Shown: piece by piece, positions 1 through 24,469 of the stretch | Layout of the letters: every line of letters begins with the position of its first letter | How positions within the stretch are numbered: position 1 is the stretch's first letter | IMG/VR virus record: IMGVR_UViG_3300025264_000109 | Location: 1 to 24,469 of that record | Reading direction: 5' to 3' (one strand) | DNA from: a virus | DNA length: 24,469 nucleotides | Made by a program: the position numbers and the translations under genes | Notes under the pieces: model-generated | Databases searched by the model: none | The model's input: the letters and a program-made list of their open reading frames with translations, nothing else | Told to the model about the DNA's origin: nothing

Positions 1-2
1 GC

Positions 3-194
3 GATGTCTGGGTTGTAGGGGATAATAGTAAAGGGTCTGCTTGGATTAGCCGAGTCAATGGTACTTCTAAAACAAAAGTAGAAGCACAAGCTATTGTTGA
101 TGCGCAGATTGCAACAGATGAAGCAGCATGGAATGCACTACCGGCAGGGCGGAAAGAATTTAATCCACCACCTAGTCCAGATCCATTACCTTAG
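3..194 (+). CDS. C-terminal end of a phage tail/tail-fibre protein (partial)
   Basis: An open frame enters from the left edge and stops at TAG 192-194, giving 63 residues. It begins DVWVVGDNSKGSAWISRVNG, continues through an Ala/Gln/Asp-rich helix (EAQAIVDAQIATDEAAWNAL) and ends in a proline-rich tail (FNPPPSPDPLP). Short C-terminal ends of this type (an AWNALP-like segment followed by a Pro-rich stretch) are familiar to me from marine phage tail and fibre proteins. The next gene begins ten bases downstream and is also tail-like, which supports the call. Start, full length and fold lie outside the window, so the function is inferred mainly from position. Confidence 0.55.
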   Translation, partial: DVWVVGDNSKGSAWISRVNGTSKTKVEAQAIVDAQIATDEAAWNALPAGRKEFNPPPSPDPLP

Positions 195-203
195 GAATTA
201 ACT

Positions 204-1229
204 ATGGCTACTTACACAGGCATTAAAGGTTTTAAAGTTCAGAGCCTAGCTTCTGATCCTACTACTGATATAGAAGGACAAATTTGGTATAATACAACTA
301 GCAGTGCTTTAAAATATACTGGCCCTGGAACAGGCGCTTGGACTACCGGAGGAAATATGGCAACTACTCGTATAACAACCGCAGCAGGTGGAACTCAATC
401 TGCATCTTTTGCCGGTGGCGGCGGAAACCATACGGGTGGTACTGCCACTGAAGAATATGATGGAAGTACTTGGGGCTCCGGAGGAGCAATGCCTACAGCA
501 CTTTCTGCTGCTGGTGGAGCAGGAACAATAGCAGCAGGTTTAAGTTTTGGAGGGTATGCTCCTACTCCAGTACCTAGTCCAAACACGAATCTATGTTTTG
601 AATATGATGGATCAACCTGGACTGCAGGTGGATCTCTAAACACGGAACGGGCTGCTGGAGCAGGTTTTGGAACTCAAACGGCGGCGATGTATTCTGGAGG
701 TCAAGGAGATGCAGTACCAACACCCGCGCCAACTTCTAATGAAGAATATAATGGAGTAGGTTGGACTATTACAGGTATTATGAATCAAGCCGCACAACTA
801 GGTGCAGCTTGTGGAACAACCACAGCAGGACTTTATGCTGGATATTCTCCAGCGACTCCGACTCAAACTTGTACCTGGAATGGAACATCCTGGACTCAAG
901 TTTCCCCGGGAGCTTTTTCAGTTGATATGTATAACGTAAATATGTTTGGAACAACATCTTCTGCACTTAGATGTAGTGGATTGCCTCCAGGTACTGATAC
1001 AGCTCCCAACCTGAAATCAGTCGACGAGTGGGACGGTTCAACTTGGACTGCAACGACATCTAAGACTTATGGAGGGGCGGCAGGAAATGGAACAGGAACT
1101 ACAACGTTAGGACTATCTTTTGGAGGATATAATCCTCTTAACAACCCTCCTTCTTATTATACAGATGCAAATAAAACAGAAGAATGGGCTAAACCAGTCT
1201 TTGCAACTAAAACGGTAACGGTGAGCTAA
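204..1229 (+). CDS. Kelch-like repeat tail protein, putative receptor-binding fibre
   Basis: 341 residues. Residues 1-40 form a module (MATYTGIKGF...GQIWYN...LKYTG) that recurs alone in the next gene. Residues 41-330 hold about six or seven degenerate repeats of 43-51 residues, each with an aromatic/acidic element such as EYDGSTW followed by GG turns and an LSFGGY-like strand. Tryptophans at about 45, 90, 139, 187, 230, 281 and 328 mark the repeats. This resembles Kelch/galactose-oxidase beta-propeller blades, so a propeller or beta-solenoid head displayed on the virion for host binding is the best reading. No signal peptide or membrane segment is visible. The stop overlaps the next ATG (TAATG). 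The ATG at 204 lies ten bases after the previous stop. The repeat character is clear; the receptor-binding role is inferred. Confidence 0.72.
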   Translation: MATYTGIKGFKVQSLASDPTTDIEGQIWYNTTSSALKYTGPGTGAWTTGGNMATTRITTAAGGTQSASFAGGGGNHTGGTATEEYDGSTWGSGGAMPTALSAAGGAGTIAAGLSFGGYAPTPVPSPNTNLCFEYDGSTWTAGGSLNTERAAGAGFGTQTAAMYSGGQGDAVPTPAPTSNEEYNGVGWTITGIMNQAAQLGAACGTTTAGLYAGYSPATPTQTCTWNGTSWTQVSPGAFSVDMYNVNMFGTTSSALRCSGLPPGTDTAPNLKSVDEWDGSTWTATTSKTYGGAAGNGTGTTTLGLSFGGYNPLNNPPSYYTDANKTEEWAKPVFATKTVTVS

Positions 1230-1381
1230 TGGCAACTTATATAGCAGTAAAAGGAATTACAATACAAGTAATTGCAGGGGATCCAGCAAATCCTGCAGAA
1301 GGACAGGTTTGGTTCAATAGTACAAGCGGAACTTTAAAGGGATATAACGGTACATCAAACGTAACCTTTACAGCTTCATAA
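1229..1381 (+). CDS. 50-residue orphan tail N-terminal module
   Basis: This small frame starts at the ATG overlapping the previous stop (TAATG) and ends at TAA 1379-1381. The protein runs MATYIAVKGITIQVIAGDPA and continues with PAEGQVWFNSTSGTLKGYNG before ending VTFTAS. It closely parallels the first 40 residues of the preceding protein: MATY, KG, DP, EGQ(I/V)W(Y/F)N, (T/S)S and LK align in order. It therefore looks like the attachment or assembly module of the Kelch-like protein without the repeat domain. It could be a truncated duplicate after loss of its head domain, or a separate small structural protein. Translational coupling and an intact frame favour a real gene. Confidence 0.65.
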   Translation: MATYIAVKGITIQVIAGDPANPAEGQVWFNSTSGTLKGYNGTSNVTFTAS

Positions 1382-1404
1382 AATTAATATATAATAGAGA
1401 AAGA

Positions 1405-2073
1405 ATGAATAAAGGAAAACGTAATATTCAACCGCACGCTGATAAGGAAGTCAAACACCTTATGGTTTTATTGGATAAGTCTCAGGCATCCGAATTTAAA
1501 AAGATGGTTCCAGAGCTTCAGGATACTTGGGTCAAGAAACAAATGTTTAGAACAGAAACTGAAATGCGTTTCTCAGTTTTATCGGATAATAAATATGGAA
1601 CCAATGCTGCTAAGTATTGGCAATCAGTTCGTGAACAAAATACCCATTTTGAAAACTTGATGGGTCTTTCATTTGAATATCGAAAGAACGATGTTGAGAT
1701 TGAAAAGATTCAAAGGGACATTAAAAAAGAAAAAGACCCTTTAGAAAAAGAACTGGAACAAATTAAATTAGAAGAAAAACTTTATGCCCGAGCAAATATG
1801 GAACTTGTAGCTAAAGCAAGAATGAAAGAGATTTCAACCTGGTCTAAACTCAAAAAAGAATTTCACGATGGCAAGTTTGATGATCGAGATGTGAACACGC
1901 ATCAAGCGGAATCGTACATGCATCAACTCGAACAGAAGAAATTAACTTTAACGCAGGGTACTTCACAGCCTGAAGTGTTTAATGTCCTAGGTCAATTGGA
2001 AACTTTAAAAAGAGTTAGAAAATCAGGAGAACTTCTACCTAAAGGCAAGAACAAAAAACAAATAAAGAAATAA
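1405..2073 (+). CDS. Conserved phage coiled-coil protein, function unknown
   Basis: 222 residues, highly charged and rich in Lys and Glu, with no signal or membrane segment. Residues about 50-95 (EMRFSVLSDNKYGTNAAKYW...EQNTHFENLMGLSFEYRK) look like a compact helical domain. I recall similar sequences in marine and cyanophage proteins of unknown role. Residues about 93-150 form a long amphipathic charged helix, probably a coiled coil. The C-terminus ends in a Lys-rich tail (KGKNKKQIKK). A purine run GAGAAAG (1397-1403) just before the ATG is the likely ribosome binding site. It is the first gene of the operon carrying the four oxygenases, and its stop lies one base before the next start. A structural, scaffold or DNA-binding role is possible but not shown. 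Confidence 0.6.
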   Translation: MNKGKRNIQPHADKEVKHLMVLLDKSQASEFKKMVPELQDTWVKKQMFRTETEMRFSVLSDNKYGTNAAKYWQSVREQNTHFENLMGLSFEYRKNDVEIEKIQRDIKKEKDPLEKELEQIKLEEKLYARANMELVAKARMKEISTWSKLKKEFHDGKFDDRDVNTHQAESYMHQLEQKKLTLTQGTSQPEVFNVLGQLETLKRVRKSGELLPKGKNKKQIKK

Positions 2074-2074
2074 A

Positions 2075-2737
2075 ATGCAATTCGAGATGCAATTTGAGTC
2101 TGTATTTTTAGGACAATCGGTTATAAAATATCAGGTTCCTCTTGAAATTTTTGTTGGACTCAACGAAATTTACGAACATAATAAAAAACATCTACCCAAC
2201 GCCAATAAACAACTCGCTGGAAAGATTCCCGATGAAGCTTCTCTTTTTTATTCTGGGCCTCCTAACAATAAAATGCGGTCGCATAGTTATATATCAGAAG
2301 ATATTTTGAAATGGTTCTATTCTATTTTTGATCATTATTTAGAATGGAATAAGATTCAAGAATATAAAATGGACATTAACTCCATCTGGGTCAATGAAAT
2401 GAAAGCAGGAGACTATAATCCAGTTCACATTCATCAAGGAAAACTCTTCACTGGACTTTCTTCCGTAATGATTCTTAAACTTCCCAAGGATATGGGACCT
2501 GAACTCGCTCGTCCTGATCAACCGATGAACGGGCAACTGCAAATATTAGGAAATGTTAGTGGTCAGTTTGTGACTTCTGATTATTCACCTAAAATGAAGA
2601 TTGGAGATTTTTATATCTTTCCCTATGATATGAGACATGTCGTTTATCCCATGACGAATAAAAAAGCAAAAAGAAGAACACTGGTTTGTAATGTTGATGT
2701 CGCATATCACCCTGTTAAATCAAGGACGGCTCAATGA
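2075..2737 (+). CDS. 2OG-Fe(II) oxygenase-like protein (Oxy_5 type), copy 1
   Basis: 220 residues. The core is WVNEMKAGDYNPVHIHQGK (His118 and His120), then hydrophobic strands, then DFYIFPYDMRHVVYPM (His188) and a basic KRRTLV strand (Arg200/201). This pattern fits the putative 2OG-Fe(II) oxygenase group (Pfam 2OG-FeII_Oxy_5): an HxH or HxD facial triad on a double-stranded beta-helix, a distal His, and an Arg that holds 2-oxoglutarate. Such enzymes hydroxylate proteins, nucleic acids or small molecules; the substrate here is unknown. The first 24 bases are an imperfect 12-base tandem repeat, so Met1 and Met5 are alternative starts. It overlaps the next gene by four bases (ATGA). The family call is good; activity is not shown. 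Confidence 0.75.
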   Translation: MQFEMQFESVFLGQSVIKYQVPLEIFVGLNEIYEHNKKHLPNANKQLAGKIPDEASLFYSGPPNNKMRSHSYISEDILKWFYSIFDHYLEWNKIQEYKMDINSIWVNEMKAGDYNPVHIHQGKLFTGLSSVMILKLPKDMGPELARPDQPMNGQLQILGNVSGQFVTSDYSPKMKIGDFYIFPYDMRHVVYPMTNKKAKRRTLVCNVDVAYHPVKSRTAQ

Positions 2738-3315
2738 TAACAGAACCTAAATGGAAATCTTTACTGGCCAATACTATTGGTCCTTTGTTCACTCCTCAAC
2801 AGTGTCAGGACATTATTGATATGGGTCATCAGCAAAAAGCAGAAAACGCTAAAGTAGGAACTTCTAAAAAAGAAGGTGCTTATGATACCAAAAAACGAAT
2901 CACGACCATCAGTTGGATTCCTTTTACAGCACTACCCGATATGTATAAAATGATTGAACGCAGTATGCTTCAAGCCAACGGAAATCATTTTGGTTATGAG
3001 GGCATGCAACTTACCGAGCCAGCTCAATTTACCGAATATCCTAAAGGAGGGTTTTATGATTGGCATATGGATGCTGATGTCAGCGGTCAGTATGAACCTC
3101 CCGTTAGAAAAATATCAATGACAATTTTACTTTCTCCTGCGAATGAATTTGAAGGAGGGGATCTAGAATTTATGACTCACGGTAATAAACCTCCTCAGCT
3201 CTTACAGGGACAAGCCATTTTCTTTTGTAGTATGATTCGTCACCGGGTGGCTAAAGTTAAGAAAGGTGTCCGACGCTCTTTAGTAATGTGGTTCGGAGGC
3301 CCTCCGTTTAAATGA
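2734..3315 (+). CDS. PKHD-type / prolyl-4-hydroxylase-like 2OG-Fe(II) oxygenase
   Basis: 193 residues, and the clearest oxygenase of the four. FTEYPKGGFYDWHMDAD carries the HxD iron ligands (His111, Asp113). The strand RKISMTILLSPANEFEGGDL is the typical double-stranded beta-helix segment after it. The distal ligand is His170 in MIRHRVAKV, and Arg180/181 in GVRRSLVMWF is placed to bind 2-oxoglutarate. This arrangement matches PKHD-type hydroxylases (PiuC/prolyl-4-hydroxylase-like fold), which use Fe(II), O2 and 2-oxoglutarate to hydroxylate a substrate. No signal peptide is seen, so it should act in the cytoplasm of the infected cell. ATGA overlaps at both ends indicate coupled translation with the flanking oxygenase genes. 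The target, protein or otherwise, cannot be read from the sequence. Confidence 0.85.
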   Translation: MITEPKWKSLLANTIGPLFTPQQCQDIIDMGHQQKAENAKVGTSKKEGAYDTKKRITTISWIPFTALPDMYKMIERSMLQANGNHFGYEGMQLTEPAQFTEYPKGGFYDWHMDADVSGQYEPPVRKISMTILLSPANEFEGGDLEFMTHGNKPPQLLQGQAIFFCSMIRHRVAKVKKGVRRSLVMWFGGPPFK

Positions 3316-3914
3316 ACCGAGAAATTTTATTTCCGACTCCTGTCTATATGAAGATGGTGAAGGATCCTCAAAAATTAAATAAATATTTATTCCCCCTGAT
3401 TAAAGCCTGGAGTAAAAAAGATAAGGGTGAAACCAAAACAAATGCGGGAGGAGGTTGGCACAGTCCCACCGATATGAATTTTAAAGACGAGTATAAACCC
3501 TTGACTGATGAACTCTTTAGTATGCAAGATGAAATTTTTAAAGATTATGGTATGGAACCTAAACCAGGACTCGGTAATATGTGGGCGAACATTAATTATC
3601 CAGGTGCTTATAACAAACAACACATTCATCCTAATTCTCAATGGTCGGGTGTTTATTATGTAAAAGTCCCTAAAAATTCAGGAAATTTATTTGTAGAAGA
3701 TCCAAGACCTGGACCTAATATTATACTTCCTCGAAGAGTTAAAGGAATACCCAGGGCCTTATGGCGCGTGGTGATCTATCCAGCAATCGCAGGACAAATG
3801 ATTATGTTTCCCGCATGGCTCCCTCATGGTGTAGAAATAAATGAATCCAAAGAAAAAGGAGAAAAAAGCTGGCGCGTGTCGGTTTCTTTTAATTTTATTC
3901 AGGTGGATAAATGA
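3312..3914 (+). CDS. 2OG-Fe(II) oxygenase-like protein (Oxy_5 type), copy 2
   Basis: 200 residues. It starts REILFPTPVYMKMV, the usual N-terminal phrase of this family. The core NMWANINYPGAYNKQHIHPN supplies His104 and His106, followed by SGVYYVKVP. AGQMIMFPAWLPHGVEINES supplies the distal His172, and WRVSVSFNFIQ gives Arg188. The match to the 2OG-FeII_Oxy_5 group is stronger than for the 220-residue protein at 2075, and the two are probably distant relatives with an HxH rather than HxD first motif. It is coupled to both neighbours by four-base overlaps (ATGA). The substrate is unknown. Location among virion genes suggests a virion protein as one candidate, but that is only positional. Confidence 0.83.
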   Translation: MNREILFPTPVYMKMVKDPQKLNKYLFPLIKAWSKKDKGETKTNAGGGWHSPTDMNFKDEYKPLTDELFSMQDEIFKDYGMEPKPGLGNMWANINYPGAYNKQHIHPNSQWSGVYYVKVPKNSGNLFVEDPRPGPNIILPRRVKGIPRALWRVVIYPAIAGQMIMFPAWLPHGVEINESKEKGEKSWRVSVSFNFIQVDK

Positions 3915-4336
3915 TCCAAACTATTTATGCAAAATTACCCCGAGAAAAGATTACTTATTTAGAACGTGCTGAATTTATGAATGGCCAAGAGCAATCTTTT
4001 CGGGATGCTTTAACAGCCTCGATGTCCAAACATGGATTTAGAGATCCTGTTTATTGTTGGTATCATAGTAAGAATTGGAAAGATAAAATAAAAGTTATTG
4101 TGGGCAACAATCGTATGGTAGTAGCCAAAGAATTAAATATCCCAATTGTTCCAGCTGTTATTACAAATTTTAAAGCGGATCAGTTTCCTCTAGAAGGAAA
4201 GATTCTAACTACAGATGAAGAGGTAAAGGCCTTATTTTATTTACCTAAAAAACTTCATGTCAGACGAGATGAGAATGGGGATATTGATCAAGTCACACCG
4301 GCTTATTTTCCAACGGTAAAACAACACTATGTTTAA
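3911..4336 (+). CDS. ParB/sulfiredoxin-like domain protein
   Basis: 141 residues. The segment LTASMSKHGFRDPVYCWYHS followed by KIKVIVGNNRMVVAKELNIP and IVPAVI follows the ParB-like nuclease domain: a helix ending in a G.(x)DPV turn, then a GxxR motif (Gly65-Asn-Asn-Arg68) and a helix leading to an IPxVP strand. In chromosomal ParB the GxxR region binds CTP. Stand-alone phage versions have been linked to nucleases, ATPases and DNA-modification genes. No helix-turn-helix partner domain is present, so this is not a partition protein. It sits between the third and fourth oxygenase genes, with overlaps of 4 and 8 bases, and probably works with them. The fold call is fairly secure; biochemical role is open. 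Confidence 0.72.
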   Translation: MIQTIYAKLPREKITYLERAEFMNGQEQSFRDALTASMSKHGFRDPVYCWYHSKNWKDKIKVIVGNNRMVVAKELNIPIVPAVITNFKADQFPLEGKILTTDEEVKALFYLPKKLHVRRDENGDIDQVTPAYFPTVKQHYV

Positions 4337-4970
4337 AACAAAAAAATATCAAGTCATACGTGGAGCGCTTTCCAAAGAGCTAGCAAATTTTATCTTTAAT
4401 TATATGATGCTGCAGCGAGATGCTGTGGATTGGATGGTGAAAAATAATAAAGTTAATGCTTACAATCCCTTTGCTGGGACTCGTGCAGATAGACAAGTAC
4501 CCGGGGTCTATTCTAAATATGGCGATTGGATTATGGAAACTTTACTCATGTACATGATTCCTATTATGAAAACTAAAACAGGAATGGATTTGGTTCCAAC
4601 GTATTCGTACACCCGACTCTATGAAAAAGGAAATATTCTCAGACGGCACAAGGATCGACCGAGCTGTGAAATTTCTACAACCCTCCATCTAGGAGGGGAT
4701 GAATGGCCTATCTTTCTAGACCCAACAGGGGGTAACTTTGTTATTGATGAAGATAAACAAACCATTAAACCTGGAGCTCCGAAAGGAATCCGCGTGGATT
4801 TAAAAGTAGGAGATATGCTGATTTATTCAGGTTGTGAACTCGAGCACTGGCGTGAACCTTTTGAAGGAACCGTGTGTTCTCAAGTCTTTCTACATTATAA
4901 CCATGCCAACGGTCCATTTGCCAAGACGAATCTCTTTGATAAACGCCCCATGCTAGGTGTAAGGAGTTGA
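4329..4970 (+). CDS. 2OG-Fe(II) oxygenase-like protein, HxD type
   Basis: 213 residues. YSYTRLYEKGNILRRHKDRP contains a His107-Lys-Asp109 iron motif after the usual aromatic and basic strand, and EISTTLHLGG continues the beta-helix. The jelly-roll turn VDLKVGDMLIYSGCELEHWR gives the distal His173, followed by FEGTVCSQVFLHYNH. I have seen this arrangement (distal EHWRE, then a QVFLHY strand) in marine phage proteins of the 2OG oxygenase superfamily. A 2-oxoglutarate-binding Arg is not obvious after His173; Arg175 is a candidate. The protein shares little with the three oxygenases before it, so the cassette is not a simple tandem duplication. It overlaps the ParB-like gene by eight bases and ends the operon. 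Confidence 0.75.
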   Translation: MFKTKKYQVIRGALSKELANFIFNYMMLQRDAVDWMVKNNKVNAYNPFAGTRADRQVPGVYSKYGDWIMETLLMYMIPIMKTKTGMDLVPTYSYTRLYEKGNILRRHKDRPSCEISTTLHLGGDEWPIFLDPTGGNFVIDEDKQTIKPGAPKGIRVDLKVGDMLIYSGCELEHWREPFEGTVCSQVFLHYNHANGPFAKTNLFDKRPMLGVRS

Positions 4971-5015
4971 TTCCTATTAAGATGTAGTATATTTGTAATA
5001 GAAACGGAATTTTCT
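4971..5015 (+). promoter_or_regulatory. Short leader with possible promoter before the 723-residue gene
   Basis: This 45-base gap separates the oxygenase operon from the virion operon. It contains GTATAT around 4987-4992 and TGTAATAG at 4994-5001, either of which could serve as a -10 element, but no convincing -35 is visible. AATAGAAAC (4997-5005) resembles AATAG-plus-purine strings before three other transcription-unit starts. Only a weak call is justified. Confidence 0.25.
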
Positions 5016-7187
5016 ATGTTACATAAAATCAGACTTAAACCTGGACTGGATAAACAATCTTCCGATACAGGAGCTGAAGGGAAATGGGTTAATGCAGATT
5101 ATGCTCGTTTTCGTTATGGCTTTCCTGAAAAAATAGGAGGATGGTCTCAACTCGTTGCAGATAATTTAATCGGAGCTGGACGTGATCAACATACCTGGGT
5201 CGATTTAGCAGGTAATAAATACGCGGCTATTGGAACCAATAAATGTTTATACATTTATTATGAAGGAGCGGTCTATGATATCACTCCTTTAGATACTACC
5301 CGTCAGCAAACGGGTGCCACTTTTACCATGGTCAATACCGATGCAACGGTTACTCTCACTACATCAACAGCGCATGGAGCAGAGACAGGAGATATTATTT
5401 TATTAGACAGTGTTTCCGGGGTTACGGCTTTAGGAACAGGATTTACGGATGCTGATTTTGAAGATACTTTATTTGAAGTCAAAGATGTTCCGAGTGCTAC
5501 CAAGATGGAAATTGAAATGGCAAGTGCAGCCACAGGAGCAGGAAGTGGAGGATCTACTACCATCGATTTTTATTATGTGATTGGACCGATCAGTCAAGGA
5601 TATGGTTATGGTTTTGGTACTAATACTTTTGGAGGATATACGACACCCCTTACGACAACGACTATCAATAATGCCGGGGTCTTAGCGGCTGGGGCAACCT
5701 CTTGTATATTTACCAGTACCTCTGCTTTTCCTACCACTGCTGCCGGCGGTGGAACGATTTTAATCGAAAGTGAATTAATTACTTACACAACCAACAACAC
5801 CGGAACCAATACGCTTTCTGGATTTAGTCGAGGAGCCCATGGGACGAGTGATGTTGAGCATGCCAATTCAACTTTAACTTATGATGCCACAGACTTTGTA
5901 GGATGGGGAAGTGCCAGTACCAATTCAAACATTGTTATTGAACCCGGTCAATGGAGACTTTTAAACTATGGTGAAGATCTATTAGCCTTAGTTCATAATA
6001 AAAAAATATTTAAATGGGAACCTTCGGTTCCTAATTTAACCGTACGCGCGGTAGTTATAACCGGAACTGAAGTTCCAACCGCATCAAGAGACATGGTTGT
6101 CTCGGTACCCGATCGACATTTAATTTGTATTGGAACCGAAACCACGCTTCAGACTGCAAATACTCAAGATGATATGTTTGTCCGTTGGTCGAATCAAGAA
6201 TCTCAAACGGTATGGACACCCACTGCAACCAATACGGCAGGTAGTCAACGATTAACCGATGGCTCCAAACTGATTGGAGCTATTGTAGGAAAGACCGCTG
6301 TTTATCTGTGGTCGGATACGGCTATGTACACCATGAAATTTATTGGTCAGCCTTTTACTTTTGGTTTTACTCAAGTGGGAACCAACTGTGGGATGTCGAG
6401 TCAACATGCAGCCGCTGAAGTAGATGGGATTGCTTATTGGATGGGACCGACAGGTTTCTTTAACTTTAATGGAGGTCGAGTTCAAACGATGCCCTGTCTG
6501 GTAGAAGATTATGTCTTTGAAGATATTAATGCCAATGCGAATCAACAAATCCATGTTGCCGTTAATGCTCTCTTTGGAGAAATTACTTGGTTCTATCCAA
6601 GTAGTGGTTCAGACTATGTAGACCGATCGGTGACTTATAACTATATGGAATCCACTCCGGATAGTCCTATCTGGTATACATCATCCTTAGCTCGTTCCAC
6701 TTGGACGATTGAAGGGGTTTATAATAAACCGTTTGCAACCGAATATAAAAACAGTTTAGCTCCGGATAATCCAACCGTAGTCGGTATTTCTGCGGGAGGG
6801 AGTTATTATTGGGAACAAGAAAAAGGAACCGATGAAGTCTTTACCACAGGAACAACGAATGCCATTGCAGGCTATGTGGAATCAGGAGATTATGATATTG
6901 GAGGACCGGAAGGAGAACAGGGTGAAGGAGAATTTATGATGAGAATATCTAGAATTATTCCCGACTATGGTGCTCAAACAGGAGACTCTAGAATTACTTT
7001 AAGTACAAAAGCTTTTCCAAGTAGTACGGCGGTGGCAACCAATCATACCGCAACAACCACGAGCACTCAACTTTTTACTCGAGCCCGTGCACGACAGATT
7101 GCGATTAAAGTAGGTAATATCAGTACGGGTCAAAGTTGGAGAATGGGAACGTTTAGATTAGACATTCATCCAGGAGGCAGAAGATAA
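5016..7187 (+). CDS. Large beta-rich virion protein, probable tail/neck (stabilisation or nozzle-like) protein
   Basis: 723 residues, rich in Thr, Gly, Ser and Ala, with no signal peptide or membrane segment. The start MLHKIRLKPGLDKQSSDTGA, then RFRYGFPEKIGGW, DQHTWVDLAGNKYAAIGTNK and LYIYYEGAVYDITPL, is a series I associate with podovirus-like tail proteins of the packaged-DNA stabilisation or tail-nozzle kind. In those, repeated short beta strands form a propeller around the DNA channel. Later segments (WSDTAMYTMKFIGQPFTFGF, YWMGPTGFFNFNGGRVQTMP) fit the same beta-propeller style. The C-terminus ends DIHPGGRR. It heads the main structural operon and overlaps the next ATG by one base. Virion location is likely; the exact ring or tail position is inferred. 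Confidence 0.65.
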   Translation: MLHKIRLKPGLDKQSSDTGAEGKWVNADYARFRYGFPEKIGGWSQLVADNLIGAGRDQHTWVDLAGNKYAAIGTNKCLYIYYEGAVYDITPLDTTRQQTGATFTMVNTDATVTLTTSTAHGAETGDIILLDSVSGVTALGTGFTDADFEDTLFEVKDVPSATKMEIEMASAATGAGSGGSTTIDFYYVIGPISQGYGYGFGTNTFGGYTTPLTTTTINNAGVLAAGATSCIFTSTSAFPTTAAGGGTILIESELITYTTNNTGTNTLSGFSRGAHGTSDVEHANSTLTYDATDFVGWGSASTNSNIVIEPGQWRLLNYGEDLLALVHNKKIFKWEPSVPNLTVRAVVITGTEVPTASRDMVVSVPDRHLICIGTETTLQTANTQDDMFVRWSNQESQTVWTPTATNTAGSQRLTDGSKLIGAIVGKTAVYLWSDTAMYTMKFIGQPFTFGFTQVGTNCGMSSQHAAAEVDGIAYWMGPTGFFNFNGGRVQTMPCLVEDYVFEDINANANQQIHVAVNALFGEITWFYPSSGSDYVDRSVTYNYMESTPDSPIWYTSSLARSTWTIEGVYNKPFATEYKNSLAPDNPTVVGISAGGSYYWEQEKGTDEVFTTGTTNAIAGYVESGDYDIGGPEGEQGEGEFMMRISRIIPDYGAQTGDSRITLSTKAFPSSTAVATNHTATTTSTQLFTRARARQIAIKVGNISTGQSWRMGTFRLDIHPGGRR

Positions 7188-7354
7188 TGGCAAAAATTTC
7201 AGAAGTAATAGCAACGGTTATTGGACCCGAGTTTGATGCGATCAACGTTCAAGGCGTTGCAGATAACGTCGGCTCGATTGTACAAAAACTTAACACCACT
7301 TATCAACAACAACTAACAGATGAGTACGAAATCTTTAGTTTATTTATGAATTAA
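7187..7354 (+). CDS. 55-residue small protein between virion genes
   Basis: A short intact frame starts at the ATG overlapping the previous stop (TAATGG) and ends at TAA 7352-7354, three bases before the next start. The sequence begins MAKISEVIATVIGPEFDAIN and ends in TYQQQLTDEYEIFSLFMN; it is acidic and Gln/Asn-containing, with no membrane segment. It is not a family I recognise. Its fit in the gap between two virion genes (one-base overlap upstream, two bases to the next ATG) makes it a credible gene. A small neck or adaptor subunit would suit the context, but that is a guess. Confidence 0.6.
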   Translation: MAKISEVIATVIGPEFDAINVQGVADNVGSIVQKLNTTYQQQLTDEYEIFSLFMN

Positions 7355-7356
7355 TC

Positions 7357-7689
7357 ATGGCTAATAAATATATTAATAAAGCATTTGATTTAAGCACAAC
7401 GGACGCAACCACAATCTATACCGTCCCTGCAGAAACGGTAGCGATTGTTAAAGCCATACAAGGTTTTAATGATACGGCGAGTGCCGTTACCATCACCATG
7501 TCTTTTACCGATGCCAGTGCTTCAACCACTTATGATATTGGTTATGCCACGAGTAGTACGGTTCAACAATTTAGTTTACTTACCGACAATCTTTTGGTGT
7601 TGGAAGAGAGTGATGTTTTAAAACTGACCGCCAGTGTCGGGACTCAAGTGACTGGTGTTGCTAGTATCCTAGAACAGGATCGAACGTAA
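7357..7689 (+). CDS. Small beta-sandwich-like virion protein
   Basis: 110 residues, dominated by Thr, Ser, Ala and Val, with alternating hydrophobic and polar residues typical of beta strands: DATTIYTVPAETVAIVKAIQ, then GFNDTASAVTITMSFTDASA, then DVLKLTASVGTQVTGVASIL. Similar proteins of about 100 residues with a TIYTVP-like opening occur in phage structural clusters, where they are usually called virion structural proteins. There is no signal peptide. The TAA overlaps the next ATG by one base. Head decoration, neck or tail-tip are all possible. Structural protein is likely; the specific role is unknown. Confidence 0.55.
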   Translation: MANKYINKAFDLSTTDATTIYTVPAETVAIVKAIQGFNDTASAVTITMSFTDASASTTYDIGYATSSTVQQFSLLTDNLLVLEESDVLKLTASVGTQVTGVASILEQDRT

Positions 7690-7880
7690 TGGCTGTTAAT
7701 GGTAAAGACGTTCCGGTAATCACGGCTAAGGCTATCACGACCATTAAAAATAAGAAAACAGGGGCTATTTATAAGACGGAAGAGGAATGGAAAACCCTGC
7801 AGATACCGGTCGAAGACATCCAAAGAGATGTTTTAGTCAAGATACCAAAGCTTGATTTGTTGGCGAAAACAAAGTATTAA
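7689..7880 (+). CDS. 63-residue hypothetical protein
   Basis: The protein starts MAVNGKDVPVITAKAITTIK, continues NKKTGAIYKTEEEWKTLQIP and ends with a Lys-rich DLLAKTKY. Its start is the ATG overlapping the previous stop (TAATGG), so it is translationally coupled to the small virion protein. There is no membrane segment or known motif. The GAIYKTEEEWK phrase resembles short phage proteins that pair with structural proteins, but I cannot name the family. It closes a group of three small genes before a 59-base intergenic gap. Confidence 0.5.
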   Translation: MAVNGKDVPVITAKAITTIKNKKTGAIYKTEEEWKTLQIPVEDIQRDVLVKIPKLDLLAKTKY

Positions 7881-7939
7881 TAAATATATTCTCAGGTGCA
7901 ATCCCTGCTCGTTTAATATACATTGCAAAATAGGAAATT
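7881..7939 (+). promoter_or_regulatory. Intergenic leader with inverted repeat and A+T-rich -10-like element
   Basis: This 59-base gap is the longest inside the virion operon. TGCAAT at 7897-7902 is the exact inverse complement of ATTGCA at 7922-7927, with 19 bases between, so the repeat could be an operator or an RNA stem. CAGG 7893-7896 and CCTG 7904-7907 could instead form a small stem. TTTAATATAC (7912-7921) resembles a -10 region, but no good -35 is visible. The stretch before the ATG (AATAGGAAAT) gives a weak ribosome binding site. The evidence is modest. Confidence 0.3.
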
Positions 7940-9595
7940 ATGACAAAATCAAACGGGATTAAATCACTCAAACAAGCAGCTAAACTGCTTAATAAACACG
8001 CACCCGACGGCGAATCGTTAGCCTATATCAATCCAGAAGAAGCTAGAGTGTTAAAAGCTCGTGGAGGATCTGGCATCATGACGCTTGCCGGTGTTCCTTC
8101 TTATGGACTTTGGGATACCATCGTAGACTATGGCAAGAAAGCTTTAGAATATGCTCCTAAAGTTTTAGACTTTTTTGGAAGTCCGGCTGAAGCAGCTACT
8201 CCCCCTTATTTTCCAAACTATGGTTCACCAGGGCAGAGGAATCCTAATCTAACAGGTCTTTTAACAGAAGGAGATATTGGTATTAACCAGACCCCGCCTT
8301 ATTTTCCCTCATCAGTTTATCCTGATGCAATAATGAGAGGTCAGACGGGAGCTAGCAGTGGAGGAAGTGGAGGAAGTGGAGGAAGTGGAAATTTTCTAAA
8401 AGACTTAGCGACAGGAGCATGGACAGGAATTAAAGAACGTTACTCAGATCCGAAAAATATTGTCGGAGATTTAGGCCAAGCATGGTTAACCGTAGAAGCC
8501 TATAAAGGAAGAAAAGATTTAAATAAATTTGAAAAAGACAAATATGACAGAGCGCTTGCAGACATTGCAGCGGGTGAAGCTGAATTTGCTTCGAACATTG
8601 GAGCAGCTCCCCTTGAAATAACAAACATGCCAACCGAAACAGACATCGCCTCGTTTACCGATGTCACGCTTCCAAGTATGACAACCACAGCAGTCGCTGA
8701 AGGCGGAAGGATTGGATTTAATAAAGGATCAAAGAAAAAAAACTGGAAGACTACTTTATCGGATATAGAGGAAAGGATGCCAGAATGGATGGTTTATGCT
8801 TTGATGAGTGGTATGGGCGCAGTGCCTTTTTTAGATAAATTTAAAAAAGGAGGAAGGATTGGATACAATATGGGAGGGATCGACACACCTTTCCAAGGGA
8901 TCGGCGCACTGAATCCACGAATGGGTTATCAAGATGCGGGAGAAGTAGTAGAGAAAACTTTTTCAGAAGGAGTACCACAACAATTTCCTTCAGACGCTCT
9001 AGGAGCTATTAATGTGAACGAGGAACAGATGGCCGTCATTTCCGATATGAATAACAAAGGAATGGACACCTCTCTTATTAGTACCATAAGTGGAGTCGAT
9101 GAAGATACAGTTATACGTTATATAAGAACCCTTAATGCACAAGCTCAAGGCGGAAGGATTGGGTATGCAAATGGAACTCCAGAAATTCCGGAAGGCTTCT
9201 TAGAAGATTTAAAAAGAAAAAATTTACATAAAAAGTTAGAAGAATATCTTAGAAGGAAAGAAGAATACGAGAGAAGAAAAGATTTAGCCACGACTCAAGA
9301 AGTCGCTCAAGGCGGAAGAATAGGAGCCGAAAAGGGAGGCATTATGCCTTTACTTGATATGGGTGGCATGGAAAAAGATTACAGACAAGATGGGGGCTTT
9401 GTTCCTATCGGTCGAAAAGAAAAAGCTGACGACGTTCCGGCAAGACTCAGTAAAAATGAATTCGTCTTTACCGCAGATGCAGTTAGAGCTGCTGGTGGCG
9501 GGGACATCGATCAAGGTGCACAACGAATGTACAACGTCATGAAAAATTTAGAAGCGGGCGGACAGATCTCGCAACAATCACAAGGAAAAAGATAA
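7940..9595 (+). CDS. Virion structural protein with four GGRIG motifs
   Basis: 551 residues. The N-terminus (MTKSNGIKSLKQAAKLLNKH) is basic and helical. A hydrophobic stretch with YGLWDTIVDYGKKALEYAPK follows, then proline-rich YFP segments and a GGS linker (residues 141-150). The hexapeptide GGRIG(F/Y/A) occurs at residues 255, 304, 404 and 458, each followed within a few residues by Gly or Lys. The C-terminus DDVPARLSKNEFVFTADAVR, then AAGGGDIDQGAQRMYNVMKN, is a conserved module I recognise from phage structural proteins. The gene sits among virion genes and overlaps its downstream neighbour by one base. It is probably an internal, neck or tail protein; precise role unknown. Confidence 0.6.
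   Translation: MTKSNGIKSLKQAAKLLNKHAPDGESLAYINPEEARVLKARGGSGIMTLAGVPSYGLWDTIVDYGKKALEYAPKVLDFFGSPAEAATPPYFPNYGSPGQRNPNLTGLLTEGDIGINQTPPYFPSSVYPDAIMRGQTGASSGGSGGSGGSGNFLKDLATGAWTGIKERYSDPKNIVGDLGQAWLTVEAYKGRKDLNKFEKDKYDRALADIAAGEAEFASNIGAAPLEITNMPTETDIASFTDVTLPSMTTTAVAEGGRIGFNKGSKKKNWKTTLSDIEERMPEWMVYALMSGMGAVPFLDKFKKGGRIGYNMGGIDTPFQGIGALNPRMGYQDAGEVVEKTFSEGVPQQFPSDALGAINVNEEQMAVISDMNNKGMDTSLISTISGVDEDTVIRYIRTLNAQAQGGRIGYANGTPEIPEGFLEDLKRKNLHKKLEEYLRRKEEYERRKDLATTQEVAQGGRIGAEKGGIMPLLDMGGMEKDYRQDGGFVPIGRKEKADDVPARLSKNEFVFTADAVRAAGGGDIDQGAQRMYNVMKNLEAGGQISQQSQGKR
8360..8389 (+). repeat. Nine-base tandem repeat encoding a GGS linker
   Basis: GGAGGAAGT is repeated three times and followed by GGA, encoding Gly-Gly-Ser three times. 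It separates the hydrophobic, proline-rich N-terminal part of the 551-residue protein from its helical middle, so it is likely a flexible linker. Perfect DNA repeats like this can gain or lose units by slippage. Confidence 0.85.
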
Positions 9596-10485
9596 TGGCA
9601 ACAAGCGATGCTTTAAATTTTTATGCAAATCCTCCAGCAGCTGATCAAGGCTGGTTGAATCCCTATGGTCAGGGACTTGCAAGTTTAGCAACTCAGCAAT
9701 TAGGAAAGCCGATTGATATCGGAGCAATTACTCCGGGTGTCGCAGGACCTGGCGCCTTTAGTCAAGCTCAACAACAAGTCACGGCTGACATGGGTGGACT
9801 CGGATCCATTCAACGAGATGCCACAGGACAAATTTCAGGATTTACGGGGGGAACCGGGATTGCTTCCTTCCAACCGTATTTACAAAGTATTAAAGATAAA
9901 GGTTTACTTGAGCCTACAGGCTACCAAGCCTATATGTCACCGTATCAACAAGATGTCATTGACAAGACCCTGGCAGAATTCGATAAACAAGCCGCCGTTG
10001 GAAAATTGGGCTTGGGAAAAACAGCCTCAGATGCAGGAGCTTTTGGAGGAGCTCGGCATGGCATAGCCCAGGCTGAATATCAATCGGGATCGGATATTAA
10101 TCGAGCGCTCTTAGATTATCAGATGCGAAACCAAGGCTTTGGTCAAGGAATAGCCGGTCAACAACAAGCACTAGAAAATATTTCTGGTATGGCAAGTATG
10201 GTTCCTCAACTTCAATCCGGACTCGGTCAACAGTTTGGAGCGATGGGGGCACAGGAAAATCAATATGCTCAAGCTTTGCTTAATGCTCAAGCATTGGCAG
10301 GACAACAAGCGTTGAACCTACCGATGGCACGAATTGGACAAGCCGCTAACATTTTTGGAACGGTGGCTGGAAAAGTTCCAGGCGCACCGACACCTTCTTT
10401 CCCAACGGATCCAAGACTGGCAGGGATTGGAGCTTTCACCGGGGCGGGTCAAACGCTACAAGATTTATTGGGGGCAAGAACGTAA
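9595..10485 (+). CDS. Gln/Ala/Gly-rich virion protein, putative internal or ejected protein
   Basis: 296 residues, rich in Gln, Gly and Ala. The segment YMSPYQQDVIDKTLAEFDKQ, then GAFGGARHGIAQAEYQSGSD, is a recurring marine-phage signature, and the remainder is a long helical run of QAL/QFG units (QQALENISGMASMVPQLQSG) with no charged core. That composition fits internal virion or ejection proteins in podovirus-like phages. No signal peptide is present, as expected for a protein packaged in the head. It lies between the GGRIG protein and the 347-residue protein, with one-base overlaps on both sides (TAATG). The structural assignment is good; the ejection role is inferred from composition and from the giant protein downstream. 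Confidence 0.6.
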   Translation: MATSDALNFYANPPAADQGWLNPYGQGLASLATQQLGKPIDIGAITPGVAGPGAFSQAQQQVTADMGGLGSIQRDATGQISGFTGGTGIASFQPYLQSIKDKGLLEPTGYQAYMSPYQQDVIDKTLAEFDKQAAVGKLGLGKTASDAGAFGGARHGIAQAEYQSGSDINRALLDYQMRNQGFGQGIAGQQQALENISGMASMVPQLQSGLGQQFGAMGAQENQYAQALLNAQALAGQQALNLPMARIGQAANIFGTVAGKVPGAPTPSFPTDPRLAGIGAFTGAGQTLQDLLGART

Positions 10486-11528
10486 TGTATAATAGAGTTT
10501 TAAATAGACCGATGTTCAAACGCGGTGGAGATGTCATGGACGCTCAGGGTACGGGGATTACGTCCGGCTTAGATACACCTAGACAACGATATGAATTCGG
10601 AGAAGAAGTAGAAAAATTAAGTGAAACGATTCGAGTGACTCCTGAACAACGAAGAAGTAATGCATTAGATGCTATTACCAGTGGCTTCTTGCATCCTAAA
10701 GCTAGAACCATGGGAGAAGCCCTTTACTACACGAACATGGCAAGAAAAGCGGGGATCGAGCCACTAGAATCTGCGGTTGCCGAACGTAAATTTGAACTTA
10801 GCAAAATGCCACACGAAAGAACGATGGCTATGGATGTGGCTAAAGCAGGCATTCCAGAAAGTGCTACTCGAACTCGAGCTAATATTTTAAATCAAGCCAT
10901 CCTTAAAAGAAAACAATGGGAATCGAAAAATCCACAAGGAGATTATCGAACGTCTCCAGAGTATAGTGACTATGAAAATCAAATCATCATTGCTACTCAG
11001 GGAAAAACAACCACTCTCGGAGAAGCACGAGCGACAGCACTCGAACTCATGTTAACAGATGAGAAGTTTGCTAAAATTTATAGAGGTTCCATTATGTTAC
11101 CTGAAGGCGAGATGAAGGAAAAATTAAAAAAACAAGTAGCTGAAGCTTTAAAAAGAACGGTGGATTATTTAATGAGTGTTCAAGCCAAAGCGCATGGAGG
11201 CCGAATAGGTTATCAACTCGGCGTCGGACCCAATGTTATGGAAGAACAAGTGACCGACACAGTACAAACGCCAGGCGAAACGGTTCAAGCAACAGAACAA
11301 GTGGAAGAAGTGCTTCCTAAAAGTGATACTTCTTCTATACCCGGTCAAGATCCTTACAAATTATTAAGAGCCAGACTCCCTCAGGAAATTACCGATGATG
11401 TCGTAAGACTGATTGCTTATAATCCAGAAGCCTTTAAAGATTTTGCAGGCATTGAAAGTCAAGAAGATGTCATGTTATTCAATCAAAAGTACGGAGTAGA
11501 ACTCATTCTTCCTACTGAACAAGCCTAG
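10485..11528 (+). CDS. Virion protein with one GGRIG motif, putative internal protein
   Basis: 347 residues. The N-terminus MYNRVLNRPMFKRGGDVMDA followed by QGTGITSGLD is a phrase (RPMFKRGG, GITSGL) that I associate with structural proteins of uncultured marine phages. Residues about 40-230 are mostly helical and charged. AHGGRIGYQLG at 237-246 is the same motif found four times in the 551-residue protein. The C-terminal 100 residues are acidic and Gln/Pro-rich, with DPYKLLRARLPQEITDDVVR and an ending similar to small helical peptide-binding domains. The stop is followed by a strong AGGAGGG (11527-11533) and then the giant gene. The role is inferred from context. Confidence 0.55.
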   Translation: MYNRVLNRPMFKRGGDVMDAQGTGITSGLDTPRQRYEFGEEVEKLSETIRVTPEQRRSNALDAITSGFLHPKARTMGEALYYTNMARKAGIEPLESAVAERKFELSKMPHERTMAMDVAKAGIPESATRTRANILNQAILKRKQWESKNPQGDYRTSPEYSDYENQIIIATQGKTTTLGEARATALELMLTDEKFAKIYRGSIMLPEGEMKEKLKKQVAEALKRTVDYLMSVQAKAHGGRIGYQLGVGPNVMEEQVTDTVQTPGETVQATEQVEEVLPKSDTSSIPGQDPYKLLRARLPQEITDDVVRLIAYNPEAFKDFAGIESQEDVMLFNQKYGVELILPTEQA

Positions 11529-11536
11529 GAGGGCCT

Positions 11537-14500
11537 ATGGGACTTCTAGATACTCTTAAAAATTATAGAGACAAATATCAAGACTGGGAAAATAAAGGTA
11601 GAATAGAGGCAGGCCTTAAGCCTCTTAAATTTAGTAGAGACGAAAAAGCCTGGGAGACAGAGGCAAGGCTTTTACACGATCTTCCGATTGAATTAAGTCC
11701 GGATACTGAAAGTAAAATTTTTAGCCTTAGTGATGAGGCTCAAAAAGATGTTGAACGTTATCGTCATCTTTTTAAAAACAGTCCTAAAATTGTTGAGATG
11801 TATGTTGATAAACTCAGCACTGCTTCTAGTCAAGAAGAGCTTATCGAAGCCAATGAATTTTTAAAAAGTCGAAAGAACATAAGCCTTCACGCTGATAAAA
11901 AAGATTGGGAGAGATGGCAAGATCTGACCTTCTACGGCAAACAACGTTGGGATATGATCTATCGTCCTGAAACTAAAGAAGGCAAAAAAGCTTTTAGAAA
12001 ATTTCGAAGTATTCCTATCGTTCAACTGGCAACGGGTGTTTCTGTTGGAACCTATAATGCGTTAGCGGGAACCGCGGAACTGGCCGCTGCTCTCTCTGAT
12101 GTTAGTGGACTTAGCGATGACATGATTGGGAAAGTAGAAAAAGCTTTACCCGCTATTGATTTAATGGATGTCTATGGAGATTCCAGAGGATCCATTGCCA
12201 AGATGACTTCAGTCCTGGTTCAATATGGATTAGGCTTTGGAGTCGCTCGACAAGTTGCTAAAAAATTAATTAAGAAAGTAGCGAAGACCAAACTAGGAAC
12301 GGAAGCCGCTAAGAAAGCATCCTCGGTTTCTTTACTCGGTAAAACTCCTTTGGACCTTGCCAGCTTCGGAGGCTACTGGGTTCTTCCCGCAGCTCTCGGA
12401 GATGCAACGGTTTCAAGTCAGGCGAACATTACTTTGGGGGATATCTTTGGAGACAAAGAAGCTCAAGGTAAATGGCATAGTCCAATTCGAAGAGCCCTGG
12501 CTAATTCTAAACGAGAAAGTCTGGAAGGACTGACCGGCAAGGAACGATCGGCTGCGATCCTAAGAAACAAATTAAAATTTGCTGCAGAAGGGGCTTCTAT
12601 TTTTGGAGGCATGACTCTGGTCGGACCCTCTCTTAAGCTATCCGCTAAGACAATAGGGCATGGATTAAGAGGAGTGGTAGATCCTGCCATCACTGCACCG
12701 ATCAAACTTTTAACTTGGGAAACTAAGAATCCTATTTCTATTTACAATCCTTGGAAGACTTATGGAAATGCAGAATCCAAGTATGCTTTTAAAAGATGGC
12801 TAGCTAAAGATTATGTCATGCTACCTAAAAAGCATCCTCTACAAAAAATGAATTACAACATTGGTATTCCCCAAGTGTTCAGAAAAACAGGAGCCTTAGC
12901 CCAGAAAATAAAAACTAAAATAGGAATTCCTGATTATGCTCACTGGAAGTTTTCTCAGTTTAATCTAAATACTTGGAGAGGAATTGGAAGAGGAATTGAA
13001 GCAGCCTACTCACGTATGCAATCTAATTTTAAATTCGGAAGACAATCAGGAACCGCTTTAAGAAATATTGAAACTCAAGTCAGAAGAGTTAAAAAACTAG
13101 CAGATGGTTTCATGAAAGATATGGATAGACAAATGTACAAGCTTGCAGAAGTAGGTTTCAAGGACATTGCTATGCAAACTGTTACTTCACAACGAGCGCT
13201 CCGCTATTGGGATGATGTTATAAAATTTATGAGAGGAGAAATTAAAGTTGAAGCTCTTCCTAAAGTTTTAAGAACGAATGCACGGATACTAAGAAAAATG
13301 GTTGATGACCAAACCGAAGCTCTCCAACCGATCTTAAAAGATAAAAAACTTAAAGAGACATTAGTGAAGAACATGAGAAGCTATCTCCATACCAGCTATC
13401 AAATTTTTAGAAATTCTAAATTCACTCCATCCAAACAAGTAATGAATGAGGGCACAGAATATTTTATGAATCTCATAAGACCGGGGTGGAAAAAATTAAA
13501 TAAAAAGTCTATTGAATATAAAGAACTTTTAGTTAAAGCCCGTTTAAAAGTAGATGAAATTCTAGCGATTGGCAGAAATGAAGGTAGCACACCGGCAACC
13601 AGAATAAAAACGATTGCTGATGCTATGGTCGACATTAATGTGCCGGCAAATATCTTCAAAGCCAAAACTATTGTGCCTGATGAAATTGCTCGTCTTTTAG
13701 GTCGGGTAGAAAATCCTAAAAATATTATCCTCGAAACCTTGGCTGAACAAGCCCATACTTTGCATTCGTTTAATGCTTATAGAGATCTTGCTAGAATGGG
13801 TATGGGTAAATGGTTATGGAAAAATACAGACGAATATGCCAAGTGGGCAGCTAAGAATAATATTATGAATCCCCGTTCAGTTCATGAAGTTATTATTCGT
13901 AAGCCTTACAATATAGATTTAGAAAGTATTTTTAAGAATGCAGATGGTTCATCGATGGTAGCCCTTCCTGAAATGGCTAAAGCTATCAGTGATAATAATA
14001 TTTTAATGGATGCACTTCTTAAACTTCCTTTCATGAAGACGGCGCTTATGATGAAAGCGGGTGTTCAAATGAACAAAACCGTTTTATCGTTAATGACTCA
14101 AATGAGAAACATTACGACCGCTTCTCTTTTTGCTTTAGCGAATGGTCATGTAGGAGTTGGCGCATCGGTCGCGGATAACTTTGATATGTTATTCAAAGAA
14201 TTAATTGGAAAGACTAAGAATCCTAAAGCCTTAAGAGATCTACTCGATGAAGCTTTAGAAGCTGGAGCATTAGACTCTTCTACAATTGTAACTGAACTAG
14301 AAAAAATGATCCCGGAAATGATGGGAGGAGCGTCAGTTCAAGGAGCTTTGAAAAAAGGCGTGGGAGAAATTTCAGAAGGATTAGGCAAACGAATAGATAT
14401 GCCAACGTCTAATAAGTTGGAAAAATATTTAAGTTCAGAGGGAAGAACCAGTGATCAGATCTTTGAATATCTTTTCACTAATAAAGGACTCATTGGTCGA

Positions 14501-16426
14501 GTCGTTCAAAAGTCGATGGAGGCTTATCAATTAGGGGATAACGTCTGGAAACTTTTTGGTTATCAATTTACCAAGTCTCAACTGAGACCCGCATTTAAAA
14601 ACTTAGACGATGTTAAAAAATATTTCAGGGAAGTTGAAGGCTATGAATGGAATCCTTATAAAGCTGGCTCTTCAACCGCAGGTACGGGAGGAAGAAATTT
14701 AAAAACATTAGAGGATGCACATAAAGAAGTAGCAGGACTTATCGTCAGAGATGTTTATCCTAACTACTCGATGGTACCCCGTGTTGTTCAAAACATCAGA
14801 GGATTTCCTTTCGTTGGAAACTTCGTAGGATTTACTTCCGAAATGTGGAGAAACTCTTGGCATATGGTACGACGAGGACTCGCCGAAGTTCAGTCGTCTA
14901 ATCCCTACATCAGACAAATGGGCGCAAGAAGATTGATAGGATACACAGCAACTGTTGGAACCCTAGGTCCAGTGGCACTTAACCTGGCGCTTGATTTAAC
15001 AGGTATAAAAAGATCAGAACTCGACGCATGGAAATTATCTTTTGCTCCAGAGTTTATGAGAGCTCACAATATTATTCCAATCACAGGAAAAGATGAAAAA
15101 GGGAATTATAAAGGCATTGATTTTGATGCCCAACATCCTTACTCGGATGTCCAAATGCCGTTTGCTATAGTCATGGATAATTTAGCTAAAGGTAAACACA
15201 CTGATCAAAATAGTATTGGACTGTATGCCGAATCTTTCGGAAAAGCCATTATGCATGCCCTGAAACCATTTACTGGTAAAGCGATTTGGTGGGAAACATT
15301 GACTGAAATCCTTCCTAAAAAAGTAGGTCAAGGAGAATTTGCTCAATGGGTTTCCCATAATAAAACGGGAGGCACTTTAGCGAACTGGACGATTGATGAT
15401 CAATCATTTGAAAAAGTCATGGCTCATGTTTATAAAAAAGTTTTACCCACTACCCTTAAGAGTGCAGAGAAGATTGTTCGGGCGATGCAGGGTCAAGTCA
15501 CTAGTTATGGAGCGCGAATGAATCCCGAAGAAGAAGTCGCAGCAACAGTGGCAGGAGTACGGGTGGTTAATATCAAACCGCTCCATGATTTTGACTGGAA
15601 ACAAAATCAATATTTAAGAACTTTAAACAGCACGCGAAAACTTTATTACAGTGATGCTTTAAGAAATAGAGAAAAATTAAGAGGAGATATTGCTTTAATC
15701 AAAGAAGGTCATGAACCTGTGTTTATGCCAGAACGTTATAATCATCTTCAACAAAATCGATATCGTTATTGGTCTTTAACCTTTAAGGATATTGAAAATT
15801 TAAGGAAGATGGATTACACCGAACAACAAATTGAAGATAGTCTCAAGGGACGAGGAGCTTTTTCTAAAAAAGAAATTGAGTCCTTGATGCTCGGCCTTTA
15901 CATACCAACTGACATGAAAGAGATCGACATGTCCAAGGATAAAATCTTTGCAAGTTTAATTAAAGATTTAAACAAGGAACTAGGAACCCACTATACGCCT
16001 GAAGAAGTCTTTGATGTTACGTTCATGAAACAGATTGAGGAAAAATGGGATCGTATCCCATTGAACTTAAATGAAGTTATGAGAAACTATAACTTTAAGT
16101 CTAGTGATATCTTGAGAGAGATGAATGAACTAAAAAAAGAAACAGAGAAGGGAACACTTGAACTTAAACAACTTCCAAAAGATATTAAAAGAGAAAGTGA
16201 TGAACTCCAAGAACAAATGGACTGGGATATGAAAAAACTTATGGAAGATTTAGAAAAATTAGATCAATCTAACAAGCCTATCGGAACCCCTAATGTTTCG
16301 TCCGAAGTAATTGCTTCCCAGCCAGCCCAAAATACTGTAGGTTCTACAGGACTAACAGCTACGGAAACAGCGTGGCTCTCTAATGAAGAGAAGGCCATGA
16401 GATTAAAATCAAAGGGATTAGCTTAA
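11537..16426 (+). CDS. Giant virion protein, putative internal core/DNA-ejection protein
   Basis: 1629 residues, by far the largest gene here. It is mainly helical and basic, with many KK and RK pairs. Hydrophobic, glycine-rich stretches lie near residues 159-190 (IPIVQLATGVSVGTYNALAG), 224-240, 345-370 and about 1133-1155 (TATVGTLGPVALNLALDLTG). Such segments could insert into or cross the host envelope. The C-terminus (about 1540-1629) is a charged coiled coil followed by a Ser/Thr/Pro region. Length, position after smaller virion proteins and immediately before the lysis genes, and amphipathic segments suggest a T7 gp16-like internal core protein or a large polyvalent phage protein. I see no lytic transglycosylase, peptidase or polymerase motif. 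A strong AGGAGGG precedes the start. Confidence 0.6.
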   Translation: MGLLDTLKNYRDKYQDWENKGRIEAGLKPLKFSRDEKAWETEARLLHDLPIELSPDTESKIFSLSDEAQKDVERYRHLFKNSPKIVEMYVDKLSTASSQEELIEANEFLKSRKNISLHADKKDWERWQDLTFYGKQRWDMIYRPETKEGKKAFRKFRSIPIVQLATGVSVGTYNALAGTAELAAALSDVSGLSDDMIGKVEKALPAIDLMDVYGDSRGSIAKMTSVLVQYGLGFGVARQVAKKLIKKVAKTKLGTEAAKKASSVSLLGKTPLDLASFGGYWVLPAALGDATVSSQANITLGDIFGDKEAQGKWHSPIRRALANSKRESLEGLTGKERSAAILRNKLKFAAEGASIFGGMTLVGPSLKLSAKTIGHGLRGVVDPAITAPIKLLTWETKNPISIYNPWKTYGNAESKYAFKRWLAKDYVMLPKKHPLQKMNYNIGIPQVFRKTGALAQKIKTKIGIPDYAHWKFSQFNLNTWRGIGRGIEAAYSRMQSNFKFGRQSGTALRNIETQVRRVKKLADGFMKDMDRQMYKLAEVGFKDIAMQTVTSQRALRYWDDVIKFMRGEIKVEALPKVLRTNARILRKMVDDQTEALQPILKDKKLKETLVKNMRSYLHTSYQIFRNSKFTPSKQVMNEGTEYFMNLIRPGWKKLNKKSIEYKELLVKARLKVDEILAIGRNEGSTPATRIKTIADAMVDINVPANIFKAKTIVPDEIARLLGRVENPKNIILETLAEQAHTLHSFNAYRDLARMGMGKWLWKNTDEYAKWAAKNNIMNPRSVHEVIIRKPYNIDLESIFKNADGSSMVALPEMAKAISDNNILMDALLKLPFMKTALMMKAGVQMNKTVLSLMTQMRNITTASLFALANGHVGVGASVADNFDMLFKELIGKTKNPKALRDLLDEALEAGALDSSTIVTELEKMIPEMMGGASVQGALKKGVGEISEGLGKRIDMPTSNKLEKYLSSEGRTSDQIFEYLFTNKGLIGRVVQKSMEAYQLGDNVWKLFGYQFTKSQLRPAFKNLDDVKKYFREVEGYEWNPYKAGSSTAGTGGRNLKTLEDAHKEVAGLIVRDVYPNYSMVPRVVQNIRGFPFVGNFVGFTSEMWRNSWHMVRRGLAEVQSSNPYIRQMGARRLIGYTATVGTLGPVALNLALDLTGIKRSELDAWKLSFAPEFMRAHNIIPITGKDEKGNYKGIDFDAQHPYSDVQMPFAIVMDNLAKGKHTDQNSIGLYAESFGKAIMHALKPFTGKAIWWETLTEILPKKVGQGEFAQWVSHNKTGGTLANWTIDDQSFEKVMAHVYKKVLPTTLKSAEKIVRAMQGQVTSYGARMNPEEEVAATVAGVRVVNIKPLHDFDWKQNQYLRTLNSTRKLYYSDALRNREKLRGDIALIKEGHEPVFMPERYNHLQQNRYRYWSLTFKDIENLRKMDYTEQQIEDSLKGRGAFSKKEIESLMLGLYIPTDMKEIDMSKDKIFASLIKDLNKELGTHYTPEEVFDVTFMKQIEEKWDRIPLNLNEVMRNYNFKSSDILREMNELKKETEKGTLELKQLPKDIKRESDELQEQMDWDMKKLMEDLEKLDQSNKPIGTPNVSSEVIASQPAQNTVGSTGLTATETAWLSNEEKAMRLKSKGLA

Positions 16427-16635
16427 TGACACCCAAGACGACAAGAGAATCTATTATTAGTTTAAAAGGCCACATCACTGGTCTCAAAAGAGATATGTAT
16501 AACCTAAAGACAAATGATTTAGCACATATGCATGCAAGTATTGAGAAATTGGGTGGCAAGGTAGATAAGATCTACTGGGTTCTTTTGGCTACGGTGGGGG
16601 CTGTGGTCTTACAATTGGTGCAACTAGTGATATGA
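16426..16635 (+). CDS. Small coiled-coil protein with C-terminal membrane helix
   Basis: 69 residues. The N-terminal 45 residues (MTPKTTRESIISLKGHITGL and onward) form a charged amphipathic helix, and the last 23 residues (IYWVLLATVGAVVLQLVQLV) are one hydrophobic helix. The layout resembles XhlA-like or other small phage membrane proteins with a cytoplasmic helix and a C-terminal anchor. It overlaps the giant gene by one base (TAATG) and the next gene by four bases (ATGA). A holin-associated or holin role is possible. The membrane assignment is clear, but the function is not. Confidence 0.6.
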   Translation: MTPKTTRESIISLKGHITGLKRDMYNLKTNDLAHMHASIEKLGGKVDKIYWVLLATVGAVVLQLVQLVI

Positions 16636-16829
16636 ACGAAAAACTAATCACGGCACTTCTCGCTATTTTATTAGCGCTCGGAGGATGGACATTACAACGT
16701 ACATTCTCTCTTTCACAAGATATGGTTTTAATTAAAACTAAAGTGGAGATAATAGAAGATGAGATACAGAACTTTAAAAATCTTAAGGGCAAGAAGAAGC
16801 GCAAGAGAAAAAAGGAACAAGGAGACTAG
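16632..16829 (+). CDS. Small membrane protein with basic tail, holin-like (paralogue of 17653 gene)
   Basis: 65 residues. The N-terminal membrane helix KLITALLAILLALGGWTLQR is followed by FSLSQ, a coiled-coil-like stretch, and a strongly basic tail KKRKRKKEQGD. One or two transmembrane segments with a positively charged C-terminus are typical of small holins. The LALGGWTLQRTFSLS segment nearly repeats in the gene at 17653, so the two are paralogues. The ATG overlaps the previous TGA (ATGA). Holin, antiholin or envelope adaptor are all plausible. Confidence 0.6.
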   Translation: MNEKLITALLAILLALGGWTLQRTFSLSQDMVLIKTKVEIIEDEIQNFKNLKGKKKRKRKKEQGD

Positions 16830-16833
16830 ATGG

Positions 16834-17325
16834 ATGAAATATTTAGTATCCTCTCTTATAATCACGCTGTTGTGGTTAGCAACCTGCAGTCAAGTTTTAG
16901 CTAAAAACGAATATCTAGGTGGCAACTGGCGTAATTGCGAAGCCGGCCACATCGAACCTTACGCACAATACAGTACAGATGATTATGATTATCTAGACAA
17001 TACCTCTAATGAATACAGACGAGAAGGGTGGGATCTAGGAGTTAGACTTCGTTTTAAATTTGGTCATACCTGTAATAAAAAATTCCGCAAACAACAATCA
17101 GATCGTTATGATCTAGAGCAACAAATAGAACTCCTTAAAATTTGTAGAAAATATAGAAATGTAGAGATGGGTCCTCAACTAGAGTTAGTAGCTAAAAGAT
17201 GTAGAGATATGAAATTCCTAAAAAAAGAAGAGAAAAGAAAACGAACCGACGATGATCTTTTTAATGAGATCATGAAGCAAGAACACAAAAAACAAATGGA
17301 GCTAAAGAAAAATGGATCTGAGTAA
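16834..17325 (+). CDS. Secreted protein with signal peptide and C-terminal coiled coil
   Basis: 163 residues from the ATG at 16834. An earlier in-frame ATG (16759) would start inside the upstream coding region and give a basic preface. The 16834 start has AAGGAG at 16819-16824, nine bases away, and yields a classic signal peptide: MKYLVSSLIITLLWLATCSQ followed by VLA before KNEY (signal peptidase I site). Cys18 sits in LATC, but Thr at -1 makes it a poor lipobox. The mature N-terminus (GHIEPYAQYSTDDYDYL, then EGWDLGVRLRFKFGH) resembles alternating outer-membrane beta strands, and the rest is a charged coiled coil with paired Cys. It could be a periplasmic or outer-membrane spanin-like or exclusion protein. 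Confidence 0.6.
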   Translation: MKYLVSSLIITLLWLATCSQVLAKNEYLGGNWRNCEAGHIEPYAQYSTDDYDYLDNTSNEYRREGWDLGVRLRFKFGHTCNKKFRKQQSDRYDLEQQIELLKICRKYRNVEMGPQLELVAKRCRDMKFLKKEEKRKRTDDDLFNEIMKQEHKKQMELKKNGSE

Positions 17326-17653
17326 GAGTAAGCTCATTGTAATCGTACCCATCGTGGTATCTATCCTGGCTGCAACTTTCGGATCTGTTAAATATATTAT
17401 TAATTTAACAGATACTATTGAGGCAAATAACCAACAAGTGATACTTTTAAACAAAGACATTCAAATAATCTTTGATAAATATGCCCAGGATAAGGAAGAG
17501 TTTACAAGAGAGATGTTTAATGTTAATGCTAGGGTAACGGAAGTAAACGCATACTTCAGAGCTTTGGAAGAAATCCTTAGAAAAACCACAGATTCGGTTC
17601 GAGACCAACAGTGGGATATCAAGGATCTACAACGTGAAGTCTTAGGAGATTAA
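17312..17653 (+). CDS. Membrane-anchored coiled-coil protein
   Basis: 113 residues. An N-terminal hydrophobic helix (KLIVIVPIVVSILAATFGSV) lies at residues 7-26, and the rest is a long helical region with heptad-like hydrophobic spacing (EANNQQVILLNKDIQIIFDK, then EEFTREMFNVNARVTEVNAY). This is the shape of inner-membrane spanins and of many small phage envelope proteins. It overlaps the end of the secreted-protein gene by 14 bases and the next gene by one base. No enzyme motif is seen. An i-spanin role is possible, but spanins are difficult to call from this alone. Confidence 0.55.
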   Translation: MDLSKSKLIVIVPIVVSILAATFGSVKYIINLTDTIEANNQQVILLNKDIQIIFDKYAQDKEEFTREMFNVNARVTEVNAYFRALEEILRKTTDSVRDQQWDIKDLQREVLGD

Positions 17654-17910
17654 TGGTTGATAAAATTATGACATTACTGGTGGGACTGCTCATCGCCCTA
17701 GGCGGGTGGAGTCTTTCCAGAACGTTTGAGCTCTCTACCATTCAAGCGGTTCAAGAAGATAAAGTTGATAGATTAGAACGTCATGTTGATAAACTTCAAG
17801 TGCACCTAGAAAATATGATGCAAAAAGATAAAGAGATTATCGACCAACATAAAAAATTATTTAATATGTTAGAAAATAATGAGTCAACTTCAGGAAGTTA
17901 TAATTACTAA
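17653..17910 (+). CDS. Membrane-anchored coiled-coil protein, paralogue of 16632 gene
   Basis: 85 residues. The N-terminal helix IMTLLVGLLIALGGWSLSRT followed by FELS matches LALGGWTLQRTFSLS in the 65-residue protein at 16632: ALGGW, L, RTF and LS are shared. After the helix comes a longer coiled coil (KVDRLERHVDKLQVHLENMM), ending in a Ser/Gly/Asn tail without the basic run of its paralogue. The gene overlaps its neighbours by one base on both sides. It is likely an inner-membrane protein with its coiled coil projecting to the cytoplasm or periplasm. Function is unknown. Confidence 0.6.
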   Translation: MVDKIMTLLVGLLIALGGWSLSRTFELSTIQAVQEDKVDRLERHVDKLQVHLENMMQKDKEIIDQHKKLFNMLENNESTSGSYNY

Positions 17911-18314
17911 TGAAGCTCGGTCCGGAACAAAACGTTCAGATGCCGATGAAGACGGTCATCTCATTAATCGTCATGGTGGCATTAGGAACCTTCGGCTACT
18001 TTCAAATTCAAGAGAAGCTCAACCAACACGACACCCTTCTTCAAATGCATACCAAAGACTTAGATCAAAATTCAGAATTTAGGATAAAATACCCCAGGGG
18101 TGAGCTGGGCCAGTCATCAGGAGAATCCGAGCTTTTCATGTTAGTGGAACACATGGCCGGACAAATAACTAAGATAGAAGATGCTATGGGAAACATGATG
18201 CACAATGAAGTTAATATTGATCGTTTACAAAAGGACATGGAAAAAGTATTGAGTGATATTGAAAAACTTAAAGATAAACAAAGGTCTTTTGCTAATGGGA
18301 CTAACACACCTTAA
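17910..18314 (+). CDS. Membrane-anchored coiled-coil protein
   Basis: 134 residues. Residues about 14-30 (KTVISLIVMVALGTFGYFQI) form one membrane helix. A helical region (QEKLNQHDTLLQMHTKDLDQ) follows, then a polar Gly/Ser linker and a second coiled coil (NIDRLQKDMEKVLSDIEKLK). It starts at the ATG overlapping the previous stop and overlaps the 42-residue gene downstream by 20 bases. Its layout matches the other anchored coiled-coil proteins in this cassette, although no sequence repeat with them is visible. Function is unknown. Confidence 0.55.
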   Translation: MKLGPEQNVQMPMKTVISLIVMVALGTFGYFQIQEKLNQHDTLLQMHTKDLDQNSEFRIKYPRGELGQSSGESELFMLVEHMAGQITKIEDAMGNMMHNEVNIDRLQKDMEKVLSDIEKLKDKQRSFANGTNTP

Positions 18315-18423
18315 ATATATGATCGTATTATTAATTGGAACCTGTATAGGAGTGGCTATTGGGTTCAGTATTTACCACTATTTTTTTATGGATAAATTTA
18401 GTTGTTGTGGGGTCTACGGATGA
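18295..18423 (+). CDS. 42-residue single-pass membrane protein with CC near C-terminus
   Basis: A small frame starts at ATG 18295 inside the end of the previous gene and stops at TGA 18421-18423. The protein runs MGLTHLKYMIVLLIGTCIGV, then AIGFSIYHYFFMDKFSCCGV, then YG. It has one membrane helix and a Cys-Cys pair four residues from the end, a possible disulfide or lipid site. Its stop overlaps the next ATG (ATGA), supporting translation. No family is recognised. Confidence 0.5.
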   Translation: MGLTHLKYMIVLLIGTCIGVAIGFSIYHYFFMDKFSCCGVYG

Positions 18424-18641
18424 TCGAAACAGTCACGGCATTATTATTATTTTTAAACGGCAACATGATCGAGCATGTTTATAAGCCTGATCTAGGCGCC
18501 TGTTTAAAATCGAAGCGCATAGCTTCTCGTGAATTAAATCCAGAACGCGTAATTTTTAGCTGTAAAATTATCAAAGCAAAGATTGAAAAGGAACCAGATT
18601 CCAAGTATGGTTTTAGAATTGTGAAGGTATTAGATGATTAA
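18420..18641 (+). CDS. Small secreted or anchored protein with Cys-pair domain (paralogue of next gene)
   Basis: 73 residues from ATG 18420, which overlaps the previous TGA as ATGA. A TTG start 18 bases earlier is possible but less likely. A short hydrophobic N-terminus (ETVTALLLFLNG) precedes a domain with Cys in GACLKSKR and in VIFSCKIIKAKIE. The spacing and residues (G-x-C-L/I-K, then F-x-C, then A-x-I/V-E and KVL/KIL) match the C-terminal part of the 142-residue protein that follows. The conserved Cys pair suggests a disulfide in the periplasm. The domain is unknown to me. Confidence 0.55.
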   Translation: MIETVTALLLFLNGNMIEHVYKPDLGACLKSKRIASRELNPERVIFSCKIIKAKIEKEPDSKYGFRIVKVLDD

Positions 18642-19062
18642 AAGAGTAAGTAAAACAACTAAAATAATTTTATTAATTTTATTAATATTGTTCTTCGGAT
18701 CAGTAGTCGTATTTGGTGAAGATAAAATAGGCCAGGGAGATGTTGTGGACCTAACCGATTCTAAACCTAAAGAAGGCGTAGTCTTTGCTGTCTGTATTTT
18801 TGCGGTGGGTGAAGATGGAACCAAGTATTTAGTGGATCACCGTCATGCAGAAAACATGGGTGAATGTATTAAGAAACGTAGAGAAGCAGTTAATAAATAT
18901 AAAGACCCTAAACACCGAGAGTTAATGGGCGGTACAAGATTTATGTTTATGTGTGATAAGGTCAGAGCTGAAGTTGAAATATTAGAAGACGGTACTTGGC
19001 ATATCAACAAGATATTAGGACGATATGAGCCTGCTTACAAAAAGAAAAAATCATACAACTAA
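18634..19062 (+). CDS. Secreted or membrane-anchored protein with Cys-pair domain
   Basis: 142 residues. The N-terminus KIILLILLILFFGSVVVFGE is a signal peptide or anchor. The rest carries VVFAVCIFAVGEDGTKYLVD, then ENMGECIKKRREAVNKYKD, then RFMFMCDKVRAEVEI and INKILG. The last part repeats the domain of the 73-residue protein upstream, with MGEC for LGAC and FMCDKVRAEVE for FSCKIIKAKIE, and has an additional Cys upstream. The genes overlap by eight bases, and the downstream stop overlaps the endolysin start. Because it is probably exported and sits directly before the endolysin, an envelope role (spanin-like, inhibitor, or exclusion) is a reasonable guess. Confidence 0.55.
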   Translation: MIKRVSKTTKIILLILLILFFGSVVVFGEDKIGQGDVVDLTDSKPKEGVVFAVCIFAVGEDGTKYLVDHRHAENMGECIKKRREAVNKYKDPKHRELMGGTRFMFMCDKVRAEVEILEDGTWHINKILGRYEPAYKKKKSYN

Positions 19063-19538
19063 TGCAACTCTCTAAAAACTTTAGCTTAGTTGAGCTAACT
19101 AAGTCACAGACAGCGGAAAGGAAGGGCATTCCAAACGACCCTAGTCCTGACCACCAGGAGAACCTAAGATTGCTCTGTGAGCGCGTCCTACAGCCTGTTA
19201 GAGACCATTTTAATCACGTAGTAAGTGTATCCAGCGGATATCGCTCTCCGGCGCTCTGTCAGGCCATCGGATCTTCCATGGATTCGCAACATGCAAAAGG
19301 CATGGCAGCCGACTTCGAAATCTATGGCACACCTAACAATGAAATTTTTAACTGGATCAAGGGCAACCTTTTATATGATCAAATGATCCTTGAGTTCTGG
19401 AACGAAGACGAACCGAACTCGGGCTGGTTGCACGTCAGTTATAATCCAGAGTCATCAGAAAATATAAAAGAAAATTTAAGAGCCTATAAAGACGAAGATA
19501 ACAGAACACGATACAAACCAGTCATAGGAGATGCATAA
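19062..19538 (+). CDS. Endolysin, peptidase M15-type murein peptidase
   Basis: 158 residues. The N-terminus (LSKNFSLVELTKSQTAERKG) and VLQPVRDHFNHVVSVSSGYR, then SQHAKGMAADFE (His77, Asp84) and GWLHVSY (His124), give the HxxGxAxDF and distal His zinc ligands of the M15A (Hedgehog/DD-peptidase) fold. Phage members cut peptide cross-links in peptidoglycan and serve as endolysins. No signal peptide is present, so export must rely on a holin, and many one-helix membrane genes lie just upstream. It overlaps neighbours by one base on each side (TAATG). It is one of the safest calls in the window. Confidence 0.88.
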   Translation: MQLSKNFSLVELTKSQTAERKGIPNDPSPDHQENLRLLCERVLQPVRDHFNHVVSVSSGYRSPALCQAIGSSMDSQHAKGMAADFEIYGTPNNEIFNWIKGNLLYDQMILEFWNEDEPNSGWLHVSYNPESSENIKENLRAYKDEDNRTRYKPVIGDA

Positions 19539-19654
19539 TGAAATTTATATGGGAAAAATTTAAAGCATATAAAGAATGGATGCTAGTCACGATACCAAAC
19601 AGGTATATGGGACTGGTTTTATTCTTAATGTTACTTGTAATTTATTTAAAATAG
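19538..19654 (+). CDS. 38-residue single-helix membrane protein, holin-like
   Basis: A small frame starts at the ATG overlapping the endolysin stop (TAATG) and ends at TAG 19652-19654. The basic aromatic N-terminus MKFIWEKFKAYKEWMLVTIP is followed by one membrane helix, YMGLVLFLMLLVIYLK. Its position immediately after the endolysin fits a pinholin or small lysis helper. Length and layout are the only evidence. It is the last gene before the terminator-like hairpin. Confidence 0.55.
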   Translation: MKFIWEKFKAYKEWMLVTIPNRYMGLVLFLMLLVIYLK

Positions 19655-19662
19655 TCTATATT
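19635..19662 (+). promoter_or_regulatory. Putative promoter for the Hsp20 gene
   Basis: TTGTAA at 19635-19640 and TATATT at 19657-19662 are separated by 16 bases, near the sigma-70 consensus. A transcript from here would begin about 19669, inside the hairpin, and run into the Hsp20 gene at 19717. The -35 lies inside the 38-residue membrane gene. The candidate is plausible, but A+T-rich DNA produces such matches by chance. Confidence 0.4.
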
Positions 19663-19666
19663 AAAG

Positions 19667-19693
19667 ATGGGTGCTTTAAAGGCCCATTTTATT
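19667..19693 (+). terminator. Intrinsic terminator-like hairpin after the lysis cassette
   Basis: ATGGGT (19667-19672) pairs with GCCCAT (19682-19687) through five Watson-Crick pairs and one T-G pair, with a short loop that contains the palindrome CTTTAAAG. TTTTATT (19687-19693) follows as a T-rich tract. It lies 13 bases after the last membrane gene and before the Hsp20 ribosome binding site. The same bases could also form the 5' end of an Hsp20 transcript. Confidence 0.55.
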
Positions 19694-19719
19694 AACTGTC
19701 TAACAAGGAGGTTAAAATG
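19685..19719 (+). promoter_or_regulatory. Possible hairpin covering Hsp20 start and ribosome binding site
   Basis: CATTTTA (19685-19691) is fully complementary to TAAAATG (19713-19719), which contains the Hsp20 start codon. AAGGAGG (19705-19711) lies mostly in the loop. A further two pairs (19695-19696 with 19711-19712) could form after a bulge. The stem is A+U-rich, so it would melt easily. It shares bases with the terminator 3' arm and the two folds exclude each other. It is a candidate only. Confidence 0.35.
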
Positions 19720-20169
19720 ACATTCGATAAATTACCATCAATCTTTAAACAACTTAGACCTGTCTCAATCGGGTTCGATAATCTTTTCGATCACTTCGAA
19801 AACTTTTTCGATGAGTACGACAATGTTCGGTCTTCGCTGACAGCTAACTTTCCTTTTTATAATATTGTAAAGAAGGAAAATAATAAGTTCGATATTGAAG
19901 TAGCTCTTGCAGGCTATGACAAGAAGGACATTGCTGTAGAATATGCAGATAGTATACTAACTATAAAATCTGTTAAGGAAACTAAATCCGATAAAGAAAA
20001 AGACGGAGTGATTCATCAAGGAATTGCTAAGAGATCTTTTACAAAAGCGTTCACTGTTTCTGATGACGTAGAAATCAAAGGTGCTGAGTTAAAAAACGGA
20101 TTATTAAAAATATCTTTAGAAAAGATTATTCCTGAAGGCAAAAAGCCAAAAACTATTGCAATAAAATAA
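19717..20169 (+). CDS. Hsp20/alpha-crystallin small heat-shock protein
   Basis: 150 residues, the usual size. The alpha-crystallin domain lies at about 50-140: NIVKKENNKFDIEVALAGYD, then KKDIAVEYADSILTIKSVKE, then HQGIAKRSFTKAFTVSDDVE and GAELKNGLLKISLEK. The terminal KTIAIK gives the I-x-I motif (147-149) that docks neighbouring subunits. These ATP-independent chaperones hold unfolding proteins in the cytoplasm, and phage versions (known in cyanophages) may assist virion assembly or stressed replication. AAGGAGG at 19705-19711 is the strongest ribosome binding site in the window. It is a one-gene unit between a terminator-like hairpin and the convergent helicase. Confidence is high. Confidence 0.92.
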   Translation: MTFDKLPSIFKQLRPVSIGFDNLFDHFENFFDEYDNVRSSLTANFPFYNIVKKENNKFDIEVALAGYDKKDIAVEYADSILTIKSVKETKSDKEKDGVIHQGIAKRSFTKAFTVSDDVEIKGAELKNGLLKISLEKIIPEGKKPKTIAIK

Positions 20170-20187
20170 AGGATTGTAAAATTCTAC

Positions 20188-20200
20188 TGCGCCTCGCGCA
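20188..20200. terminator. Small GC-rich hairpin between convergent genes
   Basis: TGCGC (20188-20192) and GCGCA (20196-20200) form a perfect five-pair stem with a three-base loop, the only G+C-rich stretch between the Hsp20 stop and the helicase stop. It is symmetric, so it could slow transcription from either side. The flanks are A+T-rich but not a clean T tract, so this is a weak terminator call. Confidence 0.35.
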
Positions 20201-20221
20201 TATATCCTATATTTTGAGGGA

Positions 20222-21652
20222 TTAAATCCAATCTTTTAATTCTTCACCCATCACTTGGGTAGCAATATTAATTTTCTTGCGGAGGGCTTTGACGATTCTT
20301 TCGTCAACCGTGTCTTCCGCGAGAATATCTATATAGGTCATTGGAAATTTTTGACCAATACGATCAATTCTTGCTTCAGACTGAGTTCTCTTTTCTAGAT
20401 CATATCCGTTAGAATAATAAATCATGGTTGAAGCTGCGGTGAGTGTAATTCCGTATCCTCCCGTTTGTGGTGTTCCCACTAAAAATCTTGTTTCATCTTT
20501 AGTTTGGAATCGTTCTAAATTAGTCTGACGTATTTCATTTGGAGTTAAACCATAATAAGTGACCACAGACTTTTCCCCATATTTTTCTTTAATCGCTTTT
20601 ACAATCGTTTGAACATCAAATTGATAATGAGCCCAGATCACTGCTTTTCCTTCAAGTTCATCTAACACTTCCAACAACTGAGATAATCTATTATTTTTTA
20701 TAGGTTGAATTGAATCATCATCTGCTTTAAAATGTCCGCACGTTATTTGATGCAAACGCATTAATTGTGTTAATGCGGATGCTGTAGTTATAACTTTTCC
20801 ATTCATTTCTGCTAATGCCAGTTGTTTCATTTGTCTATAAATTTTCTGTTGTTCAGGGGTTAACGTGATGATTCTTTTCATGTATGTTTTAGCTGGAAGA
20901 TCTAGGCACTCGTCTTTGAGAACGCGATAGGAGAAGGGCTTAAGTTTTTCCGACAGTTCTGCAAGGTTTTTATAACCTACAACGAGCTGCACAGATCTTC
21001 CGTTAAAATGAGCAGTACGCAGCGTGGCGTATCGAGATCGAAACGTATAATAAGAAGAATGATGCAAGAGATAAGGATCAAGGAACTCACATTGTTTATA
21101 AAGATCTAAAGGGGATTTTGTCACAGGGGATCCAGTTAAAATTCGACGATATTTGGCATGAGTCGCCAAGTTAATAATATTTTTGGTTCGTTTAGCTTCA
21201 GGATTTTTAATCGTAGTACTTTCATCCACCACCATAAACGTTTCATGACAACTGAGAAACTTTCGAGCAAATTCCACACCTTTAGTCGTGCTAAAAGCCT
21301 CGACATTCATAATAAGAATATGAAGATTTACACCGGTTTCAAACAAAGTGTCCAGTCTTTTCTTTTGTTTTTGATTAATAGCCGCTTGCCATAAAACCAT
21401 CTTGTAGTGAATATGATGAGGCAGATGAGCAGGGAATTCTTGAGAATACCAAGTTTTATATACGCCTTTCGGAGCTACAATTAAGGCTCCATTTACTTTT
21501 CCTTGATCATAAAGCATGGCTAAATTATCAATAGCTACTTTGGTTTTACCCGTACCCATTTCCATAAATAGAGCATAAACTTTTTTCTGCCATGATTTTT
21601 CCAAAGCAGTGACCTGATGCCCATAGGGCTCTGTCTTAAATTTATAATGCAT
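20222..21652 (-). CDS. SNF2-family DNA helicase/translocase
   Basis: 476 residues from ATG (complement of 21650-21652). A TTG start 18 bases upstream would fall near the predicted transcription start and is rejected. An N-terminal PYGHQ is followed by motif I FMEMGTGKTKVA (Gly33-Thr37), a DEAH-like box VVDEST (143-146), motif III TGSP (173-176), and the C-terminal domain with motif V GGYGITLTAAS and motif VI RIDRIGQ (428-434). The length and motifs fit compact phage SNF2/DEAD-like ATPases that translocate on double-stranded DNA and may remodel forks or displace proteins. It is the only minus-strand gene here. It is transcribed from a promoter shared with the replication operon and ends convergent with Hsp20. 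Confidence 0.9.
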   Translation of the reverse strand: MHYKFKTEPYGHQVTALEKSWQKKVYALFMEMGTGKTKVAIDNLAMLYDQGKVNGALIVAPKGVYKTWYSQEFPAHLPHHIHYKMVLWQAAINQKQKKRLDTLFETGVNLHILIMNVEAFSTTKGVEFARKFLSCHETFMVVDESTTIKNPEAKRTKNIINLATHAKYRRILTGSPVTKSPLDLYKQCEFLDPYLLHHSSYYTFRSRYATLRTAHFNGRSVQLVVGYKNLAELSEKLKPFSYRVLKDECLDLPAKTYMKRIITLTPEQQKIYRQMKQLALAEMNGKVITTASALTQLMRLHQITCGHFKADDDSIQPIKNNRLSQLLEVLDELEGKAVIWAHYQFDVQTIVKAIKEKYGEKSVVTYYGLTPNEIRQTNLERFQTKDETRFLVGTPQTGGYGITLTAASTMIYYSNGYDLEKRTQSEARIDRIGQKFPMTYIDILAEDTVDERIVKALRKKINIATQVMGEELKDWI

Positions 21653-21663
21653 AGTCTTCTTTC

Positions 21664-21701
21664 TTGACAATAGAAGTATATTATCTTATATGGTATGTCA
21701 A
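21664..21701. promoter_or_regulatory. Overlapping face-to-face sigma-70-like promoters
   Basis: Plus strand: TTGACA 21664-21669, 17 bases, TATATG 21687-21692, start near 21699. Minus strand: TTGACA (complement of 21696-21701), 15 bases, TATACT (complement of 21675-21680), start near 21668. The two -35 hexamers are exact inverse copies at the outer ends of 38 bases, and each -10 lies inside. RNA polymerase should not be able to occupy both at once. The plus promoter reads into the replication operon and the minus promoter into the helicase. Confidence 0.7.
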
Positions 21702-21710
21702 TAGAAAGCT

Positions 21711-22100
21711 ATGGCGAATTTAGATTATAAAGAACTGAAACAAGACTCAGGAAAAATAGTCTACGTTATTCAGGAAATTCCTGGCACTAAAGAAGGGCGC
21801 CCTAAAATTAATATTATGGGAGCTCAAAAATTTGGGCAAATAAAAGTCTTATTAAGAGAAGACTCTCAAATGATTTTTAGTCCTGGTCCAATTATTTTTG
21901 AATTAAGAAGATTGTTAAAGGACTATCGTCCTACAGACTATCTTCTACTAACAGGCGATCCAGCAATCATTGGAGTTGCGTGTTCTGTAGTTTCTGATAT
22001 AACTCATGGCAAATACAATTTATTAAAATGGGACCGACAAGAAAGAATGTATTATCCCATTTCAATTAACTTATACGAGAAAGGAAAAGTAGATGAATAA
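21711..22100 (+). CDS. Hypothetical protein, first gene of the replication operon
   Basis: 129 residues. The protein is compact and alternates strands and helices: KIVYVIQEIPGTKEGRPKIN, then GQIKVLLREDSQMIFSPGPI, then DYRPTDYLLLTGDPAIIGVA. The last phrase ends in a strongly conserved-looking TGDPAIIG, after which come THGKYNLLKWDRQERMYYPI and IN. There is no membrane segment. I recall this kind of protein at the front of early regions of marine phages without a known role. It starts 12 bases after the predicted transcript start and overlaps the next gene by eight bases. Function is unknown. Confidence 0.55.
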   Translation: MANLDYKELKQDSGKIVYVIQEIPGTKEGRPKINIMGAQKFGQIKVLLREDSQMIFSPGPIIFELRRLLKDYRPTDYLLLTGDPAIIGVACSVVSDITHGKYNLLKWDRQERMYYPISINLYEKGKVDE

Positions 22101-22650
22101 ATTGAACGAACTGATGGAAGAAGATCAATCTTTAGCCATCAATGAAATAGATAATATTAAAAATCTTTCTGATGAAGTACTTAAACTTCAGCAGTTAGAA
22201 AAAAATATTAAAGCAAAAGAACAAGATCTAAAAAGTTTGAAAGAAACAGCTGAAAAAGTTTCAGGTGAAGTCATTCCAACTATTATGAATGAAATGTCTT
22301 TATCTTCTTTAAAACTCGCAGATGGTTCTTCTGTGGAAGTTAAAAAAATTTATGGTGCTTCTATACCAGTAGCAAAACGAGAAGCAGCATTTAACTGGCT
22401 TCGAAACAACGACCTAGGCGACATCATTAAAAATGAAGTCACCGTTTCTTTTGGTCGTAACGAAGATAACAAGGCGGCAGAATATGCAAGCCTTGCACAA
22501 AGTCAAGGTTATGAACCTGCACAAAAACTAAAAGTAGAACCGATGACTTTAAAAGCATTATTCAGAGAGCGAACTGAAGCAGGACAAGAGATGCCCTCTG
22601 ATTTGTTTAACACGTTTGTAGGAAACCAAACAAAAATAAGGAGTAAATAA
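22093..22650 (+). CDS. Coiled-coil protein of the replication operon
   Basis: 185 residues. Residues about 1-65 form a charged coiled coil (EIDNIKNLSDEVLKLQQLEK, then NIKAKEQDLKSLKETAEKVS). A small folded domain follows with EVIPTIMNEMSLSSLKLADG, EVKKIYGASIPVAKREAAFN and IIKNEVTVSFGRNEDNK. The C-terminus has VEPMTLKALFRERTEAGQEM and a basic end. It overlaps the preceding gene by eight bases and lies two bases before the next start. I recall phage early-region proteins of this type next to DNA-binding or recombination proteins, but no enzymatic motif is visible. Function is unknown. Confidence 0.55.
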   Translation: MNKLNELMEEDQSLAINEIDNIKNLSDEVLKLQQLEKNIKAKEQDLKSLKETAEKVSGEVIPTIMNEMSLSSLKLADGSSVEVKKIYGASIPVAKREAAFNWLRNNDLGDIIKNEVTVSFGRNEDNKAAEYASLAQSQGYEPAQKLKVEPMTLKALFRERTEAGQEMPSDLFNTFVGNQTKIRSK

Positions 22651-22652
22651 AC

Positions 22653-23408
22653 ATGCCTCAAGAACAAAGAGACATAACAATCAAGAAACAAGCACAAGTA
22701 CCATCCACTTCATTATTTGAAGCGGATGCGAAGTTAGGTTTAGAGAATATGGACCAAGATGATTTGGCTCTACCCTTTCTAAAACTACTTCAAAACAGTT
22801 CTGACGAAACGAAGAAAAAACATTCTGCGTATGTCGACGGAGCTGAACCAGGAATGTTCTATAATACAGTTACTAAAAAACTGTACGATGGAGCAAAAGG
22901 CATCGAAGTCATTCCATGCTTTTATAAACTCACATTTCCTGAGTGGGCACCATTTGAAAGAAGAGAAGGACGTCCGGCATCACCGGATAGAGGTCCTGAA
23001 ATTCTTTCTCAAACAAAGAAGGATGCATCAGGTAAAGATGTCCTTCAAAATGGTAACATCATTATTAAAACAGCAAATCATTTTGTCATTATTCAAACGG
23101 ATAGTGGATCTGATAAAGCCTTAATAGCGATGAAGTCTACTCAACTTAAAGTGAGTCGAGGCTGGAACTCGATGATGAAAAGTATCAGTGAAAAAGGTAA
23201 AAATGGTACTTTCAATCCGCCATCATTTAGTCACATCTATCAGCTACGGTCTGTAGAAATATCAGGAAATTTTACTTGGTATGGCTACGCTGTAAAACTT
23301 TTAAGAAAAGTAGATAATGTAGATCTTTATCAGCACGCTAAAGCTTTTCACACTTCAATAAAAAGTGGACAAGGCAAAGCAGCAGAGAAAGACGACGTAA
23401 ATTTCTAA
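22653..23408 (+). CDS. Putative DNA-metabolism protein (ssDNA-binding/recombination context)
   Basis: 251 residues. LALPFLKLLQNSSDETKKKH, then GAEPGMFYNTVTKKLYDGAK, then GIEVIPCFYKLTFPEWAPFE is a series I associate with a widespread phage early protein of unknown or single-strand-binding-like role. The middle (FVIIQTDSGSDKALIAMKST, LKVSRGWNSMMKSI) and the end (VEISGNFTWYGYAVKLLRKV) are mixed beta and helix with several aromatic and basic residues. The final residues KAAEKDDVNF are acidic, a feature of some ssDNA-binding proteins. AAGGAG at 22638-22643 lies nine bases upstream. Its position before a primase is the main support; it should not be labelled ssb on this evidence. Confidence 0.5.
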   Translation: MPQEQRDITIKKQAQVPSTSLFEADAKLGLENMDQDDLALPFLKLLQNSSDETKKKHSAYVDGAEPGMFYNTVTKKLYDGAKGIEVIPCFYKLTFPEWAPFERREGRPASPDRGPEILSQTKKDASGKDVLQNGNIIIKTANHFVIIQTDSGSDKALIAMKSTQLKVSRGWNSMMKSISEKGKNGTFNPPSFSHIYQLRSVEISGNFTWYGYAVKLLRKVDNVDLYQHAKAFHTSIKSGQGKAAEKDDVNF

Positions 23409-23410
23409 GT

Positions 23411-23465
23411 TTCACCTAGGGTGAATCTAGGGGCGGTAGCGCGAGAGTTAAGCCGCCCCGCTTAA
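23411..23465 (+). ncRNA. Structured intergenic element: hairpin plus pseudoknot-capable stems
   Basis: TTCACC (23411-23416) and GGTGAA (23420-23425) form a perfect six-pair stem with a TAG loop. GGGGCGG (23430-23436) is the exact inverse complement of CCGCCCC (23453-23459). TTAAGC (23448-23453) and GCTTAA (23460-23465) form another perfect stem whose six-base loop CGCCCC is complementary to GGGGCG. The last two can form a pseudoknot or switch. No T tract follows, so a plain terminator is unlikely. The element is strikingly G+C-rich for this genome and lies just before the primase start. Confidence 0.55.
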
Positions 23466-23473
23466 AGGGATGT

Positions 23474-24469
23474 ATGATAGATGAATTTATAAAATTATTT
23501 TCTGGACTCAAAGAAAACTTTGGTCAAATTAAATTAAAAGCCAAAGTAGAGTTTGACAAAGAAAGAAATAAAATTAAACCAGAGTATATCTGGTCTAAAC
23601 AAGCTGTCCTTCCTCTACATTATCAACAACATATCGACGGAAAAATATCAATAGGAATCCAACCTTGTACGAAAGAGGGCAAAGCATCTTTTGGCTGTAT
23701 TGACGTAGATCCTGAGAATTACAAAGATTTTAATATTGTTCTTCTGCTATCCTATATAGAGAAATATAAACTTCCACTGATTCCATGCCGATCTAAAAGT
23801 GGCGGCTTACATATTTATTTATTTTTGACCGAAGCCATTAGCGCTCAAACTATGCGTGATGCCTTAGCCTCTATACTTTTACCTCTCGAATTAAAAAGAA
23901 CTACAGAAATTTATCCCAAACAAATTGAATTAGAACCTGATGAACAGGGAAATATGTCAGGAAATTTTATCAATCTTCCTTACTTTAATCATACCAACAC
24001 TAAACGTTATGCACTAGATAAAAACAATAGTGCTTTATCGCTAGAACAATTTATTAAAATAGCTATAGCTTCCAGGGTTTCCCCAGAAGAACTAGACCAA
24101 CTCATCATACGCGTTGACACAGAAGTTTTAATGGGAGGAGATCCAGAATTTGAGGATGGTCCACCTTGTTTACAAAGACTTTCTAAAACAAAAATAGGAG
24201 ATGGAAGAGATCGTTTTATGTATAACTACATGGTCTTTGCCAAGAAAAAATATAAAGAAGACTGGCCTGATAAAGTTAACGAAGCTAATAAATATTTTTC
24301 AGTTCCTTGGCCTCTTAAAAAAATTAACGACAAAATAAAATATTGGACTAAAGAAACAGCCAATCATACTTGTAATGATGAAGTCATTTCCAAAGTATGT
24401 ATGAAACATATTTGTGTTAAAAGAGCTTTTGGAATTAAATCAGATACCACTTCCGCTTTCCCTCTTTTC
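23474..24469 (+). CDS. Archaeo-eukaryotic-type primase (AEP), C-terminus outside window
   Basis: The frame opens at ATG 23474 and runs 332 codons to the window end without a stop. An ATG at 23470 is in another frame and stops at once. GCIDVDPEN gives the Asp77-x-Asp79 metal-binding pair, and CRSKSGGLHIYLFL gives the SGGLH motif with His113. TTEIYPKQIELEPDEQGNMS followed by GNFINLPYF is the typical third region of AEP primases of the TOTE/PrimPol-like group. These enzymes make primers, or polymerise, on single-stranded DNA. Further domains, perhaps a helicase or PriCT, may lie beyond the edge; residues after about 215 look helical. A purine run (AAAGGGA 23464-23470) is a plausible ribosome binding site. 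The call is strong. Confidence 0.85.
   Translation, partial: MIDEFIKLFSGLKENFGQIKLKAKVEFDKERNKIKPEYIWSKQAVLPLHYQQHIDGKISIGIQPCTKEGKASFGCIDVDPENYKDFNIVLLLSYIEKYKLPLIPCRSKSGGLHIYLFLTEAISAQTMRDALASILLPLELKRTTEIYPKQIELEPDEQGNMSGNFINLPYFNHTNTKRYALDKNNSALSLEQFIKIAIASRVSPEELDQLIIRVDTEVLMGGDPEFEDGPPCLQRLSKTKIGDGRDRFMYNYMVFAKKKYKEDWPDKVNEANKYFSVPWPLKKINDKIKYWTKETANHTCNDEVISKVCMKHICVKRAFGIKSDTTSAFPLF

Follow-up and report, generated by a model that had tools for sequence, protein, structure and literature searches.

What task would a marine phage set for four different oxygenase-type genes and a ParB-like gene, kept beside its structural genes? The question is raised by positions 2075–4970 of the stretch of viral DNA analysed here (24,469 nucleotides, hereafter the window), where five plus-strand open reading frames are packed between two conserved neighbours.

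1405..2073, + strand: left neighbour, conserved; weak phrog_1409 match (E 3.9e-4)
2075..2737, + strand: gene 1, oxygenase 1 (P0001, 220 aa), 2OG-FeII_Oxy_5 type
2734..3315, + strand: gene 2, oxygenase 2 (P0002, 193 aa), 2OG-FeII_Oxy_3 / PKHD-like
3312..3914, + strand: gene 3, oxygenase 3 (P0003, 200 aa), 2OG-FeII_Oxy_5 / TIGR02466
3911..4336, + strand: gene 4, ParB-like protein (P0004, 141 aa), predicted ParB/sulfiredoxin-type nucleotide-binding domain with a GNNR motif
4329..4970, + strand: gene 5, oxygenase-fold protein 4 (P0005, 213 aa), phrog_2954 "ferrochelatase" family
5016..7187, + strand: right neighbour, conserved virion structural protein (phrog_3287, E 2e-81)

The coordinates and motifs confirmed the initial annotation's picture of four oxygenase-fold genes and a GNNR ParB-like gene joined by short overlaps: these are 4, 4, 4 and 8 nt from genes 1 to 5, and the first motifs are H118-x-H120 in P0001, H111-x-D113 in P0002, H104-x-H106 in P0003 and H107-x-D109 in P0005. 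Overlap by itself is weak evidence for a joint system, because overlaps of 1–8 nt are common across the window (examples lie at 7689, 9595, 10485, 16426, 16632, 17653, 19062 and 22093). Promoter-like sites between 1200 and 5300 carry no weight as evidence either (19 found against 13.3 expected, sd 3.7), and an Rfam search of the window gave no match. The main evidence for a joint system is instead the gene order, which is conserved beyond chance.

That order was surveyed in loci fetched by similarity to the island genes, some of them overlapping, so that all counts describe a non-random sample. Of 80 loci fetched with P0001, 14 were too short and 7 were weak matches, and the order P0001-P0002-P0003-P0005 was kept in every one of the 59 that could be assessed (55 distinct sequences); rare co-occurrence of the homologues, which had been named beforehand as an argument against a joint system, was thus not what the survey found. 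Fetching with P0005 gave 80 loci, 35 of them assessable, of which 32 have the order 1-2-3-5, one has 2-1-3-5 and two lack P0001 despite room upstream. Among 80 HTVC023P-type loci (48 assessable), the order is 2-3-5 in 47 and 3-5 in one, and P0001 is absent from all 48. A universal four-gene order was therefore given up: the recount ties P0001 to the lineage of the window, and the HTVC023P-type core is 2-3-5. Complete islands hold four to six oxygenase-type genes each, with P0002 missing in one of 59, and the cultured phages HTVC023P and HTVC033P carry three-oxygenase versions. The retention of this order in close viral relatives suggests a common task of chemically modifying proteins.

The first three enzymes are, by Pfam match and conserved metal ligands, members of the 2OG-Fe(II) oxygenase superfamily. 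Above the Pfam cut-offs, P0001 matches PF13759 (E 8.2e-10), P0002 PF13640 (E 3.9e-13) and P0003 PF13759 (E 4e-23); P0001 also matches phrog_81, P0003 matches TIGR02466 above cut-off, and P0002 matches NCBIfam Fe2+-dependent dioxygenase models below cut-off. Unchanged residues are H118, H120, H188 and R200 in 113/113 distinct relatives of P0001, H111, D113, H170 and R180 in 199/199 of P0002, and the histidines H104, H106 and H172 in 217/217 of P0003, in which R188, the candidate for the 2OG-binding Arg that R200 and R180 would supply in the other two, is aligned in 151 relatives and the other 66 have a gap. Together with the ligands of P0005, invariant in 248 relatives, these metal sites are anything but degenerate, the other outcome that the initial annotation had feared for a joint system. 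Median dN/dS of 0.09–0.18 against relatives with pS below 0.6, a rough measure as dS is high, indicates purifying selection. The P0001 family finds matches in 10 of 50,697 phage records, at best 35% identity, and a generic 2OG model of an anti-phage defence set matches P0002 and, weakly, P0005. The four genes had been considered too different for simple tandem duplication, and this now needs qualifying for genes 1 and 3, which may be old paralogues since they share PF13759 and a search with P0003 retrieves P0001 weakly (32% over about 50 aa, E 2.9e-4).

The last gene belongs to phrog_2954 (E 1.7e-49), called "ferrochelatase" in PHROGs, a membership that the first description of the locus did not mention. 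Its product gave no Pfam match at E 0.1, as was also true of four relatives (in HTVC008M, syn9, S-RIM32 and HTVC023P), and when its alignment was compared with the sequences of solved structures, just three chance-level matches came back, all to Mn transporter subunits. The AF2 model of the protein has pLDDT 89.4 and pTM 0.87. Its top Foldseek row, at E 1.4e-9, is P4H, the Pseudomonas putida prolyl hydroxylase solved with EF-Tu; in VIA, SnoN scored Z 16.6 (rmsd 3.4 over 190) and P4H Z 16.1 (rmsd 2.9 over 159), and further matches, mainly prolyl hydroxylases, include PHD2 and other 2OG oxygenases. Among the best 50 rows of each program, no chelatase is named and all are oxygenases or uncharacterised or oxygenase-labelled entries, save 8fni, a chain of a trypanosome RNA-editing complex. 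Residues R96, H107, D109, R110, H173 and R175, which include the triad and the His and Arg of an H173-W-R175 motif, are unchanged in 248/248 distinct relatives. The model and these residues support a predicted double-stranded beta-helix oxygenase fold with an HxD...H triad. Compared with the bacterial and animal prolyl hydroxylases P4H and PHD2, P0005 has the same fold and triad but is 12–17% identical to them and lacks the Arg at the usual 2OG position: no basic residue follows the distal His at the usual spacing, 182–185 being V, C, S and Q. For that reason the use of 2-oxoglutarate by P0005 is putative, and the invariant R96, R110 or R175 could be the binding residue. As a ferrochelatase P0005 is unsupported at the sequence level, with no PF00762 match (0/13 island-bearing records, against 8/14 control genomes); its predicted fold is that of prolyl hydroxylases. 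One cyanophage CDS fuses a P0005-like half to a P0002-like half, and no fusion was found among the ORFs of the fetched loci. A scan of bacterial genomes found the P0005 family at 16 loci; the ten that also have other cassette oxygenase families look like phage DNA within MAGs or single-cell genomes, and for two of the other six (L307 and L308) the ORF listing gave no functional hint.

Gene 4 is the ParB-like member of the block. P0004 falls below threshold against Pfam ParB_N (E 0.019), and its profile matches are to ParB, Noc, KorB and sulfiredoxin chains, the best being Myxococcus xanthus ParB (E 2.6e-11). Its AF2 model (pLDDT 94.8) found ParB, Noc, PadC, Srx, SerK and SbnI with Foldseek and VIA (for ParB in VIA, Z 8.3, rmsd 3.3 over 84), which supports a ParB/Srx-type domain predicted to bind nucleotide. 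The protein has no helix-turn-helix: it ends at residue 141, the best ParB match covers profile positions 8–89, and past residue 90 the model contains only two short helices (102–106 and 133–140). E93 of M. xanthus ParB, which we take to be the catalytic Glu of the GERR motif, aligns to N66, an Asn in 53/58 members and Q, K or H in the other five. The catalytic Cys of sulfiredoxin sits in a G-C-H-R motif; P0004 has GNNR instead, and none of the 58 members carries a Cys at either N66 or N67. Like the CTPase domains of ParB, Noc and KorB, and like PadC, a ParB-like domain without the DNA-binding part, P0004 shares the fold and the G-x-x-R motif, but it is 141 aa as a whole, carries Asn at the ParB Glu and has an oxygenase island rather than ParA as genomic partner. 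Relatives of P0004 sit within the island in 56/60 loci and two further ParB-like subfamilies in 26/28 and 19/19, placed either beside the genes for oxygenases 3 and 4 or ahead of that for oxygenase 1, and the P0004 family found no match among 50,697 phage records at E 1e-3. The gene is optional, with no ParB-like gene within 1.3 kb in 23 of 59 complete islands. The earlier proposal that a ParB-like protein directs several oxygenases is weakened by these results: because it lacks a helix-turn-helix, has Asn for Glu and is absent from those 23 islands, it cannot be their general guide.

The surroundings of the island recur as well. Where over 1.5 kb of upstream sequence is present, a homologue of the 1405 gene precedes oxygenase 1 in 89/93 loci; where over 1.5 kb is present on the downstream side, a homologue of the virion structural gene follows that of P0005 in 154/174 loci, at a median distance of 50 nt. 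The island slot lies between the two. Related islands add sulfotransferases (PF03567 / PF00685 matches) and further oxygenases, a tryptophan (flavin) halogenase in two loci (Trp_halogenase match), and DUF6445 and GIY-YIG-like inserts; the window encodes neither a sulfotransferase nor a halogenase. The sulfotransferase-type genes overlap P0005 by 1 nt in 32/34 adjacent pairs and elsewhere precede P0001. Among 59 distinct complete islands, 17 have both a ParB-like and a sulfotransferase gene, 19 the former only, 4 the latter only and 19 neither; the Fisher p of 0.026 for this association ignores the relatedness of the islands and is not relied upon.

Our tentative preference, a reading with a good chance of being right if short of probable, is a conserved, modular protein-modification island of marine pelagiphage-like phages, situated among structural genes and most likely acting on virion proteins. 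The enzymes would be produced along with the virion proteins and would hydroxylate side chains of a protein, likeliest a head or tail protein, and in some relatives the new hydroxyls might be sulfated afterwards. The ParB-like domain, since its DNA-binding part is missing, might more speculatively serve, with nucleotide bound, as an adaptor that keeps one of the enzymes in place or a switch that licenses it, rather than as a DNA guide. The initial annotation had left protein and DNA targets equally open; the sulfotransferases, the halogenase, the prolyl hydroxylase fold match and the adjacency to a virion structural gene now lend some support to protein, though that adjacency may reflect nothing but a free insertion slot. 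A full assembly line decorating the phages' own structural proteins, in which hydroxylases are followed in some relatives by sulfotransferases or a halogenase under a DNA-binding-free ParB-fold nucleotide switch, with three diverged ParB-fold subfamilies recruited or diversified in the island, is unlikely as a whole.

A metabolic role, somewhat unlikely itself, is the usual published reading: cyanophage and pelagiphage 2OG-Fe(II) oxygenases are taken as auxiliary metabolic genes in the accessible parts of PMC3037559, PMC9599517 and PMC11561400. The oxygenases would then reprogram the infected cell by acting on host metabolites or proteins, or simply by depleting 2-oxoglutarate or using iron. 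A host protein target is possible for P0005, because the top Foldseek row is a bacterial enzyme solved with EF-Tu; mere 2-oxoglutarate consumption, however, does not need four to six oxygenase genes with metal sites intact in four core families, and the iron and heme half depends on the unsupported "ferrochelatase". Base modification of DNA, with the oxygenases oxidising bases to which the ParB-like protein brings them, is very improbable. Weak matches of P0004 to the DNA methyltransferase family phrog_498 (E 3.3e-4) and to a PADLOC methyltransferase model (E 0.0036) point that way, as do the thymidine hypermodification genes that PMC9599517, in the part available, reports in some HTVC023P-type phages. 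Against it stand the missing DNA-binding domain of the ParB-like protein, the mainly prolyl hydroxylase fold neighbours of P0005, and the finding of neither C5-methyltransferase PF00145 (controls 10/14) nor thymidylate synthase PF00303 (controls 9/14) in 13 island-bearing records. This lowers the DNA reading and no more, because controls worked for just these two families and some records may be incomplete; Tet_JBP PF12851 and HMUDK PF18723 are also at 0/13, with control genomes equally silent, and carry no weight, and P0001–P0005 gave no PF12851 match in Pfam.

The ParB/Srx-fold proteins SerK and SbnI, which are free serine kinases, and sulfiredoxin transfer phosphate, and their presence beside ParB and PadC among the fold rows of P0004 raises a phosphotransferase that would bind ATP or another nucleotide and phosphorylate a hydroxylated product or a partner. 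E27, G42, P46, G65 and R68 are invariant in 58/58 members of the main subfamily, and three diverged subfamilies are common to the island, yet E21 and E27 are not conserved across all three, the kinase catalytic residues cannot be mapped on P0004 and its best sequence match is ParB; we regard this role as doubtful. Accretion, in which a hot spot takes in unrelated useful genes without joint function, is more doubtful still. The inserts do vary widely, and the presence of ParB-like genes and of P0001 differs from locus to locus, but the core order is kept in both lineages surveyed, two island families exist as a fusion and the ParB-like subfamilies remain with the island.

The island has recognisable counterparts. 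HTVC008M gp68–72, HTVC023P gp65–67 and cyanophage syn9 gp45–54 form the same kind of overlapping or adjacent oxygenase-type clusters with a phrog_2954-type gene last, the five of Pelagibacter phage HTVC008M overlapping one another and adjoining a head-tail adaptor gene; no ParB-like gene is annotated there, and the window adds the P0001 and ParB-like families. In their accessible parts, PMC9599517 and PMC11561400 co-locate the same families (phrog_2954 and phrog_61 are named in the latter) and treat phrog_2954 as a ferrochelatase, with heme insertion in the former, whereas the window's phrog_2954 protein behaves as an oxygenase fold; the oxygenases of the PMC9599517 pelagiphages are nearby, not adjacent, and those of the window overlap. 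The available text of PMC12753301 and PMC10452541 held nothing decisive for island function. In the library searched, there was no paper joining ParB with phage 2OG-Fe oxygenases, tying a ParB-like protein and dioxygenase to DNA modification, joining halogenase, cyanophage and sulfotransferase, or linking a virion protein with prolyl hydroxylase and oxoglutarate.

Pelagiphages infect a bacterial group that ranks among the most abundant, and the published reading, in the parts available, places the phages' oxygenase and "ferrochelatase" genes in host metabolism. If the last cassette gene encodes an oxygenase and not a ferrochelatase, the heme and iron story that rests on "ferrochelatase" needs revising. 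If virion proteins are indeed modified, the island would represent a multi-enzyme phage system for protein modification and would give the ParB fold a role not seen before.

The window is a complete virus record of 24,469 bases, and the five genes that the initial annotation had described were borne out as real ORFs at the positions it gave. They are listed here with their database matches, together with two genes from elsewhere in the window.

2075-2737 (+): P0001 (gene 1), 2OG-Fe(II) oxygenase by Pfam
2734-3315 (+): P0002 (gene 2), 2OG-Fe(II) oxygenase by Pfam
3312-3914 (+): P0003 (gene 3), 2OG-Fe(II) oxygenase by Pfam
3911-4336 (+): P0004 (gene 4), weak ParB_N match in Pfam
4329-4970 (+): P0005 (gene 5), phrog_2954 'ferrochelatase' match (E 1.7e-49), without a Pfam match
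19717-20169: small heat-shock protein of the Hsp20 type, matching phrog_432 (E 1e-41)
20222-21670 (-): helicase, by a phrog_62 match (E 2.6e-120); no other minus-strand ORF in the window is as large

Virion structural proteins and an endolysin are also encoded. The genes outside the island, and the close protein relatives that P0005 has in Pelagibacter phages, point to a pelagiphage-like tailed phage. A short ORF at 1229-1381 resembles, by eye, the N-terminal module of the 204-1229 protein (MATY...KG...EGQ.W.N...), as would be left by partial duplication of a fibre-type gene.

Because overlaps of 1-8 bases are frequent across the ORFs of the window, conserved gene order was examined instead. 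Loci were fetched by similarity to genes of the island and some of them overlap, so that the counts are not those of random samples. Among 80 viral loci fetched with P0001, 73 had a close relative, and the order P0001-P0002-P0003-P0005 was present in all 59 of these that were assessable, with at least 2.6 kb downstream (55 distinct sequences); it was exact in 58, and the remaining one ends with an extra P0003-like gene. Seven distant loci (L162-L168), with weak P0001 matches only, lack this arrangement. The P0005 search also gave 80 loci, 35 of them assessable with 3.5 kb upstream, where the same order was found in 32, 2-1-3-5 in one, and P0001 was missing in two. By the initial annotation, rare co-occurrence of the homologues would speak against a joint system; in both sets they do keep company. 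The 80 loci fetched with the P0005 relative of pelagiphage HTVC023P (48 assessable) showed 2-3-5 in 47, 3-5 in one and P0001 in none; therefore, 2-3-5 is the wider core, to which P0001 was added in the lineage of the window. Oxygenase-type genes number four in 43, five in 13 and six in 3 of 59 distinct complete islands. A homologue of the 1405-2073 gene of the window flanks the island in 89/93 cases; on the other side, 154/174 have a homologue of the window's 5016 gene, which encodes a virion structural protein.

Nor have the metal sites degenerated: the ligands are unchanged in 113, 199, 217 and 248 distinct relatives of P0001, P0002, P0003 and P0005, respectively. Median dN/dS values, from 28-96 pairs per gene with pS below 0.6, were 0.12, 0.13, 0.09 and 0.11 in the same order, and 0.18 for the ParB-like gene.

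Despite its label, P0005 is probably not a ferrochelatase. Neither P0005 nor four relatives (HTVC008M, syn9, S-RIM32 and HTVC023P) matched Pfam, and PF00762 matched 0/13 island-bearing records, with the control found in 8/14 genomes. With the AlphaFold2 model (38 sequences, pLDDT 89.4), the best Foldseek rows were P. putida prolyl hydroxylase, one entry being solved with EF-Tu, and VIA gave SnoN (Z 16.6, rmsd 3.4 over 190) and the P. putida enzyme (Z 16.1, rmsd 2.9 over 159). H107, D109 and H173 are invariant. As the usual 2OG-binding Arg position holds no basic residue, P0005 can be called only a putative user of 2OG; the PADLOC generic 2OG model matched weakly (E 0.0011). The P0005 and P0002 families are tied together by a single cyanophage CDS (149534-150622 of NC_047712.1), annotated 'ferrochelatase', which joins a P0005-like half to a P0002-like half.

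Cyanophage syn9 gp51 (L292:4291-4809) and gp53 (L292:5414-5998) are annotated 'DNA endonuclease V'. Since they match PF13640 weakly, below the cut-off (E 0.0019 and 0.0003), and the island's extra-oxygenase profile at E 8e-14 and 2e-14, this may be another misnamed oxygenase. Between them, gp52 (L292:4806-5417) carries the annotation 'minor coat protein' but is hit by the DUF6445 profile of the island (E 1e-31).

The predicted fold of P0004 (pLDDT 94.8) matches ParB, Noc, KorB, PadC, sulfiredoxin, SerK and SbnI; a helix-turn-helix is absent, and an Asn aligns with the catalytic Glu of ParB. The gene is optional: a ParB-like gene lies within 1.3 kb in 36/59 complete islands (21 have it within the cassette, 19 upstream of P0001 and one downstream; five carry at least two copies). 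In islands without it, P0003 directly overlaps P0005, 4 nt being the commonest overlap (75/149 adjacent pairs), as expected of a removable module. P0004 relatives are nevertheless island-bound, with cassette oxygenases in 56/60 loci; the four exceptions (L207-L210) match part of the protein only, at 31-33% identity. Two further ParB-like subfamilies, found in the island and then searched separately, had these oxygenases in 26/28 loci (25 strong, one partial) and 19/19 loci; in the other two of the 28, the available sequence stops inside a sulfotransferase-type gene. The scans behind these locus counts relied on short peptide patterns and are biased to close relatives. A tblastn search of 50,697 phage records with P0004 gave no match at E 1e-3.

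Accessory genes of related islands were identified by scanning one representative per cluster. Sulfotransferases of PF03567 follow P0005, with a 1-nt overlap in 32/34 pairs, and those of PF00685/PF13469 precede P0001; additional oxygenases belong to PF13640 and DUF6445. Two HTVC023P-like islands carry a tryptophan halogenase (PF04820) between oxygenases 2 and 3, at L242:1629-3113 (E 9.3e-111) and, as its sequence relative, at L288:2662-4149. Five loci cluster around a small kinase of the P-loop type and five around a gene resembling nucleotidyltransferases; a single GIY-YIG-like gene fell below the cut-off. None of these accessory genes is present in the window's own island. Two features of relatives were located as follows.

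L087:3469-4189: small P-loop kinase (AAA_33 / APS_kinase) that precedes a cytidylyltransferase-like gene, both upstream of the island
L192:5278-5886 and L190:5371-5979: unassigned protein of 202 aa that contains a NIDEHHD motif and is encoded between oxygenase 3 and the ParB-like gene; the L192 copy has no Pfam match

The L087 pair could supply activated sulfate or another nucleotide donor.

Together, these comparisons establish a conserved multi-oxygenase cassette with intact metal sites, a ParB-like module, modification enzymes in its relatives and a virion-gene setting. The island enzymes would be expressed along with the virion genes, the oxygenases would hydroxylate protein side chains with the ParB-like domain as a nucleotide-bound adaptor, and in relatives the hydroxylated product may then be sulfated. 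A host-directed role of the island is the strongest rival to this reading. DNA modification is less likely, because neither the C5-methyltransferase nor the thymidylate-synthase family was found in 13 records (0/13 each); Tet_JBP and HMUDK searches were uninformative, their controls being silent too.

Multi-oxygenase clusters occur in cultured marine phages. PMC9599517 distinguishes eight kinds among the 2OG-Fe(II) oxygenase genes of HTVC023P-type pelagiphages, often close together and near 'ferrochelatases', with every ferrochelatase adjoining an oxygenase; according to PMC11561400, both are enriched in seasonal viruses, and PMC3037559 places 'ferrochelatase domain' and 2OG oxygenase genes in cyanophages. 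In the literature searched, no report linked ParB to oxygenases of this type in phages, and one may still exist. The general kind of island was thus known; what is added here is its ParB-like partners, the order of the four genes in the window's lineage and an oxygenase fold for the 'ferrochelatase'.

What the first reader, a model, noticed from the sequence alone, without database searches (positions are those of the whole stretch)
23411..23465. G+C-rich RNA element able to form a pseudoknot before the primase
A six-pair hairpin with a TAG loop is followed by two stems that overlap at one base: GGGGCGG with CCGCCCC, and TTAAGC with GCTTAA, whose loop CGCCCC is the exact partner of GGGGCG. The set fits an H-type pseudoknot or a two-state switch. 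There is no T tract, and the composition contrasts with the surroundings. It could control primase translation, be a processing site, or mark a replication start (the primase gene follows directly).
Basis: seen in the sequence. Interest (0 to 1): 0.62.

Follow-up and report, generated by a model that had tools for sequence, protein, structure and literature searches.

The report
Shared hairpin of SAR11 phages and hosts
Between two replication genes of this marine phage lies a small RNA hairpin whose tip is almost unchanged in several unrelated phage groups that infect SAR11, the ocean's most abundant bacteria, and in SAR11 genomes themselves; it probably marks or protects the end of the upstream gene's message, but its exact function is untested.

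Summary
The functional unit is a 30-nt hairpin (23430-23459): a G+C-rich stem of 7-8 pairs, a three-pair non-Watson-Crick internal loop, one covarying pair, an invariant G-U pair and a GNRA loop. The pseudoknot cannot form as drawn (no nucleotides to cross a 7-bp stem), and its second stem is not conserved. The hairpin lies in every complete gap between the Gp34-like gene and the primase in about 230 related loci. Its outer stem covaries strongly and its cap hardly changes. It is not tied to the primase: the same cap follows the major capsid gene (HTVC024P, Skadi, Greip), Hsp20 (HTVC103P) or the same Gp34-like gene before another protein. It also follows phosphomannomutase in SAR11 hosts, with one match in nearly all of 130 of 247 genomes, against 1 of 398 sampled Pseudomonadota genomes. 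Some phage and host copies carry a U-tract and look like intrinsic terminators; the window copy does not. No Rfam family matches. Best reading: a 3'-end hairpin (terminator, processing or stabilising signal) of the upstream mRNA, with a conserved cap that a SAR11 factor may read. Control of primase translation and a replication origin are not supported.

The parts
22653..23408 (+). Upstream gene: Pam3_Gp34-like protein (251 aa), function not established; perhaps ssDNA-binding
   Evidence: PF23977 E 5e-61; phrog_2402; one relative annotated SSB; weak OB-fold/SSB/RPA matches only, none below E 0.001
23411..23425 (+). Hairpin 1 (TTCACC-TAG-GGTGAA), 2 nt after the stop codon; position conserved, sequence variable
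23430..23459 (+). Hairpin 2, the conserved element: outer stem 23430-23437/23452-23459, cap 23438-23451
   Evidence: covariation; R1 model hit 42.3 bits; fold; relatives
23438..23451 (+). Apical cap AGC-G-C-GAGA-G-U-UAA: GNRA loop, closing pair C-G (G-C in many relatives), invariant G-U pair, three non-Watson-Crick pairs
   Evidence: pair tables
23448..23465 (+).
23466..23469 (+). Probable ribosome-binding site (AGGG) of the primase, outside hairpin 2
   Evidence: conserved A-G-G-G 4-7 nt before ATG in this clade, absent in the HTVC027P clade
23474..24469 (+). Downstream gene: AEP-type primase (start only, runs off window)
   Evidence: PF22548 E 4.5e-13; phrog_21866 E 8e-90

Best explanation
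The element is an RNA hairpin at the 3' end of the upstream cistron, in the sense direction of that transcript. It acts on the mRNA as a 3'-end signal: where a U-tract follows, as an intrinsic terminator; where none follows, as here, as a block to 3' exonucleases and/or a processing point. That would let the upstream gene (Gp34-like protein, capsid, Hsp20, host phosphomannomutase) be expressed at a level different from the next gene. The conserved cap (GNRA loop, one pair, G-U, three non-Watson-Crick pairs) is either an unusually stable folding nucleus or is read by a SAR11 factor that phages exploit. Shown: structure, covariation, cap conservation, sense orientation, contexts, and presence in hosts and phages. 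Inferred: every step of the function.
For: Covariation 0/500 shuffles. In 250 of 250 viral loci found by the cap sequence with only S flanks, the flanks are complementary although the pattern did not ask for it. Contexts: gp34|AEP primase 163, gp34|other protein 18, capsid|67-aa gene 21, capsid-neighbour gene|67-aa gene 17, Hsp20 3. The hairpin stays behind gp34 when a gene is inserted before the primase (L336, L362). About 10% of 250 distinct copies have 4 or more U right after the stem (L393 has U7, L526 U6, L515 U5). SAR11 hosts: one match each in nearly all of 130 of 247 genomes, 64-97 nt after phosphomannomutase where that gene was identified, 15 of 40 with a T run of 5 or more. The order was confirmed by SAM-V in 5 of 10 genomes, 0 of 14 controls. 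At the same capsid position other phages carry plain or UUCG hairpins (ZP6, Baldr, Hodr, HTVC028P, MEP301), so a hairpin as such is the common need.
Against: The window copy and most relatives lack a U-tract. One copy per genome and a 14-nt cap conserved across phage families is more than a generic terminator or exonuclease block needs. HTVC010P has no such hairpin at the capsid position. L347 has a copy antisense to its neighbouring genes. No transcript 3'-end data were available.
Confidence: 0.5

Rival explanations
1. The cap is a specific binding site for a dedicated SAR11 (or phage) RNA-binding protein or antisense RNA, and the phage copies are operators or decoys of a host regulatory circuit centred on the 3' UTR of phosphomannomutase.
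For: Cap conserved while outer stems change fully; one copy per genome in hosts and phages; hosts show further conserved blocks upstream of the hairpin; the hairpin is kept with or without a U-tract.
Against: No protein or partner RNA identified; the phage contexts share no obvious regulation; stems and flanks differ too much for a shared long target.
Confidence: 0.3
2. A translational operator or initiation-region structure that controls primase synthesis.
For: In gp34|primase phages the hairpin ends mostly 6-16 nt before the next ATG; autogenous operators upstream of replication genes exist in T4 (gp32, gp43; PMC3014915).
Against: Same hairpin before other genes (67-aa gene, second class of gene after gp34, inserted genes) and in host 3' regions, often with no start codon close by. 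In gp34|primase phages the SD is outside it, or absent in the HTVC027P clade.
Confidence: 0.08
3. A DNA element: single-strand initiation site for the AEP primase or replication origin.
For: One copy per genome; adjacency to an AEP primase in many phages; + strand G-T allowed while A-C is rare in the stem.
Against: Found far from any primase gene and in SAR11 chromosomes after phosphomannomutase; always sense to the upstream gene where one was identified, some with terminator U-tracts.
Confidence: 0.04
4. A plain intrinsic terminator whose loop sequence is neutral.
For: U-tract in some phage lineages and in 15 of 40 host copies.
Against: No U-tract here; the cap is conserved across unrelated families, not neutral.
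Confidence: 0.08

Closest known systems
Phage T4 intercistronic hairpins with C(UUCG)G loops (own knowledge; source paper not held)
   Same: A specially stable loop reused in hairpins between phage genes, some of them terminators
Rho-independent (intrinsic) terminators
   Same: G+C-rich stem after a gene; some members have U5-U9 right after the stem
   Different: Most members including the window copy lack the U-tract; the loop is strongly conserved
REP/BIME stem-loops such as malE-malF of E. coli (own knowledge)
   Same: Intercistronic hairpin proposed to keep the upstream mRNA part abundant
   Different: Not repeated in the genome; different sequence and fold of the tip
Candidate SAR11 RNA upstream of rhtB (Meyer et al. 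2009, PMC2704228, Fig. 3A)
   Same: Single hairpin with conserved loop and bulge in Cand. Pelagibacter ubique; about half followed by U6-9
   Different: Reported next to rhtB/proC, here next to phosphomannomutase; described as bulged, here the loop is symmetric; sequences could not be compared

Membership tests
H-type pseudoknot | Loop 3 long enough to cross stem 1 | tested here: not met
   0 nt between 23459 and 23460 with a 7-bp stem 1 (geometry)
H-type pseudoknot | Both stems conserved | tested here: not met
   second stem of 5 or more pairs in 8 of 92 relatives, 2.7 expected
Intrinsic terminator | G+C-rich hairpin at the 3' side of a gene | tested here: met
Intrinsic terminator | U-tract after the stem | tested here: not met
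   absent in window; present in 26 of 250 distinct copies at 4 or more U and in 15 of 40 hosts at 5 or more
Intrinsic terminator | Transcripts end there | not testable with these tools
   no Term-seq or RNA-seq coverage available
Known Rfam family | Match to a covariance model | tested here: not met
   no match at gathering score, none at E 10 or below for the element, none at E 1 or below in host loci
Primase translational operator | Linked to the regulated gene | tested here: not met
   same element before unrelated genes
Meyer 2009 rhtB motif | Same sequence and structure | not testable with these tools
   figure and supplement not readable
GNRA tetraloop | GNRA loop on a covarying closing pair | tested here: met
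   GAGA in 67 of 72, GAAA in 2 of 72 patterned sequences (one of the 72 is a chance hit); C-G/G-C exchange in 26 of 63

The most novel reading that the evidence does not exclude
A new class of RNA element in the SAR11 virus-host system: a 14-nt non-canonical hairpin cap kept in about one copy per genome by the hosts (3' UTR of phosphomannomutase) and by at least three unrelated phage lineages, because a dedicated SAR11 factor reads it; phages have captured or mimicked a host 3'-UTR signal.
Probability: 0.35. Interest if true: 0.8.

Novelty: new variant of a known kind. Interest (0 to 1): 0.6.

Why it matters
SAR11 and its phages are among the most abundant biological entities on Earth, yet how phage mRNA is handled in SAR11 is barely known. 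A small RNA motif shared by host and unrelated phages, absent from Rfam, gives a defined handle: it can be looked for in existing infection transcriptomes (HTVC027P in HTCC1062) and used as bait for a SAR11 RNA-binding factor.

Tried and rejected
Rfam at gathering and permissive thresholds: nothing. Nucleotide search of annotated phages with the gap region: no hit, hence protein-anchored and cap-anchored searches. Pseudoknot and two-state switch: rejected on geometry, energy and lack of conservation. SD sequestration by the CCC strand: possible in the window clade, but the HTVC027P clade has no SD, so not general. Primase operator and origin: rejected as general functions by the other contexts. 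SAR11 host genomes were first missed: genome contigs pattern scan (7 mostly chance hits), 16S probe pattern and SAM-V in small genomes gave none; found through GC content and size of sampled genomes. Gp34 structure: pLDDT 72, PDB matches weak (best E 0.027, top ones mostly RPA/SSB), so SSB identity is only suggested.

Full report
OBSERVATION. The 65-nt gap 23409-23473 lies between a Pam3_Gp34-like gene (22653-23408, PF23977) and an AEP-type primase (from 23474, PF22548/phrog_21866). No terminator-like site is found on the + strand and no Rfam family matches.

PSEUDOKNOT. In the proposed H-type knot, stem 1 (7 bp) and stem 2 are joined by a third loop of zero nucleotides, which cannot span stem 1. 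Opening part of stem 1 would cost G-C pairs for a weak A-U-rich stem (inference from the energies). In 92 distinct relatives the second stem reaches 5 or more pairs in only 8 (2.7 expected after shuffling). It is a feature of the window's closest relatives only.

CONSERVATION. Searches of IMG/VR with the primase, the Gp34-like protein and the HTVC027P homologue gave about 230 loci. Every complete gap carries the hairpin; the few loci without a pattern match are cut off by the contig end or have a shifted stem (checked). On an ungapped alignment of 63 distinct 30-mers, 99.8% of cells pair, 8 of 9 pairs have double changes (120 cells against 30 in shuffles), covariation score 0.640 against 0.186 +/- 0.016, 0/500; sliding the partners by 1-3 positions destroys this. 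The counts include related sequences, so they are not independent events. The cap varies little: GAGA in 67 of 72, rarely GAAA (GNRA), closing pair C-G or G-C, next pair G-U in all (the pattern asked for it, but no complete gap lacked it), then three positions that almost never form Watson-Crick pairs, the second mostly A-G or G-A.

CULTURED PHAGES AND OTHER CONTEXTS. Pelagibacter phage HTVC027P, whose primase is 42% identical, has the same hairpin before its primase. Phages with the same gene pair outside this group have plain G+C-rich hairpins (023Pt_psg01, DSL-LC04, Pan1, YuA) or no gap (HTVC023P). A cap-only pattern search then showed other contexts: after gp34 but before another protein of about 480-490 aa without a Pfam match; after gp34 with a gene inserted before the primase; after the major capsid gene or the small gene beside it (HTVC024P, HTVC100P, Greip, HTVC203P, HTVC035P, Skadi phages); after Hsp20 (HTVC103P, probably HTVC104P); and after a 77-79-aa gene of unknown function. 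In all 250 loci the arms are complementary, although the patterns only asked for S bases (239 in register with 6 or more pairs, 11 with a one-base offset seen by inspection). Complete genomes of HTVC027P, HTVC024P and HTVC103P have one match each. At the capsid position, relatives carry other hairpins: UUCG plus U-tract in Alteromonas phage ZP6, plain hairpins in Baldr, Hodr, HTVC028P and MEP301; HTVC010P has none. A hairpin at this junction is thus a general need, and the cap is one solution used in SAR11 phages.

U-TRACTS. Of 250 distinct copies, 26 have 4 or more T directly after the stem. Some gp34 lineages and L393 (U7), L515 (U5) and L526 (U6) would pass as intrinsic terminators. The window copy and most others would not.

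HOSTS. With the covariance model R1, 130 of 247 genomes of one order of 1.0-1.5 Mb genomes match, nearly all with exactly one match. Controls: 1 of 398 genomes sampled across the phylum at E 0.1 and 1 of 217 in another order at E 1. The order is taken as Pelagibacterales because 5 of 10 genomes carry the SAM-V riboswitch and none of 14 controls does. The host copy lies 64-97 nt after a phosphoglucomutase/phosphomannomutase gene where the upstream ORF could be identified. Its cap is GGAG-G-GAGA-C-UGAA or a close variant; 15 of 40 copies have a T run of 5 or more after the stem, and further blocks upstream are conserved. Phage locus L199 carries the same host-type cap.

INTERPRETATION. The constant features are: sense orientation to the upstream gene wherever one was identified, position just after it, and the cap. 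The downstream gene, the SD and the U-tract vary. This fits an mRNA 3'-end signal and not a control of the primase or an origin. The upstream genes include ones expected to be highly expressed (capsid; possibly an ssDNA-binding protein), which suits an intercistronic stabiliser or partial terminator; expression was not measured here. HTVC027P is transcribed by host RNA polymerase throughout (PMC12753301), so a host-read signal is plausible. Why the cap is so conserved remains open: extra stability or a binding partner.

LITERATURE. No paper in the searched library contains the cap sequence in this sense. A 2009 screen of Cand. Pelagibacter ubique (PMC2704228) reports a less supported single-hairpin motif next to rhtB, about half with U6-9; its sequence could not be read, so identity is neither shown nor excluded.

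LIMITS. No transcript data could be examined.

Noticed in passing
SAR11 host loci L558-L577, L581-L600: Conserved blocks (TTCAACTAT..AAGTGTT and GAATC) precede the host hairpin after phosphomannomutase, suggesting a longer conserved 3' UTR or a small RNA.
   Followed up: partly
L222:857-886 and L238:3802-3831: Cap variant GCTAGCGT in place of GCGAGAGT, breaking the GNRA rule but keeping closing pair and G-U.
   Followed up: no
L373:5287-5316: A Blastocatellia MAG holds one perfect copy (8-bp stem, same 14-nt cap) in apparently non-coding DNA; one copy in that genome.
   Followed up: partly
L347:6490-6517: A viral contig with a T4-like primase-type gene carries the hairpin antisense to its neighbouring genes.
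   Followed up: partly
L213, L222-L247, between hairpin 1 and hairpin 2: A second short conserved string CTTGC(A/G)AGA lies just before hairpin 2 in one HTVC027P-related clade.
   Followed up: no
window 22653-23408: Pam3_Gp34-like protein: model pLDDT 72, weak fold matches, the top ones mostly RPA/SSB OB-folds; widespread in unrelated phages (500 records), mostly annotated hypothetical.
   Followed up: partly
L254, L262, L269 downstream of the hairpin: A protein family of about 480-490 aa without Pfam match replaces the AEP primase after gp34.
   Followed up: no
window 19717-20169: An Hsp20-like gene in this phage; in HTVC103P the conserved hairpin follows Hsp20, but here the gap after it has no such cap.
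   Followed up: yes
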